Counted from the stretch's first letter, positions 1 to 64,000 are shown. The stretch: DNA of 64,000 nt from Acidobacteriaceae bacterium (GCA_003152695.1 PMAT01000021.1:1-64000), one strand, 5' to 3'. A program made the numbers and translations. The notes: a model not told the origin generated them from the letters alone.

Positions 1-6
1 GCTTAA

Positions 7-354
7 TCAGAGTCTCCCTAGGTACAGTTCATAACCGTGCTGGTTATGACCGAGATCAATGTTGTAAATGGCGTTGTAGGTGTAGACGTAGCCCTCGAAG
101 GGGCTGGTGCCGAGCTGCACGTCAACGGTTGTTAGAACGTCGCCTTGGACGGGATCCCAGTAGACGAATTGCAGGCCGGTGAAGCCGTTACCAACGGGGT
201 AGTAGGAGTCGGAAACGGAGAAGCCAAAGTTAATTTCCCAAGCGGCGGTGTTGCCGTTGTAGGGACCGTTAGAATAAACTAGCGCTGCGGTAGCCGGAGT
301 AACGGCCAGCACCAGGCACAGAATTGTGAACAACGATAAAGATGCGGTGCGCAT
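7..354 (-). CDS. Secreted protein, PEP-CTERM-like, C-terminally truncated
   Basis: A 115-residue protein starting at an ATG preceded by a strong AGGAGGT about 8 bases upstream. Residues 1-24 form a clear Sec signal peptide ending TPATA-A. The mature part (LVYSNGPYNG, INFGFSVSDSYY, TSPFEG) resembles the N-terminal half of secreted beta-rich PEP-CTERM proteins common in Acidobacteria. The frame ends at a TGA six bases from the window edge, without the PEP motif, membrane segment and basic tail expected of the family, so it is either frameshifted or a short paralogue. An in-frame extension upstream to base 612 is arginine-rich and looks non-coding. Function unknown; family assignment is inferred from sequence style. 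Confidence 0.6.
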   Translation of the reverse strand: MRTASLSLFTILCLVLAVTPATAALVYSNGPYNGNTAAWEINFGFSVSDSYYPVGNGFTGLQFVYWDPVQGDVLTTVDVQLGTSPFEGYVYTYNAIYNIDLGHNQHGYELYLGRL

Positions 355-851
355 GGAAGGGGTACCTCCTAGGTCTCTTAGAAGACACCCCCATTCTCGT
401 CCTCTCTTCGGGCCTTGCGGCGTGGAATTGTTACGAGAGTGGGGCGCATTCCCAGTTTGGGAATCACCCACGGAGGCCCGACAGGACCCCGTGTCAACGC
501 TATTTCTCATGCCGCTCTTTCCGCCCTCCGCTCGCACTGCTCCCAAAAGGCAACGAGGTCTGACACGTCTCCCAGCCGATCTGTAACGCCAACGGCCATC
601 GCTTGGGCTCATCTTGGTAGATTTTCAAAGTAGCCCACTACCATCATTTTTTCGCGTTGACATTCGTGACCCGTATGAGTCCATGTACGTCGGGCTTGGC
701 CGCCGGTCGCGTCTTCCTGGCGAAACGGGCGGCCTTATTCGTTGCAGCATGAACCTTTGGGCACTTTGGTGCGTATTACACAGAGGCCACAGCAATTCAT
801 AACCGCGGGGAACACAAACCGGCGCAAATGCCGGTTTCAGGAGACAAGGAA
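355..851. other. Divergent intergenic region
   Basis: A 497-base gap between two divergent genes. On the minus strand it carries the leader of the truncated PEP-CTERM-like gene, including a small GCAA-loop hairpin near 416-425. On the plus strand an AGGAG at 839-843 serves tolC. No convincing further gene or full promoter was seen. Confidence 0.4.
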
Positions 852-3035
852 ATGTTTGTTGCCAGATTGGTTGACTGCGCGCTCCGAAAGGCGGTCGCGC
901 TGGGGATCGTGGGTCTGCTTGTAACAGCGAGTTATGCGCAAAATGCAACTCCACAAAGCGCCCAGGCGGGCATGCCACCGCTGACGCCGCTGACGCAGTC
1001 GCCGGCGCCGCAGCATAATGCTCATTTGTATTCTGACCAGGACTACTCGAAGCCAAAATCTCCATTCCCCGGTGTGCTCGCACCCTACACGTCGCGCAGC
1101 GTACCGGCGCCGAACCTGAGCAACTCCGCGCGGACCGATCAGCTGTTCCGCGACGGCAAAATGTACTTGTCCATCAACGACGCGGTGGCGATGGCGCTGG
1201 AAAATAATCTGGACATCGTCCTGCAGCGTTACAACCTCTCCATTGCCGACACCGATCTGCTGCGCACAAAATCGGGCGCAGTTGCCCTGGGGGTGAACGC
1301 CAATATAGTGCAGGGCACCCCGGGAGGCGCAACCGGCGCTACCTCGGTGGGAGGAACCGGTAGCTCCGCAACCGGGGCAACGGGCACGGGCGCGGGCGGC
1401 ACGCAACTGGGCACGGGCGGGGCTGGGGCTGGCGCCTTGGGCATCGTGACCTCCACCCTCGGGGCCGGCCCGCTGATTGACAGCTTCGACCCGACCCTCA
1501 CGGGAAATATTCAGGGCGAGCGCGCCACCACGTCGCAGTCCAACATCATCTTCACCGGAACCCCCACCCTGGTGCAAAACACCAACCTCTACGACTTTGG
1601 TTACACGCAGGGGTTTTCCACGGGCACCTTGATGACGGTGGGATTCAACAACAACCGCATTACCACCAACTCGCTCTTCAGTTTAGTTTCGCCGGCCTTG
1701 AACCCAAGCTTCCGTTTTCAATTGCGGCAGCATCTGCTGCAAGGCTTCGGGTTCGATCCCAACCTGCGCTACATCCGCATCGCCCGCAACAATCGCGAGA
1801 TCGAGGACGTGGTGTTTCGCCAGCAGATTATCCAAACCGTTTCGCAGGTTGAAAATATTTACTGGGACCTGGTGACCGCCTATGAAGCGGTGAAGGTGAA
1901 CGAGCGCGCGCTACAACTGGCGGAGAAAACGCTCTCCGACGATCAGGAGCAGATCAGGATTGGCACCTTGGCTCCCATTACCTTGCTGCAGGCCCAGAGC
2001 GGGGTTGCCACGGCGAAACAAAACCTGATCGGCGCGCAATCCAATCTTCAGCTCGAGCAACTGTTGATGAAGAACGCCATTACCAAGAACATGGGAGATC
2101 CCATGCTGGCGGTGGCGCCGGTCATTCCCACCGACACCTTGCGATTCAACGAGCAGTACGAGGTCCGTCCAGTTGAAGACTTGATTCAGGAGGCCCTGCA
2201 GGCGCGTCCCGAAATCGCGGTGGCGCGCATCAACCTGACCAATCTGGAGATCTCGCGTAAGTCGCTCAAGAACGCGCTGCGCCCGACGCTGGATCTGTAC
2301 GCGTTTTACGGGGCCTCGAGTTTGGCGGGTGACCAGAATCCAGGCTTCCCAGACTGTGGCCCGGGAGGAATTCCGGGACAGAACTGCCTGCCTCCCGGCA
2401 CCATTCCCAGGAGCGGCTACCCAAACGCTTTTCACGATCTCTTTAACAGTTCAGCGCCCGACAAAGGAGTCGGAGTGAACCTCAACATTCCTCTGCGCAA
2501 CCGTGCCGCGCAATCCGAACAGGTACGGTCGCAGTTGGAATACCGGCAGTCGCAGGTTGCCCTGCAGCAAACGGAGAACCAGATATCGTTGCAGGTGCGC
2601 AACGCGCAATTTACCATGCAGCAGAACTATGCCGCATTGCAGGCGGCGATCGCAGGCCGCGACTATGCCAAAGAGAGCCTGGCGGCCGAGCAGAAGAAGT
2701 TCGGCTATGGAGCTTCAACCCCTACTCTGGTATTGCAGGCGTCCAGCAACCTGACCCAGTCCGAATCCAACGTTCTCAACGCTGCCGCCAATTACGAGAA
2801 GTCGAAAGTGCAGCTCGATCTGTACACGGCGGAAACCCTGTCCAAGCTGGGTATTGATCTGTCGGATGCCGAAGCTGGCCAGGTCAAGCATGCGCCGGCG
2901 GTGAAAGGTGTTGTCCCGGCCAATGTGCAGGAGTTGACCTCGCCGACGCCGCCCTACGTGCCGCCGCCGAGCGCGCAGCCGCAAGGAGCGACGCCACCTC
3001 CGCCCGGCCAGGGCGAGGCCGAACCGCATCGTTAA
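852..3035 (+). CDS. TolC-family outer membrane efflux protein
   Basis: A 727-residue outer-membrane channel of the TolC/OEP family, expected to form the exit duct of a tripartite efflux or type I secretion system. The ATG at 852 is chosen over one at 828 because AGGAG lies 8 bases upstream of it. A signal peptide ends near SYAQ. Two OEP repeats are recognisable (around AVAMALENNLDIVLQRYNL and again at EALQARPEIAVARINL), with long helical coiled-coil stretches rich in Gln and Ala. Residues about 155-200 are a Gly/Thr/Ala-rich low-complexity insert, and the last 35 residues are Pro-rich. No inner-membrane pump or adaptor gene is adjacent, so the partner and substrate are unknown. Confidence 0.88.
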   Translation: MFVARLVDCALRKAVALGIVGLLVTASYAQNATPQSAQAGMPPLTPLTQSPAPQHNAHLYSDQDYSKPKSPFPGVLAPYTSRSVPAPNLSNSARTDQLFRDGKMYLSINDAVAMALENNLDIVLQRYNLSIADTDLLRTKSGAVALGVNANIVQGTPGGATGATSVGGTGSSATGATGTGAGGTQLGTGGAGAGALGIVTSTLGAGPLIDSFDPTLTGNIQGERATTSQSNIIFTGTPTLVQNTNLYDFGYTQGFSTGTLMTVGFNNNRITTNSLFSLVSPALNPSFRFQLRQHLLQGFGFDPNLRYIRIARNNREIEDVVFRQQIIQTVSQVENIYWDLVTAYEAVKVNERALQLAEKTLSDDQEQIRIGTLAPITLLQAQSGVATAKQNLIGAQSNLQLEQLLMKNAITKNMGDPMLAVAPVIPTDTLRFNEQYEVRPVEDLIQEALQARPEIAVARINLTNLEISRKSLKNALRPTLDLYAFYGASSLAGDQNPGFPDCGPGGIPGQNCLPPGTIPRSGYPNAFHDLFNSSAPDKGVGVNLNIPLRNRAAQSEQVRSQLEYRQSQVALQQTENQISLQVRNAQFTMQQNYAALQAAIAGRDYAKESLAAEQKKFGYGASTPTLVLQASSNLTQSESNVLNAAANYEKSKVQLDLYTAETLSKLGIDLSDAEAGQVKHAPAVKGVVPANVQELTSPTPPYVPPPSAQPQGATPPPPGQGEAEPHR

Positions 3036-3056
3036 CCTCCGCGGCCGCATAAAAAG

Positions 3057-3086
3057 AAAAGCCGGAGCTGGTTGGCTCCGGCTTTT
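3057..3086. terminator. Bidirectional intrinsic terminator between tolC and the PEP-CTERM gene
   Basis: A perfect 12-bp stem (AAAAGCCGGAGC / GCTCCGGCTTTT) with a 6-base loop. T-runs occur on both strands, so it can end both convergent genes. The same GCCGGAGC stem core follows the second PEP-CTERM gene at 51026-51053. Confidence 0.9.
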
Positions 3087-3107
3087 CGATGTGAACTGCA
3101 AGGAGGA

Positions 3108-3818
3108 TTAACGGTTCAGTTTGCGGCGAATCACTCCGAATGCTCCCACCAACCCCGTGCCGAGTAGCAGCAGGGAGCTGGGCTCCGGTGTGGTGCCTCC
3201 GCTTGGGGTGCCTTGGATATCGAAGGCGCCAAGCGCGTTCCCGGTGCCATTCGAATTCCATGCGCAACCGGTCCCGCTGCCGTCCTGGCATCCGCTAGTG
3301 GCATATAGATCCAGACCGTTTACGCCTTGGCTGTTCCAGTTCCACGCTTCCCAAGTGGTACTGGTGTTGGTCATGGCACCGAGGATCATGAAATACGACT
3401 GTCCGCCGGTCAGAGTGACTCCGTTAATGCCGGTGACAGTAACCAGGCCGCAGCAGCCTCCGAAGTTTTGGCTGCTAGCCAGGTTGCCCCAATAGGCGCC
3501 CCCTACCTCGGTTCCGGGAAGGCCGGCGTTGTCTGTCCAAATGCTGGCGAAGAACGCGTTGGTACCCTCCACGTATCCTACGCCGAGGTCAAACGACGTG
3601 ACATTGAAGTTGCCACTGCCACCCACGGTAAACAGGTTGGCACCGGTAAAGGGAATGCCAACGAACCCGGATCCGGAGACCGTCCATCCAGTACCGCCGT
3701 TGTAGACGTTGCCGGGAGGTCCGAGATCGCTGAAGAGTGTATCGGCCATCGCTGGAAGACTGCTCACGCAGAGGGCGAGAGTCAACAAGCATAGCGTCCA
3801 TCCAAGTTTCTTGTTCAA
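3108..3818 (-). CDS. PEP-CTERM sorting domain protein (paralogue 1)
   Basis: A 236-residue exported protein. The start is taken as TTG at 3818, seven bases after GGAGG; the paralogue at 50364 has the same arrangement. Signal peptide NKKLGWTLCLL...LPAMAD, then a Gly/Asn/Thr-rich beta-type body with a GGCCG motif. The C-terminus is a PEP-CTERM tag: TPEPSS, a hydrophobic segment LLLLGTGLVGAFGVI, and the basic tail RRKLNR. Such tags are processed by exosortases in EPS-producing bacteria; no exosortase gene is in this window. The last 27 residues are identical to those of the 50364 gene, although the DNA differs at synonymous positions. Confidence 0.85.
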   Translation of the reverse strand: MNKKLGWTLCLLTLALCVSSLPAMADTLFSDLGPPGNVYNGGTGWTVSGSGFVGIPFTGANLFTVGGSGNFNVTSFDLGVGYVEGTNAFFASIWTDNAGLPGTEVGGAYWGNLASSQNFGGCCGLVTVTGINGVTLTGGQSYFMILGAMTNTSTTWEAWNWNSQGVNGLDLYATSGCQDGSGTGCAWNSNGTGNALGAFDIQGTPSGGTTPEPSSLLLLGTGLVGAFGVIRRKLNR

Positions 3819-3892
3819 GTTTGTTCCTCCGTTCAGAGTCATGACTTGCGAGATTGAAGCTTTAACCCAAACACTTACGGCGTTTACGGGAT
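3819..3892 (-). promoter_or_regulatory. Conserved leader of PEP-CTERM gene 1
   Basis: The minus-strand leader (GTAAACGCCGTAAGTG, then TTAAAGCTTCAATCTCGCAAG, then GACTCTGAAC-GGAGGA) aligns with the leader of the PEP-CTERM gene at 50364. Shared elements are a short GNAA-loop hairpin, the TTAA...TCAAT..CGC block, GACTCT and the Shine-Dalgarno sequence. The function is unknown; it may simply be retained from duplication. Confidence 0.5.
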
Positions 3893-3895
3893 CCC

Positions 3896-4279
3896 ATGGA
3901 GCCTAAAGCAGGAGAAGACGCAGCCAACCCTGCTGCAAAGGCGGGTCTGTTCAAGGCGTTAGCCGAATGGACAAACCAAGCCACTGCGGACAGTGCAATT
4001 TTGCTTCCGTTGCAAACTATTGAAGAAATGAGAGATTGACTGGCGGCAGTGCAAGATATTGCAACCAGAGTGCCAGATTACTTCCCTCCTCGTCTGATGG
4101 CGGAAAACTACCGCACGGGATTTATCTGGGAGAACTTTATGAAGACCCACGAAGTCCAGCGGGCGATGAAGTTGGTGGGATTCCGTCCGTCAGTCCCAGC
4201 CGCGACGGGGAATGGTGGGAGCCCCCGCATTCATAAGGGGGAAGGAGCGCTTTGGCGCTCCGGGAATAGTTCGATTTGA
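3896..4279 (+). pseudogene. Decayed small gene interrupted by one TGA
   Basis: An ATG at 3896 opens 47 protein-like codons (GLFKALAEWTNQATADSAILL...IEEMRD), then a TGA at 4037-4039. The same frame continues with LAAVQDIATRVPDYFPPRL and FIWENFMKTHEVQRAMKLVGF, ending in repeat-derived sequence at 4279. A single change, TGA from TGG (Trp), would join the halves into a plausible alpha-helical protein of about 100 residues. No family is recognised. The downstream end runs into the palindromic repeat cluster, consistent with decay. It could also be two unrelated chance frames. Confidence 0.4.
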
Positions 4280-4560
4280 TGGTGCGCTTTAGCGCCGGGA
4301 CCGAGAAACCCCGGGGCTGAAGAGACTGTGTCGCAACCTCTGCCGTCCCTACGGGACTCGTCATAATTTCGCACTTTACCCAGCGCCGGAGCGCTGGGTA
4401 AAGCTCGTTCGCGCCTACGGCGCTCGTTTTCGTGCTGTTTGTTCCACCCGCGGAGTCTGGCCTAGGGTTGCGACACAGCTTCTGACGCCCATTCCTTAAG
4501 GTCGAACGCTTCGCCGTTTGGACTAAAGTCCAACTCCCCTGCTGAAGCAGGGGGCTTCCA
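4226..4560. repeat. Palindromic intergenic repeat cluster
   Basis: Successive hairpins include GGAGCGC/GCGCTCC near 4245, CCCAGCGC/GCGCTGGG near 4390-4409, GGACTAAAGTCC near 4518 and CCCCTG/CAGGGG near 4535. The AGCTTTACCCAGCGC...GCTGGGTAAAGT word on the minus strand recurs in related form at about 33070-33115. No gene is visible here. Confidence 0.7.
4326..4478. mobile_element. MITE-like 153-bp element with 13-bp terminal inverted repeats
   Basis: CTGTGTCGCAACC at 4326-4338 is perfectly inverted as GGTTGCGACACAG at 4466-4478. The interior contains further palindromes and no coding capacity. No clear target-site duplication was seen. It may be a REP/MITE-type element mobilised in trans. Confidence 0.45.
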
Positions 4561-4627
4561 TCAATATCTCAGAGTTTTCTCGCAGCCCGTGAAAACGTTC
4601 TCCACCCCTTGCCCAGACATGGGCCTC

Positions 4628-7486
4628 CTAATTCGGTGCCTTGCCGATACTGAAAGTTGACAAGACCGGATTCGTGTCGGTCGAGAGAATGACGACCTTG
4701 GTCGGCGAAACCACAAACAGGATGCCCTGCAGGGTCCCGCCCGGATTCGAATCGACGAGCGCCCGGCCGGTAACGTCCACCTGGTAAGTGACCGCAAACT
4801 GTTGACTCTGCGGACCACCGGGACCGCTGCTGTCTTGCGAAATGTTGATGTTGCCATTCCCGTCGGCAAACAGCCAGTCAACCTGATTGGTCACCGTTGG
4901 CAAGGCTGGCGTCACCGAGCCTCCCACATAACCGCCGAGGACCGAGACATTGCTGGGAGGCACACCCGTTGTCCCCGTCAGTAGCGGCGCCAGCAGTCCG
5001 GACGTGACATTCCCATCGGTGCCAACCAGGAACGCCTGGTTGGTGTTTACCAGGTATAGGACGGGCGGAGTACCGCCGAAGCCGTTCAAGACTACTCGTC
5101 CATTCACCGGGTTTACTCTGTATTGACCGCCCGCAATCTGCTGCTGGGCCACGGTTCCACCGGTGTTTTGGTCAAACAATAGGGTGGCGTTACCGAAACC
5201 GTTTCCGTCGGTGGTGCCATCGCCGGTGAATACGCCGGCAACGCCAATCGCCTCCGGGCTACCGCCATTGGGATTAACCCCGTTGGTTTCGACAACACTT
5301 GCCCCTCGCAAGGCCAGGTTGGTGAAGATCGTGCCCGCTGAACTCCCCTTGAATACCGAAGTCAGCGTCAGAGGAGAAGTACCCGATACCTGATCGATGC
5401 TGACCTGAATCAACTCATGAGACGACACCTGGTAGTAGCTGAAGTTTTGGGCTTGGCCGCTGTTAATGCTTAGGCTGGCCGTGCCCCGGCCGGTGCTGGG
5501 ATCAGGCGCGGAGTACGAACCGCCCAAGATAGCGGCTGTCATCACTGTGCCCCCGTCATTGGTGTCGATTGTACCCTTCGTTACAGTTCCCGAGGCATTG
5601 GTCTGGAAAGCTCCGGCGCTGGCGAACCGATTGCCCCCCAGGTCGACTCCGCTCGCACCGAAGGCAAAACTGCTGGCAGCCAGCGGAACAATCGTTTGCG
5701 GCTTAATTGCACCGGAAGCGTACTCCTGCGGATTAGAAGGATCACTCTGAATGAGCATGCCCGCGCCGGTGCTGTTCACCGCTACCGCCAGAACCAGAGC
5801 CGGCCCGGTGCTATTGAAGGTCATCGTCCCCAGGCCATCGGCACCGATCGAGTAGGTTCCGGTGAAGGGCAGGCTGACCACCGGAGGGGCCCCGGCTGTA
5901 TTGGAGTCGAGCAAGCCGTTGCTGATCAACCCGGTTCCGTCAGCCGTGAATCGGCCGGCCGCAAAGACTGGCGTTCCGTTGTTGTAGCCGCTGAACGAGA
6001 AGGCATAATCGCCGGTCAGGACCGCATTGGTCAGGGCAGGATTGATGGTGAAAAGAAGAAGTCTCGAGATGGCCATGGCCGGTGGGATAGCCGAATCCTG
6101 TACCCTCACCTGAAGAGCAGAGCTCCCACTCGTGGTCGGCGTTCCCGTGATCACGCCGGTGCTGGAATTCAGCGTTAATCCGCTGGGCGGGCCGGAGAGG
6201 GCCGTCCAAGTGTAAGGTGGAGTTCCCCCGGCAGCTCCCAAGGCAGCGCTGTAGGGTACCGATAGGGTGCCCGCCGGCACCGCTGAGGTCGTAACCACCA
6301 ATCGCCCGGCAGCAATGGTAAGGGTCAAGGGAGCAGAAGCCGTGTTCATCAGGGTGTCAGTCACCTGTACCGTGATAGGAAAGTCGCCGCTGCTGCCGGT
6401 GGGCGTCCCGGCGATCACGCCAGTGCCGCTTAGCGTCAAGCCCGCCGGCAACGGTCCACTGCTAAGACTCCAGGAATAGGGCGGAACTCCGCCCGTGGCG
6501 GCCACCGGGTTCGAGTAGTAAACGCCTTGGGTAGCCGCCGGCAACGAACTGGTGGTGATCTGGAGCGGCGGCGTCGGGTTGATGGTTATGGTGAAAGTCC
6601 CGGTCGCCGTAGCGGGAGTTATTTCCGAGTCGGTTACTAGCACCGTGATCGGATAGCTGCCAGTGGTGGTAGGCGTTCCCGAGATCACGCCGGTGGCGGC
6701 AGTCAGAGACAGTCCGGGGGGCAAGGTGCCGGAGGTGATGGCCCAGTTGTAGGGTGTCATTCCGCCGGTGGCCCTTAGCTGCGAGTCGTAGAAGATGGCC
6801 ACGTTGCCATCCGGCAAGGACGTCGTAGTGATGGTGACAAGGCCTTCGATGAAGATACTTAACGGACCCGAGGTTCCGGTGGCAGGCGGCGTCTCGTTAT
6901 CGGCTACCTGGAGGGTGAACGTCGAAGTTCCCATGAGGGTAGGTGTGCCGGAAATCGTGGCCGTGTGATCAGCATTTCCGGTGAGCGTGAGTCCAGCCGG
7001 CAGGGAACCGCTGCTGACGCTCCACGTGTAAGGCAGTACTCCGCCGGTCGCAGTCAGGGTGGCGTTGTAGGGGGTGCCCACCGTGCCTCCCGGCAGTGTG
7101 GGGGGCGTGATCGATACCGCACCGCGGATGTTGATGCTCAGGATCTTGCTCCCGGTGAGAGACTTGGCATCCGTTGCCTGCACGGTGAAGGTGGCATTGA
7201 CAATCGTAGTCGGGGTGCCGGTGATCGCCCCGGTGCCGCTGTCCAAGCTCAATCCGGCGGGCAAACTTCCGGTAGTAATGCTCCAGGTGAAGGGGGGCGT
7301 TCCGGTTCCATTGGTTACATGCACAGCCGCGCTGTACGGGACATTGACCGCGCCATTCGGCAAACTCGATTCGAAGATCACCGGAGGAACTGGCGGGGCG
7401 GGCTTGGAACCACCGCCGCACGCCGCCAGGAACACGCAAAGAATAAGTGCCAACCCTAGTGCTGCAAATGCCCTATATGACCTCAT
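4628..7486 (-). CDS. Lipoprotein with five putative-Ig (He_PIG) repeats
   Basis: A 952-residue surface lipoprotein. GAGGAGA sits just upstream of the ATG. The N-terminus is a lipoprotein signal with lipobox LAAC followed by GGGSKPAPPVPP. Residues about 35-480 contain five He_PIG Ig-like repeats, each with the pattern ...LP.G.....Y...L.ATGG..PY.W....G.LP.GL.L....G.I.GTPT. The remaining half carries at least two copies of a separate beta-rich module (GDYAFSFSGYNNGTPVFAAG, FTADGTGLISNG) common in acidobacterial surface proteins. The role is probably adhesion or cell-surface structure; there is no catalytic motif. It is monocistronic, followed by the repeat cluster. Confidence 0.85.
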   Translation of the reverse strand: MRSYRAFAALGLALILCVFLAACGGGSKPAPPVPPVIFESSLPNGAVNVPYSAAVHVTNGTGTPPFTWSITTGSLPAGLSLDSGTGAITGTPTTIVNATFTVQATDAKSLTGSKILSINIRGAVSITPPTLPGGTVGTPYNATLTATGGVLPYTWSVSSGSLPAGLTLTGNADHTATISGTPTLMGTSTFTLQVADNETPPATGTSGPLSIFIEGLVTITTTSLPDGNVAIFYDSQLRATGGMTPYNWAITSGTLPPGLSLTAATGVISGTPTTTGSYPITVLVTDSEITPATATGTFTITINPTPPLQITTSSLPAATQGVYYSNPVAATGGVPPYSWSLSSGPLPAGLTLSGTGVIAGTPTGSSGDFPITVQVTDTLMNTASAPLTLTIAAGRLVVTTSAVPAGTLSVPYSAALGAAGGTPPYTWTALSGPPSGLTLNSSTGVITGTPTTSGSSALQVRVQDSAIPPAMAISRLLLFTINPALTNAVLTGDYAFSFSGYNNGTPVFAAGRFTADGTGLISNGLLDSNTAGAPPVVSLPFTGTYSIGADGLGTMTFNSTGPALVLAVAVNSTGAGMLIQSDPSNPQEYASGAIKPQTIVPLAASSFAFGASGVDLGGNRFASAGAFQTNASGTVTKGTIDTNDGGTVMTAAILGGSYSAPDPSTGRGTASLSINSGQAQNFSYYQVSSHELIQVSIDQVSGTSPLTLTSVFKGSSAGTIFTNLALRGASVVETNGVNPNGGSPEAIGVAGVFTGDGTTDGNGFGNATLLFDQNTGGTVAQQQIAGGQYRVNPVNGRVVLNGFGGTPPVLYLVNTNQAFLVGTDGNVTSGLLAPLLTGTTGVPPSNVSVLGGYVGGSVTPALPTVTNQVDWLFADGNGNINISQDSSGPGGPQSQQFAVTYQVDVTGRALVDSNPGGTLQGILFVVSPTKVVILSTDTNPVLSTFSIGKAPN

Positions 7487-7757
7487 CGGATCTCCTCATG
7501 GACCTGGTAATGCGTGCTCCGGCCAACTCCCATCACAGCAGCCGACTGGCATTCTACACGTTGGATCGGGAGAAACTGGAAGTGCAGAGTGCGGGACCTG
7601 CTTGCGTGCTCCACTCTTCGACCAACGCGGATGCAGCCCCGCCGCGGCGGGCGACGCTTCCATGAAAAGAGTTGTGGTCCATGGTAACTCGCAAGCCCGG
7701 AATAGGCGAGTGGAAAGTTAGGGGAGGACTTTAATGTTGGTTCGCAGCCGAGGATTC

Positions 7758-10451
7758 TTACGCAATCGCCGGGTCGATCTTCTCGTTGTCCACGCCGAGT
7801 TCCGCAAAGGCTTTGTGGGCGCGCTGCACATCGAAGTTTCCGTCGCGCGCCAGCCGCGATAGGGCCGCCGCGACAATCGACTCGGCATTCACTTCAAAGT
7901 GCCGCCGCAAATGCTCGCGGTTATCGCTGCGTCCGAAGCCATCGGTGCCCAGCGTGACCAGCCGCCGCCCCAGCCACGGTGATAGCTGGTCGGGGACAAC
8001 CTTCATGAAGTCGGTGGCGGCGACGATCGGCCCTTCCGCTCCCTCGAGGACGGTCAGAATATGCGGCCGTTTTTCCGGCTCGGCGGGATGCAGCCGGTTC
8101 CGGCGCTCGATGGCCAGGGCGTTGCGCCGCAGCTCGTTGTAGCTGGTTACGCTCCAGACGTCAGCCGGCACACCATACTTTTCCGCCAAAATGTTTTGCG
8201 CGCGCAGGGCCTCATTCAGGATGGATCCGCTGCCAAACAATTGCATCGCCGCTTTACCGGCGGCCGCCGACTTGTACTTGTAGATGCCGCGCAGGATTCC
8301 TTCCTCGCAGCCCGGCGGCATTTCCGGCATGGGATAGTCTTCGTTGTACAGGGTGATGTAGTAAAAGCGGTCTTCCAGCTCCTGATACATGCGGCGTATG
8401 CCGTCTTGAATGATCACGGCAATCTCGTACACGTAAGCGGGGTCGTAGCTGCGGCAGGTGGGGACGGTACTGGAGAGCACCAGGCTGTGGCCGTCCTGAT
8501 GTTGCAAGCCTTCACCGGCAAGCGTGGTCCTTCCCGCCGTGCCGCCCATCATGAATCCTTTGCCGCGGGAATCGGCAAATGCCCAGACCAGGTCGCCGAT
8601 GCGCTGAAACCCGAACATCGAGTAATAGGTGAAGAACGGGATGGTGGGCACTTTGTAGTTCGCGTAGGCCGTGCCGGCGGCGGTGAACGAAGCCATGGAA
8701 CCGGCCTCGGTGATTCCCTCTTCCAGGATCTGCCCGTCCTTGTTTTCCCGGTAATAGAGCAGCATGTCCTGATCGTGCGGCTTATAAAGCTGTCCCTGGC
8801 TGGCGTAGATGCCCACCTGGCGAATGATGGATTCCATGCCGAAGGTGCGCCCCTCGTCGGGAATGATGGGGACAATCAGCTTGCCGATTTCCTTGTTTTT
8901 CATAAGCTGCCGCAACATGCTGACGAAGCCCATGGTGGTGGAGACGGCACGTCCCTTCGAGCCTGCCAGCGCGTCGGCGAATTCCGTGAGTGCCGGAGGC
9001 TGGAAGCTCGGTGGAGGGACCTCCCGCGTCAGCACGAATCCACCCAGTTCCTCGCGGCGCTTACGCGCGTAAACAATCTCTGGACTATCGTCGGGCGGAC
9101 GATACAAGCGTCCTTCTCTTGCCGCCTCCTCAGGAATCGGGATGGCAAAGCGCGAGCGGAATGCGGTCAGCGCCTGGTCGGCAAGCTTTTTCTCCTGATG
9201 GGTCGCGTTGCGCGCCTCCGCCGATCCCAGGCCATAGCCCTTCACGGTGTGCGCCAGAATTACGGTGGGCGAGCCCGCGTGTTCAACCGCGCGCTTGTAA
9301 GCGTTGTAAACCTTCTGTGGATCGTGGCCGCCGCGAGTCAGGTGATGCAACTCGTCGTCGCTCATGTCCGAGACCATCGCCAGCAGCTCGGGATATTTGC
9401 CGAAAAATTGGCGCCGAATGTATTCGCCGCCTTTTACCTTGTAGGTCTGGTACTCACCATCCACCACCTCGCCCAGGCGCTTTACCAGCAGCCCCGACTT
9501 GTCGCGCGCGAACAGGCGGTCCCAATCGGAGCCCCAGATCACCTTGATGACGTTCCAGCCTGCGCCGCGGAAGGCCGCTTCCAACTCCTGGATGATCTTG
9601 CCGTTGCCCCGCACCGGCCCGTCCAGACGTTGCAGGTTGCAGTTGATGACGAAGATCAGGTTGTCGAGCTTTTCGCGCGAAGCCAGAGTCAGCGAGCCCA
9701 TCGACTCCGGCTCATCGGTCTCGCCATCGCCAACGAACGCCCACACCTTGCGGGGCGTCTTGGGAATGAGGTTGCGATGTTCCAGATAACGCATAAAACG
9801 TGCCTGGTAAATGGAGTTCAGCGGCCCCAGCCCCATCGAAACCGTGGGGAACCTCCAGAAGTCGGGCATCAGCCAGGGATGCGGGTACGACGACAGCGCC
9901 GGAAGGCCACGCAGCTCATGGCGGAAATTCTGCACCTGCTCCTCGCTGATTCGTCCCAGCAGGTAGGCGCGCGCGTACACTCCCGGCGAAGCATGACCCT
10001 GGAAATAAAGAAAGTCGCCCGGCTGATCTCCGTAGCGGGCATGAAAGAAGTGATTGAAGCCAACCTCCAGCAACGTCGCCAAGGAAGAGTAGGTCGAGAT
10101 GTGGCCGCCGATCCCCGGGTCCTTCTTGTTTTGCCGATGCACCATCGCCATCGCGTTCCAGCGAGTCAAGCTTTTCAGGCGCCGCTCGAGCAGGCGATCG
10201 CCGGGATAGGGAACTTCCTCGCTCACCGGAATGGTGTTGACGTAGGGCGTGTTCAACTGCACGGGAATCTCGACTCCCGACTCGCGCGCCCGCTCAATCA
10301 GCGCTTGCAGAAGTTCGCATCCGCGGGTTGTGCCTTGGTTTTCGACCACCTGATCGAAAGCTTCCAGCCATTCCGCGACTTCCTCTTCCGTATCCGCTTC
10401 CGGCTGCAACGGAAACTCCAGTACCCGATTGTTGACTTCCTGCGTTGCCAA
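7758..10451 (-). CDS. aceE: Pyruvate dehydrogenase E1 component, homodimeric type
   Basis: An 897-residue thiamine-diphosphate enzyme that decarboxylates pyruvate and acetylates lipoyl-E2. Its length and order match E. coli AceE. The TPP/Mg-binding motif is GDGETDEPES followed by VINCNLQRLDGPVRGN; GHISTYSS and the HQDGHS region are also typical. The start is TTG, with AGAGGT four bases upstream. E2 and E3 genes are not adjacent, which differs from the enterobacterial pdh operon. The opposite strand carries a very long open frame that is only a shadow of this GC-rich gene. Confidence 0.95.
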   Translation of the reverse strand: MATQEVNNRVLEFPLQPEADTEEEVAEWLEAFDQVVENQGTTRGCELLQALIERARESGVEIPVQLNTPYVNTIPVSEEVPYPGDRLLERRLKSLTRWNAMAMVHRQNKKDPGIGGHISTYSSLATLLEVGFNHFFHARYGDQPGDFLYFQGHASPGVYARAYLLGRISEEQVQNFRHELRGLPALSSYPHPWLMPDFWRFPTVSMGLGPLNSIYQARFMRYLEHRNLIPKTPRKVWAFVGDGETDEPESMGSLTLASREKLDNLIFVINCNLQRLDGPVRGNGKIIQELEAAFRGAGWNVIKVIWGSDWDRLFARDKSGLLVKRLGEVVDGEYQTYKVKGGEYIRRQFFGKYPELLAMVSDMSDDELHHLTRGGHDPQKVYNAYKRAVEHAGSPTVILAHTVKGYGLGSAEARNATHQEKKLADQALTAFRSRFAIPIPEEAAREGRLYRPPDDSPEIVYARKRREELGGFVLTREVPPPSFQPPALTEFADALAGSKGRAVSTTMGFVSMLRQLMKNKEIGKLIVPIIPDEGRTFGMESIIRQVGIYASQGQLYKPHDQDMLLYYRENKDGQILEEGITEAGSMASFTAAGTAYANYKVPTIPFFTYYSMFGFQRIGDLVWAFADSRGKGFMMGGTAGRTTLAGEGLQHQDGHSLVLSSTVPTCRSYDPAYVYEIAVIIQDGIRRMYQELEDRFYYITLYNEDYPMPEMPPGCEEGILRGIYKYKSAAAGKAAMQLFGSGSILNEALRAQNILAEKYGVPADVWSVTSYNELRRNALAIERRNRLHPAEPEKRPHILTVLEGAEGPIVAATDFMKVVPDQLSPWLGRRLVTLGTDGFGRSDNREHLRRHFEVNAESIVAAALSRLARDGNFDVQRAHKAFAELGVDNEKIDPAIA

Positions 10452-10819
10452 GTTGACCTCTGCGATCTGCGAGCTGATGGCTGCGCCTCCGGGCGAAGCA
10501 CATTCAGCTTCGATGTTTGCGAAGACTCAATCTCCGGCTATTTTCCCTGACTATTTTCCCGATTATTTTAAAGATGCGCGCCATAACGAATCGGTTCTTC
10601 TTTCAGAACGTTGACGCTGAGTTCTGACCAGCTGAGGGCGTGTGAGAACTGTGCCGTCCCTCAACCACCCCACAACGACAAACGCGCAGCGGGAGCGCTG
10701 CGCGTTGTTGCATTCCTGTTTTTCAGGCCCAGGCATATTCCCGTCCCCGGCGATTTACTCGTGGGAACGAATCACCGGCCAAATTTTGCCGGGGTGAGTC
10801 GGCGTTCAGCACGAAGGAC
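10452..10819. other. Intergenic region upstream of aceE
   Basis: Holds an inverted repeat at 10681-10706 and the aceE leader with its AGAGGT. No further gene was seen. Confidence 0.4.
10681..10706. terminator. Hairpin, possible terminator of the small membrane protein gene
   Basis: AACGCGCAGC / GCTGCGCGTT with a 6-base loop. It lies downstream of the minus-strand gene at 10820-11092, but the T-rich tail is on the plus side, so its direction of action is uncertain. Confidence 0.4.
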
Positions 10820-11092
10820 TCAGTACACCTTGTTCATCTGCTGCCACACGGCCATGCCGGCGATGAACAAGATCAATAGACCCGACGCCGCGCCCAGGAT
10901 GCGCACGTACGGAGTCACCCGCTTCATCCGAAGCTGCAGTTGCTCCTGTTCGACGCGCATAGTGGCGCTGGCGTCGTCCAAGAAGAGTTGATCGTCCTCG
11001 TGCAAGGTCAGGGTGCTACGGTAGATGAGGAGCAGGACCAGTATCCCCGTCAGAACCCCCCATACGATCAGCAACATCATTATCATTGACAT
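10820..11092 (-). CDS. Small two-helix membrane protein
   Basis: A 90-residue protein starting MSMIMMLLIVWGVL; a longer upstream frame lacks hydrophobic or coding character. GAGGTG lies 4 bases before this ATG and 10 before the next one (M3). Helix 1 (about residues 3-24) and helix 2 (about 64-82, ILGAASGLLILFIAGMAVW) flank a charged loop containing HEDDQLFLDD and a Gln/Glu-rich stretch that may be a short coiled coil. No family is recognised; the style is that of conserved acidobacterial hypothetical proteins. A TATAAT on the same strand lies 84 bases upstream of the start. Confidence 0.6.
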   Translation of the reverse strand: MSMIMMLLIVWGVLTGILVLLLIYRSTLTLHEDDQLFLDDASATMRVEQEQLQLRMKRVTPYVRILGAASGLLILFIAGMAVWQQMNKVY

Positions 11093-11175
11093 CAGCCACC
11101 TCGGCTCACAAAGAACCGGTCCCACGTCCCAGGCAGTCGTAACGCCCAGCCGGACGGGGGCCCTCACTTGTGTAC

Positions 11176-11181
11176 ATTATA
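11176..11181 (-). promoter_or_regulatory. -10 box upstream of the small membrane protein
   Basis: TATAAT on the minus strand. The hexamer 17 bases upstream is GCTTGC, a weak -35. The predicted leader is about 75 bases. Confidence 0.4.
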
Positions 11182-11491
11182 TCTTCGGCTGGGGACGGGC
11201 AAGCGCAATTATTTGCGTTTAGCAACCGGGCTAAGGGGGCTGCCCCCGCCGCCCTCCCGTCAGGTGGCGGGCCGGAGTCCCTGCAGGCAAACAACGCTGC
11301 TAAGCACGGGGTTTAGTCATCGTTTTTCCTGCGAAACGTCGCAAGAAAATAGGTGTCAGCAGCGACTTAATGCGCGAAAGTGCTGTGCCTGGGCACCCCA
11401 TCCGTGGTCTTGACTCTGTGAAGAATTGGTGACAATGTCACAAGCCTCGGAACCACTCTCCTTTAGGGGTGCTGAGCGAAGCGCGGTACTT

Positions 11492-11522
11492 GGGCTGCTA
11501 TCCCGGCGGGGGCAGCCCTTTT
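11492..11522 (+). terminator. Terminator-like hairpin with no upstream protein gene
   Basis: GGGCTGC / GCAGCCC stem followed by TTTT on the plus strand. No plus-strand gene precedes it, so it may end a small RNA or act as an attenuator in the leader of the A-type carrier gene. Confidence 0.4.
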
Positions 11523-11656
11523 CATCTCAGGGTATTGCGGCGCGCAGGAGACGGCTGGTATAACTCCTGCGACGGAGGGCAGGTCCGCTGCATCCAAAAT
11601 AGAGGCACCTTTGCGGCAGCGCCTGACTGGCGGGCCACAGATCTGCAAGAGTTTGC

Positions 11657-11662
11657 TATAAT
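11657..11662 (+). promoter_or_regulatory. Extended -10 promoter of the A-type carrier gene
   Basis: TGCTATAAT, an extended -10, 24 bases before the ATG. No good -35 was seen at the expected spacing, which an extended -10 tolerates. Confidence 0.55.
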
Positions 11663-11686
11663 CCCGCTAGTTTCAGAGGAGAAACC

Positions 11687-12064
11687 ATGGCTACCACAAC
11701 CACGACGCCGAACACCGCCCCACCCACTGTGCCAACCCAGCCACTCAATCTCACCCCGACGGCGATCGCCAAGGTGAAAGAGATCATGGCGCAACAGAAC
11801 CCAGTTCCGGCGGGGCTGCGCGTAGGAGTGGTCGGCGGCGGATGCTCCGGCTTCTCGTACTCGATGTCCTTCGAGAACGGCGCCGGCATGATGGACAAGA
11901 CCTTCGACTTCGAAGGCCTGAAGGTTTACGTGGACGCGACCTCGCTGATGTATCTGAAGGGCGTCAACGTCGATTACATCGAGACCCTGGAAGGCGCCGG
12001 CTTCAAGTTCGACAATCCCAACGTGAAAAGCACCTGCGGCTGCGGATCTTCCTTCAGCGTCTAA
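11687..12064 (+). CDS. A-type iron-sulfur carrier (HesB/IscA/ErpA family)
   Basis: A 125-residue Fe-S carrier that delivers clusters to apo-proteins. The three family cysteines are present: Cys53 in GGGCSGFSY, and Cys117 and Cys119 in the C-terminal CGCGSSF. Residues 1-20 are a Thr/Pro-rich extension not found in typical members. AGAGGAGA precedes the ATG. It stands alone with its own promoter and terminator, not in an isc or suf operon, so an ErpA-like role is as likely as IscA. Confidence 0.9.
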   Translation: MATTTTTPNTAPPTVPTQPLNLTPTAIAKVKEIMAQQNPVPAGLRVGVVGGGCSGFSYSMSFENGAGMMDKTFDFEGLKVYVDATSLMYLKGVNVDYIETLEGAGFKFDNPNVKSTCGCGSSFSV

Positions 12065-12102
12065 CGTTGGTGTGGAATCGCGGGTTGCAACTAATTTCAA
12101 GG

Positions 12103-12130
12103 GCCCTGTCGCCACCGACAGGGCTTTGCT
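12103..12130 (+). terminator. Intrinsic terminator after the A-type carrier gene
   Basis: GCCCTGTCG / CGACAGGGC, 9-bp stem, 4-base loop CCAC, followed by TTTGCTTTT. Confidence 0.9.
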
Positions 12131-12328
12131 TTTGCGCGCTACCTTACGGCCCGTGCGAACGGTCACTTACGGTTTACGCCGAAGCATGATAACCGCAACC
12201 CTTGCGCTCCCCTGGGGTTCCAGATTGGGGGGCAGCCGAGCGGCTATACCCGGCGGGCGCGCCCCTATACAATGTATTTTCCTGTTATGCATTCGGGCAG
12301 GAGTAGCAGTTCATCGTCAGGAGTATGG

Positions 12329-13597
12329 ATGAAGGTCCTCCGCAAAACCATTTTTTTGTTGTTGGCTGCTTTCCTACTGTTGTTATGGCTGGGCTGTGGC
12401 GATCAATATCGTCCGGTGGCCAATCCCATTATCGGTCCCGGCGGCCAGCCGCAGAGCGCGCACTTCGCCTACATAGTGAACTACAACCGCAACGGCAGCG
12501 GCTCAACCACTACCATTGATGTTTCCGGGGACTCCGTCAGTTGGCTGCAACCCTTGGGCGTCGGTTCCATCTATGAGGCGTTGCCGCCCTCTTCGAACGC
12601 TCTTTTTATCGCCAATAACGGCAGTGACACGGTGAGTGATTTCCCGGCTTACATCAGCGGTGCGGTTACGACCGTGGGGCTGCTGTCGGGATCGCATCCC
12701 ATCTTCCTGACGTCAACTAACAATAGCAACATGTACGTGCTCAATTCGGGCTTCAATTCAGCCTGCCTGACCACCGGATCGGTCAGCAACATCGTGACGG
12801 CCACGGGATCGGTGGGGAATACCGCGTGCGTGGGACTGAACCCGGTTAATATGGTCCAGGCGGCCAGCGGCGGGCAAATCTTCGTCCTGAACCAGGGCGA
12901 CAACATGGGCCAGGGCTCGGTCACGGTTTTGAATCCGGTAACGCTGGAATTGGTGAAGACCTTAAACCCGGGGGACGGGCTGGGGCTGAATCCCGTGTAC
13001 GCGACTTCCAGTGTCGATGGCGTTTACATCTTCGTCGTGACCCAGGGCGACGGCGTCCATCCCGGTGCGCTCGACATCCTTACGCCGGGCAGCTCCCCGG
13101 TTGTGGCCGCATCGGTTCCGCTGGGCGTGGGACCGACGTATTCCTACCTCGATCCCCATCTCAACCGGCTGTATGTCACCAACGCGGGCGACAACACCGT
13201 CAGTGTCTTCGATGCCTCGAATGTCAATGTTGCCAATACGCCGCCCATCCCGTCGCTGTCTGCGCCGGTGGCCGTGGGTACGACCCCGGCGGGAATTGCC
13301 GCGCTGCAGGACGGGTCACGCTTCTACGTGGCTAATTCCGGCTCCAATGATGTGTCGGTCGTGAGCGCCACCAGCTTTGCGGTGCTGAAGACCGTTGCTG
13401 TGGGAGTTGGTCCCACCTTCGTCGCCACCGAACCCGGATCGACCAAGGTTTACGTGACCAACCCGCGCGGCTTCTCCACCAGCATCATCCAGACGGTGAA
13501 CGACACCGTGTCAGCGACCATAGCCGCGCCTCCGCAAGTCCCTGGTTGTACCGCTTCCTGCGCGCTGCAGCAGCCGACGATGGTAGTGACGCAGTGA
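12329..13597 (+). CDS. YVTN-family beta-propeller lipoprotein
   Basis: A 422-residue protein. The ATG at 12329 (MKVLRK) follows AGGAG by five bases; upstream in-frame codons are poly-Ser and unlikely. Lipoprotein signal with WLGC. The body is a seven-bladed-type propeller with YVTN signatures: MYVLNSGFN, RLYVTNAGDNTVSVFD, FYVANSGSNDVSVV and VYVTNPRG. Such proteins are usually extracytoplasmic, surface or periplasmic scaffolds (YncE-like); a ligand cannot be named. Its stop codon abuts the uvrB stop codon with no intervening base. Confidence 0.85.
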   Translation: MKVLRKTIFLLLAAFLLLLWLGCGDQYRPVANPIIGPGGQPQSAHFAYIVNYNRNGSGSTTTIDVSGDSVSWLQPLGVGSIYEALPPSSNALFIANNGSDTVSDFPAYISGAVTTVGLLSGSHPIFLTSTNNSNMYVLNSGFNSACLTTGSVSNIVTATGSVGNTACVGLNPVNMVQAASGGQIFVLNQGDNMGQGSVTVLNPVTLELVKTLNPGDGLGLNPVYATSSVDGVYIFVVTQGDGVHPGALDILTPGSSPVVAASVPLGVGPTYSYLDPHLNRLYVTNAGDNTVSVFDASNVNVANTPPIPSLSAPVAVGTTPAGIAALQDGSRFYVANSGSNDVSVVSATSFAVLKTVAVGVGPTFVATEPGSTKVYVTNPRGFSTSIIQTVNDTVSATIAAPPQVPGCTASCALQQPTMVVTQ

Positions 13598-15586
13598 TTA
13601 CGTGAACATGAATTCCTTGGTGCGCAGATCGCGAATGGTATCGCGCAGCCGGGCGGCCTGTTCGAACTCGAAGCGCTTGGCCGCTTCTCGCATGTCACTC
13701 TCCAGCTGGGCAATGTAAGCGTCTAATTCTTCCTGGGAAGGGAACTCCGGCAGACCCTCCGCCTCATTGGTCAGATCGACATAGTCTGCGTTGGCGACGG
13801 CCACCAGCGTCATGTCGAGCGGCCGCACGATGCTCTCCGGCGTGATGCCGTGCTCTTCGTTGTAGGCGTGTTGAATGGCGCGCCGACGGTTGGTCTCGTC
13901 CAGCGCTTTCTGCATGGAGTCGGTCATCCTGTCGGCGTAAAGAATAGCGCGGCCGCTCAGGTTGCGCGCGCAGCGGCCAATGGTCTGGATCAACGATCCC
14001 GCCGAACGCAGGAAGCCTTCCTTGTCGGCATCGAGGATCGCCACCAGCGAGACCTCCGGCAAGTCGAGACCTTCGCGCAGCAGGTTGATGCCGATGAGCA
14101 CATCGAACTCGCCCTTGCGCAGATCGCGCAAAATCTTGATGCGCTCCAGCGTCTCGATTTCCGAGTGCATGTAACGGCAACGAACGCCAACCTCGCTGTA
14201 GTACTCGGCCAGGTCCTCGGCCATGCGCTTGGTCAGCGTGGTCACCAGCACACGTTCGTTAATCTCCGCGCGACGGCGAATCTCGTGCAACAGGTCGTCA
14301 ATCTGTCCCTTCACCGGACGCACTTCCACTTCGGGATCGACGAGGCCAGTCGGGCGGATGATCTGCTCCACTACCACGCCTGCCGACTTGGTCAGCTCGT
14401 AAGGGCCGGGCGTCGCGGAAACGTACACCGCCTGATTCACGCGGTGCTCGAATTCCTCAAACGTCAGCGGACGATTGTCGAGCGCGCTGGGCAGCCGGAA
14501 TCCGTACTCGATCAGGTTCTGTTTGCGCGAGCGATCACCGTGCCACATGCCGTGCACCTGCGGGACCGTCTGATGCGATTCGTCGATGAACAGCATGTAA
14601 TCGCGCGGCACATAATCCAGCAGGGTCGGCGGCGGCTCGCCCGGCAGGCGCCCGGTGAAGTGGCGCGAATAGTTCTCGATGCCGTGGCAGTAGCCCATTT
14701 CCTTGATCATCTCCAGATCGAAACGCGTACGCTGATGGATGCGTTGCGCCTCGACCATCCGTCCCTGCTTCTCCAACTCCGCTTCCCACCACGCCAGCTC
14801 TTCCAGGATGGTTTGCACTGCCGCCTGCTTGCGCTCTGGCTTCATCACGTAGTGGGTCTTGGGATATACCGGCAGGCGGCCGTACTTTTGCTTCACGGTT
14901 CCGAACAGGGGATCAATCTGCGCCAGCGATTCGACCTCATCGCCCCACAACTCGATGCGATACGCGTTGTCCTCGTAGGTAGGGAAAATTTCGATGATGT
15001 CGCCGCGCACCCGGAAGGTCCCGCGGCGGAAATCGCCCTCGGTGCGCTCGTAGAGAATTTCCACCAGCTTGCGGACAATGTCGTCGCGCTTGATCTTCTG
15101 TCCCTTTTCCAGGAACAGCAGCATGCCGTAATAGGCTTCCGGCGATCCCAAACCGTAGATGCAGCTTACCGACGCGACGATGATGCAGTCGCGCCGCTCG
15201 AACAGCGACTTGGTGGCCGCCAGCCGCAGCTTGTCGAGTTCGTCGTTGACGGTGGCTTCCTTCTCGATGTAAATGTCGCCCGCGGGAATGTAGGCTTCCG
15301 GCTGGTAATAGTCGTAATACGACACAAAGTACTCGACCGCATTGTGCGGGAAGAACGACTTGAACTCGTGGTAGAGCTGCGCCGCCAGGGTCTTGTTGTG
15401 TGCCATGATCAGCGCGGGGCGATTCAGCTCCGCGATGATCTTGGCCATGGTGAAGGTCTTGCCCGAGCCGGTCACTCCCAGCAGCACCTGGTGCTTTTCG
15501 CCGTCCAAGATGCCGCGCGTCAGCGATTCGATCGCCTTGCCCTGGTCGCCTTGCGGCTGGTACGAACTGACTAACCTGAATTCCAT
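13598..15586 (-). CDS. uvrB: Excinuclease ABC subunit B
   Basis: A 662-residue DNA repair helicase subunit that loads after UvrA and positions UvrC at lesions. The start [15 protein letters not shown] is the family-typical N-terminus; a TTG 51 bases upstream is less likely. Walker A GVTGSGKT is at residues 37-44. The [16 protein letters not shown] segment precedes the beta-hairpin, the DESH box is in FIDESHQ, and the helicase motif is QTIGRCARN. The C-terminal UVR motif is at the end ([21 protein letters not shown]). It is convergent with the YVTN gene. Confidence 0.97.
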
Positions 15587-16176
15587 ACTGGTGCCTGGTT
15601 CCCCAGCGGATTGCTTCTGTGGCTGCACAGAACGCAATTTCGTCGAATGGGTATCTCTTCATTATACGATGGGATAGAAGCGGGCCGCGCGGCGTAATGG
15701 CGGAGCGGTCGCGATCCAGGCATCGGCATTTATGTCGGGGGGAGCGCTTCCACCATGCTTGGCTTGAGTGCTCCAACCTCCCAAAATCTAAACTGTTGCA
15801 GCCGGATTCGGTTGAAGGCTGTTGACATCGAGAGCTTTCGCGATCAGAGCCTTGGAGCGATAAATAATTAGATATTGCTGAAGTTGGCACTTGACTTTAT
15901 CCCACGAGTAGATACGATTTGTGCACGAAATGAGCGGGAACTGCGCCAGTTTCAACAGAAATGACCCCAAGGGCCGAGCCGTGCCCATCGTGTCGCTTCT
16001 GGCCGATTGTAGAGCGCTTCCATCAAGGCAGGATGGCTGCTTGGGATAGAAGAAGCAACTGCCGCAGTAGTGAATCACCCGAGCGATGTGGGAGAGTAGC
16101 CAGTTCTACCCTCGTTAGATCAACCACCCAAGATCAGACACGATCCGGCAATGGAATGCCGGTCCAGGAGGGAGCT
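15587..16176. other. Gap between uvrB and the G8 protein gene
   Basis: The minus strand holds a TATAAT at 15661-15666 for uvrB. The plus strand is open upstream of 16177, but its codons are Arg/Cys-rich and not protein-like. A TTGACA at 15822-15827 has no matching -10 at proper spacing. Nothing else was recognised. Confidence 0.4.
15661..15666 (-). promoter_or_regulatory. -10 box for uvrB
   Basis: TATAAT on the minus strand, 74 bases upstream of the uvrB ATG. No convincing -35 or LexA box was seen. Confidence 0.35.
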
Positions 16177-19100
16177 ATGTGCATCTATCTGAGAGCTACT
16201 TTTAACAATGATGTCGGAGCAACGGCAGCAGTTCCACGACAGGTACGCGGGCGGACCCGGTTATCTGGCAGCCTTCTGAGGGCTGTGCTACGCCAGTTGC
16301 ATTGTGCTCTGTCCCGTTTGTTGCATGCAGCACTTAACAAACGCGAAAACAGCTGGACTCGGGTTCCGCTGCTCCGTCGACTTCTGGAAACGACGTTCTC
16401 TCTGATCTGCTTTGCGGTTTTGGGGGTGAGCTTGTCGGCCATTGCCGCCGCGCAGATGGTGATGGACATCGACCACGAAGCACAGGTCAACCGACTCCAT
16501 CCGGACGACTCCCCGATCATCACTTGTCCGGATGCGATAGGCAACAAATCATTGCCGGCTGGCAATTATGACTCGAATCTGCATGTCGTGGGAGAGTGCA
16601 TCGCTGACGGGACGCAGGGAGGTGGCATCTATAAGTATCACTGGGTCTTCATCCACAATGGCGGCGCGCTCACATTTCAGGACAAGAAGCTCGACCTGTA
16701 CGCCTCGTCCATCCTGGTGATGAACGGCGGCGCGCTACGCGCGGGCGTGCCGGATGACCTTGGTGCCATCGCTGGGCCGCTAACCATTCATCTATGGGGT
16801 GCACCGGGCGATCCCGCGATTCCGTGCGAAAAGGCCGATGGAACCAACGATCCCACCTGCGACGTCGCTACATGGAATGACTCCAATAAGATGGGCCAGA
16901 TCTATCCCAGCGGGTGCAAAACTGACCCGGTGCTGGGAGACTGCTTCTACCAATACGATAATCCCAACAAGAGCGACCTCTATTTCGGACGCAAAGTGCT
17001 GGCGGTCTCGTACGGCGGGACTTTGCAGCTCTTCGGCAAAAAGGGATCCACCTTCGACGGGTTGGATCCGACGCCCTCGAGCACCGGCAAGAGTTGGACA
17101 AGATTGACGACCAATCTAGCCATGGGCGAGATGACATTCCAGGTCGCCGGGCAAGTGGACTGGACGGGCGGTGATCACATCCTAATCAGCCCGACCGATT
17201 ACCTGCCGGGCCATGCGGAAGAAGCAGTCATCGCTGACGCTGAGTATGATTCGGCAGCTGATAGCTCCAGCATCACGATCAGCGGAGTCGTTCTGGACAC
17301 TGGAAAGTTTCTGGAGGGAGGCGTGCGCTTCCCACACAATGGAACGGCCTATCCCGTGCCGGCGGACGTCAAAGCCAAGCTGGAACTCGATCGTGACGTG
17401 GTCGACACTCGCGCAGCAGCAGCGCTGCTGTCGCGCAGCATCCGCATCGTCTCAGAGGGCAACACCGGTCCGGATACTTCGAACGGCACCGATCCCTACT
17501 TCCCGCCTACCGTGGGCAACTACTTTGGCGGTCATGTGATCTTTCGCCAGGGATTCAAGCAAGTCCAGTTACAAGGTGTTGAGTTCCGCCAGTTAGGACA
17601 GGGCGGACTGATGGGCCGCTATCCGGTGCACTTCCACATGGACCGCAAGGTCCCACCGGATACCTTCGTAAAAGACTGTTCGATGAATGAGTCGATGACG
17701 AGATGGATCACGATCCACGGCAGCCAAGGCGCGCTGCTGGCGCGCAATGTAGGGTGGAAGTCCATCGGCCACGGGTTCTTCGTAGAAGATGGTACGGAAA
17801 CCGACAATAAGTTTTACGCCAACATCGGCGTTCTGGCGCGCGCGGGAGTACAGAACATTGAGAACCCGCGCCAGGTCCCCGGCATCCTGGCCAACCAGGA
17901 CGCTGGAGAAGTCCGAGCGCCGTTCAATTCCGATTGGCAGCATCCCAGCATCTTTTGGATCATGAATGGGTGGAATGATTTTGAGTACAACATGGCGGCG
18001 GGCGCGGGTTCGTGCGGCAATTGCTACTGGCTGCCTGCTGGAGCTAACAGCGGCCCTTCGCGTTATGAGTACTGGACCGGATATGCCTCGCGGCAACGCG
18101 GCTTACAGAACCTGCCGGGATTGCGCGACTACAATGTCGGCACCTCTCCGCTGGAAAAGTTCGTTGGGAACTCCTGCTCGACCGCCATGTTTTCGTTCAT
18201 GGAGGTAGGCAATCCAGATTTCACCTGCCAAGGATTCGGTCCCAAGTCGACCAACAGCGTAGCTGCCATTCCGGGCAACGGCCCCAGCATTCCGGCCGCC
18301 GGCGTAATTCCGGCTTCCGCATACGACTACTACCCCATCACCTCCGGCAACCGTGACCCCACGAAGTGCAATAACCTTGACAAGGACTGCGGCAGCAATA
18401 CCGATCCCAACAACATCAAGTGCGGTGGATCGAACGATATCGCAGAAGCCAACTGCATGGTCACCGTGCTGGATCACTACACCACTTCCTTCAACTGGTC
18501 GGAGAAGAACTTCTCCTCCATCTGGATGCGCAACTGGTGGAAGCTGGTAACTGACAGCGCCGTCACCGATCAACTGGGAGGCGGTTTAACCATGGTGACC
18601 GGTGGCGGTTATACCCGTTCCGATAATGCGATCGGCAACTGGCTGGTGGGCTTGAGGAACGTGTATGTAGGACAGACCCAGAAAACTCCCACCGCCCTAG
18701 CACAAAAATTCTATGCTTCTAACGTCGGCCCGGTCACCCCTCAGGGCATCAGCTGCGATAACGGAACCAACCCCCAGGGATATTGCCTGTCCGCCGCAAA
18801 TGGCATCAGTTTCACTCTCACGCCCTTCAACTCCGGCCAGCGCATGTTCAATATCTACGATGGCCCGTCCTTCCAGGACTCCAGTGCGTATCTCAATATC
18901 AAGGCGGGAGCCATCTCGGACTGCACTCCCGGTAAGCGGAGTCCGGGCGACGGGGTGTGCGACGACAGCAAGTATATGTACGGGCACACCATCGGCCTGT
19001 TGCAAGGCACGCCTGACATCCACAAGCCTGACGTCAAGGAGTGCTATATACCCAACGCGGCCATCGCCTGGAAGCAGGAGAACGGTTTTTACTATCCTCC

Positions 19101-20487
19101 CGCCTTCTTCTCGCGGAACCTCGTCTTCCGGGATGTGGATATCCGGCATTTTGTTATCGAGCCGTTGTTCGAACTGAACACCTTCAAGCTCGATGTTTCG
19201 TCCACCAAGGCGCGCTATTGCACCTGGACCAATGATATCTTCAAACCGTTTAACGATATCGACCGGCAAACGGTTCTCAACGATACCGATGGCTCATTGA
19301 CCGGGCTGCTGGCCAACACGACCCCTCCGCGGGAGACGTTATCGGTCAACGAGGACCTCTTCTTCCGGGCTCCCAACGTGGTGCCAGAATGCTCCTCGGA
19401 CAAGCACTACGCCCCGCTTGGAATGCCCGTTGACCAGAGGGGCAAACCGGCGACGGCGATCACCAGCCCCCACGAATATGTCACCACGGCGATCATTGCC
19501 GACTGCGCATTGAAATCGGTGGTCGACAAGTGTCTCGATCCTCCAAAGTGCACTCAATGGGACCGCAAAGCCGAATGTGGCATCGGTACGGACGGACAGA
19601 GAAACTGGACTTGGGCCGGAACTCACGCCTACGGCGCACCCCTCTTCCGGCAGTACTGGACGGCGGAGGACAACAGCGACTGCGAAAAGGATCCGCTCTG
19701 CAAGACCGATCCGCTTCACCGCCCTGGTCGGATCACCATGATGGGACAAGACTCGGGCCAGCGCAGTACCCTGACCTCGAACGATACCTGGTATTACATT
19801 GACACCACCGTGCCCGCCAGCCAGCAGACCGGCGTCCCCGATCAGAACGGCAGGAGTGTTTTCCTCTCCGGGCACACCTACTACGTGTATCTCGTCTATG
19901 GAACACCTACTACCCACATGACCTACTGGATGTATGTGGGTAGTGGGGCGGACGAAAAGACGGTCGAGGACGAGGTCGGACGCTATCGGGTAAATGTGGA
20001 TAGCCAGATCTATGGGTTCAATCCGGTAACAATCGGCACTGGCAAGAACCCGGAATTCTTAACCGATGTGAACTACGATCCGATGAGCGGCTGGTTGAAG
20101 GTGACCCTCGATTTGTCGAAGTACGGATGCGGTGGCGATGATCAAACCTGCGAGTTCCAGAATGACAAAAAGAACTTCTGCAAACCAGTCTCGTATTGCT
20201 CCTGGAACAGTGACACCAAGAGCTGCGGGTGCGCTGCCGGGTCCGACTGCAAAGATCCTTCGGTTTGTGCCTGGGGAACCCAGCCGCCCGATTGCCCCAC
20301 CGGAGGCTGTTTTGGTTTCAGCTTTCAAATACAACCGCAGTTCGACCAGGGCAATAAACCGGGGCCTCCGATGTGGCAGAAGTTCCCAGACGACGATACC
20401 TGGAAGGTCGCTCTGTCGGGAGTCAAAGAAGGCACCTCGGGACCTGAGTGCTACTACGGGGGGGGACAGCCTAAACAAAAGCAGTAA
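16177..20487 (+). CDS. Large secreted G8/parallel beta-helix protein, CEMIP/TMEM2-like
   Basis: A 1,436-residue protein. The ATG at 16177 follows CAGGAGG; a 64-residue basic N-region precedes the hydrophobic export segment (about residues 74-93, ending AIAAAQ). A G8-like segment lies at about residues 157-195 (WVFIHNGGALTF...SSILVMNGGALRAG). Next come SWTRL...VDWTGGDHILIS, GVEFRQLGQGG, GRYPVHFHM (480-488), WITIHGSQG and GHGFFVEDGTE. This order closely parallels the G8-PbH core of animal CEMIP/KIAA1199 and TMEM2, which degrade hyaluronan. The Cys-rich C-terminal 300 residues are unassigned. The substrate is unknown; a polysaccharide is an inference. It is flanked by non-coding sequence and appears monocistronic. 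Confidence 0.75.
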   Translation: MCIYLRATFNNDVGATAAVPRQVRGRTRLSGSLLRAVLRQLHCALSRLLHAALNKRENSWTRVPLLRRLLETTFSLICFAVLGVSLSAIAAAQMVMDIDHEAQVNRLHPDDSPIITCPDAIGNKSLPAGNYDSNLHVVGECIADGTQGGGIYKYHWVFIHNGGALTFQDKKLDLYASSILVMNGGALRAGVPDDLGAIAGPLTIHLWGAPGDPAIPCEKADGTNDPTCDVATWNDSNKMGQIYPSGCKTDPVLGDCFYQYDNPNKSDLYFGRKVLAVSYGGTLQLFGKKGSTFDGLDPTPSSTGKSWTRLTTNLAMGEMTFQVAGQVDWTGGDHILISPTDYLPGHAEEAVIADAEYDSAADSSSITISGVVLDTGKFLEGGVRFPHNGTAYPVPADVKAKLELDRDVVDTRAAAALLSRSIRIVSEGNTGPDTSNGTDPYFPPTVGNYFGGHVIFRQGFKQVQLQGVEFRQLGQGGLMGRYPVHFHMDRKVPPDTFVKDCSMNESMTRWITIHGSQGALLARNVGWKSIGHGFFVEDGTETDNKFYANIGVLARAGVQNIENPRQVPGILANQDAGEVRAPFNSDWQHPSIFWIMNGWNDFEYNMAAGAGSCGNCYWLPAGANSGPSRYEYWTGYASRQRGLQNLPGLRDYNVGTSPLEKFVGNSCSTAMFSFMEVGNPDFTCQGFGPKSTNSVAAIPGNGPSIPAAGVIPASAYDYYPITSGNRDPTKCNNLDKDCGSNTDPNNIKCGGSNDIAEANCMVTVLDHYTTSFNWSEKNFSSIWMRNWWKLVTDSAVTDQLGGGLTMVTGGGYTRSDNAIGNWLVGLRNVYVGQTQKTPTALAQKFYASNVGPVTPQGISCDNGTNPQGYCLSAANGISFTLTPFNSGQRMFNIYDGPSFQDSSAYLNIKAGAISDCTPGKRSPGDGVCDDSKYMYGHTIGLLQGTPDIHKPDVKECYIPNAAIAWKQENGFYYPPAFFSRNLVFRDVDIRHFVIEPLFELNTFKLDVSSTKARYCTWTNDIFKPFNDIDRQTVLNDTDGSLTGLLANTTPPRETLSVNEDLFFRAPNVVPECSSDKHYAPLGMPVDQRGKPATAITSPHEYVTTAIIADCALKSVVDKCLDPPKCTQWDRKAECGIGTDGQRNWTWAGTHAYGAPLFRQYWTAEDNSDCEKDPLCKTDPLHRPGRITMMGQDSGQRSTLTSNDTWYYIDTTVPASQQTGVPDQNGRSVFLSGHTYYVYLVYGTPTTHMTYWMYVGSGADEKTVEDEVGRYRVNVDSQIYGFNPVTIGTGKNPEFLTDVNYDPMSGWLKVTLDLSKYGCGGDDQTCEFQNDKKNFCKPVSYCSWNSDTKSCGCAAGSDCKDPSVCAWGTQPPDCPTGGCFGFSFQIQPQFDQGNKPGPPMWQKFPDDDTWKVALSGVKEGTSGPECYYGGGQPKQKQ

Positions 20488-20502
20488 GGTTTGCCCAGAC
20501 TC

Positions 20503-20553
20503 GCCCGTTTCCGTGCATGGCTAACGCGCCGTGACGAGGAACGGGCTTCTTTT
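20503..20553 (+). terminator. Probable terminator of the G8 protein gene
   Basis: GCCCGTTTCC pairs with GGAACGGGC across a long loop, followed by TTCTTTT. Confidence 0.55.
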
Positions 20554-20709
20554 GCTTACATGACGATGCGTATGCTTGCCCCCGGCATTCTGTCGCCGAG
20601 CTTTGTCAAATCCGCTTGGTGATTTATCCTGTTACTTCTGGCCGAAATTCATAAAGCAAGTGCTCGCGTTTCTGCAAGATACTCATATTCCGTTTCATAG
20701 AAGGGCCTC

Positions 20710-21903
20710 ATGAAAATTCTGGTAATGGGTGCAGGCATGATGGGGTGGGCTGCGGCGTTCGACATGGCCCGCAGCCCCCGAGTCGAGGCAGTCACGCTCG
20801 TCGATTCCGACGCAAGGCGCCTAGATGACGCCGTCGCTCGGATCAACAAACTCACGGGCAATCACAAGGTCACGCCCATGCGGGTGGACGCCGCTGACAC
20901 CGCAGCGGTGCTGCAGCTCATGCGCGGTCACGATGGCGTGCTCTCCGCGGTTCCATACTTCTTCAACCTGGAACTGGCCAAGGCCGCGATTGAAGCCGGG
21001 TGCCACTTCGCCGATCTCGGCGGCAACAACACGGTGGTCAAGCAGGAATTTGCGCTGCACGACCAGGCGCAGGCCGCGGGCGTGGCAATTGCTCCCGATT
21101 GTGGTCTCTCACCGGGCATGGCCTCCATCCTTGGAGGCGAGCTGCTGCGCCGCATCGGCGGCAAGGCCGACGCCCTGAAGATTTACGTTGGCGGTCTGCC
21201 ACAGACACCGCGCCCGCCGTTCAATTACCAGCTTGTCTTTTCTGTCGAAGGCCTGATCAACGAGTACAGCGAGCCTGCCAAGATCTTGCGCGACGGAAAG
21301 CTGCTCACGGTCGAGCCGCTGACCGAAGTCGAACCCTTCCGCATGAATGGCTTCCCTGAGCTGGAGGCGTTCCACACCTCCGGTGGCACCTCTACTCTGC
21401 CCGAAACGTTCCAGGGCCGGGTGGGCGAGTGCTTCGAGAAGACGCTGCGCTATCCGGGACACGTTCGCATGCTGCGTTCGCTCTACGATCTGGGCCTGTT
21501 CTCCAGCGTGAAACGCGTGGTGAACGGGACGCAGGTGGCGCCCCGCCAGATGATGTCTCGCTTGTTCGAGGAGAAATTTGCCAGCGCGGAGCCCGAGGTC
21601 ACCCTGCTGCGCGTCGAAGCACACCATGATACTGTTGTTGCCTCTTTCAGCATGGTGGATTACACCGACCCGGTGACCGGCATTACTTCAATGATGCGGA
21701 CCACGGCGTGGCCGGCGTCGATTGTGCTGCAAATGCTGATTGGCGGCGGGATTTCCCAGCGCGGAGCTGTGCGCCAGGAGGTCGACGTTCCGGCGCAGCT
21801 CTTCCTCAATGAGATGGCTTTGCGCGGAGTGGTGATTAGCTATCGTATCGAGTCCGTGCAGGAACTCCCCGAGGAAGTTCTGGCCGCGGCACAGGAGAAC
21901 TGA
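20710..21903 (+). CDS. Saccharopine dehydrogenase-family NAD(P) oxidoreductase
   Basis: A 397-residue enzyme with an N-terminal Rossmann fold (VMGAGMMG, acidic residue after strand 2 in VTLVDSD). The middle part reads GCHFADLGGNN and APDCGLSPGMASIL, typical of saccharopine reductase/lysine 6-dehydrogenase-type proteins. The substrate is probably an amino acid or Schiff-base adduct, but lysine 6-dehydrogenase versus saccharopine reductase cannot be decided from sequence alone. AAGGG precedes the ATG. The stop is immediately followed by the TTG start of doxX, implying translational coupling. Confidence 0.8.
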   Translation: MKILVMGAGMMGWAAAFDMARSPRVEAVTLVDSDARRLDDAVARINKLTGNHKVTPMRVDAADTAAVLQLMRGHDGVLSAVPYFFNLELAKAAIEAGCHFADLGGNNTVVKQEFALHDQAQAAGVAIAPDCGLSPGMASILGGELLRRIGGKADALKIYVGGLPQTPRPPFNYQLVFSVEGLINEYSEPAKILRDGKLLTVEPLTEVEPFRMNGFPELEAFHTSGGTSTLPETFQGRVGECFEKTLRYPGHVRMLRSLYDLGLFSSVKRVVNGTQVAPRQMMSRLFEEKFASAEPEVTLLRVEAHHDTVVASFSMVDYTDPVTGITSMMRTTAWPASIVLQMLIGGGISQRGAVRQEVDVPAQLFLNEMALRGVVISYRIESVQELPEEVLAAAQEN

Positions 21904-22314
21904 TTGAACTTCGCAAATCGCCTGCAACCTTTGGGACTGCTGGTTCTGCGCCTGGCGCTGGGCACGGTCATGATCGCGCACGGCTATCAGAAGGTTTTCG
22001 GGGGCATGCCTCAGTTCATGCAAATGCTTTCGCACATGGGAATCCCGGGATGGATGGGATACCTAACGGCTGCGGCGGAGTTTGGCGGCGGCATTTTTCT
22101 GGTGGCGGGATTTCTGACGCGAATAGCGGCCATCGCCATTTTCCTCGATATGGCGGTTGCGATTTCCAAGGTGCATTTGCAGCACGGGTTGTTCTCCAAA
22201 AACGGGGGCTATGAATTTCCCATGATGTGCGCGGCCGCCGCGTTTTCGCTGATCTGGAGCGGCGCCGGACCGATCGCCATTGATTGGCTGTGGGGGACTA
22301 AGGGCGGGCGCTGA
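21904..22314 (+). CDS. DoxX-family membrane protein
   Basis: A 136-residue protein with four transmembrane helices and the DoxX pattern LRLALGTVMIAHGYQKVFGG near the N-terminus and AAEFGGGIFLVAGFLTR in the middle. The start is TTG directly after the upstream TGA, with CAGGAGAA inside the preceding gene as Shine-Dalgarno. DoxX proteins are linked to quinone or thiol redox processes in a few organisms; the role here is unknown, though coupling to an oxidoreductase gene fits. Confidence 0.82.
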   Translation: MNFANRLQPLGLLVLRLALGTVMIAHGYQKVFGGMPQFMQMLSHMGIPGWMGYLTAAAEFGGGIFLVAGFLTRIAAIAIFLDMAVAISKVHLQHGLFSKNGGYEFPMMCAAAAFSLIWSGAGPIAIDWLWGTKGGR

Positions 22315-22343
22315 CGCCTAGTCCCTGACCCCAAGCCCCTGCC

Positions 22344-24551
22344 TTAATACCCCGCCAGTTCCACCATCGCCTGGTACACATCTTCCGCCTGCGGCAGAAT
22401 CTCATCCTCCAGAATTGGCTGATAGGCGACGAACGTGTCTTTGGCCGCCACGCGCTTCACGGGCGCATCGAGCTTGTCGAAGAGTTCGTCGGCGATGCGG
22501 GCGGCGATCTCCGCGCCGTAGCCCCAGCTCAGCATGTCCTCGTGCGCGACCAGCACACGGCTGGTCTTGGTCACAGATGTCGCAATCGTCTCCCAGTCGT
22601 AGGGGTTGAGGGTGCGCAGGTCGATCAGTTCCACGCTGACGCCATGCTCGCGTTCGGCGCGTTGTGCCGCTTGCAGCGCGCGCGGGACCAGGGCCCCATA
22701 GGTCACCACCGTGAGGTCATGACCGGGACGAACGATCTTCGCCTTGCCGAAGGGAACCATGTAGTCCGGCCCCGGATACGGCGCGCGGCCAAAGGTTTCG
22801 CGATACAGCCGTTTGTGCTCCAGAAACAGCACCGGGTCGTCGCAACGAATGGCGGTGCGCAGCAAGCCGTTGGCGTCGAGCGCATTTGACGGGAAGACCA
22901 CGCGCATGCCCGGCGTGTGGGTGAAAATGCTTTCGCCAGATTGCGAGTGATAGATCGATCCGCCGGTGAGATAGCCGCCGATGGCGACCCGCACCACGGC
23001 AGGCGAGGAGAAGGCATTGTTCGAGCGCCAGCGTATCAGTGGCAGTTCATTGCGAAGCTGCTGCATGGCGGGCCAGATGTAATCGAAGAACTGGATCTCC
23101 ACCACCGGCTTCAGGCCGCGGGTCGCCATGCCCACGGCGCGGCCCACGATGTTGGCCTCCGCCAGCGGCGAGTTGAAGACCCGGTCACTGCCGAACTCGG
23201 CTTGCAGTCCTCCGGTCAGCTTGAAGACGCCGCCCTTGCCCTTCACCTGCTTGTCCTTGAGATATTCCTCGCGGCTGCAGTCGGCCACATCTTCGCCAAA
23301 CATCACGATGCGCGGATCGCGCTTCGTCTCGTCACGCATACAAGCGTTGATAAGATCGGCCATCGTCCTCTCAGGAGCAGCGAGCGCGCCCTTTTCGGCG
23401 GGCCGGGGATGGACCGCCTCGGTCTGAAACGCCGCCGAAGTGGGATCGAGATCGGGCGAGTACACGAACTGCTTGTACGAGTCGGGCGCGGGCAGAGCCG
23501 CGGCGACGGCCCTGTCCGCCGCGTCCTGGATCTCTGCGTCCGTGTCCTTCTCGAGATTGTCGATGCCCTGCTCGTCGAGAATGCCTTCGCGCACCAGGAA
23601 AAGTTGGAAGCGCGTGATGGGATCGCGTTCCACTTCCTGCTTGCGCTCAGATTCCGGCCGGTAGAGTTTTTCGTCGTCCGACAGCGAATGCGAGTAGGGA
23701 CGGATCACGTGGCCGTGCACGAACGCCGGGCCATGACCGGCGCGAATGTAATCGACGGCGGTCTTGAGCGCGGCATAGCTAACCAGCGGATCGGTGCCGT
23801 CGAATTCCGCAAAGTGGAAGTTGGGAAAGCCCTTGACCAGCTTGCTGATATTGCCGCCGGCCGTGCCCACTTCCACCGGTACCGAGATGGCGTACTCGTT
23901 GTCTTCGATCAGGTACAACATCGGCAGCTTCAGGTTCGACGCCGTGTTTAGCGACTCCCAGAACTCGCCCTCGCTGGTGGTGCCATCGCCGCCGGAAACG
24001 TACACCACTTCGTCGCCGTAGAACTGCACATTTTTGAACTGGCGGTAATCGCCGCTGCCTTTTTCCGCAGCCTGAGGATAACGGGCGAAGTACCGTCCCG
24101 CTTCGGCGCAACCTACAGCTTGTAAAAACTGCGTTCCCGTTGGCGAAGACTGGGTCACGATGTTCAGCTTCTTGTGCCCCCAGTGCGAGGGCATCTGCCG
24201 CCCGCCGGAGTTGGGATCGTCGGCCGCGCCCACGGCTTCCAGCAATTGCTCGTAAGGCGTCATGCCCAGCGTGAGACAGAGCGCGCGGTCGCGATAGTAG
24301 GGATAGAACCAGTCGTAGCCCGGACGCAGCACCATTCCGGCGGCCACCAGCAGGGCTTCGTGTCCCGCGCCCGAGATCTGGAAGAAAATCTTTTGCTGGC
24401 GCTTGAGCAGGATTTCGCGATCGTCGATCCGGCGCGACGTGTACATCAGCCGGTAGATGTCGATCATCTGCTGGTTGCTGAGCCCTTCATACTTGTTGCT
24501 GGGAGCAGCCTGCGCTACCGCAGCTTTAGGCTCTGTTCTTGTGGTGGCCAT
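22344..24551 (-). CDS. 2-oxoacid dehydrogenase E1, fused alpha and beta subunits
   Basis: A 735-residue thiamine-diphosphate enzyme in which E1-alpha (about residues 25-360) and E1-beta (about 395-735) are one chain; these are usually separate genes. The TPP motif is [15 protein letters not shown]...EDN in the alpha half. The beta half has [12 protein letters not shown]-type [14 protein letters not shown] and the C-terminal [14 protein letters not shown]. It is most similar in style to branched-chain 2-oxoacid dehydrogenase E1, acting on Val/Leu/Ile oxoacids for branched fatty acid synthesis, but pyruvate is possible. GAGGTAA lies just upstream of the ATG. It is convergent with doxX. Confidence 0.9.
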
Positions 24552-24914
24552 CCATTACCTCAGGTGTAAGATACAAACCCGATCACGGCGCCGAACGTCC
24601 CATCATTGTAAATGTTCTGCGGGGTTTGTTGAATTCTTGGTTGTGGGCCAGAGTTTTGGGCCGAAAACCGAATTGTCATCACGAGCGCAGCGAGGGACCG
24701 CCTCCGGCGTTTTGCAAAAACCGCCATCGCCCGGAATCAGCCACAGGTGACGCTGACGGTTAGGTTCCGGGTTGCTCGTCATCCAGACGCAAACCTCCAG
24801 AAATCATGGTGAAAGATCGTGCGTACGGCAAGCCGACACTCCTGGGACGAAAGGCTCCGAATACGACTCCCGAATTGGCGACCTGTTGAATTGAGACTGG
24901 GCCCTCGCCCAGCA
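24552..24914. other. Gap upstream of the E1 fusion gene
   Basis: Holds the left arm of a dispersed repeat (24673-24695) and a CTGGGC/GCCCAG hairpin just below the stop of the next gene. No coding sequence is supported. Confidence 0.4.
24673..24695 (+). repeat. Dispersed repeat arm, left of the orphan gene
   Basis: TTGTCATCACGAGCGCAGCG followed by AGG. It is the inverse of 26113-26135 with one mismatch in 23, and the same repeat word occurs inside mnmG at about 48226-48254. Confidence 0.75.
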
Positions 24915-25988
24915 TCAGAGCACCTTCAGAAATTCGGACTCAAGATCGGAAACCAACTTGTCCCTGTAGTTCTTAAAGTCAGCCGGTAATGGTTTCAACG
25001 CTCGCTTGGGATTCAAGAGATCGGAGACATAAGAGTTATAGCGATCCAGTATGGCCCGTCCGAATCCGGCCTTTTCAAAGGGGGGCATTGTTCCGTCAAA
25101 AACAGCGCTTCTCAGCAGCTCTGCCACTTTCAAGAGGACTCCGTCCCTTGAGCACAGAACGGTTAATTCATTTGCTTTTTCCTGAGCCTTGATTCTCTCG
25201 AACCACTCGGTAATGTAGACCAGATCCCAGGCGGCATTCTTAACCCCAGCAAGCGCCCTTCTCCGATCCATTGAACCAATATTCTTGAAGATGTCCTTGG
25301 GCGGGTCGTGCGACAGAGCTCGTGTTGCCAAAAGTGTTGCCGGTGCGCTGAAGTGCCAGCAATGGTACATCCAGTCCAGTAACTCGATCATCTTCTTGTC
25401 GGCCTTGCCACCCGCCATGCTGATCGTTGCCATCTTCAGTGCTATCGGGTAGACGAACCCATAGAACCGTAGCTTCGCAGCTGGGTCGAAGTTTTTGGCA
25501 AGCTCGGACCGAAGACGCTTACCTGGAATACGGCGATCAAACCGCTCGGCATATCCGAGAGCCAACGCAGCCCAGTTCGCAGGATGGATGTCATCGGCCT
25601 TATGGAAGATCTCTAGGTCTCGTTTCCAAGCCCTGCGGGCGCCAGAGGCTGCTCCTTCATAAAGGGCGAGATTAGGCTCAATTTGAGTATTTGCGCATGA
25701 GGCGAAAGCCATCACCGCGGCAGCGAAACGGGCATTCTCGGTCGCACGGCTCCCCTTGGCAAGCGCGACGACCTGTGAGTATAGGTTGCGATCGAACAGG
25801 AATGTCGTTTCGGTTCGTTCCCTCGCATATTGCGCGATGTAAGTCTCGACCGAGTAGGCATCTGCATCAACAAATGACGGAACAAGGCAGTTGGCTTGGC
25901 GGAGAAGCTCCTGCAAAGCTGCAACGTCTCCGGGAGGGAGAGGGCTGTGGTAGATGATCTGATCGTCGTCGAGAATTATGAATTTCAC
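24915..25988 (-). CDS. Unrecognised protein, possible PIN-like fold
   Basis: A 357-residue protein starting with GTG (MKFIILDDDQIIY). No signal peptide or membrane segment. It is visibly less GC-rich than its neighbours. Features seen: an early acidic cluster; FLFDRNLYSQVVALAKG near residue 64; an alpha-helical middle; AAWDLVYITEWFERI near 258; and LTVLCSRDGVLLKVAELL near 280. The Asp in FDRN, WDLVYI and CSRDG are spaced as in large PIN-domain-like nucleases, but this is a weak inference. It has no operon partner and lies between inverted repeat arms about 1.4 kb apart, suggesting late acquisition. Confidence 0.65.
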   Translation of the reverse strand: MKFIILDDDQIIYHSPLPPGDVAALQELLRQANCLVPSFVDADAYSVETYIAQYARERTETTFLFDRNLYSQVVALAKGSRATENARFAAAVMAFASCANTQIEPNLALYEGAASGARRAWKRDLEIFHKADDIHPANWAALALGYAERFDRRIPGKRLRSELAKNFDPAAKLRFYGFVYPIALKMATISMAGGKADKKMIELLDWMYHCWHFSAPATLLATRALSHDPPKDIFKNIGSMDRRRALAGVKNAAWDLVYITEWFERIKAQEKANELTVLCSRDGVLLKVAELLRSAVFDGTMPPFEKAGFGRAILDRYNSYVSDLLNPKRALKPLPADFKNYRDKLVSDLESEFLKVL

Positions 25989-26112
25989 GTCTGAACCGAC
26001 CCCCTCTTTATGTAACCGATGCCATTCTGGCCGATTTGTCGGTTACTCGGAAACTGACCAGCTACTACGAGCGGGGATTCTGTGACTTTCGCCCGAGGGC
26101 GAAAAGCAGATG

Positions 26113-26135
26113 CCTCGCTGCGCTCGTCATGACAA
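26113..26135 (-). repeat. Dispersed repeat arm, right of the orphan gene
   Basis: CCTCGCTGCGCTCGTCATGA then CAA: the inverted partner of 24673-24695 (22 of 23 bases match). It lies just upstream of the HAD phosphatase start. Confidence 0.75.
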
Positions 26136-26191
26136 CTCTAAGGCATGGATGGTCCCGCCTCGAACCCGTTGCATGGCTATACTGGAAGGCA

Positions 26192-26905
26192 ATGATACGC
26201 ACGCTTCGTCCGCTTCCGGTCAAGAACATCAAGCTCATCATCTTTGATCTGGATGGCACCCTGATCGATTCCGAACTCGACCTGGTGGCCGCGGTCAACG
26301 CCATGTTGCTTCACTACGGCCGCAAGGAGCTGCCCCTCGAGGTCATTGGCACCTACATCGGCGATGGCGCGCCCATGCTGATTCGCCGCGCGCTCGGCGA
26401 TCCCGCCCATAGCGAGTTCCTGCAGGAGGCGCTCAATTATTTTCTGCTCTACTACCGCGAACACAAGCTCGACATCACGCGCCCCTACGAAGGCATCAGC
26501 GAGATGCTGCAAAAGGCTAAACAAAGCGACGGCGTACCGCGCAAGTTGGCGGTGCTCACCAATAAGCCGGTGCGGGTGTCGCGTGACATTCTGGCCGGGC
26601 TGGGACTGGCCGATTTCTTCACCCAGGTTTACGGAGGCAACAGTTTCGAGACCAAGAAGCCCGATCCCCTCGGCGCCAACACCCTGATGCGCGAAGCGGG
26701 CGCGGTTCCCGGCGAAACCGTGATGGTCGGCGACTCCGGAGTGGACGTGCTCACCGCCCGCAATGCGGGGTTGTGGAGCGTCGGGGTGAACTACGGATTT
26801 GCGCCGCAAACGTTGCAGCAGGTCCCTCCCGACGTGCTGGTGGATACGCCGGCCGAGCTGGCCCGTGTCTTAACCGCGAGCGAGACGGCGAAACCGAAGG
26901 CGTGA
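26192..26905 (+). CDS. HAD-family phosphatase, phosphoglycolate phosphatase-like
   Basis: A 237-residue hydrolase. The ATG at 26192 (GGAAGG five bases upstream) is preferred over a longer frame that would include repeat DNA. HAD motif I FDLDGT has nucleophile Asp19 and Asp21; motif II is LTNKP; the Lys motif is ETKKPDP; motif IV is GDSGVD. The cap (residues about 30-100) is the C1 helical type of Gph/PGP proteins. The likely substrate is 2-phosphoglycolate, but related phosphatases share this architecture. Confidence 0.85.
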   Translation: MIRTLRPLPVKNIKLIIFDLDGTLIDSELDLVAAVNAMLLHYGRKELPLEVIGTYIGDGAPMLIRRALGDPAHSEFLQEALNYFLLYYREHKLDITRPYEGISEMLQKAKQSDGVPRKLAVLTNKPVRVSRDILAGLGLADFFTQVYGGNSFETKKPDPLGANTLMREAGAVPGETVMVGDSGVDVLTARNAGLWSVGVNYGFAPQTLQQVPPDVLVDTPAELARVLTASETAKPKA

Positions 26906-26919
26906 AGACTCGCCCCCAG

Positions 26920-28011
26920 CTACTCTCGATCGGTCAAGTAGGTTCGGCTGATGCGATCGTGCCAGCAGAGAGAATCCACATCAACCAAGGCCCAGAGCAA
27001 GCCCATAACGAAGGAAGCCGTGGAGAAATAGAGAGCCATCACGCGCTGGCGACGCTGCCGCCGGCAGGGCGAGTTTCCCTTGAAAGTGCTGAGGCGAATT
27101 TTCGCTATACGCATTCCCGCAGTGGCTCCGCCATAAACCAACAGCACGTACTGATAGACGGCCCACAGCAGCAACGGCAGCGTGGCCGCCGTCAACAGCA
27201 CCGGCTTGGTGAAGGTTAGCTTGGGCAGCATCTTGTAACTCACAGTGGCGAAGACCACGCTGGCCGCAGCCACGAGGACGCAATCCAGCAACCCCGCGTA
27301 CAGACGGTGCGCCTTGCCGACAGCCCGGAAAGGAAGCTCCACGTTGTCGGCGTGGACCGCAATGACAGGCTGCGTGGTTGGTCCGAATTGCAATCCGTCG
27401 AGGAAAGGCGTGGTGGGCAACGCTTCCAGTTCCTCAGGCACATCCAGGATGCGCGGCTGTTCCAGCAGGACCGGATCGGCCAGACGATGCATTTCCCGCG
27501 CTTCCGCCGCCTGGCGGGGGAAGGCGATGACCTTACGCTGCGGCCTGGGGCGCGGCAGACGAGGCGGAGACGGCTCATGATCAACGTCAACCAGAACCTC
27601 TGGAAGAGTCGGCGGTTGATTCTCTGCCGGCAATTCTGGAAGCGCTGGGGATTCGGGGGGCGAGGCTTTTGATTCCGTAGCGGCGGCGTCAGGTGCGAGA
27701 TCGCAGGTCTCGGAACTGGCAACTTCGATAGTGGACACTTGCTCAGCGCTGGCTTGCTCAGCGCTCGCAATGTTAGCTGCCACGAACTGTTCCACCTGCT
27801 CCGGGTCCGCTGGCGCGCAGGTTCCTGAACTAGACACGTCGTGCTCAAGAGGAGGGAAGGGAAAGCGCATGCTAAACGCTCCCTCGATCCGGCGTCCCCG
27901 GCGCGAGCGATAGCCGGCCACGCGGGCGTGAATCTCATTCCTCCAGATGTTGGCAGTGGTCTGCGTTAAATTTTCAGACGCTTCAGAATGCAAGGTTTGC
28001 TGGTCGGTCAT
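26920..28011 (-). CDS. RDD-family membrane protein with long cytoplasmic N-region
   Basis: A 363-residue protein. Residues 1-230 are hydrophilic and Pro/Glu/Ala-rich without a fold signature. The C-terminal 130 residues are an RDD domain: RLYAGLLDCVLVAAASVVF in helix 1, a second helix pair, TAGMRIAKIRLSTF in the loop and ALVDVDSLCWHDRISRTYL at the end. RDD proteins are small transporters or membrane anchors of uncertain function. No Shine-Dalgarno is visible. It ends 14 bases from the HAD phosphatase gene, convergently. Confidence 0.8.
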   Translation of the reverse strand: MTDQQTLHSEASENLTQTTANIWRNEIHARVAGYRSRRGRRIEGAFSMRFPFPPLEHDVSSSGTCAPADPEQVEQFVAANIASAEQASAEQVSTIEVASSETCDLAPDAAATESKASPPESPALPELPAENQPPTLPEVLVDVDHEPSPPRLPRPRPQRKVIAFPRQAAEAREMHRLADPVLLEQPRILDVPEELEALPTTPFLDGLQFGPTTQPVIAVHADNVELPFRAVGKAHRLYAGLLDCVLVAAASVVFATVSYKMLPKLTFTKPVLLTAATLPLLLWAVYQYVLLVYGGATAGMRIAKIRLSTFKGNSPCRRQRRQRVMALYFSTASFVMGLLWALVDVDSLCWHDRISRTYLTDRE

Positions 28012-28326
28012 GTCGTGGCGCGACTATTCCTTCTACCCGCGTCCTTGGCAAAGCCCTTAAGGTGCTTTGCCCTCCGAGCACGGATGAATCATGAATGGAA
28101 ATGAGAAAAAGAGACCGTCGGCTCGCGTCCGTGGGGCGTAGCAAGCTGGACACCGGATCGCCGGAATCGCGCAACCAGTGGACATCGAGCGGGTTTAGGA
28201 GAAAATCCAGAGCCGCGTGAAACCAGCGCAAAGCGGATTGCGTTTTACCTCTCCGTAGGCAACGTGCTAAGTTGCAAGGTTCTGCTCAATCCAAACTCAA
28301 CCCGGTGAGGGGACGCCCGCTTTTCG
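28012..28326. other. Divergent gap between the RDD gene and lptD
   Basis: Contains an 8-bp inverted repeat GGCAAAGC/GCTTTGCC at 28047-28071 in the RDD gene leader and a GAGGGG 14 bases before lptD. No promoter hexamers or genes are convincing. Confidence 0.4.
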
Positions 28327-31029
28327 ATGATTGCCCGCACTCGAATGATTATCACGGCGCTGGTGGCATGTCATCTGTTTCTGCAGCCTGGCGTGTTAAC
28401 CAGCCAGTTGCGCCCGCCCGAGCCGCCCAATAGCTCGGCGCAAGCTACGTCCCAGACCGGCGCGTCCGATGCGGCTTCGGCCCCTGAAACTCCCGCCGGA
28501 CCGCAATTGCCGAACGACTCGACCTCGGAGGGTGGGCCTGCGCAGCAAAATCCGGCAGGCAAGCCCGGAGTCACAGTGAGAACCGATACCGGCCAGGAAG
28601 ACAAACAAACCGAAGAGATCATTCAGCAGGAAATTCAGTCGGAGAGCAACGAACAGGAGTTGGGACCTGCGCGGCCCGCCATGAACGTTGCCTTGGGCCG
28701 GGATGAAGTGCTGATTCGCGGCGACCACCAGGATTGGAACCAGGACATCTATAGGGCGCGTGGCCATGTTGTGATGCGATTCCGCAACTACACGCTGCAC
28801 GCCGACCAGGTTACTTACGATTCCACCACGGGGCAGGCCAAGGCGGACGGGCACGTGGTCTTCGATGGGGGCGCCCACAACGAACACCTGGTGGGTACCC
28901 ACGCCACCTACGACGTCAGCCGCGACACCGGAACGTTTTACGACGTAGTCGGATCGACTGGGGTCAAGGTCAAAAGCAAAGACATGTTCCTTACTTCCTC
29001 GACTCCTTTCTTCTTCACGGGGAAGATCGTGGACAAGCTCGGCCCCGACCACTACCGGGTTAACCACGGCTACGTCACTTCCTGCCAGTTACCGAAACCG
29101 AAGTGGCAATTCAATTCCCAGACGGCATTCGTGGAAACGGGCGCCGAAGCCACCATGCATCACGCCACCTTGCGCATCGAGGGCATTCCCATCTTCTATT
29201 TTCCCTGGGTGGAACACCCGGTCGATAACCTGGGGCGCCAGAGTGGCTTTCTTATGCCGCTGTTTGGGCAGTCGAACACCCGGGGTACCATCCTGGGAGA
29301 CGCGTTTTACTGGGCCATCAATCGGAGTAATGACGCCACCATCGGAGCCTCGCTTTACTCCGCAAGGGGATGGGCACAACACGGGATCTTTCGCTCTGTC
29401 GGTTATAACTACCAGTTCAGGGCCGAATATTTCGGAGTGATTGACGAGAACGGCGCCCCCAAGGGGCAACCGAACCCGGGGCAGAACCAGGGTGGCCAGG
29501 AACTGAGAGCCAACGGATCGATCCAGTTGCCGGAGGGATTTCGCGGGGTGATCTCGGTTGACTATCTCAGCTCCTATCTGTTTCGCGCGGCGTTCGCCGA
29601 AGGCTTTGCCTTGCAATCCATCAGCTCGGAGGTCCGCTCCTACGGATTTCTCAGCAAGAACTGGAATGGATACGCGCTGGGTTTGCAAGCTGGGCTGTAT
29701 CAGTCCTACCAGAGTACGAATCCGGGAGAGGTGATCGATATCGCCCACACTCCCACGCTGGAGTTTTCCTCGGCGGAACGGCCCTTCCGCCGCTCCAACC
29801 TGATGTACGCCTACGATCTGGCTACGGAAGGAATTTCCCGCTCCGAGGTGGGATTTGAAACCGCGCCGGTGGTCGGTCGCATCGACGCCCATCCTTTCAT
29901 TTCCCTGCCTACATTTCTTCACGGGTGGACGTTTCGACCGGAGGCCGGGGTGCGCGAGACGTACTACAGCCAGCGGCTGGAGAGCGGAGGGCTGGTAGCG
30001 GCGGCGAAGGCGATCAGCGATCCGATCAACCGGAATGTTGCCGCCGCCGCGCTGGAGATCAGGCCGCCAACGTTATCGAGGATCTACGATCGCAAACTGT
30101 CTGGCCGTGTGATCAAGCATACGATCGAACCGCAGGTGGTCTATCGCTACCAGGGGGGCATCGACAACTTCAGCCAGATCATCCGTTTCGACCAGCGCGA
30201 CATTCTGGCCGACACCAACGAGGTGGAATACGGCGTGGTCAACCGGCTCTTCGTCAAGAAAACGAAGTCGACAGGCGAATGTTTTCACCACCCCAAATAC
30301 GCGCTCCTTTCCCCGCAGAACGAACTTGTACCCAAAGGGACCACCGACGAAACCGAGCCTGGTACCTGCGATGACAAGCAAGGTCCGGCGCGTGAACTCG
30401 TTACCTGGGAGCTGGCGCAGAGGTATTTCTTCGATCCGACTTTTGGCGGGGCCTTGGTACCCGGTCAGCGTAACGTGTTCGACAGCACCGTAGATTTCAC
30501 CGGCATAGCGTTTCTTACCGAGCCGCGCCACTTTTCGCCGATCATCTCCCGTCTCCGGGTGCAAGATTTGAGGACCGACCTCTCGTGGGCCCTGGATTAT
30601 GATCCGGTGCTGCATCAACTGAATGCCAGCACCCTCTTACTGGGCCGAAGGATTGGCGCTAGTGGCAAGTGGTATGTCGCGGGTGGACAAACCTACATGC
30701 GTGAGCCCGCGGAAACGACCCCGATCGCCGGTCAGCCGACGCTGGGCCTCAGCGTGTACAACCAGTACCGCGTCCTGGTGCAGTACGGAAACGTCGCCCT
30801 GAGGGGGTTGAGTGGCGCGGTAGGCGTGGCAGCGGATGCAGGCCTCAGTTACGTGCAGGCGGCAACCGTACAGAGCAACTACAACTGGGACTGCTGTGGC
30901 GTGGCCTTCGAATATTCGCGCTCCGCCTATGCCCCCACCATCAGCCGGGAGAACAGTTATCGCTTCTCGTTCAGCCTTTCCAACGTCGGGACCTTCGGCA
31001 CCATCCGGCGGCTGCAAAGACTGTATTAG
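28327..31029 (+). CDS. lptD: LPS-assembly protein LptD (OstA/Imp)
   Basis: A 900-residue outer-membrane protein that inserts lipopolysaccharide into the outer leaflet. After the export signal and a Pro/Ser/Gln-rich linker, residues about 120-230 form the OstA/LptA-like periplasmic domain (ALGRDEVLIRGDHQDW, ARGHVVMRFRNYTLHADQVTYD). A long beta-barrel of the LptD type follows, with the conserved VNHGYVTSC, PIFYFPWVEHPVD and GRQSGFLMPLFG. Cysteines for inter-domain disulfides are few, so disulfide-dependent maturation as in E. coli is uncertain. The DsbA-like gene follows one gene later. Confidence 0.92.
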   Translation: MIARTRMIITALVACHLFLQPGVLTSQLRPPEPPNSSAQATSQTGASDAASAPETPAGPQLPNDSTSEGGPAQQNPAGKPGVTVRTDTGQEDKQTEEIIQQEIQSESNEQELGPARPAMNVALGRDEVLIRGDHQDWNQDIYRARGHVVMRFRNYTLHADQVTYDSTTGQAKADGHVVFDGGAHNEHLVGTHATYDVSRDTGTFYDVVGSTGVKVKSKDMFLTSSTPFFFTGKIVDKLGPDHYRVNHGYVTSCQLPKPKWQFNSQTAFVETGAEATMHHATLRIEGIPIFYFPWVEHPVDNLGRQSGFLMPLFGQSNTRGTILGDAFYWAINRSNDATIGASLYSARGWAQHGIFRSVGYNYQFRAEYFGVIDENGAPKGQPNPGQNQGGQELRANGSIQLPEGFRGVISVDYLSSYLFRAAFAEGFALQSISSEVRSYGFLSKNWNGYALGLQAGLYQSYQSTNPGEVIDIAHTPTLEFSSAERPFRRSNLMYAYDLATEGISRSEVGFETAPVVGRIDAHPFISLPTFLHGWTFRPEAGVRETYYSQRLESGGLVAAAKAISDPINRNVAAAALEIRPPTLSRIYDRKLSGRVIKHTIEPQVVYRYQGGIDNFSQIIRFDQRDILADTNEVEYGVVNRLFVKKTKSTGECFHHPKYALLSPQNELVPKGTTDETEPGTCDDKQGPARELVTWELAQRYFFDPTFGGALVPGQRNVFDSTVDFTGIAFLTEPRHFSPIISRLRVQDLRTDLSWALDYDPVLHQLNASTLLLGRRIGASGKWYVAGGQTYMREPAETTPIAGQPTLGLSVYNQYRVLVQYGNVALRGLSGAVGVAADAGLSYVQAATVQSNYNWDCCGVAFEYSRSAYAPTISRENSYRFSFSLSNVGTFGTIRRLQRLY

Positions 31030-31072
31030 CTCGCAACCTTCTGTTCCCCCGCCAGTGTCTTACAATTGAGCG

Positions 31073-31945
31073 ATGTCGGTGGTGAATTCCAACCTTCCAG
31101 TCGAGGCCGGAGATCTTGCGGCCAAGTCACGGGCTCTGGCGGAACACTTGTGTTCCCTGGGGAAATTGCTGGTGGCCTATTCCGGAGGCGTGGATTCCGG
31201 ATTCCTGGCGTGGGCGGCGCATCGCGAACTGGGCGGCGATATGCTGGCGGTGCTGGCCGACTCTCCCAGCCTGGCGCGCTCGCAAATGCGCGATGCTATT
31301 GCCTTCGCCGACGAACAAAGCATACCTCTCAGCGTGGTTGCCACCGCGGAGATGGAGCGCCCCGAGTATCTGCGCAATGATGGCGCACGTTGTTATCACT
31401 GCAAGGACGAACTATTCACTGTCATGGAAGAGCGGCGGCAAAGCTTGGGATTCGATGCCATAGCCTACGGCGTGAACCTCGACGATCAGGGCGATTTCCG
31501 GCCCGGCCAGCAGGCGGCCCGCCAGCATGGGGTGGCCGCGCCCTTGCTGGCAGCGGGATTGACCAAGGCGGATATCCGCCAACTGGCCGCGCAAGCGGGA
31601 TTGCGTATCTGGGACAAACCAGCATCGGCGTGCCTGTCATCGCGGATCGAGTATGGGCGCGCGGTCACGCGGCAGGCGCTCCTCTCGGTGGAACAAGGCG
31701 AAGATGCGCTGCGAGAACTTGGTTTCCGCCAGGTGCGGGTGCGTCATCACGGCGAAATAGCGCGCATCGAGATCGCGCGGGAGGAGTTGCCCCGGGCCAT
31801 GACCATGGAAATGGCCACCGAGTTCACGCGAATCTTCAAGCCGCTGGGGTTTACCTATGTGACGCTCGATCTCGAAGGCTTTCGGTCGGGCTCAATGAAT
31901 GCATTGCTGCCGGTGGGCATGCTGAAAATTGCGGGGAAGGATTGA
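31073..31945 (+). CDS. larE: ATP-dependent sulfur transferase LarE
   Basis: A 290-residue PP-loop enzyme that adds sulfur to the nickel-pincer nucleotide precursor of lactate racemase-type enzymes. The PP-loop SGGVDS is at residues 37-42; RCYHCK at 106-111 and KPASACLSSR with Cys187 are family hallmarks. Three conserved Cys (107, 110, 187) suit the Fe-S-dependent LarE type more than the sacrificial-cysteine type. No larB, larC or larA is nearby. TACAAT ends seven bases before the ATG, so the transcript may be nearly leaderless. Confidence 0.85.
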   Translation: MSVVNSNLPVEAGDLAAKSRALAEHLCSLGKLLVAYSGGVDSGFLAWAAHRELGGDMLAVLADSPSLARSQMRDAIAFADEQSIPLSVVATAEMERPEYLRNDGARCYHCKDELFTVMEERRQSLGFDAIAYGVNLDDQGDFRPGQQAARQHGVAAPLLAAGLTKADIRQLAAQAGLRIWDKPASACLSSRIEYGRAVTRQALLSVEQGEDALRELGFRQVRVRHHGEIARIEIAREELPRAMTMEMATEFTRIFKPLGFTYVTLDLEGFRSGSMNALLPVGMLKIAGKD

Positions 31946-32038
31946 ACCACATCCCTGGGCTGCATCGCCTCCACACGCGCCGCCGCAAGTGCTGGGAATG
32001 CGCTCGCCATGAGATAATTCTTAGTTCTACTCTCGAAG

Positions 32039-32989
32039 GTGGTTCTTATTTTGCCCTTGCGACGACTGGCTGTCTTGCTGCTATTGTTCTGCGCCGGATG
32101 TTCGGCGCAGTCGAAATCAAATCCCGCTCCTGCCGACGTGGCCCAAAAAGTGGAGCGCCAGGTCCGGTCCTACTTCAATATTCCTCCCGACGTGAACATC
32201 AAATTGGGACCGCTGACGCCCAGCGAGTTTCCCAACTATGACAATCTCACCGTTACCTTGAGTCACGAAGGCAAGTCGCAAGCCATCGAGTTCCTTCTTT
32301 CGAAGGACGGCAAGAGCCTGATTCGCATAAGCAAGATGGACCTGACCAAGGACCCCTATGCCGACACCATGAAGAAAATCGACGTAGCCGGCCGTCCGCA
32401 GCGGGGCAATCCGGACGCCAAGGTCACCATCGTGAATTACGACGACTTCGAGTGTCCGTTCTGCTCTCGCATGCACAGCACGCTGATGAGCGAGATCCTG
32501 CCGCAATACGGCGACAAGATAAGAATCATCTACAAAGACTATCCGCTGCCCATGCATCCCTGGGCGGTGCACGCCGCCAACGATGCCAACTGCCTGGCCA
32601 AGGAAAGTGGCAAGAGCTACTGGGAGTTCGCCGATTATGTGCACGCCAATCAGCAGGCGATCAGCGGCCCGCAGAGGGACGTGCAAAAGGCTTTCGGTGA
32701 ATTGGACCGCATTACATTGGATATCGGCAAAAAGAATGGGGCCGATGCGAACCGGCTGCAGGCGTGCGTCAAGGCCCAAGCCGACGGCGCGGTGAAGTCC
32801 TCGGTGGCCGAGGGTGACTCCGTGGGAGTGAATGCGACCCCAACCATGTTTGTCAACGGCGAACGGCTGGAAGGGGCATTGGACGCTGACCAGGTGAGAG
32901 CGGCCTTGGACCAGCAGTTGCTGGCGGCGGGAGTGAAGCCACCTGCGCCGGGGCCGACCCCAGCATCGCCGCCAGCGACCAGCAAATAG
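32039..32989 (+). CDS. DsbA-like thioredoxin-fold lipoprotein
   Basis: A 316-residue exported thiol oxidoreductase. The start is GTG at 32039 or, better placed after AAGGTGG, TTG at 32051. Lipoprotein-like signal ending FCAGC. Residues about 25-115 are an unassigned N-terminal domain. The thioredoxin fold follows, with active site CPFC in DDFECPFCSRMH, an inserted helical domain, and the cis-Pro loop VNATPTMFVNG. This layout matches DsbA/DsbG-type proteins that introduce or shuffle disulfides in exported proteins. Its position between lptD/larE and the SurA-like gene fits an envelope-folding role. The C-terminus is a Pro-rich tail. Confidence 0.85.
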   Translation: MVLILPLRRLAVLLLLFCAGCSAQSKSNPAPADVAQKVERQVRSYFNIPPDVNIKLGPLTPSEFPNYDNLTVTLSHEGKSQAIEFLLSKDGKSLIRISKMDLTKDPYADTMKKIDVAGRPQRGNPDAKVTIVNYDDFECPFCSRMHSTLMSEILPQYGDKIRIIYKDYPLPMHPWAVHAANDANCLAKESGKSYWEFADYVHANQQAISGPQRDVQKAFGELDRITLDIGKKNGADANRLQACVKAQADGAVKSSVAEGDSVGVNATPTMFVNGERLEGALDADQVRAALDQQLLAAGVKPPAPGPTPASPPATSK

Positions 32990-33013
32990 GACCCGAGTCC
33001 GGCGCCCGAATTC

Positions 33014-33180
33014 ATGTGGATTCGCCAGTCGAATGAGGCTGGCAAAAAACCAGCCCCGAATGGGGCGAAAGAGCTTAGCCCGGCGCGCCGCGGCGTGCTG
33101 GGTAAAGTGGGAGATGAGTCGAGTCCCGTAGCCGGGGCCCCCGACAAGCGCCCCGCCGTGGCGGGCTTGTTGGGGTGGTC
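33014..33180. repeat. Palindromic intergenic repeat cluster
   Basis: Contains CCAGCCCCGAATGGGGCGA, AGAGCTTAGCCCGGCGCG with GTGCTGGGTAAAGTGG, and CGCCCCGCCGTGGCGGG. The AGCTT-CCC...GCTGGGTAAAGT core is related to the minus strand of 4375-4415. Confidence 0.65.
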
Positions 33181-33194
33181 ACAAGGAGCGGAGT

Positions 33195-34256
33195 TTGAAA
33201 TTGAAACCCAAGAGTGTGGCGATGGTAGCCACCCTGTCGATGGCTGTTATTGCGCTGCTGTCGAGCGTGGGCTGTTCCGGAAAACAGGAAGGCGCAGACG
33301 AAATGGCGCGGGTGAACGGCCACAAGATTACCCGCACGGAGGTGGAGAAGTATTTCGACAACCAGACTGCCGACTCGCCGGAAAAGCCCAGCCAGGAACA
33401 GGCGGATAGTTTGCGGCTGAGCATTCTGCGCGAGCTCATCGATAACGAAATCCTGATGCAGCGCGCGGAAAAGCTGGGCCTGCTGGCAACCGATGAGGAA
33501 GTCAACAGCAAGCTGGCGGAAATCAAGGCGCCCTATACGCAGGAGGAATTCGATAAACGGCTGAAGGAGCGCAATCTCACGCTCGACGATTTCAAGCGCG
33601 ACCTGCGCCGCTCCATCACCGTGGACAAGGTGCTCAACAAGGAAGTCACCTCGAAGATCAACATCACCGACGACGACATTACCAGCTACTACAACCAGCA
33701 CAAGGCCGAGTTCAACCTGATTGAGCTGCAGTACCGCCTGGCACAGATCGTGGTTACAACCCAGCCCAACCCGCAAGTGAAAACCATGAAGGCACAGAAT
33801 GAGGGCGACGCGCGCAAGAAGATCCAAATGATCGCCAATCGCCTCGACAGCGGCGAGGATTTCGCTACTGCGGCCATGAACTACTCGGAACAACCAGAGA
33901 CCTCGCAGAACGGCGGCGACTTGGGGTTCGTTCCGGAATCGCAGCTGAAGTTGGACAGGATCGCCTACGACGCGATCAATAAGCTGAAGCCCGGGCAATA
34001 CACCGCCGTGCTGCCGGTAACCGATCCCAACAGCCATCAGATTGCCGGATACCGCATCGTCAAGCTCATCAGCAAGGAGACTGCCGGTCAGCGCGAGCTC
34101 AAGGACCCGCGCGTGCAACAGGCGATACGCGAGCAGTTGCGTGACCGCCGCGAGCAGTTGCTGAAAGCGGCGTACTACGAATCCATCCGCGACAAGGCCT
34201 CGGTGGAGAACTATTTTGCCGATGAAATTCTGAAGAAGGCGGCAACCATGAAGTAG
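33195..34256 (+). CDS. SurA/PpiC-like peptidyl-prolyl isomerase lipoprotein
   Basis: A 353-residue periplasmic chaperone/PPIase. The start is TTG with AAGGAG six bases upstream. Lipoprotein-type signal (ALLSSVGC). Residues 35-170 form a SurA N-terminal helical domain (ARVNGHKITRTEVEKYF, LRELIDNEILMQRAEKLG). Residues about 185-295 form a parvulin rotamase domain (YRLAQIVV, NGGDLGFVPE, LKPGQYTAVLPV, GYRIVKLI). It probably escorts outer-membrane proteins, including barrels such as LptD. It is followed by a good terminator. Confidence 0.88.
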   Translation: MKLKPKSVAMVATLSMAVIALLSSVGCSGKQEGADEMARVNGHKITRTEVEKYFDNQTADSPEKPSQEQADSLRLSILRELIDNEILMQRAEKLGLLATDEEVNSKLAEIKAPYTQEEFDKRLKERNLTLDDFKRDLRRSITVDKVLNKEVTSKINITDDDITSYYNQHKAEFNLIELQYRLAQIVVTTQPNPQVKTMKAQNEGDARKKIQMIANRLDSGEDFATAAMNYSEQPETSQNGGDLGFVPESQLKLDRIAYDAINKLKPGQYTAVLPVTDPNSHQIAGYRIVKLISKETAGQRELKDPRVQQAIREQLRDRREQLLKAAYYESIRDKASVENYFADEILKKAATMK

Positions 34257-34280
34257 TTTGCGCGATGGCGGCCAGAATTG

Positions 34281-34306
34281 CGGGGGCGAAGAGCTCCCGT
34301 TTTTTT
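34281..34306 (+). terminator. Terminator of the SurA-like gene
   Basis: CGGGGGC / GCTCCCG stem (one mismatch) followed by seven T residues. Confidence 0.8.
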
Positions 34307-34327
34307 GTCGCTGAGAATCTCCCGGCG

Positions 34328-34828
34328 CTATTCGATGATGGCCAGCGTGTCGCCCGCATTCACAATTGAGCCTTCCGCCGTCAGGATCTTCTCTACCCGG
34401 CCATCCTTAGGCGACTTCATCTCGTTCTGCATTTTCATGGCTTCCATCACGAGGATGCCCTGGCCGGCCTTCACCTCGTCTTTCTCGTTGACTAGGATGC
34501 GGACAATCTTACCCGGCATGGGCGCCTTGAGCTTCTGCGGCCCGGCCTCGGCGCCGCCGACCGCGCGGCGCGTCCGCAACGAGCGCGGATCCTGGACATC
34601 CACGGCATAGCGGGCGCTGCCGATCACCACGTGCAGCTCGCCCTGCAGCGAGCGCTCGCGTTTGATCTCGTAGGCTTTGTCGCCGACCAGCACCGACAGC
34701 ACGTCGCGCGCGGTGAGCGCGGCGTCCACTTCAATCTCCTGGCCGTCCACCTTGCACAGCCAGGTCTTCTCGCCGCGCCTCAGCTCCACTTGCTGCGTTT
34801 TTCCGTCTACCACTACGTCGTAGGTCAT
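34328..34828 (-). CDS. Biotin carboxyl carrier protein of an acyl-CoA carboxylase
   Basis: A 166-residue carrier. The C-terminal 70 residues are a biotinyl domain with the biotin site EAMKMQNEM and the preceding APMPGKIVRILV. The N-terminal 90 residues resemble the BT-type linker found beside biotin in propionyl-CoA or methylcrotonyl-CoA carboxylase alpha subunits, which suggests an acyl-CoA carboxylase rather than canonical AccB. The partner biotin carboxylase is on the same strand but separated by the hicBA pair and about 490 bases of non-coding DNA. It is convergent with the SurA-like gene. Confidence 0.88.
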   Translation of the reverse strand: MTYDVVVDGKTQQVELRRGEKTWLCKVDGQEIEVDAALTARDVLSVLVGDKAYEIKRERSLQGELHVVIGSARYAVDVQDPRSLRTRRAVGGAEAGPQKLKAPMPGKIVRILVNEKDEVKAGQGILVMEAMKMQNEMKSPKDGRVEKILTAEGSIVNAGDTLAIIE

Positions 34829-34833
34829 GTTTT

Positions 34834-34855
34834 AGCAATCAGCAATCAGCGATTA
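34834..34855. repeat. AGCAATC tandem words
   Basis: TTAGCAATCAGCAATCAGCG then ATTAG, just upstream of the carrier gene start. The same words occur in the first in-frame insertion of mnmG at about 48192-48215. Confidence 0.6.
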
Positions 34856-35047
34856 GCTTCTTATAGCAGGTGTCGCGCCGCAGTAATAGCAAGTCTCCTA
34901 CTGGCGGAGGTTTTCGGGCACCTGCCATGGCGAAATCTTGCGGCGGGGCCAAGCCCTGTCGCTAACCTGAACCGCTGGTTGGGCCACTCGCTCGCTTGTC
35001 TCTGCGCCAAAGAAGCCGCAAAGCATAAAAAATCGGGGCTGTCCAAC

Positions 35048-35242
35048 CTAGGCCAAAGAGGACCCACAATAGAAAAAAACAATTTCACGAATTCGAGAAG
35101 GCAACATGTCAACATCCGTGGCAATAATGCCGACAGCTGTCGCTCGCATTATCACGTGTCCTGTGACAACGAACACAACAATGCCGAACCAGAGCCCACC
35201 TGCGACCGTCAAGGCATATGCCTTTGTCTGTGCGCTCAGCAT
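35048..35242 (-). CDS. Possible small membrane protein
   Basis: A 64-codon frame with one strong hydrophobic stretch (ALTVAGGLWFGIVVFVVTGH). GGGAGGG touches the ATG, which is too close for a normal Shine-Dalgarno. There are no recognised homologues. It may be chance. Confidence 0.3.
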   Translation of the reverse strand: MLSAQTKAYALTVAGGLWFGIVVFVVTGHVIMRATAVGIIATDVDMLPSRIREIVFFYCGSSLA

Positions 35243-35316
35243 CCCTCCCCAATCGACCGCTACGGCTCAACGAACAGGACGTTCTCTGCCCGGCTACGTC
35301 GGGGGCTAGTTCGTTC

Positions 35317-35502
35317 TTATGGACGGGGTACACCCAAATCCTTGCAGATACGTCCCGCAGTAGGAGCCTTGATCTCCTTATGCCGAGGCACGGTGGCAGT
35401 CCGCTGCACCTTCGGGTTGTGATAGACGGTATGTTTGGCGCCTTCGCGGAGGAGAACGCAACCGTTACGTTCGAGATGGCGCAACAGGTCAACACGCTTC
35501 AT
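35317..35502 (-). CDS. hicA: HicA-type mRNA interferase toxin
   Basis: A 61-residue dsRBD-like toxin that cleaves translated mRNA when freed from HicB. MKRVDLLRHLERNGCVLLREG and GAKHTVYHNP carry the expected hairpin with catalytic His24. The C-terminus KAPTAGRICKDLGVP fits the family helix that follows the KEI motif. It starts four bases after the hicB stop, so the two are one operon with the antitoxin first. Confidence 0.85.
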   Translation of the reverse strand: MKRVDLLRHLERNGCVLLREGAKHTVYHNPKVQRTATVPRHKEIKAPTAGRICKDLGVPRP

Positions 35503-35505
35503 CGA

Positions 35506-35736
35506 CTAAGCGACGACCTTTATCGACTCTCGGGTTATCCGTTTCCCGTACTCGGGCTTTGCTAGCTCACGATTTGCTTCTAACAACAGGGAGATCGCGT
35601 CTCGCAGGTTTTCGCGCGCCTCGTCCAAGCTGTCGCCCTGTGAAATCGCGCCCGGCAATTCCTCAACATAGGCGACGTAACCACCGCCCTCGGATTCGGA
35701 TACTTCCTCAAAAATAGCGGTCAGCACCATTTCCAT
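35506..35736 (-). CDS. hicB: HicB-type antitoxin
   Basis: A 76-residue antitoxin with the partial RNase H-like fold of HicB: LTAIFEEVSESEGGGYVAYVEELPGA, then GDSLDEARENLRDAISLLLEA. The start is MEMVLT, just after GGAGAG; a second ATG two codons on is also possible. It lacks the C-terminal DNA-binding domain of longer HicB proteins. A TATAAT lies 17 bases upstream. The pair sits between the biotin carboxylase and biotin carrier genes. Confidence 0.82.
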   Translation of the reverse strand: MEMVLTAIFEEVSESEGGGYVAYVEELPGAISQGDSLDEARENLRDAISLLLEANRELAKPEYGKRITRESIKVVA

Positions 35737-35752
35737 AAATCTCTCCGCGTTG

Positions 35753-35758
35753 ATTATA
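35753..35758 (-). promoter_or_regulatory. -10 box of the hicBA operon
   Basis: TATAAT on the minus strand, inside the 20-base gap after the biotin carboxylase stop. The -35 position (GGGAAG) is poor. Confidence 0.5.
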
Positions 35759-35770
35759 GGTGAATAACAA

Positions 35771-37297
35771 TCATCCTTCCCGTACTGCTTCGGCGCGGGC
35801 GGCACGCCGCCAATTCGAGGCTGGCGGCGGAGCGGCGTTGCCGTTCACCTGAGTGGCGCCGTTCGCCCCTGGCAACGTCGCCTTCGGTTCTAGGCTCGCA
35901 AAAATCGCCGCGCCAATGGCCGCCACAATCGGACGCCGCGGGTCAGTCTCATTGCTGGGTTTGGCCAGCAGCCGATCAAGGAAGCCCGTGTCCAGGTTGC
36001 CGGCGCGGAAGTCTGGGTCCTTCAGGATGCGGCGAAACAGCGAGATGTTGGTCTTGATACCGCCCACGAAATATTCGTTTAGAGCGCGCAGCAGGCGGTT
36101 GATCGCCTGCTCGCGGTCCTCGCCATAACCGACCAGCTTGGCCAGCAGCGGATCGTATTCGATGGGCACGTTCCAGCCTTCATACATGCCGCTGTCGCGG
36201 CGGATGCCGGGTCCCGAAGGCGAAATCAGCCGCGTGATCTGCCCCGGCGATGGGAAGAAATTGTTGTCGGGATCTTCAGCGTAAACGCGGCACTCGATGG
36301 CGTGTCCGCGCAGCCGGATGTCTTCCTGCCGGAACGGCAGTTTCTCGCCCGCGGCGACCCGCATCTGCAGGTGGACCAGGTCAAGGCCAGTCACGAACTC
36401 GGTGACGGGATGCTCGACCTGCAAGCGGGTGTTCATCTCCAGGAAATAGAAGTTGCGCTGCTCATCGACCAGGAACTCGATGGTGCCGGCATTGTAATAG
36501 TTGGCGGCCTTGGCCACGCGCACGGCGATTTCGCCCATACGGCGGCGCATGTCTTCGTCCACGATCGGGCAGGGCGACTCTTCCATCACCTTCTGATGGC
36601 GGCGCTGCACCGAGCACTCGCGCTCGCCCAGGTAAACAACGTTGCCATGCTCGTCGCCGAAGATCTGCATCTCGACGTGCCGCGGATTGATGATGTACTT
36701 CTCCAGGTACACCTCGTTGTCGCCGAAGGAGCGCTGGGCCTCGGAGCGCGCGTTTTCGTAAGCGGAGTGCAGCTCCCCGGCCGACTGCACCAGGCGCATG
36801 CCTTTGCCGCCGCCTCCGGCGGCCGCCTTCAGCATAACGGGATATCCGATCTGCTCCGCCAGCCTTTCGGCGGCATCGATGTCCAATCCATGCTCCGAGC
36901 CGGGAACGAAGGGCACGCCGGCGCGCTTCATGTTCTGGCGGGCGCGCGTCTTGGAGCCCATCATCTCCATCGATTCGGGGCTGGGGCCGATGAACTTGAA
37001 GCCATGGTCAGCGCAGGCCCTGGCGAAGCGGGCGTTCTCGGAGAGGAAGCCGTAGCCGGGATGGATGGCTTCGGCCTGGCTGCGGCGCGCCACGTCGAGG
37101 ATCTTGTCCACGTTGAGATAGGACTCGCTGGCCGTGGCAGGGCCGATGTGGTAGGCGTAATCGGCTTTGCGGACGTGCAGGGCCTTGCGGTCCACGTCGG
37201 AGAAGACGACGACCGACTCGATGCCCATCTCGCGGCAGGCGCGAATGATGCGCACCGCGATTTCACCACGATTGGCGATCAGGACTCGTTTGAACAT
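35771..37297 (-). CDS. accC: Biotin carboxylase subunit of acetyl/acyl-CoA carboxylase
   Basis: A 508-residue ATP-grasp enzyme that carboxylates biotin on the carrier protein using bicarbonate and ATP. MFKRVLIANRGEIAVRIIRA is the N-terminal pre-ATP-grasp domain. The Gly-rich loop is KAAAGGGGKGMR; HPVTEFVTGLDLV, ECSVQRRHQKV and FLEMNTRLQVEH are the active-site motifs. It is about 55 residues longer than E. coli AccC, from an Ala/Pro-rich tail. The function may be AccC or the alpha subunit of a propionyl-type carboxylase, given the form of the carrier. Confidence 0.92.
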   Translation of the reverse strand: MFKRVLIANRGEIAVRIIRACREMGIESVVVFSDVDRKALHVRKADYAYHIGPATASESYLNVDKILDVARRSQAEAIHPGYGFLSENARFARACADHGFKFIGPSPESMEMMGSKTRARQNMKRAGVPFVPGSEHGLDIDAAERLAEQIGYPVMLKAAAGGGGKGMRLVQSAGELHSAYENARSEAQRSFGDNEVYLEKYIINPRHVEMQIFGDEHGNVVYLGERECSVQRRHQKVMEESPCPIVDEDMRRRMGEIAVRVAKAANYYNAGTIEFLVDEQRNFYFLEMNTRLQVEHPVTEFVTGLDLVHLQMRVAAGEKLPFRQEDIRLRGHAIECRVYAEDPDNNFFPSPGQITRLISPSGPGIRRDSGMYEGWNVPIEYDPLLAKLVGYGEDREQAINRLLRALNEYFVGGIKTNISLFRRILKDPDFRAGNLDTGFLDRLLAKPSNETDPRRPIVAAIGAAIFASLEPKATLPGANGATQVNGNAAPPPASNWRRAARAEAVREG

Positions 37298-37487
37298 GAC
37301 TGGCGCTACGAAGCAACTTCATGGAATATTCTGCCGGGACCGAGGCATAACGAGGGCAGCCCACCCGCACATTGCACAGAACATGGATTGTACTGCATAG
37401 GCGGGCGGCGGGGAGGGGCGGCGTCACAGGGGCGTGTGATGGAGGGCGGCCAAGGAAGGTTGACAGCGAGGAAGAGCCGATCCTCGT

Positions 37488-37664
37488 TCAGGAACGGGAG
37501 GGCCTGTGGTGCGGAATCTTGGCGGGATCGATCCCGAGCTTGCGCACTTCCTCCAATGCGGCGTCATAGTCCTTCGCATCGACCGCGTTCGATAGTAAGA
37601 ACTCAGCCCGGCGCTCGGGAGTATAGATTTCGACAGGAATGGAGGTAGTGCTTTCTGCTTTCAT
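37488..37664 (-). CDS. Small hydrophilic protein (58 residues)
   Basis: A short frame under the usual length cutoff. The ATG is preceded by AAGGTGG. The product has balanced composition, with VEIYTPERRAEFLLSNAVDA, KDYDAALEEVRKLGIDPAKI and a basic PHHRPSRS tail, and reads as helical and protein-like rather than as a shadow. No family is named. Its size resembles small regulator or antitoxin proteins, but there is no toxin gene beside it. Confidence 0.55.
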   Translation of the reverse strand: MKAESTTSIPVEIYTPERRAEFLLSNAVDAKDYDAALEEVRKLGIDPAKIPHHRPSRS

Positions 37665-37709
37665 GCCACCTTAGTTTCGCACGCTCTTGCTAAATCGCGA
37701 AACCAGCAA

Positions 37710-37733
37710 AACGCCCCTCCTGAGAGGGGCGTT
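37710..37733 (-). terminator. Terminator of the TonB-Exb-TPR cluster
   Basis: AACGCCCCTC / GAGGGGCGTT, 10-bp stem with a 4-base loop; on the minus strand it is followed by TTTTGCTGGTTT. Confidence 0.8.
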
Positions 37734-37760
37734 CAAGTTTCGGTTGCAACTGCAACAATC

Positions 37761-38582
37761 TTACTGAGGGGTTTCGGTGGTGACGATGCCCGAGGGACCG
37801 GCTTTCTCGGCCTTGGCCTTCTTGGTGGCCATGGTCTTGTCAACCCAGTCGTCAGCCGCCTTGAGATCGGCCTTACGGGCGTCAGGATTGTCGCACTCGT
37901 ACTCGGCGCGCTGGCGGTACAGCAGGTTCAGATAAGCCATGGCGTCGTCGTAATCGGGCCGAAGCTGCAGCGCCTTCTGCAGGTTCTGAATTCCGTTTTC
38001 GACCTTCTGCTCGTTCTTTGCCTGGAGCTCGGAGCAAGCTTTCTTGTCCTTGAGTTCGTCGGTTGGCTTCATCCCCAGGCTGGCGCGCACGGTCTGGTCG
38101 GGCTGGTAGGCCTGCATCCAGTCGATGACTGCGAGCGAATAGTAGGTCTCCGGGTCATTAGGATCCAGCTGAGCGACCTTCTCGTGGTACTCCCTCGCCT
38201 GATCAAACTTCTTCATGCCGAAGTAAAGCGAGGCGATGCCCTTCAGGGCATTGACCTGCTGTTCTTTGGGCGGATTCTGAGCCAGGACCTGCTTAAAGAC
38301 ATCGATGGCCTGTTCGGCATAGCGATTGTTGTCGGGGGAGTCGGCGCCGGGGATATATTGCTGGGCGTATGCGGTGGCCAAATAAAGACGGGCCGTTACC
38401 AGGCTGGAATCAAGGTCCACCGCGTTCTTGAAATGTTCGATCGCGTCTTCGAATTTTGCGTTTTTGTAGGCCTGAACGCCTTTGTTGAGCTGATCGCGTG
38501 CTCTCAGCTTGCTGCAGCCAAGGGTTGAGAACAACGCAAGCAGAACCATAAGTACCGTCAGTACCCGTCCGCTTTTGTTCAT
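37761..38582 (-). CDS. TPR lipoprotein
   Basis: A 273-residue protein starting MNKSGRVL; a GTG four codons upstream is possible. Lipobox FSTLGC. At least three tetratricopeptide units are visible: AYKNAKFEDAIEHFKNAVDLDSSL, GMKKFDQAREYHEKVAQLDPNDPETYYSLA and LQKALQLRPDYDDAMAYLNLLY. It is the last gene after tonB-exbB-exbD-exbD, with a terminator behind it, so it probably assists the energised Ton complex in the periplasm. The exact role is unknown. Confidence 0.82.
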   Translation of the reverse strand: MNKSGRVLTVLMVLLALFSTLGCSKLRARDQLNKGVQAYKNAKFEDAIEHFKNAVDLDSSLVTARLYLATAYAQQYIPGADSPDNNRYAEQAIDVFKQVLAQNPPKEQQVNALKGIASLYFGMKKFDQAREYHEKVAQLDPNDPETYYSLAVIDWMQAYQPDQTVRASLGMKPTDELKDKKACSELQAKNEQKVENGIQNLQKALQLRPDYDDAMAYLNLLYRQRAEYECDNPDARKADLKAADDWVDKTMATKKAKAEKAGPSGIVTTETPQ

Positions 38583-38804
38583 GTTTGGTATCACTCTCCG
38601 TTGCCGTAGTTCGGGTTTCAGGGAGGCACGGGGCGGTTACTCAACGACGCCCCGCTTCTCGAGAAGGAAGATGGCAGCCCGAATCACGTTCCTAGTTCTT
38701 TACCCCTGAGGCGACCGCCGTGGCGGGGCGCGCAAAGGGGGCGCCGATTCAGCCTCAGTGACGCGCAACCTTGGCGCGCCAGCAGGGCCCCGGCTCGCAA
38801 ATGG

Positions 38805-39245
38805 CTAACCGCCGGCTTCGATTTTGGCCGTTATCAGCCCAACTTTATCGACACCCGCTGCGTGGGCGATGTCGATGACTTGTGCCACATCATTGAAGGT
38901 CAGGTCCGGATCAGCCTTGACGAACATGATTTTTTCCGCGCGGGTCTTGAAGATGTCGTTGAGACGGCCTTCCAGATTCTCCCACGTGACGTCGTCCTGG
39001 TTGATCTTCAGCGCCGGCTTATCGCCGCCGCCTTTCAGTACCTGCACCACAATGGTACGGTCGTTGCTGGGCGGTTGCTGGTGCTGGTCCTTGGGCGGTT
39101 GCGGAACCAGCGCGTCTAAACCTTTCGGAGTCAACGGCGTGATCACCATGAAGATGATGAGCAACACCAGCAAGACGTCAATCATTGGCGTTACGTTGAT
39201 GTCGGCTCTGGGACCCTCGCCGGGCCCCCCCATTGCCATACTCAT
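38805..39245 (-). CDS. ExbD/TolR-family transport protein (second copy)
   Basis: A 146-residue inner-membrane protein with one N-terminal helix (PMIDVLLVLLIIFMVITPL) carrying the essential Asp of the proton channel in MIDVLL, then a periplasmic domain ending AHAAGVDKVGLITAKI. GGGAG precedes the ATG. It begins 12 bases after the other exbD gene. Pairing with ExbB gives the motor that energises TonB. Confidence 0.9.
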   Translation of the reverse strand: MSMAMGGPGEGPRADINVTPMIDVLLVLLIIFMVITPLTPKGLDALVPQPPKDQHQQPPSNDRTIVVQVLKGGGDKPALKINQDDVTWENLEGRLNDIFKTRAEKIMFVKADPDLTFNDVAQVIDIAHAAGVDKVGLITAKIEAGG

Positions 39246-39257
39246 AAGGAACTCCCG

Positions 39258-39737
39258 TTACTGGGCGCCAGCGCCCGTGCTGGTACCGGTTGTGGGCGGC
39301 TTCTTCCCGGCGGCTCCAGTTTGTCTCTGTTCGGTCAACAGACCGACATCATCCACGCCGGCGGAGCGCACGTTGTCCACTACGTCCACCACGGCGCCGT
39401 ATTTGGCGCGAGCGTCGGCTTTGATAAAGACCCGCTTGTCCACTTTATTGGCCAGGCGGTCCTTCACTTTGGCGGTGAGCTGGTCGGCGGTGACCTTATC
39501 GGTGCCAAAGAAAATCTGCCCGTCACGCATGATGGCCACCAGCAAGGCATCTTCCTTGTCCGCGTCCTGCATGGGCACCGGGTTATTGACCTTGGCCATG
39601 TCCACGCTCACGCCCTTCTGCAACATGGGCGTGATGACCATGAAAATGATGAGCAGCACCAGCATCACGTCCACCATGGGGGTGACGTTGATGTTGGAGT
39701 TGACCTTCTTGCCTTCGGCGCGCACTGCGATTGCCAT
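39258..39737 (-). CDS. ExbD/TolR-family transport protein (first copy)
   Basis: A 159-residue protein; the start MAIAVRAEG follows AAGGAGG by eight bases. One helix PMVDVMLVLLIIFMVITPM contains the conserved Asp. The periplasmic domain includes KVDKRVFIKADARAKYG and VRSAGVDDVGLL. It differs clearly from its neighbour outside the membrane segment, so the two probably form a heteromeric or alternative stator. Confidence 0.9.
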   Translation of the reverse strand: MAIAVRAEGKKVNSNINVTPMVDVMLVLLIIFMVITPMLQKGVSVDMAKVNNPVPMQDADKEDALLVAIMRDGQIFFGTDKVTADQLTAKVKDRLANKVDKRVFIKADARAKYGAVVDVVDNVRSAGVDDVGLLTEQRQTGAAGKKPPTTGTSTGAGAQ

Positions 39738-39793
39738 AAAATTCAACCTCCTTCAGACCGGCCCCAGCGCCAACCGATGACGCTGAGTTCCAG

Positions 39794-40546
39794 TTACCGG
39801 CGGACCGTGCGACGCTTGAGGAAATAGTCGATCAGCTCGCTGGAACTGTTGTCCATTTCCACGTCGAAGGCTTCCACCTTGTTGGTGAAGTAGTTGAACA
39901 TCATGACGGCCGGAATGGCGACGAACAGCCCGATAGCGGTGGTCACCAGAGCCTCCGAGATGCCGCCGGCGACGGCGCCCAAGCCGGTCGCTTTCTGGGT
40001 GGAAATCTCCTTGAAGGCGTTAAGAATGCCCACCACGGTGCCCAGCAAGCCGATGAAGGGAGCGGTGGAGCCGATGGTGGCCAGGCCACCCAGACCGCGC
40101 TTCAACTCGGCATGAACGATGGCTTCGGCACGCTCCAGAGCACGCTGGGAAGCTTCGATCTGCTCGCCGGGGATGTCGTTGGAATCGCCGTGGGCCTTGA
40201 ACTCCTGCAGGCCGGCGACGACGACCTTGGCCAGATGGCTTTTCTTGTTGCGCTCGGCGACCTTGATGGCTTCCTCGATTTTGCCCTCACGCAGCGCGCC
40301 GGCCACGGCGGGAGCAAAGGCGCGCGACTGCTTGCGGGCCGCACTGTATGCCATGGCGCGATCGATCATAACGCCAATCGACCAGCCCGACATAATGAAC
40401 AGAATGAAGACAACGATCTTGGCCAAAATTCCCATCTGCTTCCAGAGGGAAATGGGATCCCAGCCCACGGTGGCTTCCTGGAAAATCCAGGCGGCAGCCG
40501 TCGGTACGTGGCTGAGAGCATAGGTGGCAAGGTTAGCTAGGAACAT
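39794..40546 (-). CDS. exbB: ExbB/TolQ/MotA-family proton channel protein
   Basis: A 250-residue inner-membrane protein with three helices: ILAKIVVFILFIMSGWSIGVMI, then APFIGLLGTVVGILNAF and ISEALVTTAIGLFVAIPAVMMF, which hold the family Thr and Gly residues. The cytoplasmic loop is helical. GAGGAGG lies 13 bases upstream. Together with the two ExbD proteins and TonB it converts proton motive force into work on outer-membrane receptors. Confidence 0.93.
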   Translation of the reverse strand: MFLANLATYALSHVPTAAAWIFQEATVGWDPISLWKQMGILAKIVVFILFIMSGWSIGVMIDRAMAYSAARKQSRAFAPAVAGALREGKIEEAIKVAERNKKSHLAKVVVAGLQEFKAHGDSNDIPGEQIEASQRALERAEAIVHAELKRGLGGLATIGSTAPFIGLLGTVVGILNAFKEISTQKATGLGAVAGGISEALVTTAIGLFVAIPAVMMFNYFTNKVEAFDVEMDNSSSELIDYFLKRRTVRR

Positions 40547-40769
40547 GGGTGGACTTTTCCTCCTCAGAACTTGGGTTACGGCAGACCAATCTGCTTGCTA
40601 TTGGTCGTGCAGGTGATTCGAATCTCCGGGCCGAATACTTTGCAAAACGACTTACCAACTCTTGACCCGCTCACAAGCAACAAAACTAAAAGCCCTGCCT
40701 GGATCGCAATGCAACCCTGCGCAGGCCAGGCATCGAGTTAGATGCGCGAAATGCTCACCCGCACATCGA

Positions 40770-41507
40770 CTAACCACCACCCGACAACGAGAAGATTACG
40801 TTGACCGTGGTGTCGACTTCCACGGGCTCGCCATTGAGGTAGTAAGGCTTATACCTCCATTGTTTGACGGCATCCAGCGCTGCGCCCGTGAGCATGGGGT
40901 GGCCGCTGACTACGTGCAGGTTCTGAATGGCGCCATCTCTGCCGATCAGGGCCTGAAGCACGACCGTCCCTTGAATACGGGCCTGGCGGGCCAGCGCCGG
41001 GTAGACCGGCGTCACTTTGTGGATCAACAATCCCTGCGAGACGCCCTGAGATACGCGCACCCGCTGCGGGGCGGCCTTGGGAATGGCCACCGGCGTGGAG
41101 CTGAGCATTCCGCCCAGAACCCCGCCCATGCTGCCCCCGGGTACGCCGCCCGGCACGCCGCCCACTACACCCGCGACTCCCGTGCTCGGCGGTTGCTCGT
41201 CCTCTTTTATCATCTGAATCTTTTTCGGAATGGCCGTGGGTGTCCGCAACTGGCCGTTGTCCAGCTCGCTTTGGAGCTTCTTCACAATGTGCACTTCAGC
41301 GGCCGGTGGAGGCGGCGGTGGGGGTGGAGGCGGAGGCGCAACCAGGAAGGTCATCAGTTGCTGCCGGGGCAAGGCCTCGGTGAAAATTAAGGGCAACAAC
41401 ACCAGAACGCCAATCAGCAGGAGTTGGAGCACAAACGAGATGGCGGTAGTTGTTCCCCGCTTACCCCTAAACCTGCCGCCCGATTCCATAAGGCTGTCTT
41501 CAAACAT
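40770..41507 (-). CDS. tonB: TonB-like energy transducer
   Basis: A 245-residue protein. The start MFEDSLMESG follows GGAGAG by six bases. The single transmembrane helix TAISFVLQLLLIGVLVLLPLIF is preceded by a basic cytoplasmic segment. A run of eleven Pro follows, then a Gly-rich stretch (GGVPGGVPGGSMGG). The C-terminal TonB domain has VTPVYPALARQARIQGTVVL, ALDAVKQWRYKPYYLNG and NVIFSL. It contacts TonB-dependent receptors; no receptor gene is in the window. Confidence 0.9.
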   Translation of the reverse strand: MFEDSLMESGGRFRGKRGTTTAISFVLQLLLIGVLVLLPLIFTEALPRQQLMTFLVAPPPPPPPPPPPAAEVHIVKKLQSELDNGQLRTPTAIPKKIQMIKEDEQPPSTGVAGVVGGVPGGVPGGSMGGVLGGMLSSTPVAIPKAAPQRVRVSQGVSQGLLIHKVTPVYPALARQARIQGTVVLQALIGRDGAIQNLHVVSGHPMLTGAALDAVKQWRYKPYYLNGEPVEVDTTVNVIFSLSGGG

Positions 41508-41666
41508 AGACCGCTCTCCGTCCAACGCTTCGATTACTTAGACACCGGGTAACAGCTTTTTGCTCCCAGGGGGACCGCCAGCCGCTGCTGCCTTCGTAGC
41601 CGGCGGAGCTTGGCTGGACTTCAGCCCGGCTGCCTCAGAAGGGCGAACCGAAGTATACACCCCCGC

Positions 41667-42884
41667 CTAGGCCTTGACCTTCACCTTTTCCCTTGACTTG
41701 TCCCGGGCCGAGGACAAGCGCTGGACGGCCGACTGACCGGCCCGCTTGGCCCGCCATTCCTGATAGGCGACCAGCATCGGCGCCGCCACCGCGATCGACG
41801 AATAGGTCCCGATCAGGATTCCAATCACTAGAGCCAGGGAAAATCCCCGCAGCACTTCGCCGCCGAACACGTACAAGGACAGCACGGTCAGGAAAGTGAG
41901 GCCGGAGGTAAGAATGGTCCGGCTCAGGGTCTGGTTGATGCTCTTGTTGACGATGTCGGCCAGCGGCTCGCGGCGCAGCAGCTTGATGTTTTCGCGGATG
42001 CGGTCGAAGACGACGATGGTGTCGTTCATCGAATAGCCGATCAGCGTGAGGATGGCGGCAATCACCGTGAGGCTGATTTCCTTGTCCAACAGCGAGAAGA
42101 AGCCCACGGTAATAATGGTGTCGTGGAGGCAGGCTACCACCGCGCCCACGCCATAAATCATCTCGAAACGGAACCACAGGTAAACCAGCATGCCCGCCAG
42201 CGAGTAAAGCGTGGCCATGATGGCTTGACGGCGAAGCTGCGAGCCCACCTGCGGACCCACAATCTCCACGTTGCGCACCACGAAGTTGGAGGCGTAGAAG
42301 TCCTGCTGCAGCGCGCCAACCACCTCGGGAGGAACGATTCCGCGCAGCTCATCGACGGAAGTCAGAATTCCGCCGCGCTCCTTGTTGCGGAAATCCTCAA
42401 TTTGTTTGGCGATGGCCTCGTACCTGGGGGCGGCGTCCACGCCCAAGTGCAGCGGATCTGTTTGCAGCAGGGACTTCTGCAAGCTGGGAGCGCCGGTGTT
42501 ATTCAGGTCTTGCTTGCCTTCGGCGACCGGATTACGCGCCTGCAAGGCATGGATGATGGTGTTCTTGCCCTGGTCGAGTGCCGCCTCGCTGGTTTCCTGG
42601 ATGCCCAGGTCCACCAGCACCTCGTTGTCGGAGGTCGGACCGAAGCGCTGGATGCGGGGATCGTGCAGCCCGGCGCGGTTCATGTCGTTACGAATCTGGT
42701 CGAGATCGGGCGTCTGCGCGAATTTGACGTAAACCAGCGTGCCGCCGCGAAACTCCACTCCCAGCGGGATGTGGTGCCAGAACAGCATGGAACAGATTCC
42801 AGCGACGCTGAACACCAGCGAGAAGGCAAGGAAATACCACTTCTTGCCGAGGAAGTCGATATTGGTATTGCGAAATAACTCCAC
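41667..42884 (-). CDS. secF: Protein-export membrane protein SecF
   Basis: A 405-residue subunit of the SecDF accessory complex that uses proton motive force to pull exported proteins through SecYEG. The start is GTG. Six helices are expected; SecF signatures include VEFRGGTLVYVKF, LIGYSMNDTIVVFDRIREN and INQTLSRTILTS. The first periplasmic region (about residues 60-215) is much longer than the E. coli one, with an extra segment around LHLGVDAAPRYEAIAKQ. It lies 10 bases after secD. Confidence 0.95.
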   Translation of the reverse strand: MELFRNTNIDFLGKKWYFLAFSLVFSVAGICSMLFWHHIPLGVEFRGGTLVYVKFAQTPDLDQIRNDMNRAGLHDPRIQRFGPTSDNEVLVDLGIQETSEAALDQGKNTIIHALQARNPVAEGKQDLNNTGAPSLQKSLLQTDPLHLGVDAAPRYEAIAKQIEDFRNKERGGILTSVDELRGIVPPEVVGALQQDFYASNFVVRNVEIVGPQVGSQLRRQAIMATLYSLAGMLVYLWFRFEMIYGVGAVVACLHDTIITVGFFSLLDKEISLTVIAAILTLIGYSMNDTIVVFDRIRENIKLLRREPLADIVNKSINQTLSRTILTSGLTFLTVLSLYVFGGEVLRGFSLALVIGILIGTYSSIAVAAPMLVAYQEWRAKRAGQSAVQRLSSARDKSREKVKVKA

Positions 42885-42894
42885 CGCTAGCCCC

Positions 42895-44514
42895 TTAAAT
42901 GCTCAATGGCTCGCCACGCTGATGGCGGCTGAGAATGAACTCGAAGATCACGCGCGATACGAACACCGCGGTGAACAGGTTGGCCGCCAGACCGAAGCTG
43001 AGGGTCACCGCAAATCCCTTCACCGGACCGGTCCCGAACAGGAACAGGATGACGGCGGACACGATGGTGGTCACGTGGGTATCGATAATGGTCGTCATAG
43101 CGTGATGAAAACCTTGTTCCACCGAGGAGGAAGGCGTCTTGCCATGCCGCAACTCCTCGCGAATACGCTCGAAGATCAGGACGTTGGAGTCCACGCCCAT
43201 GCCGACGGTCAGGATCACACCCGCAATCCCCGGCAAGGTCAAGGTGGCTCCGCTGTAGCCGAGGAATCCCAACAGGATCACCAGGTTCAGGACCAGGCCC
43301 AGGTCGGCGTTGATGCCAGCCGCGTGGTAATAGAACAGCATGAAGATCAGCACCGCGACCATGCCGATGACCGCTGCCCGCACACCCTCGCGAATGGAAT
43401 CGGCGCCCAGCGATGGCCCCACCGTGACCTCTTGCAGATACTTGATTCCCGCCGGCAGCGCGCCGGAGCGCAACGTCAATGCCAGGTCCTGGGTCTCCTC
43501 CGGACTGAAGGAGCCGGTAATGCGGCCCTGATCGTGGATCTGCTCCTGGATGGTGGCTACCGATTTCACTTTGTTATCGAGCACCACCGCCAGCTTGTCG
43601 CCTACGTGGGCCGCGGTAAACGCGGCGAAGCGCCGTCCGCCGTCTCCGGTCAGGGTGAAATTGACATCGGGACGGCCATTCTCATCGCGGCCGCCATCGG
43701 CAGAACGCAGATCGGCGCCGCTCACCGCCGACGAGCGGCTGATGAGCCAGTACACCTCAGCAGCTTCCTCGGGATTTTGCGCGTGCGGAGTGGTGCCTTT
43801 CATCAGGAGGGTGTCGGGAGGAAGCACGCCGCCGTTGTCCTGCATGGCCGCCTGCTCACTGGGATAGGGCCCCTTGACCGCCTGCCGGATCTCCAGCATG
43901 GCGGTGGACTGCATGATCTCTTTCACGCGCGCCGGATCGTCCACGCCCGGCAATTGCACCAGGATCTGATAGTCGCCCAGTCCGTGCTCCTGGATCACCG
44001 GCTCGGAGACGCCGAGCTGGTCAATCCGGTTGCGGATGGTTTCGATGGCCTGCTGCACCGCTTTCTTCCGGGTGTCGTTGGCCACCGAGTTCTTCATGGC
44101 CAGGGTGTAGCCGTTCTCGGCGCCCGAGGCGAGATCGTAGTCGCCTAGTTTCTCGTTGACGATGCGCCGCAGCTCGGAGGATGACTCCGGCGGCACGCCC
44201 TTGATCTGGACCAGCTCCGGGTGGTTCTGCGGATCGGGCTTGGAGATTTCCCCGAAGGCGACGTTGGCGCTCTTGAGGGCGTCCTTCAGGCGCTCGACTG
44301 CACGGTCGCTGTCGGCGTTGATGGCGTCGTTCACCTGCACCTGCAAAATCAGGTGGGTGCCGCCCTTCAGGTCAAGGCCCAGGTGGATGCGCTTCTGCAC
44401 CGCAGACCGCAGGCCTTCACCCGTGAAACTGCCGGGGATGCCGATGATGCCGAAGAGAAAGAAGATCAGCACCGCAACGATCAAAACTGTCTTGAGGAGG
44501 AGATTCTTATTCAT
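42895..44514 (-). CDS. secD: Protein-export membrane protein SecD
   Basis: A 539-residue protein (MNKNLLLKTVLI...); a TTG four codons upstream is also possible. HLGLDLKGGTHLILQV is the D1 motif; IRNRIDQLGVSEPVIQ, GRITGSFSPEE and SGALPAGIKYLQE follow. The C-terminal RND-type helices carry GMGVDSNVLIFERIREEL and the terminal LFTAVFVSRVIFE. It sits between yajC and secF, the standard order. Confidence 0.95.
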   Translation of the reverse strand: MNKNLLLKTVLIVAVLIFFLFGIIGIPGSFTGEGLRSAVQKRIHLGLDLKGGTHLILQVQVNDAINADSDRAVERLKDALKSANVAFGEISKPDPQNHPELVQIKGVPPESSSELRRIVNEKLGDYDLASGAENGYTLAMKNSVANDTRKKAVQQAIETIRNRIDQLGVSEPVIQEHGLGDYQILVQLPGVDDPARVKEIMQSTAMLEIRQAVKGPYPSEQAAMQDNGGVLPPDTLLMKGTTPHAQNPEEAAEVYWLISRSSAVSGADLRSADGGRDENGRPDVNFTLTGDGGRRFAAFTAAHVGDKLAVVLDNKVKSVATIQEQIHDQGRITGSFSPEETQDLALTLRSGALPAGIKYLQEVTVGPSLGADSIREGVRAAVIGMVAVLIFMLFYYHAAGINADLGLVLNLVILLGFLGYSGATLTLPGIAGVILTVGMGVDSNVLIFERIREELRHGKTPSSSVEQGFHHAMTTIIDTHVTTIVSAVILFLFGTGPVKGFAVTLSFGLAANLFTAVFVSRVIFEFILSRHQRGEPLSI

Positions 44515-44529
44515 GAGAGGCTGCAACCC

Positions 44530-44844
44530 TTAGGACTTGGCATGGTCCTCCGCGGTCGTCAAGGTGACGATGGAGGAACGGGCCACTTCAATCTTAATGT
44601 TATCCGGGGGAACCCGCAGGACGACCGCATCATCCTTAACGGACATGATAACGCCAATGAGGCCGCCGCTGGTGACTACCCGGTCGCCGGACTTAATTTG
44701 CTGCAGCATCGCCTGCCATTTCTTCTGCTTGCGCTGCTGCGGCATGATCAAAAGAACATAGAAGATGGCGAAGATGGCAACCATCATCAGGATCGGGGCC
44801 GAGCCGCCGATGCCCTGCACGAACATACCTGCCAATGTAGCCAT
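44530..44844 (-). CDS. yajC: Preprotein translocase subunit YajC
   Basis: A 104-residue protein with one N-terminal helix (ILMMVAIFAIFYVLLIM) followed by PQQRKQKKWQAMLQQIKSGDRVVTSGG, the YajC signature, and a small beta domain. It associates with SecDF. It ends 15 bases before the secD start used here. Confidence 0.95.
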   Translation of the reverse strand: MATLAGMFVQGIGGSAPILMMVAIFAIFYVLLIMPQQRKQKKWQAMLQQIKSGDRVVTSGGLIGVIMSVKDDAVVLRVPPDNIKIEVARSSIVTLTTAEDHAKS

Positions 44845-45030
44845 TTTGCTTTCGACTTTCTAGAAACCTTAGGGGCCAAAAGCCCCAACTATTATGAACC
44901 GCCTGGATGCTGGCCCGAAGGCCCGCACCACCCGAACGTCGCTTTTCAGCAACCTGTTCAGCCAGCCAGAGGAGAGCCCTGACCTTCTATGGTATCGCGC
45001 TTTTGCCGGGGACCTGAACAGCGAAGGCTG

Positions 45031-46179
45031 CTAAGGAACACTCAAATGCGGTGGCCGGACGCCAGAAAGAAAATTCGCGACTTTCCCAAGTATTATAGCT
45101 TGCCGCACCTTACGCATGGTGTCAAGGTAATATGCCAGATTGTGGACGGTGTTCAGCACCTGCGCGAGCAATTCGCTGGAGGCATACAGGTGCCGCAGAT
45201 AGGCCCGTGAGTAGCGCGCGCAAACCCGGCAAGCGCAGTTGGGGTCGAGCGGACCATCGTCGGTGGCGTAGCGCGCGTTCTTGATGGCGAGACGGCCTTG
45301 CGAGGTGAAGAGCAGCCCGTGTCGCGCCGCCCGCGTGGGTAGCACACAGTCCATCATGTCCACGCCCATGGCGACGTAATGCACAATCTCTTCCGGAGTG
45401 CCCACCCCCATCAGGTAGCGCGGCTTGTCTTCCGGCAGAAATCGCATGGCTGTTTGCACCATCTCGTAGGTCATGGAGCGCGGCTCGCCCACGCTCAAGC
45501 CGCCAATCGCGTAGCCGGGAAAATCAAGCTCCACGGTCCGCTGTGCCGATTCGCGACGCAGGTCGGGAAACATTCCACCCTGCACGATTCCGAATAGTGT
45601 CTGCGTCTCACCTCCGCGCTCGGCAAACCACGGGACTTCACTCTTGTGGTCCTCGAAATATTGCTTGCTGCGCGCCGCCCAGCGCAGCGTCATCTCCATG
45701 GACGCCTGAGTGCGCGCGTACTCCGCCGGATGCTCGGTGCACTCGTCGAACGCCATAATGATGTCGGCGCCCAGTCCGATCTGGGCCGCAATTGCACTCT
45801 CCGGACTGAAGAAATGCGACGAGCCGTCGAGGTGTGAGCGGAAGGCCACGCCCTCTTCGGTGACCTTGCGCAGATCGCTGAGGCTGAACACCTGAAAGCC
45901 GCCGGAGTCGGTGAGGATGGGATGGTTCCACGCCATGAACTTCTGCACCCCGCCGAGTTGGCGCACCGTCTCGACGCCGGGCCGCAGATAAAGATGGTAG
46001 GTGTTGTTCAGCAGGATTTGGACGCCGAGTTCTTCCAGTGTGTCCTGAGGCACGCCCTTGACCGTCGCCAGCGTTCCCACCGGCATAAAGACTGGGGTCT
46101 GGACTTCACCGTGCGGCGTGAAGAAGCGTCCGGCGCGGGCGGCGCCATCGCGGGCTTCGACCTGGAAGCGGAAAGACAT
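45031..46179 (-). CDS. tgt: Queuine tRNA-ribosyltransferase
   Basis: A 382-residue tRNA-guanine transglycosylase that exchanges G34 for preQ1 in GUN-anticodon tRNAs. The start MSFRFQVEARDG is the family N-terminus. DSGGFQVFSL holds the catalytic base Asp; GGLSVGEP and DCVLPTRAARHG hold the substrate and nucleophile residues. The zinc site is CACRVC with a following His-containing helix. The gap to yajC is 186 bases and contains a GGGGC/GCCCC hairpin. The tgt-yajC-secD-secF order is widespread. Confidence 0.96.
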   Translation of the reverse strand: MSFRFQVEARDGAARAGRFFTPHGEVQTPVFMPVGTLATVKGVPQDTLEELGVQILLNNTYHLYLRPGVETVRQLGGVQKFMAWNHPILTDSGGFQVFSLSDLRKVTEEGVAFRSHLDGSSHFFSPESAIAAQIGLGADIIMAFDECTEHPAEYARTQASMEMTLRWAARSKQYFEDHKSEVPWFAERGGETQTLFGIVQGGMFPDLRRESAQRTVELDFPGYAIGGLSVGEPRSMTYEMVQTAMRFLPEDKPRYLMGVGTPEEIVHYVAMGVDMMDCVLPTRAARHGLLFTSQGRLAIKNARYATDDGPLDPNCACRVCARYSRAYLRHLYASSELLAQVLNTVHNLAYYLDTMRKVRQAIILGKVANFLSGVRPPHLSVP

Positions 46180-46326
46180 CGCAGACGATTGTAATCGGAT
46201 CACCACAGGGGCACAGAGGTACAGAGAAATCGGAAACGATTCTTAGGCTTGCGGGAAAGGGTCCGGCCGATTCTGAGGACGTAAGTTCCTTTGCAGATGC
46301 GCCGGGGCCCATTGCATACTGCGAGC

Positions 46327-46950
46327 ATGGAAATGAAAGGCCTTGTGCTGTCAGGCAAGCATGTTCGACTGGAACCGCTTGAGCACCGCCGCATCGGCGG
46401 TTTAGTTGCCGCTTCGGCGGCGGACCCCACCTTCTACCAATGGAGTCCCGTCCCGCAGGGCGAGGTTGAGGCCACCAGCTATGTCGATACCGCCCTGGCT
46501 TGGCGGGACGCCGGCAGCGCGGTGCCGTTCGCAATCGTTCGCCTGGATGACGGCGTCGTCATCGGCTCTACCCGCTTCTTTGACCTGGAGCGATGGGCGT
46601 GGCCGCAGGGACATCCGCGATATGGCTGCGCTCTCGACGCCTGCGAGATCGGCTACACGTGGCTGACCCGCTCGGCAATGCGGACCGCGGCCAACACCGA
46701 GACCAAGCTGCTCATGCTGGCCCATGCGTTTGAAACCTGGCAACTGCTGCGGGTCTGCTTGCACACGGATGTGCGCAATCAGCGTTCACGCACGGCAATC
46801 GAACGCATTGGCGGGAAGTTCGAAGGCATTCTCCGGGCCCATCGGATGGCCGCTGAGTACATTGCTCGCGACTCGGCTCGCTATTCGATCGTGGCGGCGG
46901 AGTGGCCAGAGGTTAAGCAACGGCTGCGTCAGATCCTCGATCAAGCGTAA
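46327..46950 (+). CDS. GNAT-family N-acetyltransferase, RimJ/RimL type
   Basis: A 207-residue acetyltransferase starting MEMKGLVLSG. LVLSGKHVRLEPLEHRRI is the typical RimJ/L opening. CEIGYTWLTRSAMRTAANTETKLLMLAHAFE carries the acetyl-CoA loop region and VCLHTDVRNQRSRTAIERIGGKFEG the conserved helix. The substrate is not predictable. It is divergent from tgt. Confidence 0.85.
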   Translation: MEMKGLVLSGKHVRLEPLEHRRIGGLVAASAADPTFYQWSPVPQGEVEATSYVDTALAWRDAGSAVPFAIVRLDDGVVIGSTRFFDLERWAWPQGHPRYGCALDACEIGYTWLTRSAMRTAANTETKLLMLAHAFETWQLLRVCLHTDVRNQRSRTAIERIGGKFEGILRAHRMAAEYIARDSARYSIVAAEWPEVKQRLRQILDQA

Positions 46951-47010
46951 TCGCGTCTTCACTGCGTCGCACCGGTGCGGCATAATTGCAATGGCAGGAA
47001 GTAAGCCGTT

Positions 47011-47052
47011 GCCAAATGCTAACTGCCAAGTGCTAACTGCCAAATGCTAGCT
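47011..47052 (+). repeat. Three 14-base tandem repeats overlapping a start codon
   Basis: GCCAAATGCTAACT, GCCAAGTGCTAACT and GCCAAATGCTAGCT follow each other without gaps. The third unit supplies the ATG of the next gene. Confidence 0.85.
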
Positions 47053-47709
47053 GACACACAGAAGATCTTTGACGGCGTTACGCTGCACGGCATGCCGGTA
47101 CGCATCGAGCTGCAATGGCCATTTCATTCCTCTGGCGGGGGCAGCGACTGGTACGTGCTGCATGGCACCCTGCGCCTGGCCGACGGTGGTCCGCTGTACG
47201 CCGACATTGCGCTGAATCTGGCGCAGACCATTCGCGAAGTGCTGCCATCCCTCGACAGCGACCTGACGTTCTGGCTCGCCATCAACACGGCGCGCAAGGC
47301 GCTCGACGATAAGCAATTGGAGTTGCTGAAGTCGAGCAAGCGGCAACCGGTGCCCGTGTCAAGCCGCTGCTACAGCATTCGCGATAAGCACTTCCGCTTC
47401 TGGCAGGCCACGCCGCAACAAGTGGAAGAGTTTGTGGCGCGCAAAGTTTTCTGGTTGAGCGGCAACCAGCGTGGGCCGGTGATGATCGCCGATCCATGCG
47501 ACGCGCAGTATCTGGGCGCCGCCGATCCCAACATGGTGGACAAACTGCTGGCTGCGGCCAACGATCTGGCGGCGCGCGGCATGATCGAATTGGCCGGCGA
47601 CTACGCTCGCGCGACCGATGGATTGCTGGCGCAAGCCCAGGCTTTTCATTCCGCCAAAGATCGCGCCCTGGAAGAGTTGCACGCCAAGCACGCCTTTGAG
47701 CGGGCATAA
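47044..47709 (+). CDS. Hypothetical protein next to mnmG
   Basis: A 221-residue soluble protein with no signal peptide or membrane segment. The sequence has normal composition, with [58 protein letters not shown] and a helical C-terminus. No family is recognised. The ATG lies in a tandem repeat and has no Shine-Dalgarno; a downstream ATG at codon 17 (GMPVRIEL) is an alternative. It lies 74 bases before mnmG. Confidence 0.7.
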
Positions 47710-47783
47710 GAAGGCGACCACGGACTTCTCCGCTAGAATGGATTTATGCGGCCGCAGCGGCGGCCGGGTGGGGTAGTTCGCCT

Positions 47784-50036
47784 TTGCAGCCGTTATCGTC
47801 ATTTACCGAAACTTACGACGTAGTTGTAGTGGGCGCCGGACATGCCGGTTGCGAGGCCGCCATGGCCGCGGCACGCATGGGCCTGAAGACCGCGCTATAC
47901 ACTCTGAACCTCGATCTGATCGCGCAGATGTCGTGCAATCCCGCGGTCGGCGGCATCGCCAAGGGGCATCTGGTGCGTGAGGTGGACGCCCTGGGCGGCA
48001 TCATGGGCGAGGTGACGGACGCGGTCGGCATTCAGTTTCGTCTGCTTAACACCTCGCGCGGGCCGGCAGTGTGGTCTCCGCGGGCGCAGTGCGACAAGCA
48101 ACAGTACCGGCTGAAGATGCGCGAACTGCTGGAGTCGGAGCCCAACCTGCACATCAAGCAGGCCGAAGTGGCAGAGCTGATTGTGGAGCAACTAGCAACT
48201 AGCAATCAGCAACAAGCCAATACTCTTGTCATCCCGAGCGCAGTCGAGGGACCTGCTGTTCGAACCGCAGATCCTTCGACTCGGACTAAAGTCCTCGCTC
48301 AGGATGACAATTTTGGCGGATCGGACTCTGGCGAAGAGCGAAAAGCGAAAAGCGAAGAGCGAGGAGAGCGCGCCGTCCGAGGTATACGCCTGCGCGATGG
48401 CCGCACCGTTTCCGCGCAAGCCGTCATCATCACCACCGGAACATTTTTGAACGGGCTCATCCACTGCGGCGAGCAGCAATATCCCGCCGGCCGCAGCGGC
48501 GAGCCGAATGCCGTATTGCTGGGCGAATCGCTGAAGGCGCTTGGCCTGCGCGGCTGCCGCCTGAAGACCGGCACTCCGCCGCGTCTCGATGGGCGCAGCA
48601 TCGACTGGTCGAAGTTCAAAGTGCAGCCCGGCGACGACGATCCCACGCCCTTCAGCTTCCGCACCCGGCGGGTGGCGCACCACGACAAGCAGGTGCCGTG
48701 CTACATCGCCTTCACCACCCCGGAGACGCACCGCATCATCCGCGAGAACGTGCACCGCTCGCCCATGTACAGCGGGCAGATCCAAAGTATCGGGCCACGG
48801 TATTGCCCGTCGATCGAAGACAAGATCGTCAAGTTTCCCGACAAGGAAACCCATCAGCTCTTCCTCGAGCCCGAGGGCCTGAAGACCCACGAGATTTACG
48901 TCAACGGCATGAGCACCTCGCTGCCCATTGACGTGCAGCTGGCGATCATCAAGTCGATCCCCGGCCTGGAGACCGCCGAGATGCTGCGCCCCGGTTATGC
49001 CATCGAGTACGACTCCATCGACCCGACCGAGTTGCAGCGCACCCTGGAGACCAAGAAGGTCGCGCGCCTGTTCCTGGCCGGCCAGATCAACGGCACCAGC
49101 GGCTACGAAGAAGCGGCGTGCCAAGGCATCATGGCGGGCATCAACGCGGCGCTGAAGGTAAAGGGCGAGCCGCCGCTGGTCCTCGACCGCACCGAGGCCT
49201 ACACCGCCATCCTCATCGACGACCTCATCAGCAAGGGGACCAACGAGCCTTACCGCATGTTTACCTCGCGCGCTGAGTTCCGCCTGCACCTGCGCATCGA
49301 CAACGCCGACCGCCGGCTTACCCCGCACGGACGCCGCGTCGGCCTGATTAACGATGCCGCCTGGGCCGATCATCTGGCCAAGCAGGAGCGCATGCGGGCC
49401 ATGCGCGATTTGCTGGAGCGCACTCGGGTAAGTGGGGAGATGCTGAACGCGCTGAGGAAGGAAGTTTCGAGTTTCGAGTTTCAAGTTTCGAGTGAAGAGA
49501 TCCCCAAACCGCAGGCGGGTACCTCGAAGCCGGAACCAGACTCGTTGCTGGGACTGACATTCGCCCAACTGCTCAAGCGCCCCGAGGTCCGGATCGAAGC
49601 GCTGGCGCCGCTGCTGGCGAGGCTGATGCCGGCGTTCTTCGAACGAGGGGATAGTGGGCAGTGGGTAGTGGATAGTAAAAGCGTGGAAGCCGGGGATTCC
49701 GTGCTATCCACTAGCCACTATCCACTATCCACGGTTGTTCGCAACGAGCTGAAAGCGGTGGAGACCGAGATCAAGTACGCCGGCTACCTTGACCAGCAGA
49801 GCAAAGCCATCGAGCGCTTGAAGCGCTCGGAGCAGCGCCTCATTCCTGACTGGTTCGACTACACCCGAGTGAGCGGCCTGTCGCGCGAGATGAATGAGAA
49901 GCTAGCGCGCGTCCGCCCGCGCACCCTGGGCCAGGCCAGCCGTATCCCGGGGGTCACGCCCGCCGCCGTCTCGCTGATCAACGTGTACATCGAGATCCAG
50001 GCGCGCCAGCAGGCGGCCGCATCCTCCCTCGGCTGA
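47784..50036 (+). CDS. mnmG: tRNA uridine-5-carboxymethylaminomethyl modification enzyme MnmG, with in-frame repeat insertions
   Basis: FAD enzyme that with MnmE makes (c)mnm5U34 in tRNA. The start is [24 protein letters not shown] is the FAD loop; [46 protein letters not shown] and the C-terminal [11 protein letters not shown]...[15 protein letters not shown] are diagnostic. At 750 residues it is about 120 longer than usual. The excess is three low-complexity stretches at about residues 136-197, 560-586 and 621-650, which are translated intergenic-type repeats. All catalytic motifs are intact and the frame is open, so the protein is probably made. Confidence 0.95.
48190..48378. repeat. Repeat-derived insertion 1 in mnmG
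   Basis: AGCAACT/AGCAATC words, then a palindromic unit with left arm at 48226-48254 (TTGTCATCCCGAGCGCAGTC) and right arm at 48269-48310 (ending GCTCAGGATGACAA), then a GCGAAAAGCGAAGAGCGA tract. In frame, about 62 codons. Confidence 0.85.
49463..49545. repeat. Repeat-derived insertion 2 in mnmG
   Basis: Four near-copies of GTTTCGA(G/A) and GTTTCAA words at 49463-49493, followed by a short Pro-rich stretch. Translates as [12 protein letters not shown]. Confidence 0.7.
49646..49732. repeat. Repeat-derived insertion 3 in mnmG
   Basis: A run of GGGATAGTGGGCAGTGGGTA words is followed about 45 bases later by its approximate inverse CTATCCACTAGCCACTATCC, forming an imperfect hairpin. In frame, about 29 codons. 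Confidence 0.8.
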
Positions 50037-50363
50037 CGGCGACCGTGGATTCGGAATGGCTGGGGTCACGGAATGGAGCACGTTGTCTGGCCACTTAAGT
50101 GCAAGTGTTTGCACCCTCGATAGTTTCGGCTCCATATTTTCCAATAAGTTACAGCGGAGACATAATTGCAACGTTCACCTCAAGGTCTGTCTCGGACTGC
50201 CGCAGGTTCTGTGTTTGGAGGGCAGCGTCGAGAGGGCCCGGCAACGAGCGTCTGCTAGGTTCGAACCCGCTCGTTGAGCAATACTGGCCCCTGAGCACCG
50301 CAAGGTGTTCGACTTAAGTCTCAATTTCGCGAAGTAAGACTCTCAACTGCGGAGGATACAAAC
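50037..50363 (+). promoter_or_regulatory. Gap and conserved leader of PEP-CTERM gene 2
   Basis: Contains an 8-bp hairpin AACGAGCG/CGCTCGTT at 50243-50275, a second hairpin CACC-GCAA-GGTG near 50296-50307, and a TTAAGTCTCAATTTCGCGAAG to GACTCTCAACTGCGGAGGA segment homologous to the leader at 3819-3892. No gene is seen. The possible role of the folded leader is unknown. Confidence 0.5.
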
Positions 50364-51005
50364 TTGAACAGGAAACTTGGATGGATGTTTTGTCTACTGG
50401 CCCTCGCCGTTTGCGCCAGTTTACCGGCGATGGCCGATATCGCCTACACCAACATTCAGGATGGCAGCTACAATTGCTGTTCTGGCTGGACCATTGGCGG
50501 TTCGGGCTCTCTTGTCGGACTGGTCGAGGACGCCCAGCTATTCACCTCGGCGGTGACTGGCAACGCTAATTCGATCACCGTGGCTTTGGGCTTTGCGGCA
50601 GGCGACAACGGCGCGACCATAAGTCTGTGGTCCAACGCCGGTGGCACCCCGGGTACAAATTTGACCGGGTTCATCACTGCTCCACCCGCCCCTGTCTTCG
50701 GAACCTGCTGTCAATTCACGACGGTAACGTTTGCGGGAGTTCCAATTACCGCCGGACAACAGTATTTTGTCGTAATCGAGGCCGACAACACCACTTGGGA
50801 CGCCTGGGCTTGGAATGACACAGGCGCCGTTGGACAACTTGACCAGAACTCCGGCAGCGGCTGGAACCAGTTTGCTGGCGAAACTCTGGGAGGCATGGAG
50901 GTAGACACCGGTGGCGCCACGACCCCGGAGCCTAGCTCCCTATTGTTGCTCGGCACCGGATTGGTGGGAGCATTCGGCGTTATTCGTCGCAAGTTGAATC
51001 GCTAA
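50364..51005 (+). CDS. PEP-CTERM sorting domain protein (paralogue 2)
   Basis: A 213-residue exported protein starting with TTG, eight bases after GGAGG. Signal peptide MNRKLGWMFCLLALAVCASL-PAMAD. The beta-rich body has FGTCCQFTTVTF, matching the CC motif of the gene at 3108-3818. The C-terminal tag is TPEPSS, then the hydrophobic helix and RRKLNR, identical over 27 residues to the paralogue. Expected to be sorted and cleaved by an exosortase encoded elsewhere. Followed by a strong terminator. Confidence 0.87.
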   Translation: MNRKLGWMFCLLALAVCASLPAMADIAYTNIQDGSYNCCSGWTIGGSGSLVGLVEDAQLFTSAVTGNANSITVALGFAAGDNGATISLWSNAGGTPGTNLTGFITAPPAPVFGTCCQFTTVTFAGVPITAGQQYFVVIEADNTTWDAWAWNDTGAVGQLDQNSGSGWNQFAGETLGGMEVDTGGATTPEPSSLLLLGTGLVGAFGVIRRKLNR

Positions 51006-51025
51006 CCCTTCGGTAGTTCACGTTG

Positions 51026-51053
51026 ACAGCCGGAGCTAACCAGCTCCGGCTGT
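51026..51053. terminator. Terminator of PEP-CTERM gene 2
   Basis: ACAGCCGGAGCT / AGCTCCGGCTGT, perfect 12-bp stem with a 4-base loop, followed by TCTTATTTTT. The stem core matches the terminator at 3057-3086. Confidence 0.92.
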
Positions 51054-51112
51054 TCTTATTTTTGCAATGGTTTCAGGAACTGACAGCGTCTGAGAAGTTC
51101 ACGATACGGGGT

Positions 51113-51418
51113 TTAGCCGAGCAGCGCACCGGGGTCCTTGCGGACAATGTGCAGCAACTTGAGCGTGGCCTGGCGCGGCTGCCGGATACCCTGCTCCCAG
51201 CTTTCCACCGCATTCGAGCTGACGTTCAGCAGGCGCGCAAACAGCGCCTGGCTGGCATTCATGGCCGTGCGCATGGCCCGGATCTCGGCTGCCTTTAATG
51301 GCCGGGGACGAACTGGTATCTCCACCGAGCGCAGGTCCAGGCTGGCTGGGGTTTTTACGGAGGATGCCGCCTTTTTGCGTTTGTTTTTCTTCTCTTTTTT
51401 CTTGCTCTTCTTGCTCAT
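51113..51418 (-). CDS. XRE-family HTH regulator, antitoxin-like
   Basis: A 101-residue DNA-binding protein. The N-terminus is extremely lysine-rich (MSKKSKKKEKKNKRKK), probably disordered. Residues about 40-95 hold a helix-turn-helix: AAEIRAMRTAMNASQALFARLLNVSSNAVESWEQG, then RQPRQATLKLLHIV, as in NadS/HigA-like antitoxins. GGGGGAAGG lies just before the ATG. No RelE/HigB-type toxin gene is adjacent. Confidence 0.82.
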   Translation of the reverse strand: MSKKSKKKEKKNKRKKAASSVKTPASLDLRSVEIPVRPRPLKAAEIRAMRTAMNASQALFARLLNVSSNAVESWEQGIRQPRQATLKLLHIVRKDPGALLG

Positions 51419-51533
51419 GCCTTCCCCCAGCTACGACAATGTGACACATCAGACAATGTAGGATATTGGCGGATGCAATGTAAATAGCTCTCAGGTGGGG
51501 GCGCACCCAAAGCGGGTGCGGCACTGCAAGAAT

Positions 51534-52406
51534 TCACGGTCTGCGCGAATCGACCGGGACCGTCTCCTCGCCCACCGGCCTGGCCACAGGACGTCCCTTG
51601 TCGCCCATTTCCAGGTAGGCCCACGGCGTCTCGTGGTCGTGGGTAAACACCACCAGCCACTGCTCTGGAATGGCCACGTCATAGAACCGATGTTTGTTGG
51701 CGATACTGTCCAGCGGATAAAGGTCGTAACCCAGCGTCCAAACCGGATCGAGGTGCTTGGCGTCTGACACCAGATCGCTGGGATAGCAAGCCACCCGGCC
51801 GCCGCTGCGCACCATCACCGCCTGCAAGTCGCGGGTGTGGCCGGGATAAACCTTCACCGAGATCCCCGGAGCAATCTCGGCGTCGCCCTTGAGCAACTGC
51901 ATCTGTCCGCTCTCGACCAGCGGATCGTAGTTGTCGGTCATGTAGCTGACGCGGTCGCGCTCGTGCTGTTCGCGGGCGTGGCGCCACTCGCCCTCCTGCA
52001 CGTAATACCTGGCCCTGGGAAACGTGGGCACGGGCTTGCCGTCTTTGTAATAGGTGTTCCAGCCGCAGTGGTCGAAGTGCAGGTGGGTGTTAATGACGAT
52101 GTCAATCTCGTCAGGCGAAACCCCGGCCTCCTCGAAACTCTTCAGCAGGCGTGGCTGGTTCTGGTAGATGGACCGGCTCTTTTCGCTGAGCTTGCTGCCG
52201 ATGCCGGTCTCGATGAGGATGTTCTGCTCGCCGGTGCGGACCAGCAGCGAATTGAGCGCCAGCGGAATGGTGTTGCGCTCGTCCGGCTGGATGCGCTTTT
52301 CCCACATAATCTTGGGAATGATGCCGAACATGGCGCCACCGTCCATGCGATAGGTGCCGTCGGAAAGGATGGTGAGTTCAAAGTCGCCCAGCGTGATTCG
52401 GTGCAC
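51534..52406 (-). CDS. Metallo-beta-lactamase fold hydrolase
   Basis: A 290-residue enzyme starting with GTG (MHRITLGDFELTILSDG), GGAG eight bases upstream. The zinc motif HLHFDH is at residues 108-113, followed by PGHTRDLQAV, the bridging Asp in YPSDLVSD and a late His in FTHDHE. It resembles the AiiA-type lactonase/N-acyl-homoserine lactonase subgroup, but the substrate is not certain; glyoxalase-type activity is also possible. No signal peptide. Confidence 0.83.
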   Translation of the reverse strand: MHRITLGDFELTILSDGTYRMDGGAMFGIIPKIMWEKRIQPDERNTIPLALNSLLVRTGEQNILIETGIGSKLSEKSRSIYQNQPRLLKSFEEAGVSPDEIDIVINTHLHFDHCGWNTYYKDGKPVPTFPRARYYVQEGEWRHAREQHERDRVSYMTDNYDPLVESGQMQLLKGDAEIAPGISVKVYPGHTRDLQAVMVRSGGRVACYPSDLVSDAKHLDPVWTLGYDLYPLDSIANKHRFYDVAIPEQWLVVFTHDHETPWAYLEMGDKGRPVARPVGEETVPVDSRRP

Positions 52407-52703
52407 CGATTTGTCTCCACGGGAAAGTTGATTTTCCGATCATACTGAATGAGCACAGCAGCTACAAAGCGGGCGACAAGGCAGTTTTCGGATCGAAGTG
52501 TGGATTCCTTGTAAGATGGGCTGGGTTATCGCCAACAGTCTCACGGTTCTTGAGTGTGCGATGCCTAAGCCTTATGATTAACAATGATGTACAGCGAAAC
52601 GTCGTCGGGAAAACCAATTCGGGTGCAATCCAGAGCATTCATCAGTATGTGCAGCTTTTTTTGCAACTGATTACTTTGCACAACGCTGGAGCGTTCAAGC
52701 GCG

Positions 52704-53216
52704 ATGGACATTGGGACAGTTTTGCTGAGCGCGGGGGTCGCAGTCATGACAAGTGCCGTGACGGCATACCTCACCTCTAAACTCAAGACTTCCGAGGAAC
52801 ACAAGAAGTGGAACAGAGAGCTTGCCCTTAAGTATGCAAGAGTAGTAAATACCAATCCTGCGTTTGCTCAGAATTTGGCAAAACCGGCTGCGGTCGGCTA
52901 TCTGGTTATCGACGAGCCGGAGGGTGTTCCTGTAAGCGCGGAGGGACCGAGGAAAGTCCCTATTCCTCCCAATTGTCGCCTTGTGGTGGGCAGGAGTGCT
53001 CCTCCCGCGGACATCGCGGTGGAGGATGAATGTGCCTCTATGAGACACGCCGCAATCTCTTCAGATAGTGTGCACGTATTCGTCGAGGATCTGGATGCGA
53101 AGAATGGCACTTGGGTGAACCGCAATCGCGTGGAGGCAACCTCCGTGCGGCTTAAGGATGGCGACGTGGTCAAGATTGGGTCCACACGATTGCGTTTGCA
53201 ACTGCACACGAAGTGA
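52704..53216 (+). CDS. Membrane-anchored FHA domain protein
   Basis: A 170-residue protein. An N-terminal hydrophobic helix (TVLLSAGVAVMTSAVTAYL) anchors it. Residues about 90-165 are an FHA phosphothreonine-binding domain: LVVGRSAPPADIAVEDECASMRHAAI, then VEDLDAKNGTWVNRNRV and LKDGDVVKIGSTRLRL, with the Gly-Arg, Ser-x-x-His and Asn-Gly positions all present. It directly precedes a Ser/Thr kinase gene in the same reading frame, so it is likely its partner or substrate. Confidence 0.85.
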   Translation: MDIGTVLLSAGVAVMTSAVTAYLTSKLKTSEEHKKWNRELALKYARVVNTNPAFAQNLAKPAAVGYLVIDEPEGVPVSAEGPRKVPIPPNCRLVVGRSAPPADIAVEDECASMRHAAISSDSVHVFVEDLDAKNGTWVNRNRVEATSVRLKDGDVVKIGSTRLRLQLHTK

Positions 53217-54314
53217 ATGTTCAGTAAATGTGGATTCACGCCGAAGAAGCGTCTCCGCATGTTGCTATTCGCGGGTATACTCGATTGTGACTTTCTCAGA
53301 TTCTGTGAAAAGGGAAACGTAAGTGGACCAGACGCTTGCGTGGTAGATCGTATGGCTGCCAACCAGTATATCTGTAAGTTTGTCCCTGCAGATATTGAAG
53401 CTGCGCTGGGTCGGCGCTACATCATTGGTTCCGAAATTGCCGTTGGCGGCCAGGGAGCAGTTTTCAGGGCGACCAGAACTTCTCAGCCAGACGGCACCGC
53501 GGCAAATGACGCTGTGGCGCTGAAGTTGCACTTCGATCGCAGACGGAACTTTCGCGTACAGCCCGAGATCACCGCGATGGAGAACGTCTCGCATCCAAAC
53601 TTGGCTCGGCTGATTGAGCATGGCTATTGTGACGTGGCCGGTAGAAACACGCGATACGTAGCGTCGGAATTCATAGAGGGACAACCACTGAGCGTTCAGT
53701 TGAGAAGCGGACGGCTGCTGGAATCCGAAGTGCTGGCGATAGGGCGCGATGTCTCGGCTGCAATTGCGGAAATTTGGTCGCGACGCATTGTTCATGGGGA
53801 CATAAAGCCCTCGAACATCATGCTTAGAAACTCCGGCGGTCACATGATGTTGGGCTCGGTGGACAGCGCTGTCCTCATCGACCTCGGCGTGGCCAGTTAT
53901 TTAGATCAACGCAATGTTAGTACACTCAAGCCTTTAGATCGACGCGACCGTCGTCGTTCCGCAGGTAGGCCTCTCGGAACGTTGGGTTACTTTTCGCCGG
54001 AGCAGATCAGAGGGACAAAGGCATTGTCGTGCGCTTCGGACGTTTTTTCCCTTGGCGTGGTAATGCTGCAATGCTTACTGGGGCGGCATCCCACGGACGA
54101 TGACCAGACCGCCATAACCGACGGCATCCGGGCGAGCGGAGGCAAGGTTGCAGCAAGCGTAGGCTTGCTTTGCGCGTTGGATATGATGCTGTCGCCACTC
54201 CCGACGTTTAGGCCGAATCCTGCAGAACTCAGCCGCCGCTTCCAAAGCATACGGCAAACGATGCAAGCGGACTTCGCCAAGGGCACTCGCGCACCCATGA
54301 AATCTCAGGACTAG
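53217..54314 (+). CDS. Eukaryotic-like Ser/Thr protein kinase
   Basis: A 365-residue kinase; the start may be ATG 53217 (touching the FHA stop) or ATG 53352 (MAANQYICK). Numbering from 53217: Gly loop VGGQGAVF near 77-83, Lys103 in VALKLHF, Glu117, catalytic loop VHGDIKPSN at 192-200 (HGD instead of HRD), metal loop IDLG with Asp222 (DLG instead of DFG), and GTLGYFSPEQ as the P+1 region. HGD with a catalytic Asp suggests activity, without RD-type activation-loop control. No transmembrane segment or extracellular sensor follows. Less GC-rich than its neighbours. Confidence 0.85.
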   Translation: MFSKCGFTPKKRLRMLLFAGILDCDFLRFCEKGNVSGPDACVVDRMAANQYICKFVPADIEAALGRRYIIGSEIAVGGQGAVFRATRTSQPDGTAANDAVALKLHFDRRRNFRVQPEITAMENVSHPNLARLIEHGYCDVAGRNTRYVASEFIEGQPLSVQLRSGRLLESEVLAIGRDVSAAIAEIWSRRIVHGDIKPSNIMLRNSGGHMMLGSVDSAVLIDLGVASYLDQRNVSTLKPLDRRDRRRSAGRPLGTLGYFSPEQIRGTKALSCASDVFSLGVVMLQCLLGRHPTDDDQTAITDGIRASGGKVAASVGLLCALDMMLSPLPTFRPNPAELSRRFQSIRQTMQADFAKGTRAPMKSQD

Positions 54315-54517
54315 AGCTGAACCGAATGGGAGCGCCTTTTCTGATCGGGGAGAGTCACACGACCTGTGCAAGTTGAACTGCAGGGTTCGGGAGAGCGGTA
54401 GATTGCGGTCGATAAGTCGCAATTGCACTCACAATCGAAACTCGGCTTTTCGGAAGTAGGTGCGCTTCCGGCTGGAAACCGAGCTCGCCTCACAGAACGG
54501 GCCCAAGACAGCAAAGT

Positions 54518-54535
54518 CCCTCGCTTGCGCGAGGG
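54518..54535 (-). terminator. Hairpin downstream of the OmpA-like gene
   Basis: CCCTCGC / GCGAGGG with loop TTGC, followed on the minus strand by ACTTTGCTGTCTT, a weak T-tract. Confidence 0.5.
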
Positions 54536-54566
54536 GCTTCTGCGGTTGCGCCCGTTGCTACTACTG

Positions 54567-55586
54567 CTATTGCTGCGACTGCGGAGGGTTGCTGTTGGCG
54601 GGGGCCGAATTCATGTTGTTCGATTGCGGCTGCGCCGGAGCGGACTGGTAACTGGACGGAGCTGAGTAGTTGCTGCGGGGTTCCTGCATATTCGGGTTCA
54701 TCTCGCCACTAGGCTGGTTCGCCGATGCCAACTGATCGACACTGTTCCTCAGCAGGCTGACCTCGACGCGATTGCCGTGAGCCGGCTTAGCGCCGGTTTC
54801 GTCGGACACGGCAACGCGCGCATTTCCCATCCCCATGACAAAGACGCGGTACACGGGAATCTCATTCTTTTCGACCAGGTAGCGCACGACGGAGTTTGCC
54901 AGGGCCTGTGAACTCTGGATACCAGCCTGTCCGCCGCTGGCGGAGAAACCCTGTACCTCGATGATGTAACCCTTCTGGTCCTTAAGGTTGGTGGTCATGC
55001 CGTCGAGAGCTTCCTTCGCCTTCGCGCTCAGCACAGTGTGGCCCGACCGGAAGCGGATCTCAGTTTGCGAAGTGGGCTGGTACTGATCAATGTTGCCCAC
55101 CACCTGCTCCACGGTATTCAGGCGGTTGCTGGCCTGTAGTGCGGTCTGGTTGGCCTGTTGGGCACGGTTGCCGGCGTCGGTGGCATGCTGGTCGGCTTCG
55201 TTGGCTTTGGCGGACGCCTGGCGGATACCTTCCTGCGCCCGAGCATCCACATCTTTGATGTTCCTGGCGTTGGCGGCAGTGAGGTCGTCGAGTTCATTCA
55301 CCCGGTTACGAATCGGGCTAAGCTGGCGCTGCACGTATTTCTTGCGCGCGAAGGGATTGATCTTGCCCCAGAATCCCTGGCGCAGTTCGGGTTGCAGTGG
55401 CTGGTGCGCGGTCATGTTTTGGTCCGAGCTGGCACTCTGGCTCGAATCGGTTGAAGAAGACGACGAGGACTGCGAGCTGCTCTGCGACATGGCCGGCTGT
55501 TGATTGTCGGCAGGCGCTTGCTGGGCCATGGCCGGCAACATCAGGCTAGCCGCCAACGGCAAGGTGAACAGAATGCGAGATTTCAT
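54567..55586 (-). CDS. OmpA-family peptidoglycan-binding protein
   Basis: A 339-residue exported protein; GGAGGAA precedes the ATG by seven bases. Signal peptide ending LPAMAQ, then a Ser/Gln-rich linker (about residues 33-60). Residues about 85-165 form an alanine-rich coiled coil (NARNIKDVDARAQEGIRQASAKANEADQ). Residues about 175-285 form an OmpA C-terminal-like domain (EIRFRSGHTVLSAKAKEALDGM, VQGFSASGG, RVFVMGMGNA, GNRVEVSLL). The C-terminus is low-complexity Asn/Gln/Pro/Ser. It probably tethers the outer membrane to peptidoglycan. No N-terminal barrel is present. Confidence 0.85.
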   Translation of the reverse strand: MKSRILFTLPLAASLMLPAMAQQAPADNQQPAMSQSSSQSSSSSSTDSSQSASSDQNMTAHQPLQPELRQGFWGKINPFARKKYVQRQLSPIRNRVNELDDLTAANARNIKDVDARAQEGIRQASAKANEADQHATDAGNRAQQANQTALQASNRLNTVEQVVGNIDQYQPTSQTEIRFRSGHTVLSAKAKEALDGMTTNLKDQKGYIIEVQGFSASGGQAGIQSSQALANSVVRYLVEKNEIPVYRVFVMGMGNARVAVSDETGAKPAHGNRVEVSLLRNSVDQLASANQPSGEMNPNMQEPRSNYSAPSSYQSAPAQPQSNNMNSAPANSNPPQSQQ

Positions 55587-55870
55587 TAGAGAGTTCCTCC
55601 AAAATCCTTTGGCAACGGTGCCAGACGTGCTGGCCGCGGTAATTTCCGCCGTCCTGCGGCGGTTCGCCTATACACAATCGAGCCGCGCCAGCACTGTTTC
55701 TATTACAGGTTGGTTGCCAAACTTGACAGCCGGAGGCTCGGCTGTAAGCCATTTATTTTCATCTACATAGATGGTCCGCCGATTCCCTGTTTCGGCACTG
55801 GTTGGGTAGGAAGGGGAGGCGGTAGGTAATTGTTACAGATTGGCTAAGTCAGCATTTTCCGGCGGAGAGC

Positions 55871-57508
55871 CTACTGCTCGGCTCGTAACTGCATGGCGTG
55901 ATCGTAGGCCTGGCGGGCATTGCCAGTGTCGCCCAGGTCGCGGTATGCAACCGCCAGGTTGATCCAGACTTTTACCCTGTCCTCAGGAGCGAGACTGTCG
56001 TCGTGCAAAGCGCGTTGGTAGCAAGCTATTGTTTCCCTCAAATTTCCGCGTTTCTGCTCGTCAACTGCGATTTGGATATTGCTGAGGCTATCGGTGGGGT
56101 TTATGGCCGCAGCGCGCAAAAAATGGGCGATGGCTTCGTCGCGTTTGCCCTGATTCATCAAGATCGCACCTAGGTTGTCCTCCGCAACCCAGTTATGTCT
56201 TATCACTTTGGCTCCGTGTTCCCACAAGGTGAAATCGTCTTGCCAATAGCCGATCTGCCGAAATGTGACCACGGTCAGGACCAACACAACGACGGCGCTT
56301 GCGCTCGCCACCCACGCCACTGAAACGCGACGCTGTTCCTTCCAATCGGACACACCCCAGCACACCATGATGAAGAGCCCCAAGTAGGATACGTAAGCGT
56401 AGCGGTCAGCCATGCCTTGCAGCCCCACTTGCATGAGTCCAATGTTGGGTATCAGAGTTCCCAGAAACCAGAACCAACCGACTGGCAAGTAACGATGGCG
56501 CCTCTCCTTTACGACGAGCACGGTGATCGCTGCCAGGAAAAGGATGGCCGACCACAGTTGCCATGCGCTCAGCAACCCGCCCAGGTGCGGGTAAAAGGGA
56601 GCCATGTCCGATGGCCAAAAGAACTTCCTGACGTACAACCAGTAGGAAAAGGCTGCGTTGGCCAACCGACTTGGAAGCGGCGGCTTAAATTTCCACCCTG
56701 ACTGGATTTTCATTGTGAGCAAGGCGTCCATCCCACACAGGAAGAGGAGAGGGATCTTTTCCTTTATCAGCCAGGAAATACTCTGGACGGGATAGATGAA
56801 CGTTGCTGTTGAACAGGGCCGGGTCTCGCCAGGAAGAACCATGCGCCGCAATGGCCAGTAATCCCAAAGCAACAGAACAAAAGGCAGAGTTATGATTTGT
56901 GGTTTTGCCATTAAGCCGATCCCAAACAGCAACGCCACCAGCAAATAGCGACTCACCCGTGGCACGCGCGCATACCAGCCGTACGCGCCCAGCGCGAGGA
57001 GGAAAAAGACCATGCTCAACATGGTCTTGAGTTCGGCCACCCAAACCACCGGCTCCACATTCATCGGGTGAAGCGCAAACAGCGCCGCCACCATAAAGCT
57101 GCGCCCGGCGTACCCGGTGGCATGCTTCAGCACCAGGAACAGCAGCACAGCGTTGAAAGCATGCAGCAACACATTAACCATGTGGTGTCCAGCCGGATTC
57201 AACCCGAACAGACTGTAGTACAGGGCGTGAGAGAGCCAAGTCAGGGGAATCCAGTTGACCATGTAGAGCGTTCGGAAGGACCAGTAAATCGTTTTCCAGT
57301 TCACTCCGTGGTGAAGAGCGTCGGTGTTTACGACGTAAAGAGCATCATCGCTACCGAAAAAAGGGTGGGTGTGGACAGGGTAGTAAACCGCCAAGGTGGG
57401 AATTACAAGAAAAAGGCAGAGCACGAACGTGCGCGCGCCTGAGTCGGTGAAGAAAAACTTGCTGCGAGCTTCAATCACACCCTGAGGCTGGGCGCCAGCC
57501 GAAGCCAT
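55871..57508 (-). CDS. Polytopic membrane protein with C-terminal TPR, TMTC/O-mannosyltransferase-like
   Basis: A 545-residue protein starting MASAGAQPQG, with GGAAAGGGG just upstream; a longer frame upstream lacks coding character. About ten hydrophobic helices are seen. The first loop FFGSDDALYVVNTDALHHGVNWKTIYWSF, followed by WIPLTWLSHALYYSLFGLNPAGHHMVNVLLHAFNA and ALHPMNVEPVVWVAELKTMLS, resembles bacterial relatives of eukaryotic TMTC O-mannosyltransferases. Residues about 430-545 carry TPR units (GAILMNQGKRDEAIAHFLRAAAINPTDS, AVAYRDLGDTGNARQAYDHAM). A lipid-linked sugar transferase is likely, but donor and target are unknown. Confidence 0.75.
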   Translation of the reverse strand: MASAGAQPQGVIEARSKFFFTDSGARTFVLCLFLVIPTLAVYYPVHTHPFFGSDDALYVVNTDALHHGVNWKTIYWSFRTLYMVNWIPLTWLSHALYYSLFGLNPAGHHMVNVLLHAFNAVLLFLVLKHATGYAGRSFMVAALFALHPMNVEPVVWVAELKTMLSMVFFLLALGAYGWYARVPRVSRYLLVALLFGIGLMAKPQIITLPFVLLLWDYWPLRRMVLPGETRPCSTATFIYPVQSISWLIKEKIPLLFLCGMDALLTMKIQSGWKFKPPLPSRLANAAFSYWLYVRKFFWPSDMAPFYPHLGGLLSAWQLWSAILFLAAITVLVVKERRHRYLPVGWFWFLGTLIPNIGLMQVGLQGMADRYAYVSYLGLFIMVCWGVSDWKEQRRVSVAWVASASAVVVLVLTVVTFRQIGYWQDDFTLWEHGAKVIRHNWVAEDNLGAILMNQGKRDEAIAHFLRAAAINPTDSLSNIQIAVDEQKRGNLRETIACYQRALHDDSLAPEDRVKVWINLAVAYRDLGDTGNARQAYDHAMQLRAEQ

Positions 57509-57869
57509 GCGAGACCCCTTTCCTGGCAGCGTTGTCGAATTATACCCACGTTGCCCCTGCGCGGCTTTTTGATTTGTGCAGCCATCCCGCGGTTCAACCA
57601 GGAGGCGGTTCCCGAGTTTTAAACCTTTCAGTCTGCCCGACGTCCAATCCAGCGAGCGTTTGAATAGGCTGCTAAAAGGGCCGGACAAGCAGCAGATCCT
57701 CCAAAGCAATGGAACTTCGACGACCTGTATGGCGAATAGTAGAAGCTGAGAAACCATTGTTAAGAAAGTCTTACCTGCTTTTCGCGTTCCCGGCTTTAAG
57801 CGGATAAAATATAAGAAGACTTCGGTGTGAGCCGCGGCATCCAATCGCTGTTGAGTGGCTGGTTATTGA
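57509..57869. other. Divergent gap
   Basis: 361 bases between two divergent genes. AT-rich sequence TAAAATATAAG near 57804-57814 could hold the -10 of the TPR gene, without a clear -35. The minus frame stays open here but its residues are not typical of the neighbouring protein. Confidence 0.35.
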
Positions 57870-60056
57870 ATGACCCTGAATCGTATTGTTGTTTGTCTTA
57901 CTTTACTTCTGCTCGCCGGCTCGGTGAGCGGTATCGCCCAAAATACCGACATTATATTGACCCCATCGGACTCCCAGCAGAGTTCGCCGGCTGCGGATCA
58001 GGCACCACCAGGCTCCGCTGTCCCTCCGCAAGCTGAGCCGCCCCCAGCGGCAAGCCAGGACCAAGCAAGCTCGGCGACGCCAGCCGAATCGGCTCCCCCG
58101 AAGTCGCCGGACAAGGCGGCGGCGTATTACCACTTCACCATGGCGCACATGTACGAGGAACTGGTTTCCATGTACGGACGCGCCGACTACGCCAATAAGG
58201 CGATTGAAGAGTATCGGCTGGCGATCGACAACGATCCCAATTCCGATTACCTGAACGCCGGCCTCGCCGAACTGTACGCCAAGACCGGCCGCATTCGTGA
58301 TGCCGTGCTCGAAGCCCAGGACATCCTGAAGCGCGATGGCAACAATCTGGAGGCGCGCCGTTTGTTGGGACGCATTTATCTGCGTTCCCTTGGCGACATG
58401 CAGGCCGGGACGCAGTCCCAGGAAGTTCTGAAGCTGGCGATCGAGCAATATGAGCAGATCGTGAAGCTTGATCCCAAGAGCGTGGAAGACCACCTGCTGT
58501 TGGGGCGCTTGTACCGGCTCAACAACGAGCTTCTGAAGTCGGAAGGCGAATTCAAGACGGCAGTAAACATACAGCCCGACTCGGAAGAAGCCGTCACCAC
58601 GCTGGCTTACCTTTACAACGAAGAAGGCGACTCCGCCCGCGCTCTGCAGGTGTTGAGCGCGATACCGGAGAGTGCGCGCACCGCCAAGTTGTACTCGGCC
58701 CTGGGGTTCACCTACGAGCAGGAGAAAGACTATAAGAAGGCGATCGACGCCTATCGCCGCTCGACCGAACTCGACCACGATAATCTGGATTCGGTTCGTG
58801 GCCTGGCCCAGAACCTGATGAACGATGGCCAGACCGACGCCGCTCTGGAACAGTACAAAGTCATCGCCGATGCCGATCCCTCGGATGCGCAGACCTACAT
58901 GCGCATTGCCGAGATCGATCGCCGCGACGGGAAATTCGATCAGGCCCTGGAAGCGTTGAAGAAAGCCACCGCGGTCGTGCCCGATTCCCTCGAGGTGCAG
59001 TACAACATCGCGGTCATTGACGAGGCCCAGGGAAAGTACGAAGACGCCATCCAGATTCTCAACCAGTTACTGCAAAAGACCGAACATGACGGCGAATACA
59101 GTGTGCCCGACAAGAACAACCGGGCGGTTTTCCTGGAGCGCCTGGGCACGGTGTACCGCGAAGCCAACAAGCACCAGCAGGCGGTCGACACCTTCCGCAA
59201 AATGCTTGACCTCGGGGATGAAAACGCCATTCGCGGCTATCAGCAAATTGTGGAAACCTACCGCGACAATAAGCAGTGGCAAATGGCAACGGAGGCCGCG
59301 GCGGAGGCCGCCAAGAAGTATCCCAATGATCGCGGCTTGCAGATGGTTTCGGCCTCGCAACAGGCCGACATGGGCAAGTCCGAGGTGGCCATCGAGCATG
59401 TGAAATCGTTGCTCAAGGGGAACGCCGACGATCGCGAGGTTTACATTGCGCTGGCCCAGATGTACAGCCGGGTGAAGGATTGGCCGAAAGCGGAAGAGAA
59501 TGTCAGCAAAGCCATCGATCTGTCGGGCAAGCCCGAAGACAAGGATTACGCGATCTTCGTGCAAGGCTCCGTCTATGAGCGCCAGAAGAAATATGATTTG
59601 GCGGAAGAGGCCTTTCGCAAGGTGCTGGCCGACGATCCCAAGAATGCGATGACGCTGAATTATCTGGGATACATGCTGGCCGATCGCGACACGCGGGTGG
59701 AAGAAGCCCTGGGGTACATTCGCCGCGCGGTGGCGCTCGATCCGCAGAATGGCGCCTATCTGGACTCGCTGGGCTGGGCCTATTACAAGCTGGGCAAATA
59801 CGACCTGGCGGAAGAGAACCTGCGGCGCGCCTCCGAGCGCATCGCCACCGACCCAACGGTGCATCAGCATTTGGGTGAGCTTTACCAGAGGACGGGACGG
59901 CTGAAGCTGGCGGCCAGCAATTATGAGCGCTCTCTGGAAGAATGGAACAAGACCATTCCCGCCGAGGTGGACCAGGACCAAGTCGCTAAGGTGACTAAGG
60001 AACTGGAGACCACGCGCGTCAAGCTGGCCAAACAAAGCGGGACGGCCAAGCAATAG
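57870..60056 (+). CDS. Large TPR protein
   Basis: A 728-residue exported protein. Signal peptide MTLNRIVVCLTLLLLAGSVSGIAQ, then a Pro/Ala/Ser/Gln-rich linker to about residue 75. From about 80 to 700 there are roughly fourteen tetratricopeptide repeats (for example KAIEEYRLAIDNDPNSDYLNAGLAELYAKTGR, DYKKAIDAYRRSTELDHDNLDSVRGLAQ, EEALGYIRRAVALDPQNGAYLDSLGWAYYKLGKYDLAEENLRRA). It is a protein-interaction scaffold in the envelope. The partner is unknown. Followed by a terminator. Confidence 0.88.
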   Translation: MTLNRIVVCLTLLLLAGSVSGIAQNTDIILTPSDSQQSSPAADQAPPGSAVPPQAEPPPAASQDQASSATPAESAPPKSPDKAAAYYHFTMAHMYEELVSMYGRADYANKAIEEYRLAIDNDPNSDYLNAGLAELYAKTGRIRDAVLEAQDILKRDGNNLEARRLLGRIYLRSLGDMQAGTQSQEVLKLAIEQYEQIVKLDPKSVEDHLLLGRLYRLNNELLKSEGEFKTAVNIQPDSEEAVTTLAYLYNEEGDSARALQVLSAIPESARTAKLYSALGFTYEQEKDYKKAIDAYRRSTELDHDNLDSVRGLAQNLMNDGQTDAALEQYKVIADADPSDAQTYMRIAEIDRRDGKFDQALEALKKATAVVPDSLEVQYNIAVIDEAQGKYEDAIQILNQLLQKTEHDGEYSVPDKNNRAVFLERLGTVYREANKHQQAVDTFRKMLDLGDENAIRGYQQIVETYRDNKQWQMATEAAAEAAKKYPNDRGLQMVSASQQADMGKSEVAIEHVKSLLKGNADDREVYIALAQMYSRVKDWPKAEENVSKAIDLSGKPEDKDYAIFVQGSVYERQKKYDLAEEAFRKVLADDPKNAMTLNYLGYMLADRDTRVEEALGYIRRAVALDPQNGAYLDSLGWAYYKLGKYDLAEENLRRASERIATDPTVHQHLGELYQRTGRLKLAASNYERSLEEWNKTIPAEVDQDQVAKVTKELETTRVKLAKQSGTAKQ

Positions 60057-60071
60057 CTGCTATCGGGGACC

Positions 60072-60100
60072 AAGGCGCTGCTGCGGTAGCGCCTTTTCTT
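60072..60100 (+). terminator. Terminator of the TPR gene
   Basis: AAGGCGCT / AGCGCCTT, 8-bp stem, followed by TTCTT. Confidence 0.75.
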
Positions 60101-60148
60101 ATGGAGCTGTGCCTGGCGGCCCATTCGCGTCGCTGCTAAACTCCTCCT

Positions 60149-61288
60149 ATGCTCGCCAGCTACGCCGTTCGCGTGGACGATTCCCGCGGACGCCGCTATC
60201 CCGAGCCGTCGCACCCCTATCGCAATCCTTTTCAGCGGGACCGCGATCGCGTGATCCATGCCCGCTCCTTCCGCCGCCTGGAAAACAAGACGCAGGTCTT
60301 CACCCGCCGCTACTCCGACCATTTCCGCACGCGCCTGACCCACACCATGGAGGTGGCGCAAATCTCGCGCACCATTGCCGCCGCGCTCAACTTGAATGTT
60401 GATCTGGTCGAGGCGCTGGCGCTGGTCCACGACATCGGCCATCCACCGTTTGGACATGCCGGCGAGCGGACACTGGACCTCTTGATGCGTCGCCACGGGG
60501 AGTTCTTCGATCACAACTTACAGGCGCTGCGCACCGTGGAAGATTTGGAGCTGAGATATGCCGATTTTCCCGGCTTGAACCTGACCTTCGAGGTTCGCGA
60601 AGGCATCATCAAGCACTCGCACGACTACAGCGAAGCCGAACATCCTGAACTCGCTGAGTACCTGCTACATGAACGCCCGCCGCTGGAAGCGCAACTGATC
60701 GACCTGACCGACGAGATTGCTTACAGCACCTCCGACCTCGACGATGGCTATGAGGCTAGGCTGCTGCGCCTTCCGCAGATTCGCCAACAGGTCCCGGTCT
60801 TCGAGCGCTATTACGTTGAGTCGGAAGCCAGGTATCCGAAAGCTCCCGAGAAGTTGAAATTCAACGAGGCTTTGAAGCGCGTTCTCAATCGCTTTGTGAC
60901 CGATTTGATCGAGAATACGCGGCAGCGTGTGCAGCAGGCCGGCATTGGCAACCTCGACGAGCTGCGGCGATTTCCCGAGCGGCTGGCGTCATTCAGTCCG
61001 GAAGTGGAGACAGAGCGTCGCGAGGCCAAGAGCTTCTTGTATGAAGCGCTCTACAACTGCAAGCCTCTCGATCCGGAGAAGCGGCAGGCCGAGAAGGTGG
61101 TCAGCGAAGTGTTCGACTACCTGGTCGCCCATCCCGAAGCCCTGCCTAGCAGCTATCGTGAGCGGTGCGAAAGCGAAAAGGTAGTCAGGGTGGTGTGCGA
61201 TTACATCGCGGGTATGACCGACCACTACGTGGAAGACCTGCGGAAGAAGCTGATGGCGGGAAAGAAGCCGGAGTCGTTGGGTCACTGA
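60149..61288 (+). CDS. dgt: Deoxyguanosinetriphosphate triphosphohydrolase-like protein
   Basis: A 379-residue HD-domain enzyme that removes triphosphate from dGTP or other dNTPs. PYRNPFQRDRDRVIHARSFRRLENKTQV is the family N-terminus. Metal ligands are His65 in RLTHTMEVAQ and His94-Asp95 in HDIGHPPFGH; further family motifs are FFDHNLQALR and DEIAYSTSDLDDG. Length and motif order fit the short bacterial dGTPase type 2. No Shine-Dalgarno is visible before the ATG. Confidence 0.92.
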   Translation: MLASYAVRVDDSRGRRYPEPSHPYRNPFQRDRDRVIHARSFRRLENKTQVFTRRYSDHFRTRLTHTMEVAQISRTIAAALNLNVDLVEALALVHDIGHPPFGHAGERTLDLLMRRHGEFFDHNLQALRTVEDLELRYADFPGLNLTFEVREGIIKHSHDYSEAEHPELAEYLLHERPPLEAQLIDLTDEIAYSTSDLDDGYEARLLRLPQIRQQVPVFERYYVESEARYPKAPEKLKFNEALKRVLNRFVTDLIENTRQRVQQAGIGNLDELRRFPERLASFSPEVETERREAKSFLYEALYNCKPLDPEKRQAEKVVSEVFDYLVAHPEALPSSYRERCESEKVVRVVCDYIAGMTDHYVEDLRKKLMAGKKPESLGH

Positions 61289-61417
61289 GAAAAATTGTCT
61301 GCGCGCTGGACGGCAGACGCGCACGAATTCTGCGATTTGGTCTTAACCAGTTCACCGGCGGCCAGAGGCGGTTGACTGACCGCAGAGAAGTGCTAGCGAA
61401 AAACCAGCACAACACTA

Positions 61418-61446
61418 TTGCAATTTAGCTCGCACCATGCTATCGT
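61418..61446 (+). promoter_or_regulatory. Putative promoter of the RHH gene
   Basis: TTGCAA at 61418-61423 and TATCGT at 61441-61446, exactly 17 bases apart; each matches four of six consensus bases. Confidence 0.4.
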
Positions 61447-61508
61447 ACCACTAGCTGAATCTATGGCGTCCCTGAGTGCGCCCGCCCTCACTCAGAACTG
61501 GAGGGTTT

Positions 61509-61763
61509 ATGGTCACTATGATGAAGAATCCAGAGAACGACGACACCCCAAGCCGAGGCCGGCGCAAGCGTAGCCGGGATCACAACGACCTCGCCGATAA
61601 GGTAATCTTTGCTCGCTTCAAGGCGACAGAATTTGACATCGTTGATCAAGCGTGCGACATCGAGCACCGCAGCCTGTCCTCGTTTGCCGTAGATGCGACG
61701 CTCACCAAGGCCGAGGACATTGTACGGATCTACAAACGCGCCATAAGTGAACGCGAGAAATAA
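61509..61763 (+). CDS. Ribbon-helix-helix protein, antitoxin-like
   Basis: An 84-residue protein; the start MVTMMKNPEND follows GGAGG by four bases. Residues 1-30 are charged (RGRRKRSRDHND). Residues about 33-75 resemble a DUF1778/TacA-type ribbon-helix-helix DNA-binding domain: VIFARFKATEFDIVDQACDIEHRSLSSFAVDATLTKAEDI. Such proteins usually precede a GNAT toxin, but none follows here. Function inferred only from the fold. Confidence 0.65.
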   Translation: MVTMMKNPENDDTPSRGRRKRSRDHNDLADKVIFARFKATEFDIVDQACDIEHRSLSSFAVDATLTKAEDIVRIYKRAISEREK

Positions 61764-61824
61764 AACCCTCGGCCATAAATGAACGCCGGGCCGCGTGGGC
61801 GTGACTAATGCCTGCGAGCGGGAG

Positions 61825-61983
61825 CTAGCTCTCGGGAGGCTCTTCCAGCGCGACTGCGGAGCTGAGGCCGCCAGGTCCGCGAGGAACCGGCACCCGCACC
61901 CGAGCATAGGGATCCTGCGGTTCAGCCGGACCGCGCCGCAACAGGCGCCGCATCAGTTGTCGCAATTCTTGCAGGAGTTTCAT
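61825..61983 (-). CDS. Very small basic protein downstream of purF
   Basis: A 52-residue frame under usual length cutoffs. ATG at 61983 with GGAGG nine bases upstream; an in-frame ATG two codons earlier is closer to the Shine-Dalgarno. The product MKLLQELRQLMRRLLRRG, then DPYARVRVPVPRG and LSSAVALEEPPES, has an amphipathic basic helix and an acidic tail. It starts 39 bases after the purF stop on the same strand, so it is probably co-transcribed with purL-purF. No named function. Confidence 0.6.
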   Translation of the reverse strand: MKLLQELRQLMRRLLRRGPAEPQDPYARVRVPVPRGPGGLSSAVALEEPPES

Positions 61984-62022
61984 CGGCATAGACCTCCGAA
62001 TAACCAGATGAGCTGCGACTCG

Positions 62023-63456
62023 TCAGTCGTTCGCAGCCATCGCGGGCGCAATGTCTTCAACCCCCACAATGTTGGTCGGATACTTGCCGGTGTAGCAGGC
62101 GGTGCAGAAGAGATGCTCGTCGCCGTCGCCCGCCGCCTTGCGCAGGCCCTCCAGCGAAAGATAGGCCAGCGAATCGGCGCCGATGTATTCGCGGATTTCC
62201 TCCACCGTCTTGTTGGCGGCGATCAACTGGTTCTTGGAAGGCGTGTCCACACCGTAGTAACAGGGCGAGATGGTCGGCGGACAGGAGACGCGAAAGTGTA
62301 CTTCCTTTGCGCCCGCCTCTCGCACCAGGCGAACGATCTTGCGGCTGGTAGTGCCGCGCACGATGGAATCGTCGATCAGCACGACCCGTTTGCCCTCCAG
62401 CACCTTACGCACCGGATTCAGTTTGAGCTTCACGCCAAAGTCGCGGACGCGCTGCTCCGGCTCGATGAAAGTACGGCCGACGTAGTGGTTGCGGATCAAC
62501 CCAAACTGGATGGGGATGCCGGCCTGGTAGGAAAAGCCGAGGGCGGCAGTGACGCCGGAGTCGGGCACCGGAACCACAATGTCGGCGTCCACCGGCGATT
62601 CGATCGCGAGCTGGCGGCCCATGGCATCGCGCGTCTGCTGCACGGCCTTGCCAAACACGATGCTGTCTGGCCGCGAAAAATAAACATGCTCAAAGATGCA
62701 GCTCGATTGCGGTTGCTGCGCCGAATAGAAGCGCGAATGGACGCCTTCCGGTCCAACGATCACTAATTCGCCGGGCTTGACCTCGCGCTCATAGGTGGCG
62801 CCGATCAGGTCGAAGGCACAAGTTTCGGACGCGAAGACGATGGTGTCGGGCCGGTGCGCCGCCTCTCCCGAAATGCGGCCCATCACCAGCGGACGAAAGC
62901 CACGGGGATCGCGGGCGGCAAAAATGCGGTCGGGGGTCAGCATGACCAGGGAAAATGCGCCTTCGACGCGGCGCAGGGAATCCGCCATGGCATCCACCAG
63001 GGTATGCTCGCGCGAACGCGCCACCAGGTGCACCAGGACCTCAGTGTCGCTGGTGGTCTGAAAGATGGAGCCCTGTTGCTCCAGTTGGGCGTGCACTTCG
63101 TGCGCATTGGTGAGGTTGCCATTGTGCGCCAGCGCAATTTTGCCCTTGTTGCACTCCACCATGATGGGCTGGGCATTGAGCAATGCGGAATCGCCAGCGG
63201 TCGAATAGCGGGTATGACCAATGGCCAGCGACCCGGGAAGCCGGGCCAGGGCGTCGGCGGTGAAGATGTCGGATACCAACCCCATGGCTTTGTGAAGTTG
63301 AAGCTGCTCGCCGTTAGAGGCCGCGATGCCCGCCGATTCCTGACCGCGATGTTGCAGCGCGTACAGGCTGAGGTAGGCGAGCTTGGAGGCTTCGGGATGG
63401 CCGTAGATGGCCACCACGCCACATTCTTCGCGTAGCTTATCGGAAGGAATCAGCAT
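62023..63456 (-). CDS. purF: Amidophosphoribosyltransferase
   Basis: A 477-residue enzyme that makes 5-phosphoribosylamine from PRPP and glutamine, the first step of purine synthesis. An 11-residue propeptide precedes the catalytic Cys12 (EECGVVAIYGH). The glutaminase domain has IGHTRYSTAGDS and AHNGNLTN. The PRPP loop is VLIDDSIVRGTT. Cys in SSCIFEHVY, SCPPTISPCYYG and FCTACYTG match the 4Fe-4S-containing Bacillus-type enzyme. It follows purL by 47 bases on the same strand. Confidence 0.96.
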   Translation of the reverse strand: MLIPSDKLREECGVVAIYGHPEASKLAYLSLYALQHRGQESAGIAASNGEQLQLHKAMGLVSDIFTADALARLPGSLAIGHTRYSTAGDSALLNAQPIMVECNKGKIALAHNGNLTNAHEVHAQLEQQGSIFQTTSDTEVLVHLVARSREHTLVDAMADSLRRVEGAFSLVMLTPDRIFAARDPRGFRPLVMGRISGEAAHRPDTIVFASETCAFDLIGATYEREVKPGELVIVGPEGVHSRFYSAQQPQSSCIFEHVYFSRPDSIVFGKAVQQTRDAMGRQLAIESPVDADIVVPVPDSGVTAALGFSYQAGIPIQFGLIRNHYVGRTFIEPEQRVRDFGVKLKLNPVRKVLEGKRVVLIDDSIVRGTTSRKIVRLVREAGAKEVHFRVSCPPTISPCYYGVDTPSKNQLIAANKTVEEIREYIGADSLAYLSLEGLRKAAGDGDEHLFCTACYTGKYPTNIVGVEDIAPAMAAND

Positions 63457-63503
63457 CGCTCACCTGATCGAGTATTTCGAAATCTCGCAACCAAGTTATC
63501 GTT

Positions 63504-64000
63504 CTAGCTCTTCTGCAACGTGGAAGGAACCAGACGCTCCTCGGTTTCCACGTGCAGAGCGCGTTCCAAGGCACCGGCCCATGCAGCCTTCAGTTCGGAG
63601 ACGCTGGCTTTGACGGCGGCTCTTCCGTCAACCTGGATCTCCAACTGATCAGGCCCTGTATTTCCTATTGGTTCTACTGAGAGCCCACATTGTACCGCTA
63701 TTTGTTTGATTCGTTCGACGTTTTGCGGGTCGCAGGAAATGAGCACCCGGCTGGCGTCCTCGCCGAAGAGGACGTACTCCGGCACTAACCCAGCAGAACT
63801 AAGGTTGACCTCAGCGCCGATGCCGTGGGCAAAACCGCACTCCGCCAGAGTGACCGCCAGCCCGCCTTCCGAGCAGTCTTTGGCCGATTCCAGCAGACCA
63901 GCGCCGATCATCTCCACAACAGCCTTCTGGAGCGCAGCTTCCTTCTCCAACTCGAGCGACGGCGGAAAGCCCCAAATCTCGCCCAACAGCTCCTTTGCGT
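63504..64000 (-). CDS. purL: Phosphoribosylformylglycinamidine synthase PurL, C-terminal part
   Basis: The last 165 codons of PurL; the gene continues beyond the window edge at 64000. The frame AKELLGEIWGFPPSLELEKE, ESAKDCSEGGLAVTLAEC and EYVLFGEDASRVLISCDP is characteristic of the AIR-synthase-like C-terminal domain. It converts FGAR to FGAM using glutamine-derived ammonia. It lies directly upstream of purF. Confidence 0.9.
   Translation of the reverse strand, partial: AKELLGEIWGFPPSLELEKEAALQKAVVEMIGAGLLESAKDCSEGGLAVTLAECGFAHGIGAEVNLSSAGLVPEYVLFGEDASRVLISCDPQNVERIKQIAVQCGLSVEPIGNTGPDQLEIQVDGRAAVKASVSELKAAWAGALERALHVETEERLVPSTLQKS

Follow-up and report, generated by a model that had tools for sequence, protein, structure and literature searches.

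The window analysed here is the whole 64,000-nucleotide stretch of DNA from an Acidobacteriaceae bacterium (PMAT01000021.1:1-64000), and the gene under study lies on its plus strand in a frame that is open from 15961 to 20487. We take the ATG at 16177 as the best-supported start because an exact AGGAGG Shine-Dalgarno sequence precedes it by five bases (Table 1). The signal segment was assigned by eye, which places the beginning of the mature protein at about 16453 and gives a protein of about 1,350 residues that is predicted to be exported. The region preceding the signal segment is strongly basic (pI about 11.7 for 16177-16446), and the sequence-only reading had singled it out as unusual. This stands only in part: the region exists provided that translation begins at 16177, and similarly long leaders occur in two close relatives; most relatives carry ordinary, shorter ones. 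As codon-position GC bias is also weaker there than in the gene body, we do not consider it typical of the family. Neither a tRNA nor a credible Rfam match was found beneath the 5' region of the ORF. Comparison with the nearest full-length relative (dN 0.24; dS 2.06, which is saturated) indicated purifying selection. The gene is the only CEMIP-family copy in its genome.

Table 1. Features of the G8/CEMIP-type gene and of its recurrent neighbour (window coordinates, except for the neighbour, which is given in those of locus L061; model residues are those of the AlphaFold2 model)
Feature	Position	Strand	Remarks
NHL/Vgb-type propeller lipoprotein	L061 14027-16054	either strand across loci	also beside L066, L069, L070, L071, L073, L074, L090
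Ribosome-binding site AGGAGG	16166..16171	+	5 nt upstream of ATG 16177
CDS of G8/CEMIP-type protein	16177..20487	+	most likely start; ORF open from 15961
Basic N-region preceding signal segment	16177..16395	+	73 codons; not conserved in most relatives
Hydrophobic signal segment FSLICFAVLGVSLSAIAAA	16396..16452 (about)	+	assigned by eye
G8 domain match (first beta-helix rungs)	16633..16800	+	Pfam, 34.5 bits, cut-off 22.9
CEMIP beta-helix (PF24606)	17521..18069	+	Pfam CEMIP_beta-hel; aligned to TMEM2 8c6i
VHFH motif, two invariant His (TMEM2 His550 and His552)	17626..17637	+	model strand 374-377
Invariant His (TMEM2 His585)	17716..17718	+	same strand, next rung
Invariant Glu pair in EDGTE (TMEM2 Glu608 and Glu612)	17785..17799	+	third rung
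Long inter-strand loop (model residues 446-480)	17842..17946	+	same place as TMEM2 loop 627-662
Invariant Trp (TMEM2 Trp666)	17956..17958	+	fourth rung
C-terminal part beyond helix	19180..20484	+	TMEM2 8c6i is the sole fold match with E under 1e-3
Cys-rich tail	20179..20484	+	Cys conserved in long family

The gene neighborhood gave little indication of a pathway. Neighbours vary between loci, and no conserved sugar-related operon or polysaccharide-use cluster was found. The only widely recurrent neighbour is a propeller lipoprotein of the NHL/Vgb-lyase type, which lies beside the gene of the long form at 8 loci. In the window the neighbours are a uvrB-like gene (by eye), a saccharopine-dehydrogenase-like gene and 2-oxoacid dehydrogenase genes. 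A GH88 unsaturated-glucuronyl hydrolase was not found in the window's genome. The minus strand of the window encodes, at 4628-7486, a 952-residue protein of repeated putative Ig (He_PIG) domains that is probably a surface protein.

The window protein is a member of the G8/CEMIP superfamily. The sequence-only reading had proposed a G8 domain followed by a CEMIP/TMEM2-type beta-helix, and this was confirmed by curated Pfam profiles, profile search and fold search; all the motifs it quoted are present in the ORF. Both domain matches exceed their curated Pfam cut-offs, the values for CEMIP_beta-hel being E 2.1e-47 and 162 bits against a cut-off of 27.3. Among the 32 family members scanned, the CEMIP beta-helix was recovered in every one and G8 in 31 (E 0.01). 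A phmmer search of the PDB with the window protein retrieved human TMEM2 (8c6i) with an E-value of 4e-26, the next match being photosystem I at 0.016, and the 32-member family profile retrieved TMEM2 alone (E 4.3e-53). The profile alignment spans residues 64-157 (G8 rungs) and 337-609 (beta-helix) of 8c6i, with a weak extra segment at 703-768. No NCBIfam family match was found for the window protein. A weak similarity to PsaA at 18448-18651 (residues 758-825 in the frame from 16177; phmmer E 0.016, NCBIfam E 0.32) was set aside as most likely a chance resemblance of an aromatic-rich segment.

An AlphaFold2 model of 1,200 residues, covering 16507-20106, was obtained with a mean pLDDT of 78 and a pTM of 0.84, most of the helix core scoring above 90. 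Foldseek matched it to TMEM2 8c6i (E 6e-29, TM 0.51, 1,414 alignment columns), so that, whether judged by sequence or by fold, human TMEM2 is the only close relative of solved structure. The matches that followed were K1 capsule lyase (1.5e-6), other polysaccharide lyases, phage depolymerases and GH110/GH87 hydrolases, and the viral fold library returned only generic beta-helix tail spikes and similar proteins. The C-terminal part showed no match to TMEM2 by sequence. Its model matched 8c6i with an E-value of 9e-4 and a low TM of 0.33, which suggests, without proving, that this part is a counterpart of TMEM2 domain X. The TMEM2 features looked for here were the beta-sandwich of domain X and the second lectin-like domain.

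Scanning 84,980 species genomes gave 56 loci, of which more than 40 encode near-full-length proteins with 32-68% identity to the window protein. The conservation runs through the Cys-rich C-terminus, a feature already pointed out from the sequence and now seen to be conserved across the long family. The long form is carried by Acidobacteriota, by MAGs labelled Binatota and Deltaproteobacteria/Myxococcota, by Dadabacteria and by Alpha- and Gammaproteobacteria. Seven named cultured species have it: Methylotetracoccus oryzae, Thiocapsa marina, T. roseopersicina, Nitrobacter vulgaris, N. winogradskyi, Methylobacter tundripaludum and Methylocella silvestris. At closer taxonomic range, the CEMIP family is present in 6 of 9 genomes of the window's genus (the window's own counted, copies up to three), in none of the 51 genomes sampled from other genera of its family, and in 9 of 396 genomes phylum-wide (again including its own). 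No phage relatives were found by tblastn.

In a tree of the core, the long clade is monophyletic and stands apart from the shorter bacterial G8 proteins (SH-aLRT 100). The best of the short forms share 35-42% core identity with TMEM2 versus 26-31% for the long clade, and the window protein is therefore a divergent branch rather than the nearest bacterial relative of TMEM2. A recent transfer into the window's lineage was considered, as the core-only tree places the window protein and L046 among proteobacterial sequences. However, the full-length tree mostly unites the Acidobacteriota, and the hypothesis that they form one clade could not be rejected (p-AU 0.099); for these reasons we make no claim of recent transfer.

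In one genome of the window's class (G083, loci L032 and L033), a short CEMIP-type protein shows 81% identity over 333 residues to another such protein on plasmid NZ_CP011453.2 of the alphaproteobacterium Croceibacterium atlanticum, reflecting either a transfer of recent date or contamination of the bin by foreign contigs. Another genome (G077, L029-L031) holds five copies of a short CEMIP-type protein, two pairs of which lie less than 7 kb apart, and this is a local expansion. Three proteins from Dadabacteria/Thermodesulfobacteriota (L062, L072, L075) begin with pentapeptide repeats, and two of them (L062 and L075) also end in a hydrophobic anchor. RTX calcium-binding repeats are found at the C-terminus of the CEMIP-type proteins of Methylotetracoccus (L050) and of a Deltaproteobacterial MAG (L082), suggesting type I secretion of these two proteins.

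To define the conserved core, we aligned 51 sequences (TMEM2, 29 long and 21 short bacterial forms) with pairwise identities down to 21%. Fifteen of the 262 core columns are invariant: H471, G540, Y547, H550, H552, H585, G602, E608, E612, N615, N620, W666, N672, N677 and G686 in TMEM2 numbering. This numbering was checked with Cys554, described as unpaired (PMC10206443), which falls at the predicted place. Without the glycines, human TMEM2 and the bacterial branch thus have in common H, Y, H, H, H, E, E, N, N, W, N and N. The histidine pair for which the sequence-only reading had foreseen a pocket (His485/His487 in the frame from 16177) is conserved in all 51 sequences, human TMEM2 included. 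Of the two outcomes that would have spoken against that reading, neither arose, since the G8 and CEMIP matches are significant and these histidines do not vary. DSSP strands of the model at residues 374-377, 401-404, 424-426 and 481-485 each form the third strand of a rung, one rung following the next (the rung assignment being ours). From these positions H375/H377, H404, E427 (which adjoins its strand) and W484 would stack on one face, a predicted column that draws on the secondary structure of the model and on the alignment. Invariant residues can be structural, and a role in structural Asn ladders would fit N439 and N495 (with the near-invariant N414), as well as N434 and N490, all of which sit just ahead of strands at positions that recur. 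A candidate pocket may lie beside loop 446-480. The corresponding TMEM2 loop 627-662 was described as obstructing the usual active-site region; the authors of the structure found the mid-helix, where most beta-helix active sites lie, obstructed and could not assign a site (PMC10206443).

What is established is the homology, together with the beta-helix fold (as modelled with good confidence), the full-length conservation across phyla and the invariant set common to human TMEM2. On this basis we think it reasonably probable that the window protein is an exported polysaccharide-active enzyme forming part of a distinct long bacterial branch of the CEMIP/TMEM2 (G8 plus parallel beta-helix) superfamily. 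Our best reading is a secreted or surface polysaccharide depolymerase, for which we infer catalysis at an ancient active site common to TMEM2. The column H375/H377, H404, E427 and W484, with Y372 and E431 close in sequence, would line a groove that binds glycan and is covered in part by loop 446-480, and would make up the active site. An acidic polysaccharide chain would be cut internally by acid/base hydrolysis, beta-elimination being less likely. The substrate would more probably be the exopolysaccharide of the cell itself or of a neighbour than hyaluronan, which is an unlikely substrate. The sequence-only reading had cautioned that hyaluronan need not be the substrate, in agreement with the kinds of organism that carry the gene and with a genome that lacks GH88. 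Thiocapsa, Nitrobacter, Methylotetracoccus, Methylobacter and Methylocella are phototrophs, nitrite oxidisers or methanotrophs, and since these are the cultured carriers, exopolysaccharide remodelling is more likely than feeding on hyaluronan, judging from a small sample and general knowledge of the genera. The RTX repeats of some relatives and a C-terminal hydrophobic segment with basic residues in others are consistent with secretion or surface anchoring.

The protein could instead be a non-catalytic secreted beta-helix protein, such as a glycan-binding surface adhesin or matrix scaffold, its His/Glu cluster binding metal or serving a structural role. TMEM2 itself was inactive in one study (PMC10206443), enzymatic activity of the bacterial members is something that we infer, and such a role would suit a Cys-rich protein of very large size that belongs to no glycan operon and has relatives with pentapeptide repeats or a membrane anchor. 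We nevertheless find it doubtful, as four His, two Glu, a Tyr and a Trp stay invariant down to 21% identity, beyond what is usual for scaffolds, and the fold matches after TMEM2 are mainly polysaccharide-cleaving enzymes. It is less likely still that a catalytic protein serves in foraging on polysaccharides of plants or peat (Sphagnum material rich in uronic acids, or pectin-like material) and not in remodelling microbial exopolysaccharide. Uronic-acid polymers are often targets of beta-helix enzymes (PMC10206443) and the MAGs of the genus nearest the window are named palsa and bog in their records, but none of the seven named cultured carriers of the long form is a polymer eater, the window's genome has no GH88, and no glycan-use cluster was found around the gene. 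A genuine hyaluronidase function, with hyaluronan or chondroitin of animal or other host origin as substrate, might be implied by the TMEM2 homology and common invariant residues but is very improbable for a protein that lacks TMEM2 lectin-like domain 1, the site of all reported activity-abolishing substitutions (PMC10206443), that comes from a genome devoid of GH88, and whose carriers are mostly from soil, peat, water or sediment.

A wider and more tentative proposal can be made, one that we would not yet back over its alternatives. The His-Tyr/His/Glu/Trp column would be an ancient catalytic site common to all of the CEMIP/TMEM2 superfamily, and the site of TMEM2 (Tyr547, His550, His552, His585, Glu608, Glu612, Trp666) would hence lie beside the supposedly obstructing loop. 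The lectin-like insert with Arg265, absent from these bacteria, would be an animal-side addition that presents the substrate, and the bacterial branch would be a new family of polysaccharide depolymerases in autotrophs, methanotrophs and soil acidobacteria. The enzymatic status of TMEM2 is disputed (PMC10206443 versus PMC10474455; summary in PMC12254123), and for this reason the invariant set offers a lead that can usefully be tested. With the dispute and the unassigned site of the crystal-structure paper, bacterial relatives could help to locate the site: without the animal lectin insert they narrow the conserved core to 15 positions, a short list of residues to test, and they are simpler proteins to assay than TMEM2. 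The long bacterial branch is widespread, and with it a CEMIP-type core is seen in many bacteria not expected to meet hyaluronan. In the openly available literature we found neither a description of this branch nor any papers on bacterial G8/CEMIP members.

Compared with the TMEM2/CEMIP2 ectodomain (8c6i) and with CEMIP/KIAA1199, the latter through its Pfam model only, the window protein has the same architecture of a G8 domain opening a parallel beta-helix and a CEMIP beta-helix. With TMEM2 it further shares the invariant His/Glu/Tyr/Trp/Asn set and the placement of the long loop, at a core identity of about 28-30%. Where TMEM2 has about 180 residues (8c6i 157 to 337) comprising a small beta-sandwich and lectin-like domain 1 (PMC10206443), the bacterial profile has 29 positions, and the profile alignment shows that lectin-like domain 1, with Arg265, Asp273 and Asp286 of TMEM2, is absent from the window protein, which is therefore not an animal TMEM2/CEMIP proper. 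The animal resemblance first noted in the sequence thus holds for the core, in a divergent bacterial branch. The window protein also has a Cys-rich C-terminus of its own with no sequence match to TMEM2, and is predicted to be an exported bacterial protein whereas TMEM2 is a membrane-anchored animal protein. K1 capsule lyase (7w1c), chondroitinase B, GH110 and GH87 have a right-handed beta-helix as well, but K1 lyase, GH110 and GH87 are weak Foldseek matches with 7-9% identity and low TM-scores, and the beta-helix lyases and depolymerases have no G8 domain and no demonstrated VHFH/EDGTE set. The short bacterial G8 proteins (about 650-1,300 aa; for example L032, L096, L099 and the protein of plasmid NZ_CP011453.2), whose annotated plasmid relatives carry only the name "G8 domain-containing protein," mostly lack the long C-terminal part but have the same G8-CEMIP core and the same 15 invariant positions.
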